Below are positions 1 through 64,000 of a stretch of 64,000 nt of DNA, in pieces. The notes under the pieces were generated by a model. The model ran no database searches. It worked only from the letters and a program-made list of their open reading frames with translations, and was not told where the DNA came from. Numbering within the stretch: the stretch's first letter is position 1; each line of letters starts with the position of its first letter. The position numbers and the translations under genes were made by a program. The stretch is from positions 2,604,001 through 2,668,000 of the forward strand of contig NZ_CP157456.1 of assembly GCF_041549525.1 (NCBI RefSeq), given 5' to 3'. This stretch comes from Paenarthrobacter aurescens (GTDB taxonomy: Bacteria > Actinomycetota > Actinomycetes > Actinomycetales > Micrococcaceae).

Positions 1-719
1 AACTGTGTAGTGCCCAGGAGGGCCAGATCAAGCAGGGCATTGAGTTCGTCGCGATCAAACGGGGCACCTTCAGCTGTTCCCTGTACCTCGACGAACTTGC
101 CCGAACCGGTGACCACCACGTTCATGTCCGTCTCCGCACGAACGTCTTCCACATACGGCAGGTCCAGCATGGGTACGCCATCGATGATGCCAACGGAGAC
201 CGCTGCGATGGTGTCCACCAAAGGCTCTGCGTTGCGGGCAATGAGCTTGTTCTCACGGGCAAAGCGGATCGCTTCGGCAAGCGCCACGTAGGCGCCGGTG
301 ATCGCAGCGGTGCGGGTGCCGCCGTCGGCCTGCAGGACATCGCAGTCCAGAACGATGGTGTTTTCGCCCAACGCCTTGGTGTCAATGATGGAACGCAGCG
401 AGCGGCCAATGAGGCGCGAGATCTCGTGGGTACGGCCACCGATCTTGCCCTTGACGGACTCACGGTCCGAGCGGGTGTTGGTGGCGCGCGGAAGCATGGC
501 GTACTCGGCCGTGACCCAACCCCGGCCCTCGCCCTTTAGCCAGCGGGGCACGCCCTCGGTCAATGAAGCCGTGCACAGAACCCGGGTGTTGCCGAACTCG
601 ATCAGCGCCGAGCCTTCGGCCTGCTTGGACCAGCCGCGGGTGATGCTGATGGGGCGCAGTTGGTCCGGGGTCCGGCCGTCGGCGCGGATAACGGGTGTGG
701 CTGTAGCTTCAGAAGTCAT
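1..719 (-). CDS. rph: Ribonuclease PH (3' end cut by window edge)
   Basis: RNase PH removes nucleotides from tRNA 3' ends by phosphorolysis. The visible 239 codons cover nearly the whole family length (about 240-260 residues). The protein opens with an [12 protein letters not shown] stretch and carries the [15 protein letters not shown] segment and the [14 protein letters not shown] phosphate-site region typical of the family. Only the C-terminal tail is missing past base 1. The ATG at 717-719 is preceded by a TAAGCT -10-like hexamer six bases upstream, so it is probably leaderless. It lies downstream of murI and the MBL gene, the same order as murI-Rv1339-rphA in mycobacteria. Identification is secure. 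Confidence 0.95.
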
Positions 720-725
720 GGTTCC

Positions 726-731
726 AGCTTA
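726..731 (-). promoter_or_regulatory. Leaderless -10 element for rph
   Basis: TAAGCT on the minus strand ends six bases before the rph ATG. This spacing would put the transcription start on the start codon. No clear Shine-Dalgarno lies in between. Confidence 0.45.
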
Positions 732-783
732 GCCAAGCCTGCGGCACCACTCCGACGCCACGTGCCCCAAGACGCCCGTAAGC

Positions 784-1581
784 CTAGATCGTGTAGTGGA
801 CTCCGGCGACAGCAACGGCTACGTCACCGGTGAAGACCGGCTTGGCCTCGGACAACACTTTGGTCTGCGAGGTCCATACAGGGATATGTGTCAGGAGGAG
901 CCGCTTGGCGCCGGCATTCATGGCAGCCTCCCCAGCGCGCTTACCGGTGAGATGCACGTCCTTGATGCCATCATCCCGGCCTTCTTCAAATGCCGCCTCG
1001 CACAGGAACAAGTCCGAGCCCCTCGCGGCATCTTCGAGTCCCTGACAGGAATCGGTATCCCCCGAATAGGTGAGGATTTTGGTAACGGGAACGCCGTCCT
1101 TACCGGGTTCCGTGGCGGTGACACGCAGGGCATAGGCCTCTTCGACGGGGTGATTGACGGCGAACGGGGTCACCGTGAAGGGGCCCACAGCCACCGGCTT
1201 GAGCTCGGTCCAGTTGGTGAAGTCGAATTCCTCGTGCATACCGGGATCCAGATCCAGCCCATAGGCTGTGGCCATCCTGTCCGCTGTAGCCGCGGGACCC
1301 CAAACCGGCAGGCGGTCCCTGCCCCATCCACCCGGCTTCCACCGCACCGCGACGTGCAGGCCGCAAAGGTCCATGCAGTGATCCGGGTGCAGGTGGGTGA
1401 GGAAAATGGCGTCGATGTCTTCCAGGTCCGTATACCGCTGGATGGCACCCAAGGCTCCGCTGCCCAGGTCCATGACGATTTTCCACTCCCGCTCACCGTC
1501 GTGCGCTGTCACCAGATAGCACGAGGCCGGCGAACCGGGGCCGGGAAAGGAGCCTGTGCAGCCCACGATGGTCAGCTTCAC
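784..1581 (-). CDS. MBL-fold phosphodiesterase, Rv1339-like
   Basis: A 265-residue metallo-beta-lactamase-fold hydrolase of the RNase Z-like class. The metal-binding motif THLHPDH (H63, H65, D67, H68) is intact, followed by an NHPVEE segment, SGDTDSC and a late THIPVW histidine. It starts with GTG and overlaps the murI stop by four bases, so the two are translationally coupled. Its position between murI and rph matches Mycobacterium tuberculosis Rv1339, which has been reported to act as an atypical class II cyclic-AMP phosphodiesterase. The fold is clear; the cyclic-nucleotide substrate is inferred from synteny and general similarity. A tRNA or other RNA substrate cannot be excluded. Confidence 0.85.
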
Positions 1582-2597
1582 AGATCACGTCCCATGGTTG
1601 TGCCGCTGAGGGTGTCGGGCTGGACAAAATACGAGCGGCGGGACAGTCCGGCTCCTGAACGTGCCGCTTCGAGCATCTCGGGAGTAATACGGGCCAAGCT
1701 GCCTGTGGGGTACTGGGCAGCGACGTGGTCCACATGCTTCACGGAAAGGACTTCCGGCCCCAGGAAGCGGCGGGCCAGGGTCTCAAACTGCGTGGCATCG
1801 CCGGTAGCTATGAACTCGTGGCTTGGTGCCCGGGCTTCCGTTCGCTGGATGCCATGGTTGGCCAAAGCGCGGTAAACATCCTTGGCGGTTTCTTCAGCAC
1901 TGGAAACCAGCGTGACATCCTCGCCCATAACGAACGAGATGACACCGGTCAGCAGCGGATAGTGGGTGCAGCCCAGCACGACGGTGTCCACTCCGGCCAC
2001 CTTGAGGGGCTCCAGGTACTCATTGGCGGCAGCCAGGAGATCGGGGCCTGTGGTGATTCCGGCTTCGACAAATTCCACGAACGCCGGGCAGGCCACAGAG
2101 GTTATGGAAAGGTCCGGGGCGGCAGCGAACGTGTCCTCATAGGCCCTGGAACCCACCGTGGCCGACGTTCCGATCACGCCGATCCTGCCCGAACGGGTAG
2201 CTGAGACTGCGCGCCGCACCGCTGGCTGGATGACTTCGATCACCGGGATGCCATACCGGGCAGTGTAGCGTTCCCGGGCATCGCGGAGCACCGCAGCAGA
2301 GGCTGAATTGCACGCAATGGTCAGCAGCTTCACCCCTGAATCCACCAGTTCATCCATGACGCCCAGGGCATTGGCACGAACCTCGGCAATGGGCAACGGC
2401 CCATACGGACCATGTGCGGTATCGCCGACGTAGAGGATTGACTCATTGGGGAGCTGATCGATGATGGACCGCGCCACCGTCAGCCCACCAACGCCTGAAT
2501 CAAAAATGCCGATTGGACGTGTCCCTATGAGTTCCCCCGTGCCGATGGGGGCGTCACTGCCCAACGAGCCAAGTGGCGAACCCGAATCTGTTGTCAT
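1578..2597 (-). CDS. murI: Glutamate racemase
   Basis: Interconverts L- and D-glutamate for peptidoglycan synthesis in the cytoplasm. With the start at 2597 it is 339 residues, longer than the usual 260-290, with extra residues at both ends. Family landmarks are [11 protein letters not shown] (D33, S34), the first catalytic cysteine in ACNSAS (C96) and the second in GCTHYP (C210). An upstream in-frame start at 2708 would add a poorly conserved extension; the ATG at 2597 is preferred but not proven. It is followed with a 4-base overlap by the MBL gene. Confidence 0.93.
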
Positions 2598-2721
2598 AAT
2601 TATTCGAGAATAAGGCTTCCCGCGGTGTGCGGCCATTAACTGTGCTCTCCGCCTCGTGTCTGATGTGTCACAAGACATCCGGATCTGCGTTGAGGGCAGG
2701 AGCGGCAACCCGCCACCAGGA

Positions 2722-3300
2722 TCAGGATTTTGCCTGCCTTGCGGCCATCATCGCCTGCACCAAAGACTCCTGAAGCCAGGTGGTGAAGTTATAGACGAGG
2801 GCAAGGTAGCTCTCCACGTCTTCGGCCTGGCTCCAATCCTGCATGCTGTGGATGTGCTCGGCATCGGCTTCATCGCGGATATCCAGGCGCTCGGCCAACA
2901 CCAGCCGGACATCGTTCAAGGCCATCGACCACCGCGTGGCATCCTCGGGAGTCAGAACGAGCTCGTTCTTATCCAAGCCCAAAGCGGCCGCACGCAAGGC
3001 GCCGATTTTGTTCTCCCGGACAGAGCGTTCGGTGAGCTGGCGGAACTCCAGCGAGCCGCCGTCGTCGTCCTTCATGACGTTAGGCAACAGCCGCAACAAG
3101 GCGCGGTCACTTGGCTGCTTGACGTCCATATCCAGGCCGATCAGCGCGGCAAGAGGGTCTTCGTTCTCCCGGGCGTCAGAATCCAGCATGGAGATGACAT
3201 CGTCCAATAATCCGCGCAGGAGGTCGCGCTCGGCGGGCTCCAGGTAACCGCTGATGCCCTTGAGGCCGTACTTGAATGCCTTAGCCACGCTGGCGGCCAC
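2722..3300 (-). CDS. DUF2017 family protein
   Basis: About 192 residues, matching the actinobacterial DUF2017 family, which is habitually encoded next to clpS (as with Rv1331/Rv1332). The protein is acidic and mostly helical, with segments such as [12 protein letters not shown] and [11 protein letters not shown], and no catalytic motif I recognise. The GTG at 3300 lies inside the end of clpS (20-base overlap), suggesting coupled translation; a second GTG at 3288 is equally possible. The longer reading upstream would overlap clpS by over 80 bases and looks out of register. Function is unknown; a link to ClpS/ClpCP proteolysis is only suggested by context. Confidence 0.8.
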
Positions 3301-3643
3301 CCTTTCCCGGTGTTTCGTTGCCGCTGGCGGCCTTCTCAACAGTGGCCCACAGGCCAAATCCATGCATGGCTACGGCATGCTGCTCCACCTGTTCCTTGCT
3401 GCCGTGGGCAACAATGGACCGGCCCTTCTTATGGACCTCCATCATGAGCTTGTGGGCCTTGGACTCCGAGTAGCCAAAGTAACTCTGGAACACATAGCTC
3501 ACGTAGCTCATCAGATTCACGGGATCATTCCAGATCACAAGGTTCCACGGGATATCAGGGGCTGTCAGGACATCAGTGGCGGACCGCTCTTCAGCTTTGG
3601 TCCGTTCATCGATGTCCGTGCCATACGCAACGCTAGGGCTCAT
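3281..3643 (-). CDS. clpS: ATP-dependent Clp protease adaptor ClpS
   Basis: Adaptor that hands N-degron substrates to the Clp unfoldase. The 120-residue protein has the ClpS core: PWNLVIWNDPVNLMSYV (N-end pocket), YVFQSYFGYSESKAHKLMMEVHKKGRS and the AVAMHGFGLWATVE end. The C-terminal tail [13 protein letters not shown] is extra. The start at 3643 has a TAGAAT hexamer six bases upstream and no Shine-Dalgarno. It is divergent from pncB, with the two -10 elements only 13 bases apart, and overlaps the DUF2017 gene. Confidence 0.95.
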   Translation of the reverse strand: MSPSVAYGTDIDERTKAEERSATDVLTAPDIPWNLVIWNDPVNLMSYVSYVFQSYFGYSESKAHKLMMEVHKKGRSIVAHGSKEQVEQHAVAMHGFGLWATVEKAASGNETPGKGGRQRG

Positions 3644-3649
3644 CTGTCC

Positions 3650-3655
3650 ATTCTA
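3650..3655 (-). promoter_or_regulatory. Leaderless -10 element for clpS
   Basis: TAGAAT on the minus strand lies exactly six bases before the clpS ATG. It faces the pncB element at 3669-3674. Confidence 0.6.
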
Positions 3656-3668
3656 TGGCGGCTCGCAC

Positions 3669-3674
3669 TAGAGT
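3669..3674 (+). promoter_or_regulatory. Leaderless -10 element for pncB
   Basis: TAGAGT on the plus strand lies six bases before the pncB GTG at 3681, with no ribosome-binding site between. This decides the GTG start. Confidence 0.55.
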
Positions 3675-3680
3675 GAATTC

Positions 3681-5009
3681 GTGAGTAGAGCCTCGTCGTG
3701 GGACCACCCCGCAACTTCCTTGTACACAGACCACTACGAACTGACCATGCTTCAGGCCGCCTTGCACTCGGGCGCCGCGCACCGGCGCTCGGTGTTCGAA
3801 GCATTCGCCCGGCGCTTGCCGGACGGCCGCCGCTATGGCGTGGTAGGCGGCACGGGACGCCTGTTGGAGGGCATAGCCGATTTCCGCTTCGGCGAGGACG
3901 AGCTTGCCTTCCTTGAGCAAAACAAGGTGGTCAACCAGGAAACCCTGGACTATCTGGCCGACTACAAATTCAGCGGCGACATCTGGGGTTACGCCGAAGG
4001 CGACGCCTACTTCCCCAACTCCCCCATCCTCATTGTCGAATCAACGTTCGCCGAAGCTTGCATCCTGGAAACCTTCGTCCTCTCGGTCCTGAATCACGAC
4101 AGCGCCATAGCTTCGGCTGCTTCCCGGATGACCTCGGCGGCCGGATCGCGTCCCTGCATAGAGATGGGCTCCCGGCGCACCCAGGAGGAATCCGCGACGG
4201 CGGCAGCCCGCGCCGCTGTGATTGCCGGCTTCGCCAGCACCTCCAATCTGGAAGCCGGCCGCCGCTACGGAATCAAAACAGTGGGCACAGCCGCACACTC
4301 ATTCACGCTGCTTCACGACACCGAGCGGGAAGCCTTCGAAGCACAGATTGCGGCCTTCGGACCGGGCACCTCACTCCTGGTGGACACTTACGACGTCGAA
4401 ACCGCGGTGCGTACCGCCGTCGAGCTGGCCGGGGACAAGCTGGGAGCTGTCAGGCTGGACTCCGGGGACCTCATTGCCCAGGCGCAGTGGGTCCGCCAGA
4501 TGCTCGATGACCTCGGCAACGTCAACACCCGCATCGTGGTTACCTCGGACCTGGACGAATTCGCCATCGCGGCCCTGCAGTCAGCTCCCGTGGACTCCTA
4601 CGGCGTTGGCACCTCGCTGGTCACCGGATCCGGCGCCCCGACGGCCAGCATGGTCTACAAGCTGGTCAGCCGCACCAACGATTCCGGAGAATTCATTTCG
4701 GTGGCCAAAGCGGCCAAGAACAAAGCAAGCGTCGGCGGACGCAAATACGCCCTGCGTAAACTCAATGAGCGCGGCCGGGCCACCCAGGAAGTCGTAGGGA
4801 TCGGCCACCGCCCCGAAGATGACGGCAACGACCGCGAGCTGCTTCATCAATTCGTCAAAAACGGCGAGGTACTGCCCGGCTGGACCGGACCCGAAGGTGT
4901 CATCCGCGCCCGTGAACGGCACGCAGCCACCATGGCTGAGCTGCCCGCCGTCGTGAACCGCCTCCAGCGGGGCGAGGCCGCCATCCCCACTGTCTACGAG
5001 GAGAACTGA
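3681..5009 (+). CDS. pncB: Nicotinate phosphoribosyltransferase
   Basis: Converts nicotinate plus PRPP to nicotinate mononucleotide in the Preiss-Handler NAD salvage route. The 442-residue protein shows the family N-terminus LYTDHYELTML, the LDSGD phosphoribosyl-site segment and a GTAAHSF stretch containing the histidine phosphorylated in this family. The GTG start is supported by a TAGAGT element six bases upstream. The stop overlaps the pncA ATG by one base, so the two salvage enzymes form an operon. Adjacency to clpS mirrors pncB1-Rv1331 of mycobacteria. Confidence 0.95.
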   Translation: MSRASSWDHPATSLYTDHYELTMLQAALHSGAAHRRSVFEAFARRLPDGRRYGVVGGTGRLLEGIADFRFGEDELAFLEQNKVVNQETLDYLADYKFSGDIWGYAEGDAYFPNSPILIVESTFAEACILETFVLSVLNHDSAIASAASRMTSAAGSRPCIEMGSRRTQEESATAAARAAVIAGFASTSNLEAGRRYGIKTVGTAAHSFTLLHDTEREAFEAQIAAFGPGTSLLVDTYDVETAVRTAVELAGDKLGAVRLDSGDLIAQAQWVRQMLDDLGNVNTRIVVTSDLDEFAIAALQSAPVDSYGVGTSLVTGSGAPTASMVYKLVSRTNDSGEFISVAKAAKNKASVGGRKYALRKLNERGRATQEVVGIGHRPEDDGNDRELLHQFVKNGEVLPGWTGPEGVIRARERHAATMAELPAVVNRLQRGEAAIPTVYEEN

Positions 5010-5635
5010 TGTCCAGGGCCCTGATCATCGTCGATGTCCAAAATGACTTTTGCGAAGGCGGAACGCTCGCTGTAAGAGGCGGAGCCGCCGTGGCAAGTGC
5101 CATCACCGAGTATGTGGATGCCAACCAGCAACACTTCGATCACATAGTGGCCACCCAGGATTGGCACATCGAACCAGGCGAGCACTTCTCGGATAACCCG
5201 GACATGGTGGATTCCTGGCCACCGCACTGCAGGGCAAGAAGCAAAGGAGCCGAACTCCACGAGGACCTGGACCCCGAATACATCCACGCTTACTTCCGGA
5301 AAGGGCAGTACACCGCGGCCTACTCCGGCTTTGAGGGTGTTTTGGCTCCCGAAGACGACGTCCCCACCGGGGACCTCAAAGCCGGCACGGCTCCTGCCGA
5401 GGTCCTCGATGAAGACGCAATAGGGCTCGACGATTGGCTGCAAAGCCACGACGTCGAGGAAGTTGTAGTGGTTGGACTGGCAACGGACTACTGCGTCAAG
5501 GCCACTGCCCTGGACGCAGTCCAAGCCGGTTACAGCACCACTGTGATTGCCGAACTCACCGCCGGAATCGCCGAAGACCTCAGCGATACCTATGACGAGA
5601 TGGAAGCGGCCGGCGTCGAGGTTGAACGCGACTGA
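5009..5635 (+). CDS. pncA: Nicotinamidase
   Basis: Deamidates nicotinamide to nicotinate, feeding pncB immediately upstream. It is 208 residues of the isochorismatase-like fold. The triad is visible: Asp in IIVDVQNDF, Lys in YFRKGQY and the catalytic Cys in GLATDYCVKATA. Metal-site residues follow in the DWHIEPGEHF region. Stop and start overlap with pncB (TGATG). A strong hairpin follows the stop. By family knowledge the enzyme also activates pyrazinamide; nothing here suggests unusual specificity. Confidence 0.95.
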   Translation: MSRALIIVDVQNDFCEGGTLAVRGGAAVASAITEYVDANQQHFDHIVATQDWHIEPGEHFSDNPDMVDSWPPHCRARSKGAELHEDLDPEYIHAYFRKGQYTAAYSGFEGVLAPEDDVPTGDLKAGTAPAEVLDEDAIGLDDWLQSHDVEEVVVVGLATDYCVKATALDAVQAGYSTTVIAELTAGIAEDLSDTYDEMEAAGVEVERD

Positions 5636-5658
5636 GACCAAAGAGGCTGGAGACACCG

Positions 5659-5694
5659 CAAGGGCGCCGCAACCGCGGCGCCCTTGCGCTTTTC
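5659..5694. terminator. Bidirectional terminator pncA / helicase
   Basis: A perfect 12-bp stem (CAAGGGCGCCGC with its complement) closes a 4-base loop AACC, followed by CGCTTTTC. It sits between the convergent pncA and helicase genes and can serve both. Confidence 0.85.
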
Positions 5695-5712
5695 TGCTGA
5701 CTCTTGAACCAG

Positions 5713-7488
5713 CTACTTCCGGCCGATGAACCAGTCCTGCAGCTTGCGCAACCGGGCCTGCAACTGTTCCTCGTTCGCTTGGGCCACCGCAGGGCCGCCG
5801 CACACTTCACGCAGTTTGGTATGAACCACTCCGTGAGGGGTTCCGGTGCGGGCTGACCAGGCGGCCACGTTCTTTGCCAGTTCGTTGCGCAGGTCCATCA
5901 GCATGCGGTGGTCGGGAACCGCCGGAGATGCAGCAGCTGCCAGAGGCGACTGGCGTTTCTTCCGCGACTGCTGTTCGTGCTGGCGCTGACGCAACAGCGT
6001 ACCTACTTGTTCTGCGTCCAGAAGACCCGGAATTCCAAGGAAGTCCAGCTCTTCGTCGGAACCGATGTCTGCCCCGGTGCCGAACTCGCCGCCGTCGAAA
6101 AGCACGCGGTCAAAGGAGGCCTGGGAATCCAAGGCTTCGAACTTGCCCTTGGTGAGCTCGTCCGAGGCTTTGTCCTCACGGTTGGCCTCTGCCATGAGAT
6201 TCTCTTCAGGATTGAAGAGCCCGTCTTCATCCTTTTCCGGCCGGTCCAGGGCGTGGTCGCGCTCCGCTTCCATGGTGTTGGCGAGAATCATCAGCGGAGG
6301 TACTGATGGCAGGAACACCGACGCCGTCTCGCCCCTTTTGCGGGCACGCACGAAGCGGCCAACAGCCTGGGCGAAGAACAACGGCGTTGACGTCGAGGTT
6401 GCGTAGACACCCACAGACAGCCGTGGAACGTCCACGCCTTCGGACACCATGCGGACAGCTACCATCCAGCGCTGGTCCCCTGCGGAAAACTCCTCGATTT
6501 TGCTCGAAGCCTTGGAATCATCAGAAAGGATCACCGTGGGCGACTGGCCCGTAATCTTCTTCAGCTGACCGGCATAGGCACGCGCGTCATCATGATCGGT
6601 GGCAATGACCAGCCCGCCGGCATCCGGCACGGTCCGCCTGACCTCGCCCAGACGTTTGTCCGCAGCGGCAAGGACGGCAGGGATCCACTCTCCGGTCGGA
6701 TTCAAGGCCGTCCGCCACGCCTGTGAGGTGATGTCCTTGGTGACAGCGGCTTCGCCCAAGGACGCCGCCATCTCATCACCGGCACTGGTCCGCCAGCGCA
6801 TCTGGCCCGAGTAAGCCATGAACAACACGGGGCGCACCACATGGTCCCGCAATGCGTTGCCGTATCCGTAGGTGTAGTCCGCCTTGGAACGGCGGATGCC
6901 ATCGCGGTCCTCGGCGTACTCCACAAAGGGAATCGGCGAGGTGTCCGAACGGAACGGGGTACCGGTCAAGGACAGGCGCCGCGCGGCAGGGTCAAAGGCC
7001 TCACGGAGGCCGTCTCCCCAGGACAAAGCTTCGCCGCCGTGGTGGATCTCATCCAGGATCACCAATGTGCGGGCCGCTTCAGTCTTCGCCCGATGCAACA
7101 TGGGCTTGCTGGCAACCTGCGCATAGGTGACTGCAACGCCCACAAAACCGCGGCCATGTTGGCCATCAGAGTTCTTGAAGTTCGGATCAATGGCGATCCC
7201 CACCTTAGCCGCGGCGTCCGCCCACTGCCGTTTCAGGTGGTCGGTAGGGGCAACAATGGTGATCCTGTTGACCACTCCGCTGTCCAGCAAGGTGGTGGCA
7301 ATGCGCAGCGCGAACGTGGTCTTACCCGCGCCGGGCGTTGCCACCGCAAGGAAATCCTTGGGATTGCGTGTCATGTAGAGGTCAAGCGCCTCCTGCTGCC
7401 ATGCACGAAGCTTGGGCGCTGTGCCCCACGCGGCACGCTCCGGGTATGCCGGAGGCAGGGACGGCCCACCAAAAAGTGTTTCTGTCAT
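5713..7488 (-). CDS. DEAD/DEAH-box (SF2) helicase
   Basis: A 591-residue superfamily II ATP-dependent helicase. Motif I is ATPGAGKTTFA at about residue 50, motif II is DEIH in LVILDEIHHGG, motif III is LTGTPFRS and motif VI is QAVGRFVRARK. After the two RecA-like domains comes a C-terminal region of about 150 residues, rich in Lys/Glu/Gln, without a recognised domain. The layout resembles RadD-like helicases common in actinobacteria. It stands alone, converging on pncA. The nucleic-acid substrate cannot be told from sequence. Confidence 0.85.
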   Translation of the reverse strand: MTETLFGGPSLPPAYPERAAWGTAPKLRAWQQEALDLYMTRNPKDFLAVATPGAGKTTFALRIATTLLDSGVVNRITIVAPTDHLKRQWADAAAKVGIAIDPNFKNSDGQHGRGFVGVAVTYAQVASKPMLHRAKTEAARTLVILDEIHHGGEALSWGDGLREAFDPAARRLSLTGTPFRSDTSPIPFVEYAEDRDGIRRSKADYTYGYGNALRDHVVRPVLFMAYSGQMRWRTSAGDEMAASLGEAAVTKDITSQAWRTALNPTGEWIPAVLAAADKRLGEVRRTVPDAGGLVIATDHDDARAYAGQLKKITGQSPTVILSDDSKASSKIEEFSAGDQRWMVAVRMVSEGVDVPRLSVGVYATSTSTPLFFAQAVGRFVRARKRGETASVFLPSVPPLMILANTMEAERDHALDRPEKDEDGLFNPEENLMAEANREDKASDELTKGKFEALDSQASFDRVLFDGGEFGTGADIGSDEELDFLGIPGLLDAEQVGTLLRQRQHEQQSRKKRQSPLAAAASPAVPDHRMLMDLRNELAKNVAAWSARTGTPHGVVHTKLREVCGGPAVAQANEEQLQARLRKLQDWFIGRK

Positions 7489-7600
7489 GCTGACTCCCCC
7501 GGCCTGACGGCAGCGACGATCATCTCAAAAAGCCCGGGCACGCCAAAGGCAGCCGTGGGACGAAAATGGTCAGATGGGGCCGGTGTTCTCTTCCCACCCA

Positions 7601-7930
7601 CTACTTGGAGTTGCCCGGGCCGCCGTTGTTTCCACCGTCATTGCCGGGGCGGAGGCCTTCATAGATCTCCTTGCACTCCGGGCAGACCGGGAACTTCTTG
7701 GGATCGCGCCCCGGCGTCCAGACTTTGCCGCAGAGGGCAATGACGGGCTCGCCGGTCAGAGCCGACTCCATGATCTTTTCCTTGCGGACGTAGTGCGAAA
7801 ACCGCTCGCGGTCGCCGGGCTCCACTTCCTGGCGCGTTTCCTCGCGCTCAATGGTGGCAGTGGACGTTCCGGCTCCGGAAAGCTCTCGCATGGGGTCGTT
7901 TTCGAATGGATCCGGAGGAAGCGTAGTCAT
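7601..7930 (-). CDS. DUF3039 family protein
   Basis: 109 residues, matching the small actinobacterial DUF3039 family. The conserved core is GEPVIALCGKVWTPGRDPKKF followed by PVCPECKEIY, three cysteines in a zinc-ribbon-like arrangement, with a histidine upstream in FSHYVRKEK. The N-terminus is acidic and the C-terminal end is a glycine/asparagine-rich tail. The ATG at 7930 is preferred over an upstream start because it gives the usual N-terminus. It lies just upstream of the helicase on the same strand and directly downstream of nagB. Function unknown; metal binding is plausible. Confidence 0.8.
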   Translation of the reverse strand: MTTLPPDPFENDPMRELSGAGTSTATIEREETRQEVEPGDRERFSHYVRKEKIMESALTGEPVIALCGKVWTPGRDPKKFPVCPECKEIYEGLRPGNDGGNNGGPGNSK

Positions 7931-7947
7931 GCCAAACATCTTACCGT

Positions 7948-8730
7948 CTACAGCCCCTGCCACTCCGGCTTGTTGTCATAGGTGTGCCGATAATAATCGG
8001 CCAGTTTCAGCGAAGACGCAGCAGCCTCATCGACCAAAATCGTGGCGTGCGGGTGCATCTGAAGGATGGACGCGGCACAAATGGCAGCTACCGGCCCCTC
8101 CACAAAATCCCGAACGGCCTGAGCCTTCTGCGCACCTGTTGCGACCAACACCACATGCCGGGCGTCCATGATGGTCCCCAGCCCCTGCGTGACCACATGG
8201 TGGGGAACGTCGTCGATGCTGTCGAAGAACCTCGCGTTGTCCTTTCGCGTCTGCTCGATCAATGTTTTGATGCGCGTACGGGATGCCAGAGAAGACCCTG
8301 GTTCGTTAAAGCCAATGTGCCCGTCTGTCCCCACCCCGAGGATCTGGAGGTCCACTCCGCCCACAGCTTTGATGGCGTCCTCATAAGCCTGGCATGCGGC
8401 CTCCAGGTCCTCGGCTGCACCGTCGGGTCCATGGACGTTATCCGGCTTGATGTTCACCCGGTTGGTGAACTCGCGCCGGATCACCTCGCGGTAGGACTCG
8501 GGATGCCCTGCTTCGAGCCCCACGTATTCATCCAAGGCAAAACCGTGCGCCTGGCTGAAGTCCAATCCCCCGGCCTCGTAGCGGCTGGCCAGTTCGTCGT
8601 AAATAGGCAAGGGGGACGAGCCCGTTGCCAGGCCCAGCACCGCATTGGGCTTACGGCGAACCAACGATTCGATGGCGTCTGCTGCAAGAGCACCGATCTG
8701 CTTGGTGCCAGGGAGAATGACAACTTCCAT
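7948..8730 (-). CDS. nagB: Glucosamine-6-phosphate deaminase
   Basis: Converts glucosamine-6-phosphate to fructose-6-phosphate plus ammonia, the last step of amino-sugar catabolism; the preceding enzyme, nagA, is encoded separately at 18856-20106. The 260-residue protein has the family motifs LGLATGSSPLPIY (phosphate site), ALDEYVGL and GVGTDGHIGFNEPGSS. The ATG at 8730 is chosen because AAAGG lies 8 bases upstream; the GTG at 8736 would leave too short a spacing. Two direct repeats at 8747-8780 lie in its promoter region. Confidence 0.94.
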   Translation of the reverse strand: MEVVILPGTKQIGALAADAIESLVRRKPNAVLGLATGSSPLPIYDELASRYEAGGLDFSQAHGFALDEYVGLEAGHPESYREVIRREFTNRVNIKPDNVHGPDGAAEDLEAACQAYEDAIKAVGGVDLQILGVGTDGHIGFNEPGSSLASRTRIKTLIEQTRKDNARFFDSIDDVPHHVVTQGLGTIMDARHVVLVATGAQKAQAVRDFVEGPVAAICAASILQMHPHATILVDEAAASSLKLADYYRHTYDNKPEWQGL

Positions 8731-8746
8731 CGTCACGGCCTTTCTA

Positions 8747-8780
8747 GTTATGGGCGTCGAGTCCGGTTATGGGCTTCGAG
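8747..8780. repeat. Direct repeats upstream of nagB
   Basis: GTTATGGGCGTCGAG (8747-8761) and GTTATGGGCTTCGAG (8766-8780) differ at one base and are spaced 19 bp apart, about two helical turns. Their position 17-50 bp upstream of the nagB start suggests an operator or core-promoter duplication. They do not resemble the palindromic DasR site. Confidence 0.5.
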
Positions 8781-8836
8781 CTATCTGACAGAGAGGTTAT
8801 CCCATGTCCCACCTAGGAGACACGGTTGTTACGTCG

Positions 8837-10408
8837 TTACCGGTTCACGCTAAGTTGGGCAAACATCTCCGGGCCCCGCGCGTCCAACCATTTACCACCG
8901 AGACGCACACCCACCACGAAGAGGATGATGCCCAGCACAGGGCCCACAGCCAGATTGATCCATCCGGCTTCCGGACCTCCGCTGAATGCCTGAAAGGCCA
9001 CCAAGGCAAGCTCCGGAACGAGCAGGAGTGCCAGAAGCCCCATGCCAACGGCCTGGACTGCCAAAGTCTGCGCCACATTTCCTGGCGGCTTCTTGAACGG
9101 GCTGTCTCCGGGCAAAGGTACAGCGATGTTGTAGCGGGCGGAAATAACCGAGGAGAGCCCAAGGCCGGTAAAGAGAGTGCCCAGTGACAAACCCAGAAGG
9201 TTGGGAAGCCATTGCCACTCCCCTGTCACAAAAAGCGGTCCCACGGTAAAGACCAGCACCACAGGGAGGGAAATTGCCAAACACGCCATGGCCCGGCCAA
9301 GCCGGTCATCAACGCCCCGGACCCCGGCCGCGAGATGGAGAGCAAAAGCTGTGTTGTCATATGAGACATCTGCGCAGATGGACCACGCCATCACGAACGC
9401 GGTCAACGGCCCCAGGATCATCAGCAGGCCGTAACTTCCGCTTTGCGAACCGCTGAAGAAAAAGAGGACAGGAAACAGCGGAACAATCACCAAGGATGCC
9501 GCATAGCGCGGATCCTTCAACCAATAGATCAAGGCGCGGGCAGCAACTGCACCCGCCGGTGACCCCGGAAGAAGGCCGAACAAGCCAAGCTTTCCACCCT
9601 TCTTTGCCGAGCCTCCGGAATACGGCGGCGTCACCAGCGCCCGCTGCAACAGCACATGCCAGCACAGGAGCAGACCAACAATGGTTGCTGCGGAGATCAG
9701 GAACTTAAGCCCGGCGGCGACCACGTTGCCGGACTCAAGATCGCCACCCAGAGACCACGCTGCACCCAGCGGCGTCCAGGACACAGTGCGGGCCAGCACG
9801 GGTAGGTAGTCGGCGCTGCCCCGGACACCGTCCACGATGCCCACCATGATGGGCCCCAACAGCATCAGCGGAATGAAGACGATAATGCTGCTGACATCCT
9901 TGAAGCGCCTCGAGGATGCAAGGCCAGCCGTCGCAGTCGTGACCACCTTGGAGAGCACTATGCAGGTGACTGCGCCCAAAACGGCTCCCAGCAAGGCGCC
10001 GGCCACTGCCGGAAAACTACGCCACCAAGTGCCAACCGTTCCCAACGCTGTGAGCAAAGTGGCCATACCCGGAATGCCGATGAAACCGGACAAGGCAAGT
10101 CCCGCCAGGAGCTGCCTCGGCGGTATGGCGAACGTAGTGAAACGGGCAGGGTCCAACGTCATGTCCGCCGCAGATGCCACGAGCGGAATGATGGCCCACC
10201 CCAGGACAGCGGCCGCTCCACCCAATACCACTACAGTGTGGGCGATCTCCGGATCAGCCCACCGCAGCGCTATGAGGCCTCCAATCAGGAGGACCAGCAT
10301 TCCCAAAGCATAAAGAAGGCCCAAGGCCATGCCCACCAGCTGCCACGGGCTTCGCTTGAACCCGTTGAGAAGCAGGCGCCACTTGAGCCTTAGAAGGTGC
10401 GCAACCAT
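8837..10408 (-). CDS. ABC exporter permease
   Basis: A 523-residue polytopic membrane protein with about 12 hydrophobic segments, such as MALGLLYALGMLVLLIGG and ALLGAVLGAVTCIVL, and no nucleotide-binding motif. The ATG at 10408 has GGAGG upstream and lies inside the end of the ATP-binding gene (19-base overlap), so the pair is co-translated. Both half-modules appear fused in one chain, as in ABC-2-type exporters. Substrate is unknown. The long open reading upstream of the ATG is the antisense shadow of the ATPase gene. Confidence 0.82.
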   Translation of the reverse strand: MVAHLLRLKWRLLLNGFKRSPWQLVGMALGLLYALGMLVLLIGGLIALRWADPEIAHTVVVLGGAAAVLGWAIIPLVASAADMTLDPARFTTFAIPPRQLLAGLALSGFIGIPGMATLLTALGTVGTWWRSFPAVAGALLGAVLGAVTCIVLSKVVTTATAGLASSRRFKDVSSIIVFIPLMLLGPIMVGIVDGVRGSADYLPVLARTVSWTPLGAAWSLGGDLESGNVVAAGLKFLISAATIVGLLLCWHVLLQRALVTPPYSGGSAKKGGKLGLFGLLPGSPAGAVAARALIYWLKDPRYAASLVIVPLFPVLFFFSGSQSGSYGLLMILGPLTAFVMAWSICADVSYDNTAFALHLAAGVRGVDDRLGRAMACLAISLPVVLVFTVGPLFVTGEWQWLPNLLGLSLGTLFTGLGLSSVISARYNIAVPLPGDSPFKKPPGNVAQTLAVQAVGMGLLALLLVPELALVAFQAFSGGPEAGWINLAVGPVLGIILFVVGVRLGGKWLDARGPEMFAQLSVNR

Positions 10409-11271
10409 TCCAGGCCCTCCGTCCGGTGTCCGCCGCCCACCATCTGAACAAAGCGTTCCTCCAAGGTGGAACCATCGCGGACTTCGTCCACGGAGCCCGC
10501 CGCCAAAACACGACCACCAGCCACCACAGCTACGTGGCTGCACATGCGCTGCACAAGATCCATGACGTGGCTTGAAACAATGACCGTACCGCCGGAGGCC
10601 ACGTATCCCTCAAGGATGCCCCTGATGTTGGCGGCCGATACCGGGTCAACCGATTCAAAGGGCTCGTCGAGGACAAGCAGGCGTGGTGCGTGAATCAGCG
10701 CGGAGGCCAGTGCAATTTTCTTGGTCATGCCGGCCGAGTAGTCAACAACCAACGTGCCGGCATCCGCCTGGAGATCAAGGGCAGCGAGCAATTCGGGCAC
10801 GCGCGAGCCCACCACTTCGCGGTCCATGCCGCGGAGCAGTCCGGAATAAGTGACCAATTGCTCGCCGGTCAAGCGATCAAACAGGCGTACGCCATCAGGC
10901 AAGACGCCCATAAGCTTCTTGGCTTCCAGCGGCCGTGCCCAAACGTCCACCCCATGGATCAACGCTGTGCCAAAGTCCGGACGAAGAAGACCGGTAGCCA
11001 TGGAAAGCGTTGTGGTCTTGCCTGCTCCGTTGGGACCGACCATCCCATAGAAGGATCCTGCCGGTACTTCCAGGCTTACGCCATCAACGGCAATTTTCTC
11101 GCCGAATCTCTTGGCAAGGCCGCGAATGGACAGTGCAGCCAGTGGCATTGCCCCGCCGGAGGCCTCCGGGGGCGACGGCGGAGCGGCGGCCTGTGGGAGG
11201 GTGGGGGCTTGCGGCTCGGCAGCTTGTGGCGGCTCGGACGTGGACGTGGGTTCATGGCGTGGTTCCGTCAT
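10390..11271 (-). CDS. ABC transporter ATP-binding protein
   Basis: A 293-residue ATPase partner of the downstream permease. After a Pro/Ala-rich N-terminal tail of about 40 residues, Walker A is GPNGAGKTT (79-87), the signature region is YSAGMTKK and Walker B is LLVLDEPFESVDP. The H-loop is IVSSHVMD. The signature departs from LSGGQ in the way common to ABC-2-type exporter ATPases. The ATG is preceded by TAGGCT with six bases between, so it is probably leaderless. Export of a lipid, drug or peptide is possible; nothing narrows it. Confidence 0.88.
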   Translation of the reverse strand: MTEPRHEPTSTSEPPQAAEPQAPTLPQAAAPPSPPEASGGAMPLAALSIRGLAKRFGEKIAVDGVSLEVPAGSFYGMVGPNGAGKTTTLSMATGLLRPDFGTALIHGVDVWARPLEAKKLMGVLPDGVRLFDRLTGEQLVTYSGLLRGMDREVVGSRVPELLAALDLQADAGTLVVDYSAGMTKKIALASALIHAPRLLVLDEPFESVDPVSAANIRGILEGYVASGGTVIVSSHVMDLVQRMCSHVAVVAGGRVLAAGSVDEVRDGSTLEERFVQMVGGGHRTEGLEWLRTF

Positions 11272-11277
11272 GAACCC

Positions 11278-11283
11278 AGCCTA
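11278..11283 (-). promoter_or_regulatory. Leaderless -10 element for ABC ATPase
   Basis: TAGGCT on the minus strand lies six bases before the ATG at 11271. Confidence 0.55.
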
Positions 11284-11311
11284 ACCTTGCCAACACAAAG
11301 CTGCGGAGGTA

Positions 11312-12412
11312 CTAGAAGCCGTGGCGGGGAACGGCTCGCTGGTACTGCGGAACCCAAGGAATGTCATGACCAAGTTCGTAGGCAGCCCTGAGCCACCAAT
11401 GCGGATCACGGAGAGCTGCACGGGCCATGAAAACCGCATCTGCCCGGCCGTTGGCCACAATGTCCTCCGCCTGTGTTGGGCTCGTCAGCAGCCCCACCGC
11501 ACCAGTGAGAACTCCGGCGTCGTTCTTTACCTGCTGGGCGAACCCGGCCTGATACCCGGGCACCGCCCTGATCTGTTGATGGGCAACTGCGCCGCCGCTG
11601 GAGACATCCACCAGGTCAACACCACGTTCGGCAGCGGCTCGGGCCAGGCGCACGGATGCGTCCACGTCAACTCCACCATCAGCCCAATCCGAGGCCGAAA
11701 TACGGAGCAGCAGCGGCATGGAGTCGGGAATGGCTTCCCTGACAGCATCCACTACCGCGAGCATCAGCCGGTTGCGACCTTCCTCGCTGCCACCCCAGGC
11801 GTCCGTCCGCGTGTTGATGAGCGGGCTTTGGAATTGGTGCAGGAGATACCCGTGGGCTCCATGAATCTCCACGGTGTCAAAGCCCGCATCCACCGCACGT
11901 TTGGCTGCGGAGGCAAAGTCGGCCACCACATCCTGGATATCCTCTTCGCTCATCACTCTCGGCGAAGCGTAGCCGTCGAAAGATTCGCTGCCTGGCCCCA
12001 CGGTGACCCAGCCGCCGTCGTTTTCGGGAACAGAGCCTGAACGATCCGAAAACGGCCAGTAGGTGGATCCCTTGCGCCCGGCATGGGCCAGTTGGACACC
12101 GATCTTGGCATCAACGGCACCATGCCGGTGGACGAAGGCCACAATCCGTTCCCATGCGGCAGCCTGATCATCGGAATAGAAGCCCGCGTCCAGCGGGCTG
12201 ATCCTGCCTGACGCGTTCACCGCAGCTGCCTCTGTAAGGATCAACGCGGCTCCGCCGGCGGCAAAGGAGCCCAAGTGCATCAGGTGCCAGTCGTTAGGGA
12301 CGCCTTCTCCTGATTCCGGCCCACAACTGTACTGACACATCGGCGAGACCCAGCCACGGTGTGCAACCGTGAGAGAACGCAGCTGAAGCGGGGTGAACAG
12401 CGCGGATGGCAC
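11312..12412 (-). CDS. NADH:flavin oxidoreductase, YqjM-type old yellow enzyme
   Basis: A 366-residue FMN-dependent ene-reductase TIM barrel. The N-terminal VSPMCQYS includes the cysteine near FMN that marks the YqjM-like subgroup. HGAHGYLLHQFQSPLINTRTD is the substrate and flavin-binding signature, and late residues GAVGLLTSPTQAEDIV and ADAVFMARAALRDPHWW complete the barrel. It starts with GTG overlapping the TAG stop of the upstream gene by one base, so it is in an operon with the thioredoxin-fold protein. It reduces activated C=C bonds; the natural substrate is unknown. Confidence 0.92.
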   Translation of the reverse strand: MPSALFTPLQLRSLTVAHRGWVSPMCQYSCGPESGEGVPNDWHLMHLGSFAAGGAALILTEAAAVNASGRISPLDAGFYSDDQAAAWERIVAFVHRHGAVDAKIGVQLAHAGRKGSTYWPFSDRSGSVPENDGGWVTVGPGSESFDGYASPRVMSEEDIQDVVADFASAAKRAVDAGFDTVEIHGAHGYLLHQFQSPLINTRTDAWGGSEEGRNRLMLAVVDAVREAIPDSMPLLLRISASDWADGGVDVDASVRLARAAAERGVDLVDVSSGGAVAHQQIRAVPGYQAGFAQQVKNDAGVLTGAVGLLTSPTQAEDIVANGRADAVFMARAALRDPHWWLRAAYELGHDIPWVPQYQRAVPRHGF

Positions 12413-13410
12413 TAGAAGAGGACCCTCGCCAGCCCTTGGCGCGCCTTGGCTACACGCTCGTCCTGGGTACCTACAACCTCAAACAGCTCAAGGAGGCGTA
12501 CGCGGGCGGTCTCACGCTCAGGACCGAAATTGCGGCCGATGAAGGTGATGATGCGTTTGAAGGCGTCATCGATGTGGCCGCCGGAGACGTCGAGATCGGC
12601 AACAGTCAATTGGGCCTGGACGTTGTCCGGTTCCTTCGCGGCGAGGTCCCGGAGGCTCTCGGCCTCGGCGGCTGAGAGCTTGTCCAACCGGGCCATCAGT
12701 TCCACCTGTGCCAGACCGGCTTTTGCATCAGCATCTGCCGGCTGCTCGAGAAGAGCCTGCTTGTAGGCCGCAATTGCCCCGGCGTAGTCGCCGGCCTCAA
12801 TGGCATCGACGGCTGCCTGGTGCAACGGAGGAAGTGGTGCAGGTTCCGCGTCCTCCCCTTCCGCAGGGGCGTCACCTATGCTGCCGGTGACCCCATTGGC
12901 TGCAGCAACCTTGAGGAGTTCCTCCACAAGGTTTCGGATTTGTTCATCATCTGCCGGTCCTTGGAAAAGGGGGACGGGCTGACCCTTGACTACGGCAACT
13001 GCTGTGGGAACAGCCTGAACCTGGAAGGCCTGCGCCAGCTGGGGGAAAGCGTCAACATCAGCTGCTGCAAGTACCAGACGGCCACCGTAGCTCTGAACTA
13101 CCCTCTCGGCGGCGTCAAGAACGGCGGGTGACTCCGCAGCGTAGCGGGACCACAGCAGGAAGAGCACAGGGATCTGCGCAGATAATTGCACCAGATCCTG
13201 GAAATTTGATTCGGTTGCATCTACCCGAAGCGGCGCTTTGCCGGCTTCGCCCCCTGGGGAGCCATCGGCAGGCGATCCGCCATCCGCAGGAGCAGACGGG
13301 GCGGTTGCCGACGGGGTGGCCGGGCGGCGCAGCGACGACAAGTCAACGGCACCACGAAGATTGAGCTGGCTGGCAGCGGCTGGAGTGGGTCGGTATCCGG
13401 GCGAACTCAT
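12412..13410 (-). CDS. Thioredoxin-fold/TPR protein (YbbN/CnoX-like) lacking CxxC
   Basis: A 332-residue soluble protein. Residues 1-60 are Pro/Ala/Gly-rich and disordered. Residues 63-170 form a thioredoxin fold (VPVLFLLWSRY, the late cis-Pro AVPTAVAV) followed by tetratricopeptide-like helices (AIEAGDYAGAIAAYKQALL, DADAKAGLAQ) as in E. coli YbbN. The active-site position reads W-S-R-Y-A-A-E-S, with no cysteine, so no disulfide chemistry is expected; a holdase or co-chaperone role is inferred. The ATG at 13410 is favoured by TAGAGT seven bases upstream. It resembles mycobacterial Rv1324. Confidence 0.85.
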   Translation of the reverse strand: MSSPGYRPTPAAASQLNLRGAVDLSSLRRPATPSATAPSAPADGGSPADGSPGGEAGKAPLRVDATESNFQDLVQLSAQIPVLFLLWSRYAAESPAVLDAAERVVQSYGGRLVLAAADVDAFPQLAQAFQVQAVPTAVAVVKGQPVPLFQGPADDEQIRNLVEELLKVAAANGVTGSIGDAPAEGEDAEPAPLPPLHQAAVDAIEAGDYAGAIAAYKQALLEQPADADAKAGLAQVELMARLDKLSAAEAESLRDLAAKEPDNVQAQLTVADLDVSGGHIDDAFKRIITFIGRNFGPERETARVRLLELFEVVGTQDERVAKARQGLARVLF

Positions 13411-13417
13411 ACCGTCC

Positions 13418-13423
13418 ACTCTA
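13418..13423 (-). promoter_or_regulatory. Leaderless -10 element for the TPR/thioredoxin gene
   Basis: TAGAGT on the minus strand is seven bases before the ATG at 13410. The alternative GTG at 13419 falls inside the hexamer, arguing against it as the start. Confidence 0.5.
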
Positions 13424-13448
13424 GCCGCTGCCCTGCCATGGGTCTGTC

Positions 13449-15248
13449 CTACTTGAAGCTGGCTCCAACCAGCCCGCGGGTAGCTGCCACGAGATTCATG
13501 GGATCTGCAGAACCTGCCGGGGGAATGTACACGGCCACGGATTCGGCGAAGTTCAGAACCATGCCCGTAGTGGTTTCCTTGCCACCGGCAAAGACTGCGG
13601 AATCGTCCTCAAGGAGAAGCTTGTCACCTGCAGCCTTTGGCGTTCCTTCGAACGCGAAGTCCAGGCGCCCTACAACCACGGCACCGCCGTCAGCAGTTCG
13701 CAGGACCACCGTCTGGTTGGTGACCGGCGTGTGCGTGAACTTGAAGTTGGCGCTGGTTCCGTTCTTCACGGTGTCCGCCTGGTAGGCCAGTGCCCCGGCA
13801 ATGTAGGGGGAAGACTGCCCGTCGGCCAGCTTGCTGCGGTTGGGAGACTCAGGGTTGGTGAGCATTTCGCTGAGGATCTCCAAAGCCTGGTTGCCGCTGT
13901 AGGCCAGTCCCGTGCTGTCACTGGCCGGTACGGGCTCAGTACCCTTCCGCGGAACGGGGAAGGACGGGAAGTTGGTGCCGGGCTGAAGCGGTGCGCTGCC
14001 CCACAACTTGTAGTTTTCACGCGGGGAGAGCTGGACGAGGGTCAGAACCTGCGGCACCACGTTCCCTTCACCCTGGGTGAGGGCGAAGACGGTCCGGGGC
14101 CAATCACGCTTGGTGCTGATCACGCTGCTCTGAAGCTTGGTGGCCCGGACCGGCATACGTGGCTCGTAAGCGGACACAGTAGACCGGATTTTGTAGTTCT
14201 GCGTCCGGATCTGAAGTTCCATCTTGTCCACGCGCGGAGCAAGCTTAGCCGCGTCCTTGGCGGCATCGGCTGCATCAACAGTGCTCGCTACCTGCTCAAG
14301 GATCCTTTGCAGTTGGGATTCCAGCATGACCGGCGTTCCGCCTTCTGCAGCATCTGCAGAAGAGGATGTGGGTGTGGCCTCCGGTGTTGCGGTGGTGGCG
14401 TGGGCGGCGATTGCTGTGCCTCCCACCATCACGGCCGCAAGCGTGGCAGCCAAAGCTGTGACCCGGAGTGCCGGGCCTTCGGATCCCGCGCCACGCCGGC
14501 GACCCTCGTCACCAACAGGTGAGGTCGTCCCGGAAGACTTGGCCCCGGGCAAGAGGGGGTTTTCGGACTGGATCGGCAGCGTAGTGGTTTCTCCACCGTC
14601 GCCCGGGTGATCGTCGTCGTCGTCCTTGCGTCGGTTAGCCAAAGCCTTGGCGACGAACGGCAGAGCCGCACCGACCAGAATGATGATGATGCCCAGAACA
14701 ATCAGCGGCACCGCCCAGGGAGTGGTGGCGTTGTTGGGGAACGTCATGGAAATCGCCGACGGCGCAGGCTGGGTACCGTCGCCGGCTACCAGGAGAGACC
14801 ACTCACCATCAGCGGGAGGGTTCCAGGTGTAATCCAGATCTCCGCTGGCATCTTCAGTGCTGACCCACAAATCGGATCCAGCCGGCGAGGGCGCAGTGGC
14901 CTCCCCGTCTGCGGAAGAAACTTCCAGCGACTTCTGGTCAGCGGAGACACCGGTGAGCGTGTTGTGGGCCGTCTTGCCTACCCACGCTTCGACGTCGTCC
15001 GGGCGTCCGGTGGCAACAATGAAGTTACCTTCACCCTGGATCTTGATTTTCACCGGCCCGTCATGGAGGGCGATCAACTTTTGGTCGATCACGGTCAGCG
15101 GGGCAGCTTTGGTATCGCTGGGAACCGAAGCCGTCACGGTCTCAGCGGGGGCCCAAAAAGTCAGCTGGCCAATACCGGCCAGCATCGTCAGCAGGCCCAG
15201 CAGCACCAGCAAGGCTGCAGTCTTCAAACGCACAGGATCACCTATCAT
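13449..15248 (-). CDS. Large membrane-anchored protein of unknown function
   Basis: 599 residues, not recognised by motif. A first hydrophobic segment (AALLVLLGLLTMLAGIGQL, about 10-30) resembles a signal anchor. A roughly 150-residue extracytoplasmic beta-rich domain follows. A second segment is VPLIVLGIIIILVGAALPF. Then comes a short charged cytoplasmic linker with an Asp run (KDDDDD), a third hydrophobic segment near VTALAATLAAVMVGGTAIAA, and a C-terminal extracytoplasmic domain of about 300 residues opening with a coiled stretch around VASTVDAADAAKDAAK. Three membrane segments would put both large domains outside. It is divergent from the AI-2E permease gene. No catalytic motif is visible. 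Confidence 0.8.
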   Translation of the reverse strand: MIGDPVRLKTAALLVLLGLLTMLAGIGQLTFWAPAETVTASVPSDTKAAPLTVIDQKLIALHDGPVKIKIQGEGNFIVATGRPDDVEAWVGKTAHNTLTGVSADQKSLEVSSADGEATAPSPAGSDLWVSTEDASGDLDYTWNPPADGEWSLLVAGDGTQPAPSAISMTFPNNATTPWAVPLIVLGIIIILVGAALPFVAKALANRRKDDDDDHPGDGGETTTLPIQSENPLLPGAKSSGTTSPVGDEGRRRGAGSEGPALRVTALAATLAAVMVGGTAIAAHATTATPEATPTSSSADAAEGGTPVMLESQLQRILEQVASTVDAADAAKDAAKLAPRVDKMELQIRTQNYKIRSTVSAYEPRMPVRATKLQSSVISTKRDWPRTVFALTQGEGNVVPQVLTLVQLSPRENYKLWGSAPLQPGTNFPSFPVPRKGTEPVPASDSTGLAYSGNQALEILSEMLTNPESPNRSKLADGQSSPYIAGALAYQADTVKNGTSANFKFTHTPVTNQTVVLRTADGGAVVVGRLDFAFEGTPKAAGDKLLLEDDSAVFAGGKETTTGMVLNFAESVAVYIPPAGSADPMNLVAATRGLVGASFK

Positions 15249-15450
15249 CAGCGGTCGTTGAACTTCAAGGGTAACCGTTTTGTTATCAGAGAGTCAGATC
15301 AAGGTGATCTCCCCAACATCCGGAAAAGCCCGCCAACGCGCCGCTCGGGCGTCATTCCGGGCTCCTGATAGTGTGGCGATGATCATGATATCCGGGCCTA
15401 ACAACGCCTAAGTCCACCCTGTACCACCACTGAAAAGGCAACTAAACCGC

Positions 15451-16779
15451 GTGAAAGACCACATGGAGCCCCGTCCCGTCAATGAGCCCGGGTCAGGTGC
15501 GGCGGGTTCCCCTGCCGAGGGCGCTGCCGCTTCAGATGGCAGCACTGCTTCCGACGGCACCGCTGCGACGGTTCCCGTACGGACCGGACGCCTGGCAGCC
15601 ATCAGCCGCAGGCTACGGCAGCCCATCCCCGGGGCAAGGAACCGGGTGCGCTTTGAGATGCCTCCGGAAACGGAATCCGATGACGGCAGGGACGGCTTCC
15701 GGCCCGAGGACGACCACGGCTTCGGCGCTCCGGGACCACGAATGTCCTCCCAACATCCTGTCTACGTGGGATTCATGGGTACTGCCGGCGTCGGTATTGC
15801 CTTGGCGGTGTTTTATGTGGCCAGCAACACCACGCAGCTGATTCTGTGGATCGTGGCGGCGCTGTTCATCGCCCTGGGACTTGACCCGGTGGTCCGCTGG
15901 CTGGAGGGCCGCAAGGTCCCCCGCCCGGCCGGCATCCTTATCTCTGTCTCGGCGCTGGTGCTCGCAGTAGCAGGCTTCTTTGCCACACTCATTCCCACCA
16001 TCGTGGAACAGGTCTCGGAGATCGTCCGCCAAGCTCCCGAATGGATCCGCAACTTCCTCGACTCCGACTTCTTCCGCAACGCAGACAGCCAATTCGGTGT
16101 ACGGGACCGTATTACTACTGAGTTGGACAAATTCGTCAAGGACCCTGAAGCGATGGGTGGCATCTTTGGCGGCGTGGTCGGTTTCGGCTCCACCGTTGCC
16201 AACGGACTCTTCGGCTCCTTGATTGTGCTGGTCCTGAGCCTCTACTTCCTGGCCGCCCTGCCGTCCATGAAGAAGTGGGCCTACCGCCTGGCCCCGCGCT
16301 CACGGCGCCCCCGCGTTGAGGCCCTCTCCGAAGCGATCACCGACTCCGTGGGCAACTACGTCATCGGCCAGGTCTGCGTTGCGCTCCTGAACGCCATCTT
16401 CGCCTTCATCCTGATGACCATCCTGGGCATCCCGTTCAGCGTCCTGCTTGCGTTCGTCGTTGCACTGCTGGCGTTTATTCCGTTGGTAGGCGGCATGATC
16501 GCCGCTGTAGTGGTAATCCTTGTTGCACTCACCGCAGGCTGGCAGACAGCCGTCATTTATGCGATCGCGTACTTCGCCTACCTGCAGTTCGAGGCGTACT
16601 TCATCTCACCGCGCATCATGCAACGGGCAGTGGCCGTACCGGGCGCAGTGGCAGTGATCTCAGTCATTGCCGGTGGCAGCCTTCTCGGGGTGCTTGGCGC
16701 GCTGATCGCCATCCCCACCGCCGCCGCCATCATGCTGCTGATCAAGGAAGTCTTCATCGTCCGGCAAGACCGGCACTGA
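15451..16779 (+). CDS. AI-2E family transporter
   Basis: A 442-residue permease of the AI-2E/TqsA/PerM family. About 90 hydrophilic residues precede the membrane region; eight or so helices follow, including LILWIVAALFIALGLDPVVRWL, the typical VALLAFIPLVGGMIAAVVVILVAL and the YFISPRIMQRAV loop. Family members export diverse small molecules; the name does not prove autoinducer transport. The GTG at 15451 has AAAAGG 12 bases upstream; an ATG at 15463 is a possible alternative. A TAGTGT -10-like element lies at 15369-15374. The gene ends at a long hairpin. Confidence 0.88.
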   Translation: MKDHMEPRPVNEPGSGAAGSPAEGAAASDGSTASDGTAATVPVRTGRLAAISRRLRQPIPGARNRVRFEMPPETESDDGRDGFRPEDDHGFGAPGPRMSSQHPVYVGFMGTAGVGIALAVFYVASNTTQLILWIVAALFIALGLDPVVRWLEGRKVPRPAGILISVSALVLAVAGFFATLIPTIVEQVSEIVRQAPEWIRNFLDSDFFRNADSQFGVRDRITTELDKFVKDPEAMGGIFGGVVGFGSTVANGLFGSLIVLVLSLYFLAALPSMKKWAYRLAPRSRRPRVEALSEAITDSVGNYVIGQVCVALLNAIFAFILMTILGIPFSVLLAFVVALLAFIPLVGGMIAAVVVILVALTAGWQTAVIYAIAYFAYLQFEAYFISPRIMQRAVAVPGAVAVISVIAGGSLLGVLGALIAIPTAAAIMLLIKEVFIVRQDRH

Positions 16780-16790
16780 GCCCTCCCTCG

Positions 16791-16849
16791 GTTTTTGTAC
16801 AGGTAATGCCCCTAAGCATCCCGTTTAGGGGCATTATCTGTACAAAAAC
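16791..16849. terminator. 25-bp inverted-repeat terminator
   Basis: Arms 16791-16815 and 16825-16849 are complementary over 25 positions with one G-T wobble, around a 9-base loop. The arms start and end in runs of T and A, so it terminates in both directions, between the AI-2E gene and the alpha/beta hydrolase. The AT-rich outer arm is unusual against the local composition. Confidence 0.85.
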
Positions 16850-16867
16850 TTGTTACCGGGCTACATG

Positions 16868-16916
16868 GTTGCTACCCGGCTAGCTTGTTGCTACCCGGCT
16901 AGCTTGTTGCTACCCG
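16868..16916. repeat. 19-bp tandem repeat running into a gene end
   Basis: The unit GTTGCTACCCGGCTAGCTT occurs at 16868-16886 and 16887-16905, and a third partial copy continues to about 16916. The third copy encodes the last residues of the hydrolase (…VATS) and its stop codon on the minus strand. Confidence 0.85.
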
Positions 16917-17693
16917 CCCCGCCCACTGCCGAGGCAGGCCGTCCGCTCCGGCACCCGCCGCAGTGACGTCGTCGACGATCTCATCCAGGACGCGCGCGGC
17001 GTACTTCTCCCCCACCCACAGGTGTTTGGCACCGTCGACGCCTACAACCCGGGCCTGCGGAACAACGCTGAACCGCCGGGCTGCTTCAGCAGGCTGCAAG
17101 TAGTCATCGTGCTCGGGCACCAGGACAGTCAGTGGTTTTCCGGACGCCGCCCACTCCTTGAGGTGCACGTCCGTAGCCCGGTGCAATGGCGGCGAAAGCA
17201 GCACGGCGCCTTCGATCTGCGCCGCCACCGGCTCCGTGGCCCCGTACATGAGGGCGAGCTCGGTGCCGAAGGACCAGCCCACCAACCAGCGGTTGGGAAG
17301 CCCGCGCTCCACCGCAAAACGGACAGCTGCCTCCACGTCGTAGCGCTCACCAATACCTTCTTCGAACTCACCATCACTGGTGCCGCGCGGCGATGCCGTC
17401 CCGCGGGTATTGAAGCGCAGGACTGCGACGCCGGCCAACGCCGGCAACCTGTAAGAGGCCTTGCGGTACACGTGGGAATCCATGAAGCCACCGTGCGTGG
17501 GCAAGGGGTGCAAGGTGATCAACGTGGCAGTGACTTCCCCCGATTCCGGGAGCGCGAGTTCGCCCAGCAAAACTTTGCCGTCCTCTGTGGTGAACTCCAC
17601 ATTCTCGCGCGCGGCGGGGAGGACCGTTGAGGCGCGGATTTCCGAGGGCGAGTCCTGCGGGGTGAAAACAAACGATGCGGGGTCAAAACTCAT
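16899..17693 (-). CDS. Alpha/beta hydrolase
   Basis: 264 residues of the alpha/beta-hydrolase fold. The nucleophile elbow is VGWSFGTEL, the acid is in VLVPEHDDYLQPAE and the base is in GAKHLWVGEKYA; the oxyanion region is ITLHPLPTHGG. The HPLPTHGG and NTRGTASPRG segments resemble the dienelactone hydrolase/acyl-CoA-thioesterase-like group of small actinobacterial hydrolases. Substrate unknown. The ATG at 17693 follows TAGGCT by seven bases and is probably leaderless. Its last codons are built from the 19-bp tandem repeat. Confidence 0.85.
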   Translation of the reverse strand: MSFDPASFVFTPQDSPSEIRASTVLPAARENVEFTTEDGKVLLGELALPESGEVTATLITLHPLPTHGGFMDSHVYRKASYRLPALAGVAVLRFNTRGTASPRGTSDGEFEEGIGERYDVEAAVRFAVERGLPNRWLVGWSFGTELALMYGATEPVAAQIEGAVLLSPPLHRATDVHLKEWAASGKPLTVLVPEHDDYLQPAEAARRFSVVPQARVVGVDGAKHLWVGEKYAARVLDEIVDDVTAAGAGADGLPRQWAGRVATS

Positions 17694-17700
17694 GCAACCA

Positions 17701-17706
17701 AGCCTA
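17701..17706 (-). promoter_or_regulatory. Leaderless -10 element for alpha/beta hydrolase
   Basis: TAGGCT on the minus strand, seven bases upstream of the ATG at 17693. Confidence 0.55.
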
Positions 17707-17712
17707 AGGGAA

Positions 17713-18057
17713 TCAGCGGTAGCGGTACGTCCTGCCCGTCCAGCAGTTGGTGTGCCAGTGCCTGCGTTCGGCCAATCCTGCGGCCTGTCCGAACAAGTGG
17801 CTGTCAGACCACACCACCAAATGCGCGATGCCCGGGACGATCGCAGTGGAACAACCGGGGCAGATGTACTGCTTTTCTGCCTTCTTGGCCGTCATGGTGC
17901 GCACTATCCAGTCTCCATCCGGCGCGCTTTCCCGCCTGGCGATTCCGCCGCGTGCCCGCTCAAGGTCCAGCTCCGGCGTCGGTTCAGTCCACTTGCCGCC
18001 GGCGTTGCCGGAGCGTGTGCTGGACGCGTTGCGACGAGGGCGGTTGGAGCGGGGCAT
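17713..18057 (-). CDS. Small zinc-ribbon protein divergent from nucS
   Basis: 114 residues. A basic N-terminus (PRSNRPRRNASS) is followed by a conserved core: YICPGCSTAI, then IAHLVVWSDSHLFG and RRHWHTNCWTG. The pattern CxxC...H...HxxC suggests one bound zinc. Small proteins of this type are widespread in actinobacteria, sometimes annotated as ATP/GTP-binding without basis. It is divergent from nucS across a 57-base gap. Function unknown; a nucleic-acid role is suggested only by basic charge and by the neighbour. A CAGAAT -10-like element six bases upstream supports the ATG. Confidence 0.78.
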   Translation of the reverse strand: MPRSNRPRRNASSTRSGNAGGKWTEPTPELDLERARGGIARRESAPDGDWIVRTMTAKKAEKQYICPGCSTAIVPGIAHLVVWSDSHLFGQAAGLAERRHWHTNCWTGRTYRYR

Positions 18058-18063
18058 GCTTCC

Positions 18064-18069
18064 ATTCTG
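18064..18069 (-). promoter_or_regulatory. Leaderless -10 element for zinc-ribbon gene
   Basis: CAGAAT on the minus strand, six bases before the ATG at 18057. One mismatch to TANNNT. Confidence 0.4.
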
Positions 18070-18114
18070 CCCCAGTCATCCTGATGTAGATGGTGAGACG
18101 GTAATGTGGGGCGG

Positions 18115-18810
18115 GTGCGACTCGTCATAGCCCGTTGTTCTGTTGATTACGTTGGCCGCCTCAAGGCCCATTTGCCCCTCGCTACCCGCCTGCTGCTGGT
18201 CAAAGCGGATGGCTCCGTGTTGGTTCACTCCGACGGCGGCTCCTACAAGCCCCTGAACTGGATGAGCCCACCGGCCACTCTTCGGGTGACTTCGCCTGAG
18301 GAGACCGAGGTAGAGGAAGGCGTGGTGGAACAGTGGACCGTCCAATCGGCCAAAACCGATGACCGCCTCATCATCAACATCTACGAGCAACTACACGACA
18401 CCTCCCATGAGCTCGGCGTCGACCCCGGCCTGATCAAGGACGGCGTGGAAGCCGATCTCCAAAGGTTGCTGGCCGAACAAATCGAGCTGCTCGGCTCGGG
18501 CTATTCCCTGATACGCCGGGAGTACTTCACCGCGATAGGCCCCGTGGACATCCTGGCCAGGGATGCAGACGGCGCAACCGTTGCGATCGAACTCAAACGC
18601 CGTGGGGACATTGACGGCGTCGAACAGCTCACGCGGTACCTCGAACTCCTCAACCGCGATCCCCTGCTGGCACCGGTGCGGGGAATTTTCGCCGCGCAGC
18701 AGATCAAGCCCCAGGCGAAGGTCCTTGCCAACGACCGCGGAATCGACTGCGTCACGCTTGATTATGACGCCATGCGCGGCGTGGATGACAGCGAGTCAAG
18801 GCTCTTCTAA
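18115..18810 (+). CDS. nucS: Mismatch endonuclease NucS/EndoMS
   Basis: 231 residues. NucS cuts both strands at mispaired bases and provides mismatch repair in actinobacteria that lack MutS/MutL. The N-terminal DNA-binding domain opens [16 protein letters not shown] and includes [23 protein letters not shown]. The C-terminal nuclease shows the PD-(D/E)xK layout: GPVDILARD, then [24 protein letters not shown]. The C-terminal ESRLF resembles the terminal motif implicated in beta-clamp binding in archaeal NucS. The GTG at 18115 gives the standard N-terminus; a GTG at 18106 has a better-spaced GGTGAG and cannot be ruled out. Confidence 0.93.
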
Positions 18811-18842
18811 GTTTCCTCCTTCGGCACAGTGTGCCGCAGGCC

Positions 18843-18848
18843 TAGAAT
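18843..18848 (+). promoter_or_regulatory. Leaderless -10 element for nagA
   Basis: TAGAAT on the plus strand, seven bases before the nagA ATG at 18856, with no Shine-Dalgarno between. Confidence 0.6.
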
Positions 18849-18855
18849 CAAAACC

Positions 18856-20106
18856 ATGACTGTTGCCTCGCACTTTCCTTCTTCTTCCGCTCCAAGCCAC
18901 CAGATCATCAGGGGGACGCTTGTCAGCGACGGCGAGGTGGTGGAGGACGGCCTGGTTGCTGTAGAGGGCGACAGGATCGCCTATGCGGGTCCTGCCAGCG
19001 ACTTCAATCCCGAAGAATTCGACGGTTTCCAGAGCGCCATTCGCCTAGGTGTCCCCAGCGGCAGTTACCTCTTCCCCGGCCTGGTGGACGTTCACTGCCA
19101 CGGCGGAAATGGCGGCGATTTTCCTGGCGGAGAGGAAGCCTCAGCGCGCAAAGCCATTGATTTCCTGCACCGGTCCGGAACCACCACATTCCTTGCAAGC
19201 ATGGTCACCGCCCCCCGGGAAGATCTCCTCCGCGGCATTGAGCTCTATGTGAAGCTCGTGGACGAAGGGCTTGTGGCCGGCATCCACCTTGAGGGACCGT
19301 TCCTTTCCCACGCCCGCTGCGGCGCCCAGAATCCGGACTACTTGTTGGAACCGGACCTGGCACTCATGGACGAGCTGGTGGGTGCGGCGGCCGGCAAGCT
19401 GGCAACCATGACCTATGCCCCGGAACTTCCGGGTGCAGCGGCTTTGGTGGACCTGATGACGTCCCACGGCGTCACCCCCTCTTTGGGTCACACAGACTGC
19501 GACGACGCCACAGCCGCGGCGTCGCTGGCTGCGGCCCGCGAGGGACTTGAGTCAGCAGGGTTCGACGGCGTCAGCTCGCTGCCCACCGTCACTCACCTTT
19601 TCAATGGGATGCCGCCGCTGCATCACCGCGCCCCCGGCCCCGTTGCGGCATGCCTGCGCATGGCCCAGGAGGGCAAGGCAGTTGTTGAACTCATTGCCGA
19701 CGGAACCCATTTGGACCCAAGCACAGTGGCCACTGTTTTCCAGCTGGTGGGAGCGGGCAATATTGTCCTGGTCACAGATTCCATGGCCGCTGCGGGATTG
19801 TCCGATGGCAGCTACATGCTCGGCCCATCGCCTGTGACCGTCAGCGACGGTGTAGCCACCCTCGATGCCACGGGCTCCATCGCCGGTGGCACCTCCACCC
19901 TGCTAGAGGTCGTCAGCAAAACTGTGGCAGCCGGCGTCGGACTTCCGGATGCCATTTGCTCAGCGACTGCGGTCCCGGCCGCGGTCCTGGGACTATCGGA
20001 TGAAATTGGCGGGCTCCGACGGGGACTTCGGGCCGATGTTGTTGTCACCAACCAGGACTTGGAACTGACAGGTGTAATGCGCAATGGACAGTGGATGTCC
20101 CAGTAG
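18856..20106 (+). CDS. nagA: N-acetylglucosamine-6-phosphate deacetylase
   Basis: Removes acetate from GlcNAc-6-P, giving glucosamine-6-P for NagB. A 416-residue amidohydrolase. Metal and substrate motifs are VDVHCHGGNGGD, HLEGPFLS, LGHTDCDDATA, THLFNGMPPLHHRAPG and the late catalytic Asp in LVTDSMAAAG. The GADVVVTNQDLELTGV-type C-terminus (here LRADVVVTN) closes the small beta domain. The start at 18856 is chosen because a TAGAAT element ends seven bases upstream; a longer reading from 18829 would contain that promoter. It is monocistronic and about 10 kb from nagB. Confidence 0.94.
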   Translation: MTVASHFPSSSAPSHQIIRGTLVSDGEVVEDGLVAVEGDRIAYAGPASDFNPEEFDGFQSAIRLGVPSGSYLFPGLVDVHCHGGNGGDFPGGEEASARKAIDFLHRSGTTTFLASMVTAPREDLLRGIELYVKLVDEGLVAGIHLEGPFLSHARCGAQNPDYLLEPDLALMDELVGAAAGKLATMTYAPELPGAAALVDLMTSHGVTPSLGHTDCDDATAAASLAAAREGLESAGFDGVSSLPTVTHLFNGMPPLHHRAPGPVAACLRMAQEGKAVVELIADGTHLDPSTVATVFQLVGAGNIVLVTDSMAAAGLSDGSYMLGPSPVTVSDGVATLDATGSIAGGTSTLLEVVSKTVAAGVGLPDAICSATAVPAAVLGLSDEIGGLRRGLRADVVVTNQDLELTGVMRNGQWMSQ

Positions 20107-20412
20107 CGTGCATTGTCCTGGTTTCCTGCATAGCCGGAAAAGCCCACGGGTGAATTCCCGAAGGCGGCGTTACCTTCTTTTTACCGAAAATTTTCCTGAA
20201 TTGACCAAAAGACCGTTGACCTCCGGCAGAGCACATGAAAGTGTTGTAGCAGTCTTTGTGTAGGTGTTTTTCATGCTCGCAAGACCAGTTGCGAGCGTGA
20301 AGCTCCTGCGAATCAATCAAGCCCCGGCTTGAAAGATATTCAGGTCTTCTCGCGGAGTAACAAACCCGGTACGAGGTGTATCGGACTGATGTTCCACAAT
20401 GAGGAGATATAC
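20107..20412 (+). promoter_or_regulatory. Intergenic region and long leader of the cold-shock gene
   Basis: 306 bases without a supported ORF. A hairpin GCTCGCAA/TTGCGAGC (20275-20296, 8-bp stem, 6-base loop) and a second TCAAGC/GCTTGA hairpin (20317-20332) lie upstream of a strong GAGGAG site at 20401. A TTGACC at 20216-20221 could be a -35 box, but I cannot place a convincing -10. A long structured 5' leader is usual for cspA-type genes, where it controls translation with temperature. Confidence 0.5.
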
Positions 20413-20616
20413 ATGGCACTGGGAACCGTCAAGTGGTTCAACGCCGAAAAGGGCTTCGGCTTCATCACCCCGGATGACGCGGATGGGGACGTTTTTGTTC
20501 ACTACTCCGAGATCCAGACCGGTGGCTTCAAGACCCTCGATGAGAACCAGCGCGTTCAGTTCGAGATCGGTCAGGGAGCCAAGGGCCCCCAGGCAACCGG
20601 CGTTACGGTCGTCTAG
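20413..20616 (+). CDS. Cold-shock protein, CspA family
   Basis: A 67-residue single cold-shock domain. The RNA-binding motifs [10 protein letters not shown] (RNP1) and VFVHYSEI (RNP2) are intact, and the N-terminus [14 protein letters not shown] is standard. It acts as an RNA chaperone. The ATG at 20413 has GAGGAG at an 8-base distance. A terminator with a TTCG loop follows 40 bases after the stop. Its long leader distinguishes it from the many leaderless genes around it. Confidence 0.95.
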
Positions 20617-20657
20617 TTTTACCTGCTGATCCCTGCTTTACGCAGAGACAACAAAAG

Positions 20658-20696
20658 ACGTTGACCCCGGCTTTCGAGCCGGGGTCAACGTGTCTT
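20658..20696. terminator. UUCG-loop terminator after the cold-shock gene
   Basis: A perfect 15-bp stem (20658-20672 with 20677-20691) closes a TTCG tetraloop, followed by GTCTTAAT. On the other strand it is followed by CTTTTGTTG, so it may also stop transcription from the mprF-like gene. Confidence 0.88.
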
Positions 20697-20794
20697 AATC
20701 TCATGAATGCCGGACGCTATCCACGCAATCCAACATCGACTGTTACTAACCATGAAGAAACAGCGAAAGAGTGCCGGAAATAGGCGTTGACATT

Positions 20795-23296
20795 TCAACC
20801 AACCAAGCTCCTGAGCAACCGTGCGGAATGACGGACTGACAATCCGGGAAGATACGCCCTGCTGAGTGCGCGTCCTATTGCAGGAAGATGCAGGGGGTCC
20901 TGGTAATACATGTACAGCGTTCTGTACTCAGGTTGGAATCTGGACTTAAAGGATGCCAGGGACCTGAATCCGTAAACAGGTTCCAGTGCCTGCCCCACAA
21001 CCTCCAGTATTCCCGCCAAGCCCTTGGCCCGCTGTTCTATTTCACTCTCTTCCCGGGCCAGGGGTGACCCGGACAGGGAAATCACTTCCACGGAGTCGCG
21101 CAAGTGCAAAACGGCCGAAGCGATCAGGAACTCCATGACTCCCGGGAAAGCGTCACCCCGCCGTCGCATGAAATCCAGAGTCCAACTGACAACAACGCCG
21201 TCTTCGTAGACGGGCAGCCAACTGGTCACGCCGTAGACGAAGCCCGAACCATCCACAGCAACGCAGCACAAGACGTCGTCGTCAACCAACTCATCCAGTC
21301 CACCCATGGTGAACCCCATTTCCGGGATCCGCTTCTGGGCTGCCCATTCTTCCGAGACTTCACTGACCTGGGCGCGTACTCCGTGGTGAAGTTCGGAGTA
21401 TCGACCCCAGCACGCGGTGATTCCCATCTTGGCTGCACGGTTCAGCGACGTCCTCACGTTCTGCCACTCCTTGCCCCTGAACTCCAAATTCCTGATTCGT
21501 AACCGGGTCTCCTGCGCCACAGAGACCCGGCGGAATCCGCGTGATTGCAGCACGGGCCAAAGCTCGTCCGTGCAGGAGTAGAGGCACGGCGTCAATGCGT
21601 GCCGGGAGCAGTAGTCCAGGAAGCCTTCGGCGGCCGCCTCATGGTGCTGGCGTGCTCCGAAGGGACCCGCCAAGGTCAACGCCACGTGGCTGTGCTGTTG
21701 GTAGGCCACACCGCCAGCGCCGTCCGGGGTGAACCAAAACTTGTTCGGTTCCCATAGAGCCATCCATGAGAGTGAGTCTCCACCCCTTTTCACCAAGGCA
21801 CGGGCCGCGTGCCGCGACTGGCGGTCTAGTCCGCCAGTGTGATGTCCGCGGACCAGCAGGACCCAGACCCCAATCAGCGCAATGAGCCAAAACAAGGTGC
21901 CGGAGTAGGAAAAGAGAAAGACCTCCATCACGTCCCGTTCGGCGAAAACCTTACGGTATACGCCGGGAAGTGGAACAGGGAGATACTGCCTGGCGAGTTC
22001 AGCAACCAATCCCAGCAGGCCGCCGTCGCGAACCAGACCGCCAGAAGCCAGCCACACCACTGTGTAGGCCAATCCGAGCCCTCCCCCGGTCAACCCGACC
22101 AGCCAGAACACCTTCCTGCGGAGACGATCAGAAGTCTCTACCCGGAAATGGCCCCGGTAAGCGAAAAGTAGCAACGCAAGTGCCAAAGGAACCAGGACCA
22201 GCGGAATAATGTGAACCACAGGCGAATTGAGCATGCCCGCATGTGACCGCCCATCCGGCCTCGGGATGCCGGCAAAAAGTCCAAGATAAATCGTGGACAA
22301 AGCCACAACTACCAGCTGCACGCCGATCGCTATTCCCAGCGCCAGGCGCCGCCCCCGCCTCATTCCATCAGCACAAATGAGGAGAAGAACCACAGGAACT
22401 ACCGCCAGCGCCAGTCCAAATGGTCCTGTGTACCCTTGGCGGGCAATTTCAAGGCAACCGACGTCAATGGTTCCCCCGCAGTTGCTCTCGAGCTGGCTTA
22501 GGGTGGGAAGCGGATTGAGGATCACATCCCGCAACAGAGCCAAAGGTCCTGACGGGCTTTTGGCGGCGGCGGTGACGATGGGACCCACAGCGAAAATTGC
22601 CATGGTCAGAGCCAGGAGATTTCGGATTTCCCGGCTGGTTGACCTGTGGAGGTGGAGATGTCCCTGGCTGCTTTGGATCCACCAGCCCACCAGCAATCCA
22701 ATGAGTGCGCCCAGGAAGCCAACTACCGTCTCGGCGTGTCCCACATAAAGAACCAGCAGCAAGGAAATGGCAAGCACCACAGTCCGGAGCCTGCGCTGCC
22801 ACAGGGTGGACAGAAGCGCACTGGCAGCCAGGACGGACGTGAGGACTGCGCCGTAGGGCCCGATCAGAGGAACGTTGCTCATCCCCGAAAGCCAACCATC
22901 ACCGAGGTACTGCGCAACTTGGGTCACCAGGAGGAACGCCGATACGCAGGCGAACTGACCGCCGATGAAAACCCCTGCCGCAGGAAGGGATCCCAGGTGT
23001 CGCTCGGCCAAGCCAAGGAGGAACAGAATCATCAGGACGGCCGTGGCGTAGGCCAGGGGGTTGGTGGTGAAGAACAGCGATGTCCAAATAGACCACCATT
23101 GACCTGACCGCAGGCCCTCCAGCGAGACACTCGCTACGGGAAGCCACTGCTGGGGCGGCCCCGTCAAAAAACTCGCGGTCACCAAAGACAGGCCTACAAA
23201 AAGGGTCAGAACCACCGTTGTAAACGGAGTTGACCACAGGTGTCTTACCGCTTGCCTCAATGCAGGTTGGAGCAAGCTTTTGACGGCAAGGCTCAC
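20795..23296 (-). CDS. MprF-type aminoacyl-lipid synthase with pseudo-rhomboid N-domain
   Basis: 833 residues. The C-terminal third is the DUF2156/GNAT-type aminoacyl-phosphatidylglycerol synthase domain (FRGKEWQNVRTSLNRAAKMG, ISLSGSPLARE, FQPEYRTLYMYYQDP), which transfers an amino acid from aminoacyl-tRNA to a membrane lipid. The N-terminus is a rhomboid-like bundle (LRSGQWWSIWTSLFF, GPYGAVLTS at 146, GH at 186-187 with GFLGALIGLLVG), but the catalytic serine of GxSG is tyrosine, so it is not a protease. More helices follow. The GTG at 23296 overlaps the esterase stop (GTGA). Together with the esterase it suggests reversible lipid aminoacylation; the amino acid is unknown. Confidence 0.85.
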   Translation of the reverse strand: MSLAVKSLLQPALRQAVRHLWSTPFTTVVLTLFVGLSLVTASFLTGPPQQWLPVASVSLEGLRSGQWWSIWTSLFFTTNPLAYATAVLMILFLLGLAERHLGSLPAAGVFIGGQFACVSAFLLVTQVAQYLGDGWLSGMSNVPLIGPYGAVLTSVLAASALLSTLWQRRLRTVVLAISLLLVLYVGHAETVVGFLGALIGLLVGWWIQSSQGHLHLHRSTSREIRNLLALTMAIFAVGPIVTAAAKSPSGPLALLRDVILNPLPTLSQLESNCGGTIDVGCLEIARQGYTGPFGLALAVVPVVLLLICADGMRRGRRLALGIAIGVQLVVVALSTIYLGLFAGIPRPDGRSHAGMLNSPVVHIIPLVLVPLALALLLFAYRGHFRVETSDRLRRKVFWLVGLTGGGLGLAYTVVWLASGGLVRDGGLLGLVAELARQYLPVPLPGVYRKVFAERDVMEVFLFSYSGTLFWLIALIGVWVLLVRGHHTGGLDRQSRHAARALVKRGGDSLSWMALWEPNKFWFTPDGAGGVAYQQHSHVALTLAGPFGARQHHEAAAEGFLDYCSRHALTPCLYSCTDELWPVLQSRGFRRVSVAQETRLRIRNLEFRGKEWQNVRTSLNRAAKMGITACWGRYSELHHGVRAQVSEVSEEWAAQKRIPEMGFTMGGLDELVDDDVLCCVAVDGSGFVYGVTSWLPVYEDGVVVSWTLDFMRRRGDAFPGVMEFLIASAVLHLRDSVEVISLSGSPLAREESEIEQRAKGLAGILEVVGQALEPVYGFRSLASFKSRFQPEYRTLYMYYQDPLHLPAIGRALSRAYLPGLSVRHSARLLRSLVG

Positions 23297-24591
23297 CGCG
23301 GCAACCCCCACCGGGCGGCCAGAAATTCCAGTCCCCCGGGCATGCCTCGTATCACTGCGTCCCACGAGTGCCCGGCCTGGGCAATGGCATGTTCCTCTGT
23401 TTCAAACCCGGCGTTCCGTGCGGCATCAGCGAGTTCATGCATGTACTCGGTGAACTCGTGGTCAGCTTCGCCTGAGACCAGGTACACACCGCTGCCGGAA
23501 TAGTCGCGTTGCTGCATCAACACCAAAGGTGTTCTGGACTCGAATGCTTCAACGTCGCCGTCGAACGAGTCCGAAATCGTCTTGTTTCTGTCTTTGGCCA
23601 GTGCGGGTTCCCTCTCAGCAGCGAAAGGAAGGATGGACGTGAACAGGTCCGGGTGGGCAGCGCCCATCTGCATGGCGCAGGTGCCACCAAAAGAGAATCC
23701 GCCCACCGCCCATTGCGTGTGATCCTTGGACACATCCAAATTCCCGGTGATCCAGGCAGGTACGTCCCGGGAAAGATAGGTATCCACGGAGGCTATGTTG
23801 CTGTCCATACACATGGTGTTTGCGTTCGTTGATCCGTTGGGGTCCACCACCACGGTGACCGGGGCAATCCCTTGGTGCTTTTCGGCAAACTGGTCCAGGA
23901 GAGAACGCAGCTGCCCACCTGTGAGCCAATCGGCAGGACCGCCAGGTTGACCGGCGAAGAGAACAAGCACGGGCAAAGTTGGTCGGTCAACCGCCTGATA
24001 CGCGGGCGGGAAGTAAATGTATGCTTCCCGGGCGCTAAAGCCCGAAACCGTGCCGGGAATGTCGGCTTTGCGAAGGACACCGTTCCGGGGCAAGGAATCC
24101 GGGGCCTTCCAGGCAGAGGGTGCCGGCCCCGGCTTGGCGTCCGGACTGCGTTTGAGGGCCGCCTCCAGTGGCTGTATGCGCGCCACCGCAGTACCCAGCA
24201 GGTCCGAGACAGTATTGTTCAGTCCGAAATAGAGGTTTATCTGAACTATGCATAAGAGCAGGACCCCCAGCATTGCCGCCACACTGAACGAGCGGCCACG
24301 CCAGGAGTTTCGGGGAAACCGCGCTATGCAGAGGAGAAGGGCAGCAACTGCAGGAACCGCCCAAGCGAGAGTTTGGAACGGAAGGTTCTCGGAGAACGTG
24401 GCCAAGAGGTCCACCAGAATCCAATGAACCAGCGCTACCACAGCTATGGCCAGCACCAGGCTGGCTGGAACCAGAACCAACCACGAACGGCGTCGGCGCC
24501 ACAGGAGGTAGGCCCCACCGGCAGCACCACAGGCGACGCTGAACCATAGGAACGGTCCATCAACCAGGCTGACGTCCGAAAGGAAATCCAT
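23293..24591 (-). CDS. Membrane-anchored esterase (putative aminoacyl-lipid hydrolase)
   Basis: 432 residues. Four N-terminal hydrophobic segments (within 1-135) precede an extracytoplasmic alpha/beta-hydrolase domain of the esterase D/mycolyltransferase-like type. The nucleophile is in VGGFSFGGTCAMQMG, a candidate acid is in VYLVSGEADHEF and the base is in AQAGHSWDAVIRG. It starts 5 bases after DUF2550 and overlaps the mprF-like gene by 4. In other bacteria MprF-type synthases are paired with hydrolases that remove the amino acid from the lipid; by context this is the same kind of partner. The substrate is inferred. Confidence 0.82.
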   Translation of the reverse strand: MDFLSDVSLVDGPFLWFSVACGAAGGAYLLWRRRRSWLVLVPASLVLAIAVVALVHWILVDLLATFSENLPFQTLAWAVPAVAALLLCIARFPRNSWRGRSFSVAAMLGVLLLCIVQINLYFGLNNTVSDLLGTAVARIQPLEAALKRSPDAKPGPAPSAWKAPDSLPRNGVLRKADIPGTVSGFSAREAYIYFPPAYQAVDRPTLPVLVLFAGQPGGPADWLTGGQLRSLLDQFAEKHQGIAPVTVVVDPNGSTNANTMCMDSNIASVDTYLSRDVPAWITGNLDVSKDHTQWAVGGFSFGGTCAMQMGAAHPDLFTSILPFAAEREPALAKDRNKTISDSFDGDVEAFESRTPLVLMQQRDYSGSGVYLVSGEADHEFTEYMHELADAARNAGFETEEHAIAQAGHSWDAVIRGMPGGLEFLAARWGLPR

Positions 24592-24596
24592 GGCGC

Positions 24597-25028
24597 CTAA
24601 CGCCAGGTTCCGACGCCGATGACGGGTCCAGCTTCGAGCCAGGACGACAAACCAGCGTAAGCATCAAAATTCATGGCCAACATGAATTTCTTGCCTTCAT
24701 ATTGCAGTTCAACCACAACAACGCCTGGCTGAATCCTGACGAGTTCATCTTCCGTGGGCTGACGGCGACCCAACAACTCAAGGGAACTGCGCGTGAACCT
24801 GTGCTTGGGAATGACGCTGAGGGACATCAAGCGGAACCACTCAAGCTCGTTGTCCTGATAACGACAAACCCCCATCTGCCAGCTGTTTCCAGCCATGCAA
24901 ATGGAGGCGTCGACCGTGCCCAGGGCGCGCCGCAGATTGAAGCGGCGCACCCCGAAAAGGCACAGTGAAATGATCAGCAACGTAAACGCTGTTGCCAAAG
25001 CGATGAACGGAATAAGGGAATCGTCCAT
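24597..25028 (-). CDS. DUF2550 membrane protein
   Basis: 143 residues with one N-terminal membrane helix (IPFIALATAFTLLIISLCLF) and a conserved cytoplasmic domain (ICMAGNSWQMGVCRYQDNELEWFRL, EDELVRIQPGVVVVELQYEGKKFMLAM). It is the actinobacterial DUF2550 family, encoded immediately after atpC as in mycobacteria (Rv1312). The ATG at 25028 is 10 bases downstream of the atpC stop. Function unknown; the constant link to ATP synthase suggests a role at the membrane tied to the complex or simple operon inheritance. Confidence 0.88.
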   Translation of the reverse strand: MDDSLIPFIALATAFTLLIISLCLFGVRRFNLRRALGTVDASICMAGNSWQMGVCRYQDNELEWFRLMSLSVIPKHRFTRSSLELLGRRQPTEDELVRIQPGVVVVELQYEGKKFMLAMNFDAYAGLSSWLEAGPVIGVGTWR

Positions 25029-25038
25029 CAAGGTCGTG

Positions 25039-25323
25039 CTATCGGATCCCCGCTGTAGCCGCTTCGCCCAATTTGGCGTTGTCAGCAACAATCACCACGC
25101 GATCGTTGTCGACGGAGAAGAATCCGCCGTCAACAACTACTGCAATGCGATCACCGGAAACCGGCTGGATTGCCAGCTCGCCCGCGGCCATGATAGCCAG
25201 AAGGGGCGAGTGGCCCGGCAGGATTCCGATTTCACCATCGCTGGTGCGGGCCTTCACCATCTTGGCCGCACCGGACCACACGAAGTGGTCCGCCGCGACA
25301 ATCTCAACCTCGAGCTCAGCCAT
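25039..25323 (-). CDS. atpC: ATP synthase epsilon subunit
   Basis: 94 residues, part of the F1 central stalk. It contains the N-terminal beta-sandwich (MAELEVEIVAADHFVW, GEIGILPGHSPLLAIM, VAVVVDGGFFSV-type strand) and stops soon after, lacking the long C-terminal helical hairpin found in E. coli epsilon; short epsilon subunits are also seen in other actinobacteria. The ATG overlaps nothing but lies one base from the atpD stop. Confidence 0.95.
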   Translation of the reverse strand: MAELEVEIVAADHFVWSGAAKMVKARTSDGEIGILPGHSPLLAIMAAGELAIQPVSGDRIAVVVDGGFFSVDNDRVVIVADNAKLGEAATAGIR

Positions 25324-25324
25324 A

Positions 25325-27750
<2,426 letters not shown>

Positions 27751-27826
27751 ACTTATCCTTTCCTAAGTTCCCGATGTGCTGCCCTGCCGGGGCCCTTTCG
27801 GACCCCGGCAGAGCAGGTTATCGAAA

Positions 27827-29464
27827 CTAGCGCTTCTGCTTGACGATCTTTTCCTGGTCGACGTCGCCGCCGGAGATCGCTGCGTGCTCTTCGTGGCCGG
27901 CGCCAACCAGGTGGTTGTCGCCTTCGCCGAAGAAGCCCTTCTTGAAGGAAACGATTGCTTCCTTCAAGGCTGCAGCGGTGTCGTCATCCAGGACGTTGGT
28001 CTGTGCCAGCGTGGTCAGGATGGAGGACTTGTGCGTGAGGTGCTCCAGGAACTCGGACTCGAAGCGGTTGATGTCCTCAACCGGAACGTCGTCCAGGTAA
28101 CCGTTGGTACCGGCCCAGATGGAGACAACCTGGTTCTCAACCGGGAACGGTGAGTACTGGCCCTGCTTGAGCAGTTCCATCAGGCGTGCACCACGGGTCA
28201 GCTGCTGACGGGAAGCTGCATCCAGGTCAGAGGCGAACATGGCGAATGCCTGCATGTCGCGGTACTGAGCCAGGTCCAGCTTCAAGGTACCGGAGACCTT
28301 CTTCATGGACTTGACCTGTGCAGCGCCACCCACGCGGGAGACAGACACACCAACGTCAACAGCGGGGCGCTGGTTGGCGTTGAAGAGATCCGACTGGAGG
28401 AAGATCTGGCCATCGGTAATGGAGATCACGTTGGTCGGGATGTAGGCAGAAACGTCGTTTGCCTTGGTTTCAACGATCGGAAGACCGGTCATCGAACCCG
28501 CGCCGAGCTCGTCAGAGAGCTTGGCACAACGCTCCAGCAGGCGGGAGTGCAAGTAGAAAACGTCACCCGGGTAGGCTTCGCGTCCCGGCGGACGACGCAG
28601 CAGCAGGGACACAGCGCGGTAGGCTTCAGCCTGCTTGGACAGGTCATCGAAGATCACCAGAACGTGCTTGCCGCCGTACATCCAGTGCTGGCCAATGGCC
28701 GAACCTGCATACGGTGCCAAGTACTTGAAGCCGGCGGGGTCAGATGCCGGGGACGCCACGATGGTGGTGTACTCCAGTGCGCCATGGTCCTCGAGGGTCT
28801 GACGAACAGCTGCGATGGTGGAAGCCTTCTGGCCAACACCGACGTAGACGCAACGGACCTGCTTGGTGACATCTCCCGAAGCCCAGTTGGCCTTCTGGTT
28901 GATAATGGTGTCCACGGCGATGGCTGTCTTGCCGGTCTGGCGGTCACCAATGATCAGCTGACGCTGGCCACGGCCGATCGGGATCATGGCATCGATAGCC
29001 TTGAGGCCGGTCTGCATCGGTTCGTGAACGGACTTGCGTTCGGTAACGCCGGGAGCCTGAAGTTCCAGTGCACGGGTGGCTTCGGCCTTGATCTCGCCGA
29101 GGTCATCGATGGGCTGGCCCAGGGGGTCGACAACGCGACCCAGGAAGGCGTCGCCAACCGGAACGGACAGGATCTCACCGGTACGGTGAACTTCCTGGCC
29201 TTCTTCAATACCGGTGAAGTCACCGAGGATAATGACACCGATCTCGCGGACGTCAAGGTTCTGGGCCAGGCCCAGCGTGCCATCTTCGAAGCGAAGCAGC
29301 TCGTTCGCCATGACCGAGGGAAGACCCTCAACACGGGCGATGCCGTCACTTGCGGTGGTTACACGACCAACCTCTACGCGCTCTGCGTTACCGGGTTCGT
29401 AGGACGCCGCGAACTCGTTCAACGCATTACGGACGTCGTCGGCGTTGATGGTCAATTCGGCCAT
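27827..29464 (-). CDS. atpA: ATP synthase alpha subunit
   Basis: 545 residues, the non-catalytic nucleotide-binding F1 subunit. The P-loop is [13 protein letters not shown], followed by [29 protein letters not shown] and the [21 protein letters not shown] signature. The ATG at 29464 gives the normal N-terminus [13 protein letters not shown]. The C-terminus carries a short acidic tail. It is followed by atpG after 76 bases. Confidence 0.98.
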
Positions 29465-29549
29465 CTGCAGTCCCTGCTCTCCTGTTTTCGTGATCATCGT
29501 TGCTCACGATGACCGGGTTTTATATCAGTTAAGTTGTGCTTTGTCTTCG

Positions 29550-30377
29550 CTAGCCAGCGAGCTGACGGCGGAGTTCAGTCAGACGGGCAATAACCGAAGC
29601 ATCAAGTACTTCGTCACCCACCTGGACCCGGATTCCACCGATCAGTGCGGGGTCAACATTGACGTTGACCTTCAATTCGCGGCCGTACAGGGCATCCAGC
29701 CCGGCCTGCAGACGGCTGGCCTGCGTTTCCGTCAACGGACGGGTAACGCTGACAGTTGCAATCCAGCGCTGCTGACGCTTGGCTGCAAGCTTGGCGAATG
29801 ACTCGACGAGCTTGCTCGGCTTGACACCGCGCGGCTGCGTAACTGCCTGGCTGATGAGAACCTTTGCTTCCTCGCTGCTGCCAGGAACAAGTTTCTCGGC
29901 CAGTGCAATCTTCGCCGCGGATGATGCCTGCGGCTCAGACAGAGCACGTTGTACTTCGTGGCTGGAGGCGACGGCCTGGTTGAAGGCAAACAGATCGTTT
30001 TCCAGCTCTTCCAGCCCCGTGATACCGGAGGCAGAAACGGCCGACTTGTTTTCAGCTACGGCAATGACAACCGTGGCGGCAAGCGTCTCGAGTGCATCGC
30101 CGATATCGCGTGCCGATGCCCAGCGCGAGCTGGCCAATCCGCCTGCAATCTCAGCAGCATCAGCGGAGACTTTCCCGCCAACCAGCTGCTTGACCAGCGC
30201 CGACTTCTCGTCACCGGAACGGGACGGGTCAGTCAGGGCGCGGCGCAAGCCAGCCGAGCTGTCCACCGTTCCCAGGATTCCGAAGAGGTCCTTAGCCAAC
30301 TGCAGCGAGGCGAAGGGAAGCTTTGCTTCCAGCTGCGCCAGCGCTGTGGTCAGCGATTCGCTCGATATACCTGCCAT
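29550..30377 (-). CDS. atpH: ATP synthase delta subunit
   Basis: 275 residues, linking F1 to the peripheral stalk. It is longer than the E. coli protein (177), as is usual for actinobacteria, but unlike mycobacteria it is not fused to a b-type subunit. The C-terminal region VNVDPALIGGIRVQVGDEVLD is the delta/OSCP signature. Its ATG overlaps the atpF TAA by one base. Confidence 0.95.
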   Translation of the reverse strand: MAGISSESLTTALAQLEAKLPFASLQLAKDLFGILGTVDSSAGLRRALTDPSRSGDEKSALVKQLVGGKVSADAAEIAGGLASSRWASARDIGDALETLAATVVIAVAENKSAVSASGITGLEELENDLFAFNQAVASSHEVQRALSEPQASSAAKIALAEKLVPGSSEEAKVLISQAVTQPRGVKPSKLVESFAKLAAKRQQRWIATVSVTRPLTETQASRLQAGLDALYGRELKVNVNVDPALIGGIRVQVGDEVLDASVIARLTELRRQLAG

Positions 30378-30934
30378 TACTTAGCTGCACCTGCGCTCTG
30401 GGTCTCCAGATCTGCCAGGAAACGGTCCACAACGCGTGCGGCGCGCTGGTCGTCGGTGAGTGCTTCCCCAACGATGCGGCCGGCCAGCGTGGTGGCCAAA
30501 GTGCCAACCTCGGAACGAAGCGAGACAACAGCTGCCTGACGCTCCGATTCGATGGCAGCATGTGCCTGCTCAGTGATGCGTGCAGACTCGGCTGCAGCCT
30601 TTGCCTTCAGGTCCGCAAGGATCTGGGCGCCTTCGGCGCGTGCTTCTTCGCGGATACGGTTGGCTTCGGCACGGGCATCGGTGAGCTGCTGCTTGTACTC
30701 TTCAAGAGCTGCAGAAGCTTCCGCTTGGGCCGCTTCGGCCTTTGCAATGCCACCTTCGATTGCTTCGGCGCGCTCTGCGAAGGTCTTCTCGAACATCGGG
30801 ACAACAAACTTGACCACGATGTACATGAGGACCGCAAAGCCGACGAGGACTACGCCCATTTCCCAGACGTTGGGAACGAGCGGATTAGCCTCCGCAGCGC
30901 CTTCAGTGGCGGCTGAGATGATCAGCTGATTCAT
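30377..30934 (-). CDS. atpF: ATP synthase b subunit
   Basis: 185 residues, the peripheral stalk. One membrane helix (WEMGVVLVGFAVLMYIVVKFVV) is followed by a long charged coiled-coil rich in Ala, Glu and Lys/Arg (FAERAEAIEGGIAKAEAAQ, EEARAEGAQILADLKAKA). The N-terminal stretch before the helix is unusually long at about 25 residues. It overlaps atpH. Confidence 0.96.
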   Translation of the reverse strand: MNQLIISAATEGAAEANPLVPNVWEMGVVLVGFAVLMYIVVKFVVPMFEKTFAERAEAIEGGIAKAEAAQAEASAALEEYKQQLTDARAEANRIREEARAEGAQILADLKAKAAAESARITEQAHAAIESERQAAVVSLRSEVGTLATTLAGRIVGEALTDDQRAARVVDRFLADLETQSAGAAK

Positions 30935-30984
30935 ATTTCACCCGTCCTATCTACTCGTGCTTGGGATTCGCTTGGTTCTAAGGA

Positions 30985-31203
30985 CTAGGAAAGAACGAAA
31001 GCGAAGACCAGGCCGAGGATGGCGAGAGCTTCAGTCAGTGCCAGACCAAGGAACGCGATCGGCTGCAGCACACGCTGAGCTTCCGGCTGACGTGCAACAC
31101 CGTTGATGTACGCGGCGAACACGAGACCCACACCGATACCACCGCCGATGGCCGAAAGACCGTAGCCGATGAGGTTGAGGGAGCCGTTGATGGTGCCTTC
31201 CAT
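30985..31203 (-). CDS. atpE: ATP synthase c subunit
   Basis: 72 residues forming a hairpin of two membrane helices. Helix one is [19 protein letters not shown]; the polar loop is RQPEAQ; helix two holds the essential proton-carrying Glu in [12 protein letters not shown]. The residues that coordinate sodium in Na+-dependent c subunits (Gln in helix one, Ser/Thr after the Glu) are absent, so this is a proton ATP synthase. Start ATG at 31203 with AAAGGAAG upstream. Confidence 0.97.
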
Positions 31204-31283
31204 TTTTTCTTCCTTTCAAGATGCCGCCCGTGCGGCAGGTTGTTTGGGTTGCTTCATCCCCGCGAGGGGAAGTTTTTGGGAGC

Positions 31284-32084
31284 CTAGTGGCTGTCGGCGT
31301 GCAGGGCGCCTTCGATGTAGATCGCGGTCAACAGTGTGAACACGTAAGCCTGCAGGGCCATGATCAGTGCTTCGAGCATGTACATGGCTACAGCACCTAC
31401 CAGGACCAGTACCGAAGCACCCTTGAGCAGAACGTTCTCCTGCATGACAAGGAACTCGATGCCGGAACCGGCGAGCATGACGATCAAGTGACCGGCCAGC
31501 ATGGTTGCAAACAGACGGAGGCTGTGCGTGACCGGGCGGACCAGGAAGTTGGAGATGATTTCGATCGGTACAACGATCGGCAGGATGTACCACGGCACAC
31601 CTGAAGGAACGGTGGCGAGCTTGAAGTACTTCAGGCCGTTCTTCTTGATGCCGATGATGATCCAGGTGAAGTAAACGATGCCGGCCATCACATAGGCGCC
31701 GCCTACGTGCGAGAAGCTCGGAAGCTGGATCACGGGAATGGCCCCGTAGATGTTGTTCACCAGAATGAAGAAGAACAGGCTGAACAGCAGCGGCACGTAC
31801 TTGATGAAGTCCTTGCCGCCGATGATGTCCTTGGCGATGCCGTTACGGACGAAGCCGTAGGCCATCTCGCCTGCGAACTGCAGCTTGCCGGGAACCAGCT
31901 GCTGCTTACGTGCAGCGAGGATGAAGAATGTAGCGATAATGACGACCGAAAGGATCACCAGCAACATCTGCTTGGAGAAGCCATCGTGCGCACCCCAAGG
32001 CAGGATTGCCGGCAGGTGCATTTCGTCGATTCCGGGTGGGGTGAATGACCCCGAATCCTGGGCGGGGAGCGCAAGCGCGATCAA
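31284..32084 (-). CDS. atpB: ATP synthase a subunit
   Basis: 266 residues, the stationary half of the proton path. The essential arginine is in THSLRLFATMLAGHL, and the last helix contains ALIMALQAYVFTLLTAIYI. It begins with TTG at 32084, supported by AGAGGA seven bases upstream; no better ATG gives the full N-terminus. First true subunit gene of the operon after the two accessory genes. Confidence 0.95.
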   Translation of the reverse strand: MIALALPAQDSGSFTPPGIDEMHLPAILPWGAHDGFSKQMLLVILSVVIIATFFILAARKQQLVPGKLQFAGEMAYGFVRNGIAKDIIGGKDFIKYVPLLFSLFFFILVNNIYGAIPVIQLPSFSHVGGAYVMAGIVYFTWIIIGIKKNGLKYFKLATVPSGVPWYILPIVVPIEIISNFLVRPVTHSLRLFATMLAGHLIVMLAGSGIEFLVMQENVLLKGASVLVLVGAVAMYMLEALIMALQAYVFTLLTAIYIEGALHADSH

Positions 32085-32165
32085 CGCGTTTCCTCTCTGC
32101 TGTGTCCATCATTGGGCATTTGTTGGAGTCCGGACGCGTTGGACGCATCCGCATTCCTTGTGAAA

Positions 32166-32501
32166 TTATTTGGCATTACTGTCCCCGTCCGTGGACGGAC
32201 CGCTGTCTGCGTTGCTCTCGCCAGAAGAAGAGCTTTGCCTGGTGAGGCCGTGCATATGGGAAAGATAGAACCCTCCTGCGGCTCCCAGCAGAGCGCCAAG
32301 GAGCACAATCCAGCGGGTCCCCCACAGATTATCCAGACCCCAGCCTATCAAACTCCAGACAATGATCCCGCCAATGATGTAGCTGAAGACGGCAATGCCG
32401 GCGTTGTATCCGCCGTCGTTTCCAGCCTCGGCAGATTCACCGTGGTTGACAGCTTGCTTATCAGTAGCGGCGGGGCGTGAATAACGCTTACGCGGAGACA
32501 T
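32166..32501 (-). CDS. AtpZ/AtpI-like accessory protein
   Basis: 111 residues with two membrane helices (YNAGIAVFSYIIGGIIVWSLIGWGLDNLWGTRW and IVLLGALLGAAGGFYLSHM region) around the GWGLDNLWGT motif of the AtpZ family, thought to assist F0 assembly or Mg2+ handling. Its tail is Ser/Asp-rich. The start at 32501 lies within the last 14 bases of the upstream gene, so the two are coupled. The exact function of AtpZ in actinobacteria is not settled. Confidence 0.8.
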   Translation of the reverse strand: MSPRKRYSRPAATDKQAVNHGESAEAGNDGGYNAGIAVFSYIIGGIIVWSLIGWGLDNLWGTRWIVLLGALLGAAGGFYLSHMHGLTRQSSSSGESNADSGPSTDGDSNAK

Positions 32502-32979
32502 CCGGGCCACCCTTCTGCTCCTCAGGATCGTTGTAGATCTGCAGGCGGGCTTTGCTGAAGCCGTAGATTTCGGCGGCTTGCCAGAAGACAACGCTGACTA
32601 CGGCCCCAATAAGGAACCATCTGTGATGGAGCCATTCCGGAGCCCCGAGCACAAAAAGCACAACAGCGAACCCGACCACCTTGATGAAATATGTTGCAAC
32701 AAAGAGGCCGACAGCGCCGGAAGGGTTGTTACGGCCAACGAAGTGACCGATCAGAAGGCTGATCCCAAAGAAGAGCATGACCAGCACGGCACCGAACGCT
32801 GCTGAAAGCGCGCCCTGCCCGCCGTTCATGAAGGCCGCGATCACGCAAGTGAGTGCAGTGGCAGCTGATGCTGCTGCGGCGCTAAGAAGGAGCAACCGGA
32901 GCCACAACGAGGAAGTCTGACCAACAGATCCAACACCACGTTTACCGGACGGGCGTCCGGCTTCGGCGTTGGATGTCAT
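32488..32979 (-). CDS. ATP synthase subunit I-like membrane protein
   Basis: 163 residues with four predicted membrane helices, for example LLLLSAAAASAATALTCVIAAFM, AAFGAVLVMLFFGISLLIGHFVG, ATYFIKVVGFAVVLFVLG and WFLIGAVVSVVFWQAAEIYGF. The length, topology and position at the head of the atp operon match the ATP synthase I chain, a non-essential assembly factor. ATG at 32979; the promoter TAGAAT at 33056-33061 would give a leader of about 70 bases. Confidence 0.8.
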   Translation of the reverse strand: MTSNAEAGRPSGKRGVGSVGQTSSLWLRLLLLSAAAASAATALTCVIAAFMNGGQGALSAAFGAVLVMLFFGISLLIGHFVGRNNPSGAVGLFVATYFIKVVGFAVVLFVLGAPEWLHHRWFLIGAVVSVVFWQAAEIYGFSKARLQIYNDPEEQKGGPDVSA

Positions 32980-33055
32980 GGGGATACCAATCCTCGTGGC
33001 ACAGGTGCCATATTCTCAAAGTGGGGTTACGGGCGAGTGACTGTCCGCAGTAAGA

Positions 33056-33061
33056 ATTCTA
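33056..33061 (-). promoter_or_regulatory. Putative -10 element of the atp operon
   Basis: TAGAAT on the minus strand lies 77 bases upstream of the first accessory gene, in the gap after wecA. No good -35 box is visible. Read-through from wecA is also possible. Confidence 0.4.
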
Positions 33062-33099
33062 CATGAGATAGAACTGTGACCATAACCGGACCGTCACAA

Positions 33100-34212
33100 C
33101 TACTCCCCCGGCCGGGTGGAATTCCGGGTGAAGTAAGGCCACGCCGTCACGGCGGCCATGACAAGCGCTGCCGCTATTAGGACGATGAGCACTATCTGCC
33201 ATGGGAAGACCGCAAAGGCCACACCGCCGAAGGCCAGAATGCACGTCCAAACATAAAGCATCACGACGGCGCTGCGGTGCGAGTATCCCAGGTCCACCAA
33301 CTTGTGGTGGAGGTGCCCGCGGTCAGCGGACCACGGCGATTGCCCCCTGGCTGTTCTCCGGACAACAGCCATCCCCAAATCAAGGAGGGGAAGCGACAAC
33401 ACGGCGAAGGGCAGCAGGATGGGGACGATGGTGGGGATACCGTTGGCGCGGTCGTAAAGGCCGGAGCCGATCTGTCCTGTTGCCACCACACCGGCGGAAG
33501 CCATGAGCAAACCAATAAGCATGGCCCCCGAGTCGCCCATGAAGATCTTGGCCGGAAACCAGTTGTGCGGCAGGAACCCGATGCAGCTGCCCACAAGGAT
33601 GGCCATCAGGAGTGTTGCGAGATCTGAGTTGTCCGTGGATGGGTTGTTGCGGTGAACCCAGTAAGCGGTGAGGAAGAACGCTCCGCCCCCAATGATGGCA
33701 ACACCGGCTGCCAGCCCGTCCAAGCCGTCAATGAAGTTGACGGCATTCATGGTGGTCACAATCAGCCCGGCGGTCAGCACTATCTGGACCACCTCGGACT
33801 CGAGGAAGATCGGTTCCGGGATGAAAGGCACAACAGACATCCGCACGCCCCAGATTGCCACAATGAAGGCCGCTGCGGCCTGGCCCAGCAGTTTGATCCA
33901 CCAACGGATGTCCAGGATGTCATCCGCGACGCCTACGGCAACGATCACCACGGCACCGGCCAGAATGCCCCAAGGGGCATCGTTGTGCCTGAAGATGTCC
34001 TTGACGAAGAAGGAATTGCTCGCCACCACCAAAGCGGCGAAGAAACCCACAAAAATGCCCAGCCCGCCAAGTTTGGAGATCAGGGCCGAGTGCATGTCAC
34101 GGCTGCGGATGGGTTGGTACAACCGCAGTTTGTTTCCCACAACGCGGGCGCCCCACGTCCCGGCGTACGACACTATGGCCGCTGTAAGGGCCATCAGCAT
34201 GTACATGATCAT
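33100..34212 (-). CDS. wecA: Undecaprenyl-phosphate GlcNAc-1-phosphate transferase (WecA/MraY family)
   Basis: About 370 residues, with some ten membrane helices. It transfers a sugar-1-phosphate, probably GlcNAc-1-P, to the lipid carrier to start a cell-wall glycopolymer. Family motifs are GVADDILDIRWW (Asp-Asp), NAVNFIDGLDGLAAG, KIFMGDSGAMLIG and the HLHHKLVDLGYSHR histidine motif that marks WecA rather than MraY. Position next to the atp operon matches mycobacterial rfe/wecA. The ATG at 34212 is preceded by GGGG at seven bases; an ATG at 34242 would add ten residues. Confidence 0.9.
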   Translation of the reverse strand: MIMYMLMALTAAIVSYAGTWGARVVGNKLRLYQPIRSRDMHSALISKLGGLGIFVGFFAALVVASNSFFVKDIFRHNDAPWGILAGAVVIVAVGVADDILDIRWWIKLLGQAAAAFIVAIWGVRMSVVPFIPEPIFLESEVVQIVLTAGLIVTTMNAVNFIDGLDGLAAGVAIIGGGAFFLTAYWVHRNNPSTDNSDLATLLMAILVGSCIGFLPHNWFPAKIFMGDSGAMLIGLLMASAGVVATGQIGSGLYDRANGIPTIVPILLPFAVLSLPLLDLGMAVVRRTARGQSPWSADRGHLHHKLVDLGYSHRSAVVMLYVWTCILAFGGVAFAVFPWQIVLIVLIAAALVMAAVTAWPYFTRNSTRPGE

Positions 34213-34488
34213 GAGGCAGCCCCAAAAAGCAGCCCGATGCATAGGCCGTTAGCCTGGATCACTGCACGCAGCCGGCGCGCTCTACCTCGAAATTGAGCGC
34301 AGCCCAAGGTGTGGAATTCTGTCTTTGGATAAATGGAACTTCTCCGTCGCCATGCCTGCACCGGCTGTGCCGAATGTTGCGGGATTTCTGTGGACTCTAG
34401 TCACGATACTAATGCCAACGGCCGTGACCAGCCTGTGATGCAGCCGCCGAGCCCCAGCGTGTTTGGCTCAGATCAAGCTGCGCGGCTC
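34213..34488 (-). other. Intergenic region upstream of wecA
   Basis: 276 bases with no supported gene. On the minus strand TAGAGT (34394-34399) and TAGTAT (34406-34411) are possible -10 elements for wecA. I see no clear terminator after the glycosyltransferase. Confidence 0.3.
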
Positions 34489-35445
34489 TTACCGAACAGG
34501 CTCCAGAACATCGCGCAATGCGTAGACGCCTTCGAGCACCTGAGTGTTGGAGCGAGGGGCTTTCAGGCTATGGCGCAGGCCCTTGAAGAGCCCCACCAAC
34601 AGCACCTTACGGTTTGGCGAAGCGGCAATCGTGCGGGTCCAGTTGCGCAGCGAAGCACCGGTAAACAGGATTTTTTCCCAGGGAGCCAAAGCGTTGGAGC
34701 GGGTGTAAACCCAGAGTTTGTTCCGTACCTCGTAGTAGAAACGCGGGCCGGGATCGGCTCCGGCATCACCAAAGACCTTGGTGTGGTGGTTGGCCACCGA
34801 AGCGTTGGTGGTCAGGGCCGTCCCCCGCCGGGAAATTCTGGCGGTGTACTCGAGGTCGTCGTTCCAGATGAAGTAGTCCGCTATGGGCAGGCCGTGTTTC
34901 CGGATTTCCTCAGCACGGATCAACACCGATACGAAGGAAGCGCTCCGGATCTGGGTTGCACCCAGCCGGACAGCTGCGCTGCGCTGGCTTTCACTTGCGC
35001 CCATCCGGGGCCGCATGCGGTTCATGGGGTGGTCCCGACCATCGGTCCACACCACACGGCTGGCGATGAAGGCCGGGGCCTCCCCCGTTAGCCTGAAGTA
35101 GGACACGGAAACGTCCAAGGCTTCCCGCAGGGCGTTGGCCTGCGGCTCGGTGTCGTCGTCCATGATCCATACGTGGTCCGCAGCGTGATCGAGCACTGCA
35201 CGCTCCATGCCCACCACGAAGCCACCGGCACCGCCGACGTTGGTGTTCAGTGTGACCACATCCGTTGTCAGGGGACCGTGGTATTGCCGGAGGAACTCCG
35301 CGGTGCCGTCCGTGGAAGCGTTGTCCACGATGACTACGGCATCCGGTACCTGAGTACCTGCGGCGATGCCGTCCAGGGTGGTCTGGAGGAGTTCACGCCG
35401 GTTATAGGTCACTACAACAGCCACCACAACGGGTTGGGACGTCAT
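34489..35445 (-). CDS. GT2 glycosyltransferase, galactofuranosyltransferase-like
   Basis: 318 residues of the GT-A fold. The N-terminal VVVTYNRRELLQTTLDGI and VDNASTDGTAEFL are the nucleotide-sugar-binding strands; the metal-binding motif is WIMDDDTEP, a DDD form also found in GlfT1-type galactofuranosyltransferases; FIWNDDLEYTARIS carries the likely catalytic acid pair. No membrane helix. It overlaps the WecG-like gene by 4 bases (ATGA) and lies 276 bases upstream of wecA, so it likely extends the lipid-linked glycan WecA begins. The actual sugar is not deducible. Confidence 0.85.
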   Translation of the reverse strand: MTSQPVVVAVVVTYNRRELLQTTLDGIAAGTQVPDAVVIVDNASTDGTAEFLRQYHGPLTTDVVTLNTNVGGAGGFVVGMERAVLDHAADHVWIMDDDTEPQANALREALDVSVSYFRLTGEAPAFIASRVVWTDGRDHPMNRMRPRMGASESQRSAAVRLGATQIRSASFVSVLIRAEEIRKHGLPIADYFIWNDDLEYTARISRRGTALTTNASVANHHTKVFGDAGADPGPRFYYEVRNKLWVYTRSNALAPWEKILFTGASLRNWTRTIAASPNRKVLLVGLFKGLRHSLKAPRSNTQVLEGVYALRDVLEPVR

Positions 35446-36230
35446 TTACTTGCCTTTGGTTTTGGATGGTTGAAGCGGCGCCTGATCAGCAGGCCTGCCA
35501 GCTTCCAAGGTTCGACGAAAACTCTGTAGGCCACCCGGCCCGGGTGAAGGAGCAGGCGCCACGCCCATTCGAGCCCCAGGCGTCCGAGCCAGCGTGGAGC
35601 CAGTTTTTGGACTCCTGCAACCTGTTCAATGGCACCGCCTACAGCACAGTAAACAGCAGGCGGCAATTCTGCGAGCCTACGGTGCAGGACGGTTTCCTGA
35701 AGGGGCATCCCGAGTCCGATCAGGACTACTTGGGGCCGGAAATCCCTCAGCCAGCCCACCACCGCCTCTTCCAAGGCGCTGTCCCACCCCTCACCGGGCA
35801 TTCCGTCCACTGCTGCATCCGGCATGATGGCGCGCAACCGGGCCACCGCCGTCGTATTCGCAGTCCGGCCGGCTCCAACTACAGCGATTCGCTCCAGGCC
35901 CTTGACCTTTCCCAGCTCCGGGATCCAGTCCATGGAGCCGAGCCGGTACGCCATGGTTCCCTCATCTTGAGCTTGGACCGAACCCCTGTGTGCAAGACCC
36001 CACAGCATGGCCACAGGAGCTCCATCCAGCAGGACAACCGGGCTGTTCTCATACAAGGCGCGGACATCCGGGCGGGAGTGAAACAACGTGATGCTGTGAA
36101 GGTTGTGTCCCAGAACGGTGGCGGATCCGCCGGCGGCGATCAGCTCACCCATGGCATCGACAACCTCTTCGACGCGCATTGGAGTGGCGTCGACGTCAAG
36201 GACGGGGACGCGTTGGCGCTGTGGAATCAT
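35442..36230 (-). CDS. WecG/TagA/CpsF family glycosyltransferase
   Basis: 262 residues of the GT26 family, which adds ManNAc or a related sugar to GlcNAc-PP-undecaprenol as the second step of teichoic-acid or enterobacterial-antigen-like synthesis. Motifs are GHNLHSITLF, LLDGAPVAML, VVLIGLGMPLQE and VGGAIEQVAGVQKLAPRWLGRLGLEW; the C-terminal basic helix (LIRRRFNHPKPKASK) likely docks on the membrane. It overlaps sua5 by 4 bases and the GT2 gene by 4. Together with wecA it defines a cell-surface glycan module. Confidence 0.9.
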   Translation of the reverse strand: MIPQRQRVPVLDVDATPMRVEEVVDAMGELIAAGGSATVLGHNLHSITLFHSRPDVRALYENSPVVLLDGAPVAMLWGLAHRGSVQAQDEGTMAYRLGSMDWIPELGKVKGLERIAVVGAGRTANTTAVARLRAIMPDAAVDGMPGEGWDSALEEAVVGWLRDFRPQVVLIGLGMPLQETVLHRRLAELPPAVYCAVGGAIEQVAGVQKLAPRWLGRLGLEWAWRLLLHPGRVAYRVFVEPWKLAGLLIRRRFNHPKPKASK

Positions 36231-37066
36231 TCGGACTTGGCTTCGGTGGAGGCCTCCGGCTTCACCGTGTCCTGGCTTGAGTTCTCGACGGCGGCGGCTT
36301 CAGTTACTTCGACCGGCGCGTCCTGAACAACCGGCGCGTCCTGAACAACCGGCGCGTCTTCTGCAACAGGCGATTCCTCAGCAGCCGGCGCCTCGGCAGG
36401 ACTCGTCTCGCCAATACCCAGCATCGACGGAACGATCTCGCGGAGCCGCTCCAGCTCTATGGCTCCCTGGCGCACTAAGCGGAACGGTGTTGATGTGGCA
36501 TCGACGATCGTCGAGGGCAAAGCAGTAGTGCCCTTGATTGGACGGAAGCCGCCTTCTAGATAGACCTCAACGGACTCGGCCAATTGAAGACGGGCTTCTG
36601 AGGCAGTCTGCGCCGCTTCCTGGCCTGTCCGGTTTGCCGATGAAACAGCCAAAGGACCGGTGAGCCCGAGCAGATCCAAAGCGATTTGGTCATCAGGCAT
36701 CCTGAGGGCCACGGTGCCCTTGGTTTCGCCGAGGTCCCAGTCCAGGGATGGCTGCGCGTGCAGGATCAGGGTCAGCCCACCGGGCCAGAAAGCTTGAGCC
36801 AGCGCCCGGGCATCGGCCGGTACGTCGGTGGCAAGTCCGTCCAGGGCATTGACCCGGGGAATCAGGACTGGCGGAGGCATTTGCCGGCTGCGGCCTTTGG
36901 AAGCCAACAACATGGTCACTGCCAGCGGCGAAAAGGCATCTGCGGCAATACCGTAGACCGTGTCCGTTGGCAGCACGACGCACTTCTTTTCGCTGATGGC
37001 TCGTTGGGCGTGCTTGAGCCCTTCAGCCCGCTGGTCATCGGAAGTGCAGTTATAGGTTGTGGTCAC
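36227..37066 (-). CDS. L-threonylcarbamoyladenylate synthase (Sua5/TsaC)
   Basis: 279 residues. It makes threonylcarbamoyl-AMP for the t6A37 modification of ANN-decoding tRNAs. The YrdC core includes KKCVVLPTDTVYGIAADAF, KGRSRQMPPPVLI, LAVSSANRTGQEA and TALPSTIVDAT. From about residue 225 a low-complexity acidic tail rich in Ala/Glu/Pro/Val follows; it contains near-identical DAPVVQ repeats encoded by an 18-bp tandem repeat. The GTG start has no obvious leaderless element. It follows prmC by 16 bases. Confidence 0.92.
   Translation of the reverse strand: MTTTYNCTSDDQRAEGLKHAQRAISEKKCVVLPTDTVYGIAADAFSPLAVTMLLASKGRSRQMPPPVLIPRVNALDGLATDVPADARALAQAFWPGGLTLILHAQPSLDWDLGETKGTVALRMPDDQIALDLLGLTGPLAVSSANRTGQEAAQTASEARLQLAESVEVYLEGGFRPIKGTTALPSTIVDATSTPFRLVRQGAIELERLREIVPSMLGIGETSPAEAPAAEESPVAEDAPVVQDAPVVQDAPVEVTEAAAVENSSQDTVKPEASTEAKSE
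36313..36358. repeat. 18-bp tandem repeat in the sua5 tail
   Basis: The unit CCGGCGCGTCCTGAACAA is repeated 2.6 times, encoding DAPVVQ copies in frame. It is in the non-catalytic C-terminal extension. Confidence 0.85.
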
Positions 37067-37082
37067 AGCGCTATTCTTTCAC

Positions 37083-37952
37083 TCATTCAGGAGACGGGCT
37101 TGCCAGTATCGCGCTGGTGGCACGTTCCTTGCCGTTCAGGTCGTAGTGCGTGGAGACGTTGTTCCAACGTCCGGTTCGTTGCAGCATGCCCGCTATCCAT
37201 GCAGCCTGGACCTCCGCGTGCTCCATAACAAAATACCCACCGGGTTTAAGGAGGCGGGCCGCTGAGGCCGCTGCCGCCGTCGGAAGTACCATGCCGTCCG
37301 CTCCCCCGCCGTACAACGCCTCCGGGGGATCGTGCAGGGCAACTTCAGGCTCTGTGGGAATCGCTTCGGCCGGGATGTACGGCGGATTGGACACCACGAC
37401 GTCGAAGGTTCCGTTGTGCTCGGGGAGGGCGTCCCGTAGATCGCCTTGTATTAGGGTGACGCCGAGTGGTTCCAGATTCCGGGCGGCCCAAGCATGGGCA
37501 AGGGTGCTGTATTCCACCGCATGAACTTCTGCGCCCGGAACCTCAAAGGCCACAGATCCGGCAATTGCCCCGGACCCGGTACCCAGGTCCACTACCTTGG
37601 GGTTGGCGATCCCTGAGAGGTGATCGATGACCAACTGAACAACCGATTCCGTTTCAGGGCGGGGTATGAAAACGCCCGGCCCCACGCGTAACTCAAGGTG
37701 TCGAAAATACGCGACCCCGGTGATGTGCTGCAGGGGTACGCGTCCGGCCCGTTCTTCCACCAGTTCACCGTAGCCCTCAGGTGCGGCTGAATCGCCGAGC
37801 ATCATCGCGCGCAGCCGCCCCAGGCCTACGCCCAGCAGGTGGTCGGCAAGCAACTCCGCGTCAACGCGCGGGCTGGGCACACCGGCGTCGGATAATACGG
37901 CAGTGGCCTCGCGGACAGCGTCCGCGAGGCTCTGGCCTTGGTAAAACGTCAT
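37083..37952 (-). CDS. prmC: Release-factor glutamine methyltransferase
   Basis: 289 residues. It methylates the glutamine of the GGQ motif in release factors, including PrfA encoded just upstream. An N-terminal helical domain is followed by a Rossmann methyltransferase: PRPETESVV, VVDLGTGSGAIAG (SAM site) and the substrate motif VVSNPPYIP. The ATG at 37952 begins MTFYQGQSLADAV, the usual N-terminus; the longer frame overlaps prfA. 46 bases separate it from prfA. Confidence 0.94.
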   Translation of the reverse strand: MTFYQGQSLADAVREATAVLSDAGVPSPRVDAELLADHLLGVGLGRLRAMMLGDSAAPEGYGELVEERAGRVPLQHITGVAYFRHLELRVGPGVFIPRPETESVVQLVIDHLSGIANPKVVDLGTGSGAIAGSVAFEVPGAEVHAVEYSTLAHAWAARNLEPLGVTLIQGDLRDALPEHNGTFDVVVSNPPYIPAEAIPTEPEVALHDPPEALYGGGADGMVLPTAAAASAARLLKPGGYFVMEHAEVQAAWIAGMLQRTGRWNNVSTHYDLNGKERATSAILASPSPE

Positions 37953-37998
37953 GTATGTACTCTGCTGTGTTCGTCCGGCGCCGCTGTATTGCAGCTCG

Positions 37999-39072
37999 TT
38001 ATTCGCCGATTGCGTCCAGCCGCGCCTGCTCGTCCGCTTCAATGGCAGACTGGATCACCGGCTCCAAGTCGCCATTCATCACGGCGTCAAGGTTGTAAGC
38101 CTTGTAACCGGTGCGGTGATCGGCGATGCGGTTCTCCGGGAAGTTGTACGTGCGGATGCGCTCCGAACGGTCCATGGTGCGGATCTGTGACTTGCGCTGT
38201 TCGGAGTTGGCGGCGTCGATCTGTTCCTGCTGGTGGGCAAGGAGACGGGCGCGGAGAACGCGCATACCGGCTTCACGGTTCTGCAACTGCGACTTTTCAT
38301 TCTGCATGGCCACAACAATGCCCGTGGGCAAGTGGGTAATGCGAACAGCAGAGTCAGTGGTGTTCACAGACTGTCCACCCGGACCTGATGAACGGTAAAC
38401 GTCGATCTTGAGGTCATTTTGGTTGATTTCAAGCTCTTCGGGCTCATCAACTTCGGGAAGCACCAGCACGCCGGCGGCCGAGGTGTGGATGCGGCCCTGG
38501 GATTCCGTGACAGGCACACGCTGGACGCGGTGGACGCCGCCCTCGAACTTCAAACGGGCAAATACGCCCTGTGCGGGGTCATTGGAGTTGCCCTTGATGG
38601 CCACTGCAACATCCTTGTATCCACCAAGATCAGATTCTGTGGCGGAGATCATCTCGGTCTTCCAACCACGCGATTCGGCGTAACGCATGTACATCCGCAA
38701 AAGGTCACCGGCGAACAACGCAGCTTCGTCGCCGCCTTCGCCGCCCTTCACTTCAAGGATCACGTTGCGGGCGTCATCAGGATCACGCGGAATCAGAAGG
38801 CGACGCAGCCGCTCCTGGGCCGCAGGGATCTGCTCCTCCAGCTGCACAACCTCAGCTGCGAATTCGGGATCTTCGTCTGCCATCTCCTTGGCAGCTTCCA
38901 GGTCATCGTTGAGCCCGCGCCACTTGTTGTACGCCTCCACAATTCCTTGAAGCTGAGCCGAACGCCGGCCCAACTTCCTGGCAGCAGACTGATCGGCATA
39001 AACAGCAGGATCACTGAGCTGCGCCTGAATTGCAGCATGCTCATCAAGCAATCCCTGTACGGACTCAAACAT
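37999..39072 (-). CDS. prfA: Peptide chain release factor 1
   Basis: 357 residues, terminating at UAA and UAG. The GGQ motif is in [19 protein letters not shown], and the UAG/UAA-recognising PVT tripeptide is in [27 protein letters not shown] is the family core. The ATG at 39072 is chosen for AGAGG seven bases upstream; a TTG at 39078 is the alternative. It is downstream of rho, with a large palindrome between them. Confidence 0.97.
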
Positions 39073-39198
39073 TTTCAAACCTCTTTCGACTCGCAGACAA
39101 GTCTAGTTGCGACGATTGGTGACTTAACGACCAACCGCTCAAATAAGCCGGCCAGCGAAGGTGACGGTAACGCTCAAGGTGACCTGACCGCCGTCATG

Positions 39199-39300
39199 TA
39201 ATTTTGCCGGCCCGGGAGTGGCATCGGGCCTGTCGTAGCGTTGCTGCCGACGTACGCAGTACGTCAGCAGCAACGCGAAGGGGCGGGGCCGGCAAAATTA
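39199..39300. repeat. Nested palindromic element between rho and prfA
   Basis: Outer 15-bp perfect inverted repeats (TAATTTTGCCGGCCC, 39199-39213, and its complement 39286-39300) enclose an inner hairpin with 18-bp arms (39238-39255 and 39259-39276) and a 3-base loop. On the minus transcript the single inner mismatch becomes a G-U pair. It can act as the rho terminator. Its form resembles a small mobile palindromic element; copies elsewhere in the genome are needed to tell. Confidence 0.75.
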
Positions 39301-39325
39301 CTCGACGGCCCCACCCCAGATAACG

Positions 39326-41488
<2,163 letters not shown>

Positions 41489-41793
41489 GAAGGATCCTTC
41501 CCCCTCGACGGCGTCCAGAGCGAGAGCTGGACGCGATGATTTGTTCTGGGCTGCAGTTCAGATCTGCAGCCGGTGATTTGGGCCGTGCCTGATGGATTGT
41601 GGCCAACAGGGCCGGATACTGATCGTCATCACTGGATCCAGTTGCCCGGACAGCCGGCGTAGCTTTCAGGGAACAGAGTGTTTTCTGCGGCACCTGAGAC
41701 AGGCCGGAAAGAGACGACACCACCAACGTTGGCACAGTTGACGAAAGGTACGGCGAAACACCGAGATCCAAAATCAGGGAACTGCCCGCGGCT
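41489..41793 (-). promoter_or_regulatory. Structured rho leader / thrB-rho intergenic region
   Basis: 305 bases with no supported gene. In the rho transcript a perfect GCTGCAG/CTGCAGC hairpin (41550-41570, 7-base loop) is followed by a GCGTCCAG/CTGGACGC hairpin (41511-41534, 8-base loop), then GAAGGATCCTTC next to the GTG start. This suggests leader-mediated control of rho, possibly by its own product as in other bacteria. No confident promoter or thrB terminator was found. Confidence 0.45.
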
Positions 41794-42768
41794 TTACCGG
41801 CGGTGCACTTCCACTCTAGCACCTTGAACGTCTACAGCCAGCGTCATCACGCGCCAACCCACTTCGGGTGTGTTGTCCGAGGTGAATGCCTCGATGAATT
41901 CAACAACGGCTGCGGCTTGGTCCGCACCATTTGCCAGCACCATCACCGTAGGCCCGGCACCGGAGACAACAGCAGCATGGCCTGCGCTCCGCAATGCCGC
42001 GAGGAGGTCTGCGCTGGGACGCATGGCCTGTGCCCGGTAGCTCTGGTGGAGATAGTCTTCCGTGCCGGGAAGCAGCAGGGCGGGATTGGCAGTGAGCGCG
42101 TGAATCAACAGCGCCGCACGTCCGGAATTCATTGCAGCGGCATGGTGGCCAACTGAAGCCGGCAGCAGTCCACGCGCGGTCTCAGTGGCAAGTTCGTAAT
42201 CCGGTACCGCCACTACCGGGATGACAGATGATGCGACGTCCGCACGCGTACTGCTGTACTGCTCGCTGTCCTGCCATGACAGCGCCAGTCCGCCGAAAAT
42301 AGCGGGAGCCACGTTGTCCGGGTGCCCTTCAATCTCGCTGGTCAACTGCAGGATCCAGTCACGGTCCTGCCGGGACTCCTCCGGGACCAGTGCATTGGCG
42401 GCGGAGACGGCAGCAACTACTGCTGACGCCGAAGACCCCAGTCCCCTACCATGCGGGTTGACGTTGTCCGCAATGATTTTCAGGCCGGACCGCTGGAAGC
42501 CAAGGCGTTCCAGGGCGAGATCGATAGCGCGCACCACCAAGTGACTGGCGTCGCGCGGAAGGGTGTCCGCGCCCTCACCGGAGAGCTCGAATTCGAGCTC
42601 TCCGGTGTTGTGGGTTTCCACCGTCAAGGTGTCGTATATGGATAAAGCCAAGCCGAGGCTGTCGTAACCGGGGCCCAGGTTGGCACTTGTACCAGGGACC
42701 TTGACGGTCAGCCGCTGGCCTGCCGCGACGAGTGCACGATCGGTCGCGGTGGGCTGCGTTGATTCCAC
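41794..42768 (-). CDS. thrB: Homoserine kinase
   Basis: 324 residues of the GHMP kinase family; phosphorylates homoserine on the way to threonine. Motifs are VKVPGTSANLGPGYDSLGLA, the ATP loop PHGRGLGSSASAVVAAV and the C-terminal AAVVSGAGPTVMVLA. The GTG at 42768 follows the thrC TAA by two bases, which sets the start; a longer upstream frame overlaps thrC. Last gene of the argS-lysA-hom-thrC-thrB operon. Confidence 0.96.
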   Translation of the reverse strand: MESTQPTATDRALVAAGQRLTVKVPGTSANLGPGYDSLGLALSIYDTLTVETHNTGELEFELSGEGADTLPRDASHLVVRAIDLALERLGFQRSGLKIIADNVNPHGRGLGSSASAVVAAVSAANALVPEESRQDRDWILQLTSEIEGHPDNVAPAIFGGLALSWQDSEQYSSTRADVASSVIPVVAVPDYELATETARGLLPASVGHHAAAMNSGRAALLIHALTANPALLLPGTEDYLHQSYRAQAMRPSADLLAALRSAGHAAVVSGAGPTVMVLANGADQAAAVVEFIEAFTSDNTPEVGWRVMTLAVDVQGARVEVHRR

Positions 42769-42770
42769 TC

Positions 42771-43874
42771 TTAGTTTTCTTCCAGTCCCAGTTCTGCGGC
42801 AACGGTGACGACGTCGTTCGGTACCTTTACCGGCTGGACATCGCTGCCGTCTTCTGTACGGAGGGCCCACTGCGGGTCCTTGAGTCCGTGACCGGTGACG
42901 GTGATAACGATTGTCTTGCCCGACGGTACTTCGCCTGCAGCGTGCTTCTTGATCAAGCCAGCAACACCGGCAGCGGAGCCGGGTTCGACGAAAACGCCTT
43001 CCTTGGCGGACAACCAGCGGTGGGCATCGAGAATCTCTTCATCAGTAACAGCCTCGATCAAACCGCCCGATTCGTCACGGGCGGCAACTGCCGTCTCCCA
43101 GGAGGCCGGGTTGCCGATGCGGATGGCCGTAGCGATCGTGTCAGGCTCAGTGATGGGGTGGCCGGCAACGAACGGGGCGGCACCTGCAGCTTGGAAGCCC
43201 CACATGACCGGCGTCTTGGTGGATACTGCCGGAAGCGTTCCGTTGGCGGTCTCGAAAGGCGCGGAGTACTCCTTGTAGCCCTTCCAGTAGGCGGTGATGT
43301 TGCCGGCGTTACCCACGGGCAATACGTGGATATCAGGTGCGTCACCCAAGCTGTCCACAACTTCGAAGGCACCGGTCTTCTGGCCCTGGATACGAGCCGG
43401 GTTGACGGAGTTAACCAGGAACACCGGGTAGGCCTCGCCAAGTTTCCGGGCGATGTCCAGGCAGTTATCAAAGTTGCCGTCAACCTGGAGCAGCGTGGCG
43501 CCGTGGGCAATGGCCTGGCTCAGCTTACCCATGGAGATTTTGCCCTCCGGCACCAGCACTGCACACTTGAGGCCGGCGGCGGTTGCATAGGCTGCAGCCG
43601 AAGCAGAGGTGTTGCCCGTAGAGGCACAAACTACGGCCTTGGCACCGGCCTCCACAGCAGCCGTCATGGCCATGGTCATGCCACGGTCCTTGAACGAACC
43701 CGTGGGGTTCATCCCTTCGACCTTCAGGTAGACCTCAGACCCCGTCAGCTCGGAAAGCTTCTGCGCGTGGACGAGCGGCGTGCCGCCCTCGCCGAGGGTG
43801 ATGACCTTGGTGGCTTCCGTTACCGGCAAACGATCAGCGTATTCGCGGATTACTCCGCGCCATTGGTGAGCCAC
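42771..43874 (-). CDS. thrC: Threonine synthase
   Basis: 367 residues, a PLP fold type II enzyme converting phosphohomoserine to threonine. The PLP lysine is in [15 protein letters not shown], the phosphate loop is in [14 protein letters not shown], and [14 protein letters not shown] is the conserved glycine/serine loop. GTG start directly abuts the hom stop (TAAGTG). Confidence 0.97.
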
Positions 43875-45191
43875 TTAGACCCCTTCTACCCGCAGTACGG
43901 ATGTTACAGAATTGATGACGTCCAGGCCTTTGACGGCCTCGACGGTTGCCGCGAGTGCAGCTTCGGACGCACGGTGCGTCACGATTTTCAGCTCGGCTGA
44001 CTCAACGTTCGAGGCAGAGTCGCGGTGGATGGTTTGGCGCATGGTTTCGATTGAAACGCCGTTTTCCGCAAAGATGTGCGCAATCCGGGCCAGCACCCCG
44101 GCTTGGTCTGCGACGTCCAAGCCTATGTAGTAGCTCGTTGTGGAGGCATCGATGGCCAGTGCCGGAACGTGTCCCGTGGTGGTTTCCGTTCGGCCAGGGC
44201 CGCCCAGAACCAAACGCCGGGCTGCGGAAACGAGGTCGCCCAGCACCGCGGATGCGGTGGGCGTTCCGCCCGCGCCTTGTCCGTAGAACATCAGTTCACC
44301 GGCGTTCTCCGCCTCAATGAACACCGCGTTGAAGGCGCCGCGAACAGCAGCCAGCGGGTGTTCGCGCGGCAGGAGTGTGGGGTGAACCCGCACGGAAATA
44401 CCGCTGCCGTTCTCCGCTGACTCGATCTTCTCAGCGATGGCCAGCAGCTTGATCACAAAGCCGGCTTCCTTTGCCGAGGCGATGTCGGCAGCACTGACCT
44501 TGGTGATCCCTTCGCAATAGACATCGTCCAGCGAGAAGCGCGTGTGGAAGGACAAGGACGCAAGGATCGCTGCCTTCGCTGCGGCGTCGTGGCCTTCAAC
44601 ATCGGCGGTGGGGTCCGCTTCGGCGTAGCCCAGACGCTGTGCTTCAGCCAGGGCATCGGCGAACTGCGCGCCCGTGGTATCCATCTGATCGAGGATGAAA
44701 TTGGTGGTGCCGTTAACAATGCCCAGCACACGGGTGATGCGGTCTCCGGACAGGCTGTCGCGTATGGGGCGCAGGATGGGGATGGCCCCGGCGACGGCGG
44801 CCTCGTAGGAGAGCTGGACTCCGGCCTTGTCCGCCTCTTCGTAGAGCGTGGGCCCATCCTGTGCCAGGAGTGCCTTGTTTCCGGTGACAACGCATGCGCC
44901 GTTTTGGATGGCAGTGAGGATCAGGGACCTGGCCGGCTCGATCCCGCCCATGAGCTCGATGACCAGGTCCGCGTCCTTGACCAGGGTGTGCGCGTCAGTG
45001 GTGAACAGTTCCCGCGGCAGTTCGACGTCGCGCGGAGATTCGATGTTGCGTACGGCGATGCCGGAAAGTTCCAGGCGGGCGCCGCTGCGGGCAGCAAGGG
45101 CCTCGGCGTCGTCAATCAGAATCCGCGCAACCTGGGCCCCAACGTTGCCACAGCCCAGCAGGGCCACCTTCAAGGTTCGCACTTCAGACAT
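43875..45191 (-). CDS. hom: Homoserine dehydrogenase
   Basis: 438 residues. It reduces aspartate semialdehyde to homoserine. The Rossmann motif is LLGCGNVGAQVARIL, the catalytic region is GNKALLAQDGPTLYEEADKAGV and AVAGAIPILRPI, and the C-terminal ACT domain (VADQAGVLARIAHIFAENGVSIETM) predicts feedback control by threonine. It overlaps lysA by 8 bases. Confidence 0.97.
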   Translation of the reverse strand: MSEVRTLKVALLGCGNVGAQVARILIDDAEALAARSGARLELSGIAVRNIESPRDVELPRELFTTDAHTLVKDADLVIELMGGIEPARSLILTAIQNGACVVTGNKALLAQDGPTLYEEADKAGVQLSYEAAVAGAIPILRPIRDSLSGDRITRVLGIVNGTTNFILDQMDTTGAQFADALAEAQRLGYAEADPTADVEGHDAAAKAAILASLSFHTRFSLDDVYCEGITKVSAADIASAKEAGFVIKLLAIAEKIESAENGSGISVRVHPTLLPREHPLAAVRGAFNAVFIEAENAGELMFYGQGAGGTPTASAVLGDLVSAARRLVLGGPGRTETTTGHVPALAIDASTTSYYIGLDVADQAGVLARIAHIFAENGVSIETMRQTIHRDSASNVESAELKIVTHRASEAALAATVEAVKGLDVINSVTSVLRVEGV

Positions 45192-46656
45192 TCGCCACTC
45201 CCATGTCGCGGTTCAAGAGATCTTCTTCGGTTTCCCCGCGGACAATCAGCCGGGCGGCTCCGTCGCGCACAGCGACAACGCCAGGCCGGGCCAGGTAGTT
45301 GTAGTTGCTGGAGAGGGCCCAGCAGTAGGCGCCGGTACCCGGTACTGCGAGCAAATCACCGGCTGCCACATCCGCGGGCAGATATACATCTCTAACAACT
45401 ATGTCGCCGCTCTCGCAATGTTTGCCCACTACTCGGGACAGCTGCGGATCGGCGTCAGAGTCCCGCGAAGCCAAAATTGCCGAATAATCCGCGTCGTAAA
45501 GCACCGGGCGGGCGTTATCGCTCATTCCGCCGTCCACCGACACATAGCGTCGCGGATACGTAACGTTCTTCAGTCCCTCTTCACCTTCAGGGGCATCAAC
45601 GCGGACCGTTTTGAGGGTGCCCACTTCGTACAGGGTGAAGGTAGTGCTGCCCACAATCGCGCGTCCGGGTTCAATGGAGATACGCGGCGGTGTGATGTTC
45701 AGCTCAGCGCACGTGGAACGCACAACGGCGGCCATTGCCTGCGCGATCTCGGCTGGCGGCCGTGGGGTATCAACCGGGGTGTAGGCAATTCCGTAACCTC
45801 CACCGAGGTCAAGCTCTGGCATGACGATTGAGTACTTGGCTTGCATGGCGGCAAGGAAGCCCAAAAGCTTCTCCGCTGCCACAGCAAAGCCGTCCGGCTC
45901 GAAGATCTGCGAGCCGATGTGGCAATGGAGTCCCAGGAGTTCGATGCTGGGGTATGACGTTGCTGCAGCCACCGCTTCCTCGGCTGCGGACAGTCCGGCT
46001 TCATCAGTGGAGTCCTCAGCCATGGAAAGGCCAAACTTTTGGTCCTCATGTGCCGTAGCGATGAACTCGTGGGTGTGTGCGTGCACCCCAGGGGTCAGGC
46101 GCAGCATGACTTTGGCAACCTCGCCCCGGCCGGAGGCGATCTTGGCCACCCGCTCAAGTTCGTCGAGGCTGTCCACAACGATCCTGCCAAGCCCCATGTC
46201 CAGTGCGCGGTTGATCTCCGCATCTGATTTGTTGTTGCCATGCAGGCCCAGGTTGGAGCCATCAATCCCAGCGCGGGCGGCGACGGCGAGCTCGCCTCCG
46301 GAGCACGTATCCAGGCGCAGGCCCTCTTCTGCTACCCAGCTGGCCACTGCAGTGCACAGGAAGGACTTTCCTGCGTAGTAGACGTCCACTCCCCCGCAAA
46401 TGTCAGCGAAGGCAGCGTCGAAGGAGTCTTTGAACGCCCTTGCCCGGGCTCGAAAATCCGATTCGCTCATGACAAACAGCGGAGTTCCGAACTGTTTCTT
46501 GAGCTCACTGACGGACATACCGTCAACGGTGACTTCACCGGCGTCGTTTTTCCCGACGCCGGCAGCCCACATGGGTTCCTGCAGCGCGTTGAGGTCCGCC
46601 GGGACGCTCAACCATTCAGGAGCGAGCGGAGATGCGTGGTCAGCAGCTGTGTTCAT
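45184..46656 (-). CDS. lysA: Diaminopimelate decarboxylase
   Basis: 490 residues, the last step of lysine synthesis. The PLP lysine is in VDVYYAGKSFLCTAV, the phosphate-binding GGGYGI is in ELDLGGGYGIAY, and the C-terminal cysteine motif is GKHCESGDIVV. The ATG at 46656 lies four bases after the argS stop; a long upstream reading is antisense or out-of-frame argS. The N-terminal 45 residues before the barrel are longer than in E. coli, as in other actinobacteria. Confidence 0.96.
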   Translation of the reverse strand: MNTAADHASPLAPEWLSVPADLNALQEPMWAAGVGKNDAGEVTVDGMSVSELKKQFGTPLFVMSESDFRARARAFKDSFDAAFADICGGVDVYYAGKSFLCTAVASWVAEEGLRLDTCSGGELAVAARAGIDGSNLGLHGNNKSDAEINRALDMGLGRIVVDSLDELERVAKIASGRGEVAKVMLRLTPGVHAHTHEFIATAHEDQKFGLSMAEDSTDEAGLSAAEEAVAAATSYPSIELLGLHCHIGSQIFEPDGFAVAAEKLLGFLAAMQAKYSIVMPELDLGGGYGIAYTPVDTPRPPAEIAQAMAAVVRSTCAELNITPPRISIEPGRAIVGSTTFTLYEVGTLKTVRVDAPEGEEGLKNVTYPRRYVSVDGGMSDNARPVLYDADYSAILASRDSDADPQLSRVVGKHCESGDIVVRDVYLPADVAAGDLLAVPGTGAYCWALSSNYNYLARPGVVAVRDGAARLIVRGETEEDLLNRDMGVANV

Positions 46657-46660
46657 GGTC

Positions 46661-48325
46661 CTACATCCGTTCCGGCGCGGAAACGCCCAGCAGTTCAAGT
46701 CCGTTGGCCAGCACCTGGCTGGTGGCGTCGTTAAGCCAGAGGCGGCTGCGGTTGACGTCCAGGACGGGGTCATCACCCTGGGGCGATACCCGGCAGGCGT
46801 CATACCAGCGGTGATAGGCCCCTGCAATGACCTCCAAGTGGCGGGCAACACGGTGGGGTTCGCGGAGTTCTGCGGCCTTGGCCACAATGGACGGGTAACT
46901 CCCCAGGTAGGACAGCAACTCGTTTTCCGTGGCGTGGTCAAGAAGCGAGGCGTCGAAGGCATCCACGCCATCAACCTGACGCTCCACGCCTGCTTCGGCT
47001 GCATTGCGCGCCGTTCCGCGGGACCGTGCATGGGCGTACTGCACGTAGAACACAGGGTTCTCGTTGCTGTGCTTCTTCAGCAGCTCCGGGTCCAACGTCA
47101 ACGGCGAGTCGGCAGGGAACCGGGCAAGCGAGTACCGGACGGCATCTTTCCCAAGCCAGGAGATCAGGTCCTTGAGCTCGATGATGTTGCCGGCGCGCTT
47201 GGACAGCTTGGCACCATTGACGGACACCAGCTGGCCAATCAGGACTTCGATGTTGACCTCAGGGTCATCACCGGCGCAGGCCGCAATGGCCTTCAGGCGG
47301 TTGATGTACCCGTGGTGGTCAGCGCCGAGAAGGTAAATCTTCTCAGTAAATCCGCGGTCCTTCTTTGAAAGGTAGTACGCGGCGTCCGCAGCAAAGTATG
47401 TGGGCTCACCATTGGCGCGGATCATCACGCGGTCTTTGTCGTCGCCGAAGTCCGTGGTGCGCAACCAAACAGCACCGCCGTCGTCGAACACGTGACCCTG
47501 CTCGCGAAGGCGGGCCACGGCGGATTCGATCGCACCGGCGTCGTGCAGTTCCTTCTCCGAGAAGAAGACATCGAACTCCACGCCGAACTCAGCCAGGGTG
47601 GCTTTGATGTCCGCCATTTGGGCCTCATAGGCAGCAGCACGGATAACAGGGAGGGCCGCCTCGTCCGTCAGCTCACGGATTCCGGGATGGGCCTTGAGGA
47701 CTTCGTCGCCAAGTTCACGAATGTATTCACCCGGGTAGCCACCCTCCGGAACGCCACGGCCATGAAGACGGGAGAGGACGGAGTTGGCAAAAACGTTCAT
47801 CTGCGAGCCGGCGTCGTTGATGTAGTACTCAGCGGTGACGTCTGCACCGGAAGCGCGCAGGACCCGTGCGATCGCGTCGCCCAAGGCCGCCCAGCGGGTG
47901 TGCCCGATGTGCAGCGGGCCAGTGGGGTTCGCCGAAACGAACTCCATGTTAACAACCCGGCCGGCGAGCGCCTGGTTGGTGCCGTAACTGGCGCCGGCCT
48001 CGACAATGGCCTTGGCGAGGGCGCCCGCCGTGGCAGCATCCACAGTGATATTGAGGAAGCCGGGACCGGCAATTTCCACACCGGTAACACCGGGAATGCC
48101 TTGCAGGTGATTGCTGAGGATTCCGGCGAATTCGCGAGGATTCATGCCGGCCTGCTTGGAGAGCTGCAGGGCAATGTTGGTGGCCCAATCTCCATGATCC
48201 CGGTTCTTGGGTCGCTCCACTCGCACGGATTCAGGCACGGCAGATTCCGTCAAGGTGATTTCGCCGCTGGAGACGGCGTCCTTAAGGCAGGCGGATATGG
48301 CAGCAGAGAGTTCTTCGGGAGTCAC
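46661..48325 (-). CDS. argS: Arginyl-tRNA synthetase
   Basis: 554 residues, a class I synthetase. The N-terminal additional domain is followed by the HIGH motif in GPLHIGHTRWAALGDA, the KMSKS-equivalent loop GAKLSKRAGN and the anticodon-binding C-terminus with RVSPQGDDPVLDVNRSRLWL. Starts with GTG; a TAGGCT six bases upstream suggests a leaderless operon mRNA for argS-lysA-hom-thrC-thrB. The argS-lysA pairing is conserved in actinobacteria and in corynebacteria has been tied to arginine/lysine-responsive control. Confidence 0.96.
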   Translation of the reverse strand: MTPEELSAAISACLKDAVSSGEITLTESAVPESVRVERPKNRDHGDWATNIALQLSKQAGMNPREFAGILSNHLQGIPGVTGVEIAGPGFLNITVDAATAGALAKAIVEAGASYGTNQALAGRVVNMEFVSANPTGPLHIGHTRWAALGDAIARVLRASGADVTAEYYINDAGSQMNVFANSVLSRLHGRGVPEGGYPGEYIRELGDEVLKAHPGIRELTDEAALPVIRAAAYEAQMADIKATLAEFGVEFDVFFSEKELHDAGAIESAVARLREQGHVFDDGGAVWLRTTDFGDDKDRVMIRANGEPTYFAADAAYYLSKKDRGFTEKIYLLGADHHGYINRLKAIAACAGDDPEVNIEVLIGQLVSVNGAKLSKRAGNIIELKDLISWLGKDAVRYSLARFPADSPLTLDPELLKKHSNENPVFYVQYAHARSRGTARNAAEAGVERQVDGVDAFDASLLDHATENELLSYLGSYPSIVAKAAELREPHRVARHLEVIAGAYHRWYDACRVSPQGDDPVLDVNRSRLWLNDATSQVLANGLELLGVSAPERM

Positions 48326-48331
48326 GCTCCT

Positions 48332-48337
48332 AGCCTA
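48332..48337 (-). promoter_or_regulatory. Leaderless -10 element for the argS operon
   Basis: TAGGCT on the minus strand, six bases before the argS GTG. The intervening AGGAGC is too close to the GTG to act as a normal Shine-Dalgarno. Confidence 0.55.
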
Positions 48338-48518
48338 CCGGGGGCCCGCAAAGTCGCGGAATTGAGGGTCCCGTATGTGGATACTGCGAACTCAGGCAGT
48401 TCTCAGTTACCGCTTCCTGGCAGCACAGACTGAACCATTACGCTGATTTTGACGTTATGAACACGTAGGAGGTGGCCTCGTTGGCCATCCCGGTACTCCC
48501 AGCAATCCTGATGAAAAT

Positions 48519-48551
48519 GTCCATAGACCAATAAACGTCCATAGATCAATA
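48519..48551. repeat. Direct repeats upstream of the flavin redox cassette
   Basis: GTCCATAGACCAATA (48519-48533) and GTCCATAGATCAATA (48537-48551) differ by one base with an 18-bp period. They lie 50-80 bases before the lipoprotein gene and are candidates for a regulator-binding site. Confidence 0.5.
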
Positions 48552-48600
48552 CCGGCCCACCGAGACGTTCAGTGGACGTCCCAGTTGAAACGAGCAGAAC

Positions 48601-49095
48601 ATGACTACGCCACTCCGTAAGAGCCTCTACGTTGGTTTCGCCGGCCTCTCCATCATTGGAACAGCCGCTGCCTGCGCCCCCACAACTGAAGCCCCCACAA
48701 CCCGTACTCCGGCTACAGAGGATGGCGGACAGGCAGCCACCGGCAGCCCAACTTCTGCAGGCACGTCCTCGTCAGCGGCTGTCGCTTCCACCGGCGCGTC
48801 CACTTATAAGGACGGAACCTACAGCGCCGACGGCACGTACACCTCTCCCAATGGCCAGGAAAAAGTGGGCGTTGAACTGACGCTGGCTGCAGACAAGGTT
48901 TCTGCGGTGAACATCACGGTCCACCCTTCAAACCCCAATACCAAGAAGTTCCAGGGTGAGTTTGCCGGTGGCATCGCCGGGCAGATCGTTGGAAAGGACA
49001 TCGACGAACTCAACGTCTCCAAGGTGGCTGGATCGTCGCTGACGTCCGGCGGCTTCAACGAAGCCGTGGAACAGATCAAGTCCCAGGCCAAGTAG
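48601..49095 (+). CDS. FMN-binding-domain lipoprotein
   Basis: 164 residues. The first 25 are a signal peptide with a lipobox-like end (TAAAC, C25), then a Ser/Thr/Ala/Pro linker of about 40 residues, then an FMN-binding domain (GTYTSPNGQEKVGVELTLA, VSAVNITVHP, VGKDIDELNV). In typical ApbE targets the flavinylated motif is SGAT; here the equivalent site reads AGSS (143-146) followed by LTSGGFNEAVEQIK, so Ser146 would be the FMN-carrying residue. It precedes apbE by 5 bases. It should be a cell-surface electron carrier. Confidence 0.82.
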   Translation: MTTPLRKSLYVGFAGLSIIGTAAACAPTTEAPTTRTPATEDGGQAATGSPTSAGTSSSAAVASTGASTYKDGTYSADGTYTSPNGQEKVGVELTLAADKVSAVNITVHPSNPNTKKFQGEFAGGIAGQIVGKDIDELNVSKVAGSSLTSGGFNEAVEQIKSQAK

Positions 49096-49100
49096 GGGCC

Positions 49101-49973
49101 ATGCCGCACCCTGGATGGAGCACTTTCAGCTTCGAAGGGATCGGTACTCAATGGGAGATTTCGACGCCCGGGGATCTTGCTCCCGGCATCCAGGAGGAGT
49201 TGCTGGAGACCGTCGCGGAGTACGACCATACGTGGTCACGGTTCAGGTCCGATTCCCTGGTCTCCGGCCTGTCCCGTGCTCCGGGCGTGATCAGCTTGCC
49301 GGGACATGCCGCCGCCCTCCAGGAGGTGTATTCGGCTCTGTATCGCATCAGTGACGGCGCATTGACCCCCTTGATCGGCAGCAGCCTGGAGCGGCTGGGT
49401 TATGACTCCTCCTACGCGCTTGCTCCTTCCGGGAGTCCTTTGGCCCCGCCCCGCTGGGAGGATGTCCTCCACTGGTCGGGACCTGAGTTGGCTGCAAGGG
49501 AGCCTGTGGTGCTGGACGTGGGAGCCGCCGGCAAGGGCCAACTCGTTGACCTGCTGGGCGATGTCCTGAGGGAGCAAGGGCAAAGCGACTTTCTGGTGGA
49601 TGGAAGCGGCGACATGCTGCACGCCGGCGACCATCCGGTCACCGTTGCCTTGGAGCACCCCTACAACCCACGGCAGGCCATAGGCACCCTGGAGTTGGAT
49701 AATGCTGCATTGTGCGCGTCCGCTTCGAACCGCCGTACTTGGGGAGACGGTCTTCACCATGTTCTGGATGGGACTACGGGCAAGCCAATAGGCACCACGG
49801 TGGCCACGTGGACCGTGGCCGCGAGCGCGCTGGTGGCGGATGCGCTGGCTACGGCGTTGTTTATGGTCGAACCACCCCGGCTGGAAGGTGAGTTCGACTT
49901 CTCGTGGCTAACCGTGTCTTCCAGTGGTTCCGCCGCGTTTTCGAACCGTTTTGAGGGGAGACTGTTCACATGA
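49101..49973 (+). CDS. apbE: FAD:protein FMN transferase ApbE
   Basis: 290 residues. It attaches FMN from FAD to Ser/Thr of extracytoplasmic flavoproteins. Family motifs are LDVGAAGKGQLVDLL, FLVDGSGDMLHAG, SNRRTWGDGLHHVLDG and VADALATALFMV. No signal peptide is visible, so it may modify its target before or during export, or the N-terminus may be misassigned. It sits between its presumed target and the membrane reductase, overlapping the latter by 4 bases. Confidence 0.92.
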   Translation: MPHPGWSTFSFEGIGTQWEISTPGDLAPGIQEELLETVAEYDHTWSRFRSDSLVSGLSRAPGVISLPGHAAALQEVYSALYRISDGALTPLIGSSLERLGYDSSYALAPSGSPLAPPRWEDVLHWSGPELAAREPVVLDVGAAGKGQLVDLLGDVLREQGQSDFLVDGSGDMLHAGDHPVTVALEHPYNPRQAIGTLELDNAALCASASNRRTWGDGLHHVLDGTTGKPIGTTVATWTVAASALVADALATALFMVEPPRLEGEFDFSWLTVSSSGSAAFSNRFEGRLFT

Positions 49974-51472
49974 TTGCCGCTAAGTCCCGAGTGGACACCT
50001 GGTTGGGCCGCTTCACTATGTACCGCCTGATTCTCTGGGTGCTGGGCATTCTGGCGGCCTATAGCATGGTCCTGAACCTCTTGGGGTGGTTGACGTTCGG
50101 CCTGCCTGAGATGGTGGTCCATTTAGTGCTTTGCCTGGGCGTGACCTACGCATCCAACAGCTTGCTTGCCAGGATTTTCGGCGTCAAGCCGCACACAGAG
50201 TCCTCGCTGATCACCGGGCTGCTGCTGTATTTCCTGTTTTGGCCCGCCTTTGGGGTGATGGATATGGCCGGCGTTGCTCTGGCGTGCGTGCTGGCCAGCG
50301 TCTCCAAGTATGCGCTGGCCTTCCGTGGGCGGCATATTTTCAACCCGGCCGCCGCAGGAGCCTTCATTACGGGCCTGACAGGGTTGAACATCGCCACGTG
50401 GTGGGCTGCCACCCCTTCCATGTTGTGGCTTCTGGTCCCGGGAGTGGTGCTGGTCCTGTACCGCACCCGGAAGATGCTGATGGCCGCCGTTTTCCTGGCA
50501 GTTGCCACCAGCGTCATTACCGTGGAGCTGCTCAGCCGCGATATGACCGTTGGCCAGGCCTTGTGGCAGTCCCTGGCGCAACGGCCGTTGCTGTTCTTCG
50601 TGGGCTTCATGCTTTCCGAGCCTCTCACCTTGCCTCCCCGCCGCTGGCAGCAGTTGGTGCTTGCCGCCGTCGTGGGTGTTGTCTTCGCGGTTCCGTACAA
50701 CTTCGGTTTCATTGCCAATTCCCCGGAACTGGCACTGCTGCTGGGCAACCTCATTGCTTTCTTCCTGGGTCAACGCGGTGGCGTCCAGCTGACCTTCAAG
50801 GGCTCACGCCCACTTACCCCTGCCAGCACTGAATTCAGCTTTGAACCACGCAGGCCGGTGCGTTTTGCAGCCGGGCAGTATATGGAGCTGAACCTTCCCC
50901 ACGCAGGCTCGGACGGTAAGGGGCGTCGCAGGGTCTTCAGCATCACCAGCCCGCCCGGCGCAGAGGAAGTCACTTTCGGCGTCGGCACGGCTGAGCCCCT
51001 TTCCACAGCGAAGAAAGCATTGTTTGCGCTTCGCCCCGGAGACACTGTTGCGGCAACTGCCGTGGGTGGGGACTTTGTGCTGCCGAACGACGCCGGGAAA
51101 CCGGTCCTGCTCATCGCTGCGGGAATCGGCATCACCCCTTTTCTGTCCCAGCTTGCGGCCAAGGACGCTGACCGGGATGCTGTGGTGCTGTACCTGGCCA
51201 AGAGCCGCGATGAGTTGGCTGGTGTGGAACAACTGGAAGCCTCGGGCGCCACCGTGATAGCCCGGCTTGCGGACGGGTCCGCTCCCCCGCAGTTCATGCT
51301 CGACGCCGGCGACTCCAGGATCGATGCCCCGCGCCTCAAGGAACTGGTTCCGGATATCGGGAACCGGGAGGTGTTCGTCTCCGGCTCACCGGCAAGTGTG
51401 GACGCACTGCGCGCTGCAGCACGCGGCGCAGGAGCCCGCAGGGTCCATGTGGACTCGTTCGCCGGCTACTGA
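49970..51472 (+). CDS. NqrB/RnfD-like membrane domain fused to FNR reductase domain
   Basis: 500 residues. Residues 15-270 form about 8-10 membrane helices related to the NqrB/RnfD electron-transfer subunits (RHIFNPAAAG at 121-130, LLLGNLIAFFLG). Residues 280-500 are a ferredoxin-NADP reductase module: the FAD site RVFSITS (321-327) and NAD(P) site IAAGIGITPFL. Unlike NqrB and RnfD no SGAT-type flavinylation motif is visible in the membrane part. The design predicts that NAD(P)H electrons enter at the cytoplasmic module, cross the membrane and reach the flavinylated lipoprotein. The three genes are one operon. Confidence 0.88.
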   Translation: MIAAKSRVDTWLGRFTMYRLILWVLGILAAYSMVLNLLGWLTFGLPEMVVHLVLCLGVTYASNSLLARIFGVKPHTESSLITGLLLYFLFWPAFGVMDMAGVALACVLASVSKYALAFRGRHIFNPAAAGAFITGLTGLNIATWWAATPSMLWLLVPGVVLVLYRTRKMLMAAVFLAVATSVITVELLSRDMTVGQALWQSLAQRPLLFFVGFMLSEPLTLPPRRWQQLVLAAVVGVVFAVPYNFGFIANSPELALLLGNLIAFFLGQRGGVQLTFKGSRPLTPASTEFSFEPRRPVRFAAGQYMELNLPHAGSDGKGRRRVFSITSPPGAEEVTFGVGTAEPLSTAKKALFALRPGDTVAATAVGGDFVLPNDAGKPVLLIAAGIGITPFLSQLAAKDADRDAVVLYLAKSRDELAGVEQLEASGATVIARLADGSAPPQFMLDAGDSRIDAPRLKELVPDIGNREVFVSGSPASVDALRAAARGAGARRVHVDSFAGY

Positions 51473-51580
51473 CGGTGCATGATCCCCACCTTCCCACTGT
51501 GGCGCCGCCGGGTTTTCATTTGCGGCTCAGTGGCTGCTAAGCTCTAGGACGTCCCACCGGCAACGGAGGGAACCCTGGAT

Positions 51581-51653
51581 GCCCTCGTAGCTCAGGGGAT
51601 AGAGCGTCTGCCTCCGGAGCAGAAGGCCGTAGGTTCGAATCCTATCGAGGGCA
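51581..51653 (+). tRNA. tRNA-Arg (anticodon CCG)
   Basis: 73 nt folding as a standard cloverleaf. The acceptor arm GCCCTCG pairs with CGAGGGC, the D arm is GCTC/GAGC, the anticodon stem TCTGC/GCAGA holds loop CTCCGGA with CCG, and the T loop is TTCGAAT. CCA is not encoded. A terminator follows. Confidence 0.96.
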
Positions 51654-51659
51654 CAACGA

Positions 51660-51692
51660 ATACCCCGCCGGTTTTGCCGGCGGGGTATTTTC
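51660..51692 (+). terminator. Terminator after tRNA-Arg
   Basis: A 12-bp stem (ATACCCCGCCGG with its complement, 51660-51671 and 51677-51688) with loop TTTTG, followed by TTTTCG. Confidence 0.88.
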
Positions 51693-51779
51693 GTAGGCGG
51701 GGTATTTCAGTGTGCCGGGTACTGACTATCAGTTCGGGGCTTGCCGGTCCTGCACCACAAAAATGTCCGCCCCTCCTCC

Positions 51780-51785
51780 TAGGCT
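51780..51785 (+). promoter_or_regulatory. Putative -10 element of the protealysin gene
   Basis: TAGGCT lies 42 bases before the start at 51828. Unlike the leaderless cases, an AAAGGGG Shine-Dalgarno is present at 51812-51818, so a short leader is expected. Confidence 0.45.
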
Positions 51786-51827
51786 GAATTCAGTTGGTCA
51801 GACTGATAGCTAAAGGGGTTTGCCGTG

Positions 51828-52868
51828 ATGTGCTCGATCGTCCCGCCGTACATGCTTCGCAAGTTAGCCGCCCAAAACGAGCCCCGGCTGCGCGCTGTGG
51901 CAAGGGCTGCCAAAGAATCGCTGCTGCACATCAAAGACTTGCAGGCCATTCGCACAGCACCCATTCCGCAGGCGCCTCCCAGCGCCCGCCAGGCCAAGCC
52001 GGGCCCGCCCAAGCGGACCATTTACGATGCTGAGTCTTCAGAGGCCTTGCCCGGCCGCGTGGTCCGGAAGGAAGGTGCAGCGCCTACCGGGGACGTGGCT
52101 GCCGATGAGGCCTACGACGGCCTGGGGAGTACCCACCGGCTCTATGGGGAGATCTTTGGCCGTGATTCCATCGACGATGCCGGCCTGGTCCTGGATGCAA
52201 CTGTCCACTACGGGAAGCTGTACGACAACGCTTTTTGGGACGGCTCCCAGATGGTTTTCGGCGATGGCGATGGGCAGATCTTCCAGCGCTTCACCAAATC
52301 CCTCAGCGTAATCGGCCACGAACTTGCTCACGGCGTTACCCAGTACACGGCCAATTTGGCCTACCGGAACCAGGCCGGGGCACTTAATGAGTCCATGTCC
52401 GATGTTTTTGGCGTCCTCGTGGAGCAGTACCTGAGGCAGGAGACTGCAACGCAGGCGAGCTGGCTGATCGGCGAGGGCCTGTTTACGGACCAGGTCCAGG
52501 GCGCCGCCCTGCGCTCCATGAAAGCTCCCGGCACTGCCTACGACGACGACGTCCTGGGCAAGGATCCGCAGCCGGACTCCATGGATACCTATGTTCGGAC
52601 CAGTGCTGACAATGGCGGTGTCCACATCAACTCCGGCATCCCCAACAAGGCTTTCCATGTGGTGGCTACGGAGCTTGGCGGACATGCGTGGGAAGCCCCT
52701 GGCCAAATCTGGTACGGCACGCTGACCAGCGGAAGCCTTCCTGTGACGTGCACGTTTGGAAAGTTCGCCAAGACCACCGTTGCTACCGCAGAGGAACTTT
52801 TCGGATCCGGTTCAGCGGAGCATGACGCCGTCCTGAAGGCGTGGGAGACTGTGAAGGTCAAGGTTTAG
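51828..52868 (+). CDS. Protealysin-type M4 metalloprotease
   Basis: 346 residues, a thermolysin-family zinc peptidase of the protealysin type. The short N-terminal propeptide starts MCSIVPPYMLRKLA, closely like the protealysin propeptide with its conserved Pro-Pro. There is no signal peptide. The zinc motif is HELAH (164-168) with the third ligand E188 in GALNESMSDVFG and the catalytic His in DNGGVHINSGIPN. A GTG at 51825 is an equally spaced alternative start. The next gene is an emfourin-like inhibitor, the same pairing as in Serratia and Photorhabdus. Confidence 0.93.
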   Translation: MCSIVPPYMLRKLAAQNEPRLRAVARAAKESLLHIKDLQAIRTAPIPQAPPSARQAKPGPPKRTIYDAESSEALPGRVVRKEGAAPTGDVAADEAYDGLGSTHRLYGEIFGRDSIDDAGLVLDATVHYGKLYDNAFWDGSQMVFGDGDGQIFQRFTKSLSVIGHELAHGVTQYTANLAYRNQAGALNESMSDVFGVLVEQYLRQETATQASWLIGEGLFTDQVQGAALRSMKAPGTAYDDDVLGKDPQPDSMDTYVRTSADNGGVHINSGIPNKAFHVVATELGGHAWEAPGQIWYGTLTSGSLPVTCTFGKFAKTTVATAEELFGSGSAEHDAVLKAWETVKVKV

Positions 52869-52948
52869 TCAGGTGGCGGGACCGGACTTTTGCTTCGTTC
52901 CCTGCCGGTTGGCTGACCACGGAACAAAAGAACGAGAAGCAGCCGGCC

Positions 52949-53254
52949 ATGAAGATCACCGTCCAACGCAGTGGGGGAATCGCAGCGATGACTCGTATCT
53001 GGAGCGTGGACGCCGTCTCTGCCGATGAGAAGGATCGGTGGGTTCCGATCGTCGAGGCCTGCCCGTGGGATGAAGCCAAGAACCAGGCCCGGGAGGTCAA
53101 CGAGCCGGACCGCTTCATGTACTCCATCCGGGCGGGCCAACGCCGGGCCACTCTCCCGGACCGCGCCGTTACGGGTCCTTGGCAGGAACTGGTGGAATGC
53201 GCCAAAGCCGAAGGATCCGAGTCACGGGGACAACTGGGCAGCAGGCGCCGTTAG
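52949..53254 (+). CDS. Emfourin-like protealysin inhibitor
   Basis: 101 residues, starting MKITVQRSGGIAAMTRIW, a beginning typical of the emfourin family that inhibits and is cut by protealysin-like proteases. The core WQELVECAKA and the acidic-basic mixture match a small cytoplasmic protein. It lies 80 bases after the protease gene on the same strand. The ATG at 52949 is chosen because it gives the family start; the frame upstream has no homology. The assignment relies on context as much as sequence. Confidence 0.82.
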   Translation: MKITVQRSGGIAAMTRIWSVDAVSADEKDRWVPIVEACPWDEAKNQAREVNEPDRFMYSIRAGQRRATLPDRAVTGPWQELVECAKAEGSESRGQLGSRRR

Positions 53255-53264
53255 TTTCAACAGC

Positions 53265-54233
53265 CTAGATGGCTTCTGCCAGCTGGCCCCGGAAGGCCCG
53301 TCGGTAACTTTGCGGACTCGTGTCCAGCACCTTGGTGAAATGGTGGCGCAGCAGGACCGAGTGTCCAAACCCTGCTTCACGGGCAATTTCATCGATGTTC
53401 AGCTCGGTGGTTTCCAGTAGTTCCTGGGCACGCAGCACGCGTTGGGAGTTCAGCCATGCCGCAGGAGTCGCCCCGGTTTCCGCCCGGAATCTGCGGGCGA
53501 ACGTCCTCGGAGACATGTGGAGCCGCGCAGCCAGATCGTTCACGCTGTGCTCTTGGTCCAGATGTTCCACCATCCACCGCAGCAGCGCCTCCATGGGTGC
53601 CGAACCACAGCGGGGCATGGGCCTGTCAATGAATTGCGCCTGGCCGCCGTCGCGATGCGGGGGTACCACCATGTCGCGCGCTATTGCTGCAGCCACGTTC
53701 GCCCCCAACTCTTCCCGGACCAGATGGAGGCATGCGTCGATTCCGGCGGCCGTCCCCGCGCTGGTGATGATTGTTCCGTCCTGCACGTAGAGGACGTTCT
53801 CATCCACCATCGCGGCCGGGTAGCGGCTGGCCAGGTCCTGAGAATAGTGCCAGTGTGTGGTGCAACGGCGCCCGTCCAACAAACCGGCGCGGGCCAATGC
53901 ATATGCACCGGAACAAATGGACATCACCCAGGCGCCCCTGGCGTGGGCAGCACGTAAAGCGTCCAGAACGGACTCGGGGACTTCCTGGTCCCGTCCGAAG
54001 GGCGCCATGATCACAAGATCAGCATCGGCCGCTGCTTCCAGGCCGAGGTTTACATGAAGGGACAGCCCCGACTTCATGCGGATGTCTCCCGGTTCCGGGG
54101 CAACTACCCGGAAATCGAAAGCTGGCACGCCGGCACCCCGATCCGATCGGTCGATGCCGAAAACCTCGAAAGCGGTGCCGAATTCGAAGACTGAGAAGTT
54201 GGGGACAACGATCACAGCAACTGATGTCAACAT
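53265..54233 (-). CDS. GATase1/DJ-1-like AraC-family regulator
   Basis: 322 residues. The N-terminal two-thirds is a class I glutamine amidotransferase/PfpI-like sensing domain (VAVIVVPNFSVFEFGTAFEVF, AWVMSICSGAYALARAGLLDG with the nucleophile-elbow Cys). The C-terminal third is an AraC-type double helix-turn-helix (LHMSPRTFARRFRAETG, LDIDEIAREAGFGHSVLLRHHF-like). FtrA/GlxA-type regulators of this form control amine, osmolyte or carbon genes. It converges on the emfourin gene. Targets unknown. Confidence 0.9.
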   Translation of the reverse strand: MLTSVAVIVVPNFSVFEFGTAFEVFGIDRSDRGAGVPAFDFRVVAPEPGDIRMKSGLSLHVNLGLEAAADADLVIMAPFGRDQEVPESVLDALRAAHARGAWVMSICSGAYALARAGLLDGRRCTTHWHYSQDLASRYPAAMVDENVLYVQDGTIITSAGTAAGIDACLHLVREELGANVAAAIARDMVVPPHRDGGQAQFIDRPMPRCGSAPMEALLRWMVEHLDQEHSVNDLAARLHMSPRTFARRFRAETGATPAAWLNSQRVLRAQELLETTELNIDEIAREAGFGHSVLLRHHFTKVLDTSPQSYRRAFRGQLAEAI

Positions 54234-54314
54234 ATCTCCAGTGTGGCAGAAAATTATCTAAATGGGGCATTTCTGCCACTGTTTCTTGATCCTCCACAGG
54301 AGCAGGCTGGAGGC

Positions 54315-54485
54315 ATGGAAATCTTCGGAATCATCCTCGTCGTAGTCCTCATCACCGCAATCGCCGCCACCATTTCAGCCTTGTTGAAGGATGGCCGCGG
54401 ACACAACCCGCCCATCAAGTCCACCGAAGCCTGGAGTGCGTTCGAGGCTCCCAGCACGCCGTACTGGAACCCCCGCATCTACTAG
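54315..54485 (+). CDS. Small single-pass membrane protein
   Basis: 56 residues. One N-terminal membrane helix (EIFGIILVVVLITAIAATISALL) is followed by a short cytoplasmic tail rich in Pro, Asn and Tyr (GHNPPIKSTEAW, STPYWNPRIY). The ATG has AGGAG 12 bases and GGAGG 1 base upstream; neither is ideal. It is divergent from the AraC-type regulator and ends at a strong hairpin. Function unknown. Support is coding-like composition and a clean transmembrane segment. Confidence 0.6.
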   Translation: MEIFGIILVVVLITAIAATISALLKDGRGHNPPIKSTEAWSAFEAPSTPYWNPRIY

Positions 54486-54530
54486 GGGCATGCCAGGCCA
54501 CTGCAAGGTCCGCCACACCACAACCAACCG

Positions 54531-54588
54531 ACGCCCGCCCGTTCACCGAATTCTGCAGGATTCTTCGAACGGCGGGCGTCCCTGTTTA
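54531..54588 (+). terminator. Terminator after the small membrane protein
   Basis: GACGCCCGCC(C)GTTC (54531-54545) pairs with GAACGGCGGGCGTC (54568-54581), 14 bp with one bulged C, followed by CCTGTTT. The loop contains a weaker GAATTC/GGATTC stem. Confidence 0.75.
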
Positions 54589-54630
54589 AGCCACCATGAT
54601 TCCTGACACCACTGCGTCGGACACATGAGC

Positions 54631-54636
54631 TAGATT
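54631..54636 (+). promoter_or_regulatory. Leaderless -10 element for the WYL regulator
   Basis: TAGATT on the plus strand, seven bases before the ATG at 54644; no Shine-Dalgarno present. Confidence 0.5.
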
Positions 54637-54643
54637 CACATGC

Positions 54644-55636
54644 ATGATCCAAACGTCCGCCCGGCTCCTCCAATTGTTGTCGCTCTTACAGGTACGCCGG
54701 GAATGGACAGGCCCGGCTCTGGCTGACCGCATGGGCGTGACCGAACGGACGGTGCGCAGGGATATCGACAAACTGCGGAACCTGGGATATCCCATTCATG
54801 CATCCCCCGGAGTAGCGGGCGGATACCAACTTGGCGCAGGTGCCCAGCTGCCGCCGCTGTTGCTCGATGACAACGAGGCTTTGGCTGTGGCCTTGGGACT
54901 GAACTCTGTAGCCGCCGGTCCGGTAGCCGGTATTGGTGAGGCTTCAGTCCGCGCGCTGGCGAAGCTGGAGCAGGTACTGCCATCACGCCTGCGTCCAAAG
55001 TTCGCCATGCTGAAGGCTGCCGTTACTACCATCCCCAGCAATGCAGGCACCGTGGATCCTCAACAGCTCACCGTCGTCTCCGCGGCGATTTCGGACAGGC
55101 GGCAAATAAGCTTCGACTACGTCAAGTCCGACGGCGAGTCGGCTCGCAGGCTTGTGGAGCCCTACAGGTTGGTGGACACTGGCCGGCGCTGGTACCTGGT
55201 GGCGTGGGACCTTGAGAGGGAGGACTGGCGGACCTTCAGGGCTGACCGTCTTGCATCGCTGCCATCGGAACGCAAAAAATACACACCACGTCCCCTTCCC
55301 GCGGAAGACCTCGCCGCCTACGTGCAGCAATCCATCACCCGTTCGCCCTACAGGTTCGACGTCGTGGTGCGGCTTCGTGCACCCCTGGCCGAGGTTGCCG
55401 CGGTGGTAAATTCCCAATACGCCACCCTTTCAGCAGACGGCGCAATGGCTACCATCCTGCGGTCCGGTTGGGACAACCTGGCTGCGCCGGCCGCTTATCT
55501 GGCCGCACTGGACATGGATTTCGAGATCCTCGAGCCTGGCGAATTCAAGTCCTACGCCCTTGAACTTGCCCACCGGCTCAAGGGCGCAGCAGGGACTGTG
55601 ACGGACGCAGCGGACGCCGAACCCCAGCCACAGTAG
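54644..55636 (+). CDS. WYL-domain transcriptional regulator
   Basis: 330 residues. An N-terminal DeoR-like helix-turn-helix (RLLQLLSLLQVRREWTGPALADRMGVTERTVRRDIDKL) is followed by a helical linker, the WYL domain (ISFDYVKSDGESARRLVEPYRLVDTGRRWYLVAWDLEREDWRTFRADRL has the W-Y-L and R positions) and a WCX extension. Such proteins bind nucleic-acid-derived or other ligands; some regulate DNA-damage or defence genes. It is 13 bases upstream of hrpA on the same strand, possibly an operon. Confidence 0.9.
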   Translation: MIQTSARLLQLLSLLQVRREWTGPALADRMGVTERTVRRDIDKLRNLGYPIHASPGVAGGYQLGAGAQLPPLLLDDNEALAVALGLNSVAAGPVAGIGEASVRALAKLEQVLPSRLRPKFAMLKAAVTTIPSNAGTVDPQQLTVVSAAISDRRQISFDYVKSDGESARRLVEPYRLVDTGRRWYLVAWDLEREDWRTFRADRLASLPSERKKYTPRPLPAEDLAAYVQQSITRSPYRFDVVVRLRAPLAEVAAVVNSQYATLSADGAMATILRSGWDNLAAPAAYLAALDMDFEILEPGEFKSYALELAHRLKGAAGTVTDAADAEPQPQ

Positions 55637-55649
55637 ACTGGCAGCAGCC

Positions 55650-58600
55650 ATGACACTTCATATTTCCTACCCCGCAGAGCTGCCCGTATCCGAGCGCCGC
55701 GAGGATCTGATGGCGGCCATCGCCGCAAACCAGGTGACCATCATTGCCGGCGAGACCGGTTCGGGGAAAACCACGCAGATCCCCAAGATGTGCCTCGAGC
55801 TCGGCCTTGGAGACAAGGGCCTGATCGGTCACACCCAGCCACGCCGGCTGGCCGCACGGACTGTGGCCGAGCGCATCGCCTCTGAGCTGGATGTAGAGAT
55901 CGGCCAGGAAGTAGGCTTCCAGGTCCGGTTCACCGGCGAGGTCAGCCCTTCCACCAAGATCAAGCTGATGACCGATGGCATTCTCCTCGCCGAGATCCAG
56001 CGGGACAAACTGCTGCGGAAGTACAGCACCATCATCATTGATGAGGCCCATGAGCGCAGCCTGAACATCGACTTTATTCTGGGCTACCTCAAGCGCATCC
56101 TCCCCCAGCGCCCGGACCTCAAAGTCATCATCACTTCAGCCACCATTGATCCCCAGCGCTTTGCCAAGCACTTTGGCAACGAGGAAGATCCTGCCCCGAT
56201 CATTGAGGTTTCCGGACGAACGTACCCGGTGGAGATCCGTTACCGGCCGCTGTCCCAGCCGGCGGGCGGGGACGACGAATCCTCGGACGACGAACTCGAA
56301 GAGGACCGCGATCCCCTCGACGCTGTCTGCGACGCCGTGGACGAGCTCGGCAAGGAAGCACCTGGCGACATCCTTATCTTCTTCTCCGGCGAGCGCGAGA
56401 TCCGGGATGCCGCTGAGGCGATCAACGGCCGCATCCAGACAAACCGGCGCCTGGCCGGGACCGAGGTCCTGCCCCTGTTTGCCCGTTTGAGCCTGCAGGA
56501 ACAGCACAGAGTGTTCAACCCCGGCGGCAAACGACGCATCATCCTGGCCACCAACGTTGCCGAGACCTCGCTGACTGTTCCTGGCATCAAGTACGTGATT
56601 GATACCGGTACAGCCCGCATTTCGCGTTACTCACACCGGACCAAAGTCCAGCGGCTTCCCATAGAGCGCGTTTCCCAGGCATCGGCAAATCAGCGCTCGG
56701 GCCGCTGTGGCCGCGTGTCAGAGGGAATCGCCATCCGCTTGTACTCCGAGGAAGACTTTGAGTCCCGTCCGCTGTTCACGGACCCGGAAATCCTTCGGAC
56801 CAATCTCGCTGCCGTCATTTTGCAGATGACAGCCATGGGCGTTGCCCGCGGGCCCAAAGATGTTGAGAACTTCCCTTTCGTTGAGCCACCGGACTCACGG
56901 GCAATCAACGACGGCGTCACGCTACTGCGCGAACTCGGCGCTTTGAACCCGCCCAAGTCCGGTGACGCCAGCGGTAAAGGCCGCAGCGGCAGCGGCCTGA
57001 CCGCCGTCGGGCATAAACTTGCCCAGCTGCCGGTGGACCCGCGGCTGGGCAGGATGATTGTGGAGGCGGGCAAGCGCGGCTGTGTCCGCGAGGTCATGAT
57101 CCTGGCGGCTGCACTGACCATCCAGGACCCCCGGGAACGGCCTACGGATAAACAACAGCTGGCGGCGGAGAAACATGCACGTTTCCGCGATGAGCTCTCC
57201 GACTTCACCGGCTTCCTGAACCTGTGGAACTACATTCAGGAGAAGCAGCGCGAGCTCTCCTCCACCCAGTTCCGGAAGCTGTGCCGCAATGAGTTCATCA
57301 ACTACCTCCGCGTCCGGGAGTGGCAGGACCTTTTCACCCAACTCCGTCAGATGGCCAAGCCCCTGGGCATCGCGCTGGACAACAATCGTGTTGCTGATCC
57401 CGTGGGCAACTACGAGGGCATCCATATCAGCCTGCTCTCCGGACTGTTGAGCCACATCGGCCTCCTTGACGAGCGTAAGCGTGAGTACGCCGGTGCCCGT
57501 GGAAGCCGCTTTGCCATTTTCCCCGGTTCAGCCCTGTTCAAGAAATCGCCCACGTTCGTCATGGCAGCCGAGCTCGTGGAAACAAGCCGCCTCTGGGCCC
57601 GCGTTGCCGCCAAGTTCGATCCCCTGTGGGCCGAGCAGGTAGCACCGGACCTGGTGAAGCGCTCCTACAGCGAACCGCACTGGTCTTCGCGGCAGGGCGC
57701 CGTCATGGCCCACGAAAAAGTGACGCTGTACGGCGTACCCATCATCCCCAACCGCCGCGTCAACTACGGGCGCGTCGACCCCGGCTTGTCGCGCGAACTG
57801 TTCATCCGCCACGCCCTGGTGGAGGGTGAGTGGAAGACGCACCATAAATTCTTCCACCGTAACCGCGCCCTGCTCCAGGAAATCGAGGAACTCGAAACCC
57901 GTATGCGGCGCCGGGACATCCTGGTGGACGATCAAACACTCTTCGAGTTCTATGATGCCCGTGTGGGCAAGGAAGTGGTCTCCGAGAGGCACTTCGATAA
58001 ATGGTGGAAGGACGCCCGCCAGTCTGATCCCGATCTCCTGGACTTCGACCAATCGTTGCTGATGAGCGAGGACGCCGAGGCACCGGACGACTCCGCGTAT
58101 CCGAAGAGCTGGCACCACAAGGGCTTTGAACTCCCGTTGAGTTACGAGTTCCACCCCGTGGCGCCCGGTTCAGCCCCCAATCCCTCCGACGGCGTCACCG
58201 CTGAAGTGCCGGTGTTGTTCCTCAACCAGATGGACGATGCCCCCTTCCGCTGGCAGATCCCCGGCCAAAGGGTGGAGCTGGTGACAGCCCTCATCAAATC
58301 GCTGCCCAAGCAGATACGGAAGAATTTCGTCCCGGCCCCGGACGTTGCGCGGCAAGCAACTGCTGCCCTTGAAGCAGACTTCGATCCCGCAGTTGATGAA
58401 CTCGAGCCTTCGTTGGAACTGGTCCTTCGCAGGCTTCGCGGCCATGTCATTCCGCCCGGATCCTGGAACTGGGCTGCCGTGCCGTCACACCTGCGCGTGA
58501 GCTTCAAAGTGGTGGACAGCAGCGGGAAAGTCCTGGACGAAGGGAAGGACCTCTCCGAACTCCAGGAAAAGCTGGCACCTGCCACCCGCCGGGCCATTGC

Positions 58601-59600
58601 AGAGTCATTGGGTGCAACACCGGCCACCACATCACGCGCCAAAGGGGGTAAGGGTGCACAGGGCACTGACACAGCGCCCAACGGCAAAACCCCGGCATCC
58701 GTGCAAGCCACTGCCGGCGATGGAGTGCTGGCCGAACGCGCCGGCATCACCACATGGGACTTCGGCACCGTGGAGCGCCAGGTAACGCGGACCATCAAAG
58801 GCCATGACGTCACAGGCTTCCCTGCAATAGTGGATGAAGGCAAGTCCGTTGCGCTTCGGGTGTTCCAGACCCGGCAGGAACAGGAAGCAGCCATGCGTGG
58901 CGGTGTCATCCGGCTCCTCGCCCTGAGGATCCCGCCGCCGGACCGGTACGTGCTGGAGCACCTGAGCAACACGGAGAAACTGACGTTCAGCCAGAACCCG
59001 CATGGATCGGTAAGCGCGCTCATCGCCGACTGTGCACTGGCGGCCATTGACAAACTGGTGCCCCAGGACCTGCCGTGGGATAAGGAATCCTTTGATGCGT
59101 TGTACGAGGTTGTCCGGGCAGAACTGATCGACACCGTATTCACGGTGACCGCCGTCGTCGAACGCATTCTGGCCAGTACGCGGCGCATCCAGAAGCAGCT
59201 GAAGTCCAACACCAGCCTGCACCTGATCAGCGCCCTGAATGACATGAAGAGCCAGCTGGAGCAACTGGTGTTTCCCGGCTTTGTGGCACAGACGGGCTAC
59301 AGTCAGCTCAGCCAACTGCCGCGATACCTGCAGGGGATTGAAAAACGGCTGGAAAAGCTCCCGGGCAATGTCCAACGCGATGGCATGAACATGGCAGTGG
59401 TTCAGGCCTTGGAGGATGACTACGACGACGCCGTGTCAGCCCTGCTGCCAGGACGTCGTGCCGGCACTGAGTTAACCCGCGTGCGCTGGATGATTGAAGA
59501 ACTGCGGGTGAGCCTCTTCGCGGTTGAGCTTGGTACGGCCTACTCGGTGTCGGAGAAACGCATCCGCACAGCACTGAACCAGGCGTTGGCACCGGCGTAG
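55650..59600 (+). CDS. hrpA: ATP-dependent RNA helicase HrpA
   Basis: 1316 residues, a DEAH/RHA-type RNA helicase. Walker A is GETGSGKTTQ (34-43), motif Ib includes TQPRRLAARTVAERIASEL, the DEAH box is at 131-134, SAT is in VIITSATIDPQRF and motif VI is QRSGRCGRVSEG. A winged-helix, HA2/OB domain and the long HrpA-specific C-terminal region (DUF3418) follow. In E. coli HrpA resolves stalled, collided ribosomes. An Ala/Thr/Lys-rich linker lies near residue 990. Ends at a strong bidirectional terminator. Confidence 0.96.
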   Translation: MTLHISYPAELPVSERREDLMAAIAANQVTIIAGETGSGKTTQIPKMCLELGLGDKGLIGHTQPRRLAARTVAERIASELDVEIGQEVGFQVRFTGEVSPSTKIKLMTDGILLAEIQRDKLLRKYSTIIIDEAHERSLNIDFILGYLKRILPQRPDLKVIITSATIDPQRFAKHFGNEEDPAPIIEVSGRTYPVEIRYRPLSQPAGGDDESSDDELEEDRDPLDAVCDAVDELGKEAPGDILIFFSGEREIRDAAEAINGRIQTNRRLAGTEVLPLFARLSLQEQHRVFNPGGKRRIILATNVAETSLTVPGIKYVIDTGTARISRYSHRTKVQRLPIERVSQASANQRSGRCGRVSEGIAIRLYSEEDFESRPLFTDPEILRTNLAAVILQMTAMGVARGPKDVENFPFVEPPDSRAINDGVTLLRELGALNPPKSGDASGKGRSGSGLTAVGHKLAQLPVDPRLGRMIVEAGKRGCVREVMILAAALTIQDPRERPTDKQQLAAEKHARFRDELSDFTGFLNLWNYIQEKQRELSSTQFRKLCRNEFINYLRVREWQDLFTQLRQMAKPLGIALDNNRVADPVGNYEGIHISLLSGLLSHIGLLDERKREYAGARGSRFAIFPGSALFKKSPTFVMAAELVETSRLWARVAAKFDPLWAEQVAPDLVKRSYSEPHWSSRQGAVMAHEKVTLYGVPIIPNRRVNYGRVDPGLSRELFIRHALVEGEWKTHHKFFHRNRALLQEIEELETRMRRRDILVDDQTLFEFYDARVGKEVVSERHFDKWWKDARQSDPDLLDFDQSLLMSEDAEAPDDSAYPKSWHHKGFELPLSYEFHPVAPGSAPNPSDGVTAEVPVLFLNQMDDAPFRWQIPGQRVELVTALIKSLPKQIRKNFVPAPDVARQATAALEADFDPAVDELEPSLELVLRRLRGHVIPPGSWNWAAVPSHLRVSFKVVDSSGKVLDEGKDLSELQEKLAPATRRAIAESLGATPATTSRAKGGKGAQGTDTAPNGKTPASVQATAGDGVLAERAGITTWDFGTVERQVTRTIKGHDVTGFPAIVDEGKSVALRVFQTRQEQEAAMRGGVIRLLALRIPPPDRYVLEHLSNTEKLTFSQNPHGSVSALIADCALAAIDKLVPQDLPWDKESFDALYEVVRAELIDTVFTVTAVVERILASTRRIQKQLKSNTSLHLISALNDMKSQLEQLVFPGFVAQTGYSQLSQLPRYLQGIEKRLEKLPGNVQRDGMNMAVVQALEDDYDDAVSALLPGRRAGTELTRVRWMIEELRVSLFAVELGTAYSVSEKRIRTALNQALAPA

Positions 59601-59617
59601 CCGCCCAGGCGTGAAAA

Positions 59618-59655
59618 AACCCGGCGTTGCCAAAAAGCAACGCCGGGTTAAATCT
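59618..59655. terminator. Terminator between hrpA and HIT gene
   Basis: A 13-bp stem AACCCGGCGTTGC (59618-59630) with its complement (59637-59649), loop CAAAAA, flanked by A-run and T-rich sequence on either side, serving both convergent genes. Confidence 0.88.
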
Positions 59656-59664
59656 TTTGGGGGC

Positions 59665-60093
59665 TCAGCCCTCAGGGACAGCGTCGCTGTGGCCCGCGTC
59701 GCGCAAGGCGGCACGAAGCTTCACGGCAGTGGCATCCATGATGGCCGGATCCGGGTTGTGGTCCACGTTGTGAAGTTCGAAATCCGCGGTGGAGTAGGCC
59801 GGCCACACATGGACGTGCAGATGATCCACCTCGAAGCCTTCCATCAACACGCCAACACGCTTGGCGTCAAAGACAGATTCCTGAACCTTGCCGATGCGCT
59901 GGGCAACGTCCATGACCTTGGCCAGCAGCTCAGGGCGGGCATGCGTCCACGAATCCACCTCTTCGCGGGGAACCACCAGGGTGTGGCCTTGGGTGATGGG
60001 TGAGATCGTCAGGAACGCCACCACGTCCTCGTCTTTCCAGACGAAGCGGCCCGGGATCTCCCCGTTGATGATCTTGGTGAACAGTGTGCTCAT
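59665..60093 (-). CDS. HIT family protein
   Basis: 142 residues. The histidine triad HLHVHVWP (H91, H93, H95) is intact and the N-terminus FTKIINGEIPGRFVWKDEDVVAFL is typical of the bacterial HinT-like branch. Members hydrolyse nucleoside phosphoramidates or adenylylated intermediates. Its ATG overlaps the upstream alcohol dehydrogenase stop (ATGA). Role with the dehydrogenase and sulfurtransferase is unknown. Confidence 0.93.
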   Translation of the reverse strand: MSTLFTKIINGEIPGRFVWKDEDVVAFLTISPITQGHTLVVPREEVDSWTHARPELLAKVMDVAQRIGKVQESVFDAKRVGVLMEGFEVDHLHVHVWPAYSTADFELHNVDHNPDPAIMDATAVKLRAALRDAGHSDAVPEG

Positions 60094-61238
60094 GCGTCTG
60101 CCCTTTCGGCTGGTTCCTGAAGTGTTGCGGTGTCCAGTACGAAACGGTACTTCACGTCCCCGGCCACCATGCGGTCGTAAGCCGCGTTGAGGTCTCCGGC
60201 TGCCACCATCTCAATGTCGCTGGCAACCCCATGCTCTGCGCAGAAGTCCAGCATTTCCTGGGTTTCCTCGATTCCGCCGATCAACGAGCCAGCGTATGCG
60301 AGTCGTCTGCGGATGAGCAGCCCCGGGCTCACCGGCGGCATGTCATCGGCGGGAAGCCCCAGCTGGAAGAGGGCTCCATCCAGGCGGAGGGTCCGGAAGT
60401 AAGGGTTCAGGTCATGCGGTGCCGCCACGGTGTCGATGATGACATCGATGCTCCGGTTGGCGGCCTCCATGGCCTCGGCATCCTTGGACAGGACCACGTG
60501 GTCCGCGCCCAGTTCCCGGGCAGCCTCGAACTTGGATTCGGAGGTAGTGAAAACGGTGACCTCGGCTCCCATGGCCTTGGCGATCTTAACGGCCATGTGC
60601 CCCAAGCCGCCCAAGCCCACAACACCTACAGAGTCGCCCTCTTCCACGTCAAAGTACCGCAGCGGAGAGTAGGTGGTGATTCCGGCACACAACAGCGGAG
60701 CCGCCGCAGCAGGATCCAGCGCATCCGGCACCCGCAGCACGAAGCGCCTGTCCACCACCACCGACGTCGAGTACCCGCCTTGGGTGATTTCGTCGCCGTG
60801 TCGCGGGTCCGCAGCACCGTACGTGCCCACATTGCCCCGTTCGCAGTACTGCTCCAGTCCCTCAAGGCAGCTCTCGCACTCACGGCACGAATCCACCATG
60901 CAGCCAACGCCCACACGGTCACCCGGGGCGAAGTCTTCAACTGCTGAACCCACGCGGGTTACACGCCCAACAATTTCGTGGCCGGGCACCAGGGGGTACG
61001 GAGGGACACGCCATTCGCCACGCGTTGCGTGCACATCCGAGTGGCACAAGCCGCAAAATTCAATAGCAATTTCGACGTCGTCCGGTGTCGGTGTTCGCCG
61101 GGCAATGGTCAGCGGCACCAATCCACTGTCCGGGGAGGTGGCGCCGTACGCTGCAGCCAGCGTTCCGGGCCGGCCGCTGCTGGTATCCATGGTGACGGGC
61201 TTGGCGAGGGGCGGGGGCACGGGTCGTCCGGGAGTCAT
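60090..61238 (-). CDS. Zinc-dependent NAD(P) alcohol dehydrogenase (YahK/CAD-like)
   Basis: 382 residues, medium-chain dehydrogenase family. Catalytic zinc ligands are in EFCGLCHSDVHATRGEW and GHEIVGRV, the structural zinc in DSCRECESCLEGLEQYC, and the nucleotide loop is VGLGGLGHMAVKIAKAMGA. The closest type is the YahK/cinnamyl-alcohol dehydrogenase-like aldehyde reductases, usually NADP(H)-linked. Overlaps both operon neighbours by 4 bases (ATGA). Substrate unknown. Confidence 0.9.
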   Translation of the reverse strand: MTPGRPVPPPLAKPVTMDTSSGRPGTLAAAYGATSPDSGLVPLTIARRTPTPDDVEIAIEFCGLCHSDVHATRGEWRVPPYPLVPGHEIVGRVTRVGSAVEDFAPGDRVGVGCMVDSCRECESCLEGLEQYCERGNVGTYGAADPRHGDEITQGGYSTSVVVDRRFVLRVPDALDPAAAAPLLCAGITTYSPLRYFDVEEGDSVGVVGLGGLGHMAVKIAKAMGAEVTVFTTSESKFEAARELGADHVVLSKDAEAMEAANRSIDVIIDTVAAPHDLNPYFRTLRLDGALFQLGLPADDMPPVSPGLLIRRRLAYAGSLIGGIEETQEMLDFCAEHGVASDIEMVAAGDLNAAYDRMVAGDVKYRFVLDTATLQEPAERADA

Positions 61239-62128
61239 GCTCCGACGCTACTCCCGGAGGCAGTGCTCGTGCCACTTGGCTCAAGGGGTTCAATGGGCGC
61301 GTTGCCCACAGCAACGTCATTTGCAGAATTGTTGGACCATTGCGAGAACGAGCCCGGATACAGTGCCGCCCGGTATCCGGCGATGTCCAGCGCGGCAATT
61401 TCGTGGGACGCAGTTACGCCGGACCCGCAATAGACGGCTACCTTGGACGAATCATTCAGGCCCAGCTCCTCAAAACGCCGCCGCAGCTCCTTTACGGGAA
61501 GGAACGTCCCATCAGGGGTGATGTTCTCCGTTGTTGGTGCGCTGATTGCACCGGGGATGTGCCCTGCCCTGGGATCGATGGGTTCCACCTCACCGCGGTA
61601 CCGCTCCCCTGCCCTGGCGTCCAGCAACACACCATCGCGGTGATACTGGCCCGCCTCCTGCTCCGTGATGGCCGGCATGCGGCCCTCGCCCAAAGTGACA
61701 TTTCCGACGTCGGGTAGCACCTCGCCGGATTCCACGGGGTAACCGGCCGCGCGCCAGGCTGCCAGGCCGCCGTCGAGCAGGTGCACAGAATCAAAGCCGG
61801 CGTTCCTCAGCATCCACCAGGCGCGGGCCGCAGCCAAACTGCCGCTGTCGTCGTAGGCCACCACGGTGTCGTGATCGTTGATACCCCACTTTCGGGCGGA
61901 TTCCTCAAAGCGGGCCCTGGTTGGCAAGGGATGGCGGCCCATCCCCGGCTGTGCGGGGTCTGCCAGCTCCGTGGGCAGATCAACAAACACCGCACCCGGA
62001 AGGTGCGAGTCCAAGTATTCAGAGTGCCCATCAGAACGCCCCAGGACCCATCGGACATCCAGGAGTACGGTTCGCTCCCCTCTTTGGAGTCGCTGGTACA
62101 GTGCTGAGGCACTTATCAACGTGGCCAT
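61235..62128 (-). CDS. 3-Mercaptopyruvate/thiosulfate sulfurtransferase
   Basis: 297 residues with two rhodanese domains. The C-terminal active-site loop is YCGSGVTA (C234); the CGSGVTA form is characteristic of mercaptopyruvate sulfurtransferases (SseA type). The N-terminal domain lacks a cysteine at the matching place (VAYDDSGSLAA), as usual. First gene of an operon with adh and HIT, with AAAGGAGAG before the ATG and a TAGGCT promoter candidate. Divergent from a cysteine desulfhydrase-like gene. Confidence 0.92.
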   Translation of the reverse strand: MATLISASALYQRLQRGERTVLLDVRWVLGRSDGHSEYLDSHLPGAVFVDLPTELADPAQPGMGRHPLPTRARFEESARKWGINDHDTVVAYDDSGSLAAARAWWMLRNAGFDSVHLLDGGLAAWRAAGYPVESGEVLPDVGNVTLGEGRMPAITEQEAGQYHRDGVLLDARAGERYRGEVEPIDPRAGHIPGAISAPTTENITPDGTFLPVKELRRRFEELGLNDSSKVAVYCGSGVTASHEIAALDIAGYRAALYPGSFSQWSNNSANDVAVGNAPIEPLEPSGTSTASGSSVGA

Positions 62129-62183
62129 GATCTCTCCTTTGTTCCTCCGGCAGGGGCTTGGATGCCGCCGACGCCCGGTTTCA

Positions 62184-62189
62184 AGCCTA
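62184..62189 (-). promoter_or_regulatory. Putative -10 element of the sulfurtransferase operon
   Basis: TAGGCT on the minus strand, part of the palindrome AGCCTAGGCT, 55 bases before the ATG. A short leader with a Shine-Dalgarno is expected here. Confidence 0.4.
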
Positions 62190-62208
62190 GGCTCATCTGC
62201 TCAGACAT

Positions 62209-62214
62209 TAGGCT
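62209..62214 (+). promoter_or_regulatory. Leaderless -10 element for the Cds1-like gene
   Basis: TAGGCT on the plus strand, six bases before the GTG at 62221, supporting that start. Confidence 0.55.
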
Positions 62215-62220
62215 TATCCG

Positions 62221-63303
62221 GTGAGCAATTCGTGTATTCAGGACAGGGCATGGGCCAACGAGGCCATTCGCAAGATAGAGGCCGAGAACAACCGTTCCGC
62301 TGACACCCACCTCTACGCGGTTCCACTCCCGGAACACTGGGGAGTCCAGCTGTATCTAAAGGATGAGTCCACCCACAGATCGGGCAGCCTGAAGCATCGT
62401 CTGGCGCGATCCTTGTTCCTCTACGGTCTGGTCAACGGCTGGATCACGGAAGGCACCACCATTGTGGAAGCCTCCAGTGGGAGCACCGCCGTGTCCGAGG
62501 CCTATTTTGCCCGGTTGATCGGGTTGCCCTTCATCGCAGTGATGACCAAAACCACAAGTCCTGAGAAGATCGCCCTGATCGAGGAGTTTGGCGGTGCCTG
62601 CCTGTTGGTTGACCATGCCTCGGAGGTCTACGCCGTTGCCGAAGAGACGGCAAGGACATCCGGCGGGTATTACATGGATCAGTTCACCTATGCCGAGCGT
62701 GCCACGGATTGGCGTGGAAACAACAACATCGCCGAGTCCATCTTTGAGCAACTCTCCTTGGAAGAGCACCCTGTTCCTGAGTGGATCGTGGTGGGCGCAG
62801 GCACCGGGGGTACCAGCGCCACCATTGGCCGCTACCTCCGCTACAACCGGTACAACACCCGCTTGGCGGTAGTGGATCCCGAAAACTCCGCCTTCTACCC
62901 GGCGTGGAGGGACGGCGACACCGCCGCTGCCACCGGGCTGCCGTCAAGGATCGAGGGGATCGGCCGGCCCCGGTCGGAGCCGAGCTTCGTTCCAGCGGTC
63001 ATCGATCACATGATCCAAGTGCCCGACGCTGCTTCGGTGGCAGCCATGCGGCACCTGCACAAGCTCACCGGGCTGCATGCAGGACCATCAACAGGGACCA
63101 ACCTTTGGGGCGTCTGGCAGTTGGTGGCCGCGATGGTGGCCGAAGGGCGCCGGGGCAGCATCGTTTCGCTCATGTGCGACGCCGGCGACCGTTACGCGGG
63201 CAGCTACAACGACGCCGGGTGGTTGGCCGCGCACGGCCTGGACCCTGCACCGTATGAGGCAGCGCTGGACCGCTTCCACGACACAGGGCTCTGGACAGGA
63301 TAG
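62221..63303 (+). CDS. PLP-dependent L-cysteine desulfhydrase, Cds1-like
   Basis: 360 residues of the cysteine synthase fold. The PLP lysine is in [14 protein letters not shown] (K58), the substrate loop is [16 protein letters not shown] and the phosphate loop is [17 protein letters not shown]. The length and the [22 protein letters not shown] signature resemble mycobacterial Rv3684/Cds1, which releases H2S from cysteine, rather than CysK. The GTG start is set by a leaderless TAGGCT. It is divergent from the sulfurtransferase operon, which fits a role in sulfur turnover. Confidence 0.85.
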
Positions 63304-63320
63304 AGCTCTACGAAGTTGGG

Positions 63321-63974
63321 CTAAACCTCCACAGCGTCGCCCGGAGCAAGACGTTCATACCGGGTCCCGTAGCGGGCACCAATCCGGGTCACATGGCCCT
63401 CAACAATGCCACGGCCCAACTCATTGAGCAGTGCGTCATGGACCGGGAACGCCTTGGGAGCACGTACGGAGATGACAAAGTCAACAACCTCCCCCACCTT
63501 GGACCAGGGAGCATGGATGGGAACCAGAAGGGTCCGGACCTCGATTCCATCAGGGACCACAAAGGAGTCCCCTGGGTGAAAGACGTTCTCATCCACCAAG
63601 TAGCCAATGTTTGCTATCACCGGGATCTGGTGGTGGATGAGGGCATGTTGTCCCCCGAAGGCCCTCACGTTGAACCCTGCCACGTCAAAGCGGGAGCCGG
63701 GTTCCACTGCGTGCACCCGGTCGGCTACATCCTCGTTCTCCTGCAATGCCTCAGCCACCCCTGCCGGGGCATGCAACTCCAATACCTTGTTGCTCCGCAA
63801 AGCGGTCAGCACTGCCGGTTGATCGAGGTGGTCGTTGTGTTCGTGCGTAACAAGTACAGCGTGGGCACCGCTCAGCGCCTCCTCGGACTCGGAAAACGTC
63901 CCCGGATCAAGCACCAGGACCTTTCCTTCTTTCTCCAACCGGATACAGGCGTGGGTGTACTTGGTGAGCTTCAT
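63321..63974 (-). CDS. MBL-fold metal-dependent hydrolase (UlaG-like)
   Basis: 217 residues. The metal motif is VTHEHNDHLDQPAV (HxHxDH), with an NHH-type second-metal region IHHQIPVIANIGY and a late VPIHAPWSK. The beginning MKLTKYTHACIRLEKEGKVLVLDPG is typical of UlaG-like hydrolases annotated as metal-dependent hydrolases. Substrate unknown. ATG with TAGGCT six bases upstream. It converges on the Cds1-like gene, with only 17 bases between stops. Confidence 0.88.
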   Translation of the reverse strand: MKLTKYTHACIRLEKEGKVLVLDPGTFSESEEALSGAHAVLVTHEHNDHLDQPAVLTALRSNKVLELHAPAGVAEALQENEDVADRVHAVEPGSRFDVAGFNVRAFGGQHALIHHQIPVIANIGYLVDENVFHPGDSFVVPDGIEVRTLLVPIHAPWSKVGEVVDFVISVRAPKAFPVHDALLNELGRGIVEGHVTRIGARYGTRYERLAPGDAVEV

Positions 63975-63980
63975 GGAGAC

Positions 63981-63986
63981 AGCCTA
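63981..63986 (-). promoter_or_regulatory. Leaderless -10 element for the MBL hydrolase
   Basis: TAGGCT on the minus strand, six bases before the ATG at 63974. Confidence 0.55.
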
Positions 63987-64000
63987 GGGGCGCCCACTGA

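Follow-up and report, generated by a model that had tools for sequence, protein, structure and literature searches.

An NQR/RNF-like three-gene cassette in Paenarthrobacter aurescens with an ApbE that lacks a recognisable export signal

Introduction

NQR/RNF-like systems were described as 127 clusters in 127 genomes, mainly from Actinobacteria and the candidate phyla radiation (Meheust et al., 2021, PMC8238504). In the text of that survey, the clusters carry a fusion of an NqrB/RnfD-type membrane domain with a NAD-binding domain, together with an FMN-binding domain, and are proposed to move electrons in one direction only, from NAD(P)H outwards. Six of the clusters include the VIT1 iron transporter (PMC8238504). 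The complex was later modelled, and the absence of a flavinylation site was remarked upon (Huang et al., 2024, PMC11334425). The flavin transferase ApbE is described in a review text as typically periplasmic and membrane-anchored (PMC12052999).

Here we analyse a three-gene cassette in a 64,000-nucleotide stretch of the Paenarthrobacter aurescens genome, called the window below. Its sequence and predicted folds place the operon in the known NQR/RNF-like class; it is no new kind of system. It shares with the described systems, as far as their text goes, the NqrB/RnfD-NAD-binding fusion, an extracytosolic FMN_bind subunit, an apbE gene and the lack of a covalent-FMN site in the membrane domain. 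The cassette described in the first-pass annotation is not new, because the NQR/RNF-like system is already published (PMC8238504, PMC11334425). Three points set the window cassette apart: it has GSSLT in place of SGAT, several of its domains fall below Pfam cut-offs, and its ApbE has no export signal, a point not discussed in the text of these two papers, figures and supplements apart. Na+-NQR and RNF share with the window the NqrB/RnfD fold, the NqrF-type FNR fold and the NqrC/RnfG-type FMN domain. Unlike them, the window cluster consists of two structural proteins and ApbE only, and its fusion has no membrane-domain flavinylation motif and no visible ferredoxin-like domain.

Results

Operon anatomy and genomic setting

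The operon and its features are located as follows (window coordinates).

48601..49095, + strand: lipoprotein with an FMN_bind fold, 164 aa, presumed extracytosolic electron-accepting subunit
48673..48675, + strand: codon of the lipobox cysteine, Cys25 (read from the translation)
49030..49044, + strand: presumed flavinylation motif G-S-S-L-T, residues 144-148 (alignment, profile alignment to 8p2a, motif count)
49036-49038, + strand: codon of Ser146, aligned with the acceptor Thr of SGAT
49101..49973, + strand: ApbE FAD:protein FMN transferase, 290 aa, without signal peptide or lipobox
49970..51472, + strand: NqrB/RnfD-like membrane domain and FNR-type NAD(P)H:flavin reductase in one 500 aa fusion
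49970..50773, + strand: membrane domain of the fusion, residues 1-268, RnfD/NqrB fold, without flavinylation motif (fold comparison)
50774..51469, + strand: FNR domain of the fusion, residues 269-500, predicted to bind FAD and NAD(P)H (fold comparison)

The first-pass annotation had described the three genes as one tight operon, and this anatomy proved exact to the base. The window's open reading frames leave a 5-base gap between the lipoprotein gene and apbE and a 4-base overlap between apbE and the fusion; the overlap is also 4 bases in 75 of 77 loci of the genus. The modules of the three proteins agree with the comparison of their predicted folds. Among the matches listed, the nearest fusions come from Paenarthrobacter and Arthrobacter.

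Upstream lies a divergent gene, presumably argS, and downstream a tRNA-Arg(ccg) is followed by an M4 peptidase. This thermolysin-family metallopeptidase (window 51825-52868, +) belongs to a family with a downstream member in 71 of 80 loci of the genus. Alignment of the upstream region with 14 relatives revealed a conserved block approximately 130-175 bases before the lipoprotein start, which may be a promoter, either that of the operon or that of the divergent gene. No sigma-70-type match and no Rfam element besides the downstream tRNA was obtained. The upstream region also contains a direct repeat, GTCCATAGAYCAATA, present twice and 18 bases apart (window 48519-48551), which is probably local because it is absent from the 14 aligned relatives.

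The neighbours of the cassette are syntenic within the genus, where we take them to be the housekeeping genes argS, lysA and hom, and differ in other families. Among the neighbouring genes listed for loci of the genus and of other families, we saw none for a reductase, an iron transporter or a regulator that accompanies the cassette. Reading the window's neighbouring frames by eye, we saw no further Nqr or Rnf subunits and no complete multi-subunit Na+-NQR or RNF gene set at this locus.

The lipoprotein and its putative flavinylation motif

We collected cassette lipoproteins from 94 of 100 loci (L103, L117, L123, L126, L139 and L145 were left out). All 94 have a lipobox, and all 94 carry GSSLT, placed 18-20 residues before the C-terminus. 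The signal of the window lipoprotein is Sec-like. Tat export was considered as a general route and rejected, since a twin-arginine-like start occurs in only 3 of the 94. Two deeper relatives have SGAT or TGAT at the aligned position.

Homology of the lipoprotein to the NqrC/RnfG-type FMN subunit was found by profile alignment to 8p2a and by fold comparison; the Pfam FMN_bind domain scores below its cut-off in the window protein. Compared with the motif D-x-x-[S/T]-G-A-[S/T], the window sequence S-K-V-A-G-S-S retains the Gly and the terminal Ser, and three positions are changed. Because of these three deviations the flavinylation of the lipoprotein is not certain. From the alignment, FMN is presumed to be attached to the serine Ser146 within GSSLT. 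Serine is reported to be accepted by ApbE, with 10-55% less modification when swapped for threonine (PMC12052999). In the window genome no convincing second FMN_bind-like protein was found; the next best match has an E-value of 0.024 and covers the N-terminal half only.

The membrane domain-reductase fusion

The fusion consists of an N-terminal NqrB/RnfD homologue and a C-terminal NAD-binding domain. Its profile alignment to RnfD is weak (E 0.006; the first segment alone is not significant) and leaves RnfD residues 143-216 without counterpart. The NqrB/RnfD flavinylation motif is absent from the membrane domain of 24 fusions, and no ferredoxin-like domain was seen in the fusion. The sole SGAT of the window fusion lies at residue 425; covalent FMN on the fusion was therefore rejected, as this SGAT is located in the FNR domain and is absent from the other 23 proteins.

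Across the same 24 membrane domains, His122 is invariant and the next histidine, His75, occurs in 15, with no conserved Cys and no conserved haem-ligand His pair. A haem or Fe-S conductor is thus not backed by His/Cys conservation, which leaves flavin as the most plausible conductor. The first Foldseek row for the fusion is the bacterial NADPH oxidase SpNOX (8qt6; 482 columns, rmsd 17.6), and given this rmsd the match is not that of one rigid body. SpNOX also joins a membrane conductor to an FNR domain; unlike SpNOX and MsrQ, these fusions have no conserved paired haem-ligand His.

Distribution and gene order

Of the 61 genus genomes, among them that of the window, 52 contain the fusion at better than 1e-150; in two of the 52 (G030 and G053) it lies in two frames. 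The nine genomes without it, of which one (G027) is 68% complete, also have neither the cassette lipoprotein nor a close ApbE homologue. Seven of them hold only a different FMN_bind protein (SGAT or GGAT; L291-L297) and two none, and a distant ApbE match of 32-33% identity is found in two of the nine. Two of the nine, G009 and G056, retain a match of 54-58% identity to the C-terminal 80-90 residues of the fusion (G009:C5:113328-113588 and G056:C3:238195-238485), possibly its remnants.

Even sampling of the class gave matches to the fusion at 1e-25 or better in 28 of 394 genomes (6 of 137 genera). Against the possibility, raised in the first-pass annotation, that homologues of the fusion never stand beside apbE and FMN-binding genes, all three genes were found in the same order and on the same strand in 20 of 20 distant loci, taken as stretches from the 28 matching genomes. 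The arrangement varies locally. In two loci (L070 and L072) the lipoprotein gene lies about 2.6 kb from apbE, with four genes between. A MOSC-domain gene lies between apbE and the fusion in L063 (8227-8784, +) and L074 (8240-8788, +), two loci from one family; it may be a partner or have been inserted by chance. Another candidate, near L077, had no Pfam match. The divergent cassette of L077 (G231; 8641-10119, -) has an in-frame TAA in the fusion with its lipoprotein and ApbE frames open, a stop that may reflect either sequencing error or decay.

In the phylum sample, 30 of 396 genomes match the fusion at 1e-30, eight over the whole length and 22 in the reductase domain only. Many deep-branching actinobacterial genomes (22 of the 396 sampled) have stand-alone reductases of about 230-250 residues that resemble the FNR half (L190-L201). 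In deep-branching G565 and G806, the fusion stands beside an FMN_bind-type gene with an SGAT or TGAT motif. A signal-less ApbE, the only one of its genome, lies between the two genes in G565; gene calling in G806 gave no more than an ApbE fragment.

In one genome collection, at least 580 stretches proved to be related to the fusion, and the best 80 of them were checked for the other two genes; the 127 clusters of the 2021 survey came from a smaller, older collection (PMC8238504). Of the best 120 of 2408 fusion homologues, 119 have no precomputed Pfam domain. These figures suggest that Pfam-based surveys undercount the NQR/RNF-like system.

ApbE without an export signal

The ApbE domain of the window protein scores 128.8 bits, and alignments retain HHVLD..TG.P and AD.LAT as its conserved His/Asp and metal-binding regions, whose roles are in part described in PMC12052999. 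A search of the complete genome (one contig, 4.36 Mb) found this ApbE only. The protein begins directly at the catalytic fold; its frame offers no ATG, GTG or TTG farther upstream. The first-pass annotation had overlooked both the missing signal and the single ApbE.

Leaders were sought by a rule of our own, not by SignalP, which looks for a 15-residue stretch with a mean hydropathy of at least 1.7 in the first 40 residues, and for a lipobox. Four loci (L080, L085, L088 and L117) had failed a length or E filter in the first ApbE set of 96; the leader test took all 100. In the 100 cassette loci, possible starts up to 70 residues from the ApbE domain never gave a lipobox or a hydrophobic stretch, and the highest 15-residue mean was 1.47. 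A leader was likewise absent from all 51 further ApbEs of the class, a non-random sample of 50 loci (30 from class-wide matches and 20 chosen stretches); two of these proteins have a lipobox-like tetrapeptide without hydrophobic leader. As a control, the same cut-off detected a leader in 26 of 30 ApbEs that belong to other classes of the phylum, and one of the four below the rule has a lipobox. The control favours canonical ApbEs, since its loci are the strongest matches of a phylum sample in which 71 of 149 genomes had a match. The rule is not fully sensitive, as the same cut-off detects 75 of the 94 cassette lipoproteins. Typical ApbEs are secreted or lipid-anchored, though not obligatorily; the window ApbE, in contrast, has neither leader nor lipobox.

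FMN_bind proteins are also encoded at 20 of the 50 loci, which account for 21 of the 51 further ApbEs. In 21 of 21 frames, a possible start exists that gives these FMN_bind proteins a hydrophobic N-terminal segment. As in the cassette, an exported-type FMN_bind protein stands beside a signal-less ApbE, directly upstream in 19 of the 20 loci; the motif differs, being [S/T]GA[S/T] in 14 of 20 loci and never GSSLT. Many actinobacterial apbE/FMN_bind clusters are MsrQ-like, which is said of clusters generally and not of these 20 loci (Meheust et al., PMC8238504). Three single-contig genomes (G096, G197 and G207) contain one ApbE and one cassette lipoprotein apiece.

Since the ApbEs are leaderless and their targets exported, either flavinylation precedes export or ApbE leaves the cell by an unrecognised route. 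Sec may tolerate bulky adducts, and FAD, the donor of FMN, is made in the cytosol. Flavinylation before export is the simpler option, because the motif lies near the C-terminus and ApbE modifies short terminal tags well (PMC12052999). The absence of an export signal from the only ApbE of the genome points to a probably cytosolic reaction. Most likely, to judge from these sequence features, the unfolded or nascent lipoprotein would be flavinylated in the cytosol before Sec export and lipidation. That signal-less ApbEs flavinylate exported flavoproteins before membrane crossing throughout the window's class, which we take to be Actinomycetes, and at least once deeper in the phylum, seems to us an evenly balanced proposition. 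Cytosolic ApbEs are named in PMC12052999 for the soluble Klebsiella fumarate reductase and for kinetoplastids, not for exported targets. A signal-less ApbE with an exported target may already be in print; the open-access text searched, figures and supplements apart, gave no discussion of one.

Discussion

We consider it likely that the cassette works as an NQR/RNF-like electron exporter whose lipoprotein is flavinylated on Ser146 before export. NAD(P)H would reduce FAD in the cytosolic FNR domain, and a non-covalent flavin in the NqrB/RnfD-like domain would carry the electrons across the membrane to covalent FMN on the lipoprotein outside. ApbE would have placed this FMN on Ser146 of GSSLT in the cytosol, ahead of Sec export and lipidation. 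The reduced lipoprotein would then pass electrons to an acceptor that the operon does not encode, such as ferric iron, a quinone, O2 or a wall enzyme. NAD(P)H has a potential of about -320 mV. The reported potential of SaFMN3, -184 mV, lies above this value, so outward flow is likely. The route from NAD(P)H through FAD and a membrane flavin to an ApbE-matured lipoprotein FMN, as given in the first-pass annotation, is supported by the domains, the folds, the conserved gene order and the published proposal. The general statement that ApbE attaches FMN to extracytoplasmic carriers is not simply transferable, because the window ApbE has no export signal.

Part of this scheme could be wrong while the electron path is kept: ApbE may get outside by an unrecognised route and flavinylate after export, as in other bacteria. 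The missing hydrophobic leader (0 of 100 cassette and 0 of 51 further class ApbEs) and the cytosolic synthesis of the FAD donor make this unlikely, against the typical location of ApbE noted above and one early study in which cytosolic ApbE could not support growth without thiamine and an extracytosolic location was needed in vivo (PMC12052999). At the other end of the chain, the membrane domain might deliver electrons to menaquinone, with the lipoprotein FMN as intermediate or side branch. We regard such an NAD(P)H:quinone oxidoreductase as improbable, but not strongly so: Nqr, which shares the same domains, ends at quinone (PMC11334425) and no gene for a dedicated acceptor is found repeatedly next to the cassette, while no further Nqr or Rnf subunit was seen by eye in the neighbouring frames and partial clusters of this kind are read as one-way export by Meheust et al. 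(PMC8238504).

Two further readings appear very unlikely to us, and to a similar degree. Free or exposed flavins commonly react with O2, and nothing marks this as the purpose here. The idea of a haem-free, NADPH-oxidase-like enzyme, in which reduced external FMN and O2 would yield superoxide or peroxide, draws on SpNOX as the first Foldseek row, though with an rmsd of 17.6, and on the O2 consumption reported for reduced SaFMN3; it has against it the lack of a conserved haem-ligand pair. The lipoprotein might instead carry a decayed motif and no flavin, with ApbE serving another protein. The non-canonical GSSLT and the Pfam FMN_bind score below cut-off fit such decay, but the motif is kept in all 94 lipoproteins, the lipoprotein gene accompanies apbE in all 20 distant loci examined and is absent wherever apbE is, the genome holds no convincing second FMN_bind-like protein (next best E 0.024, N-terminal half only), and serine is reported as accepted by ApbE (PMC12052999).

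The class itself is known, and the testable point is the place of action of its flavin transferase. The ApbE result poses the question of whether a protein already bearing a covalent flavin passes through Sec, and the window genome, with one ApbE and one likely target, is a good setting for it. If true, flavinylation before export would reverse the accepted order of the two events and would remove the need for FAD export. The cassette would offer a genetically minimal example of flavin-only transmembrane electron export in easily grown soil bacteria.
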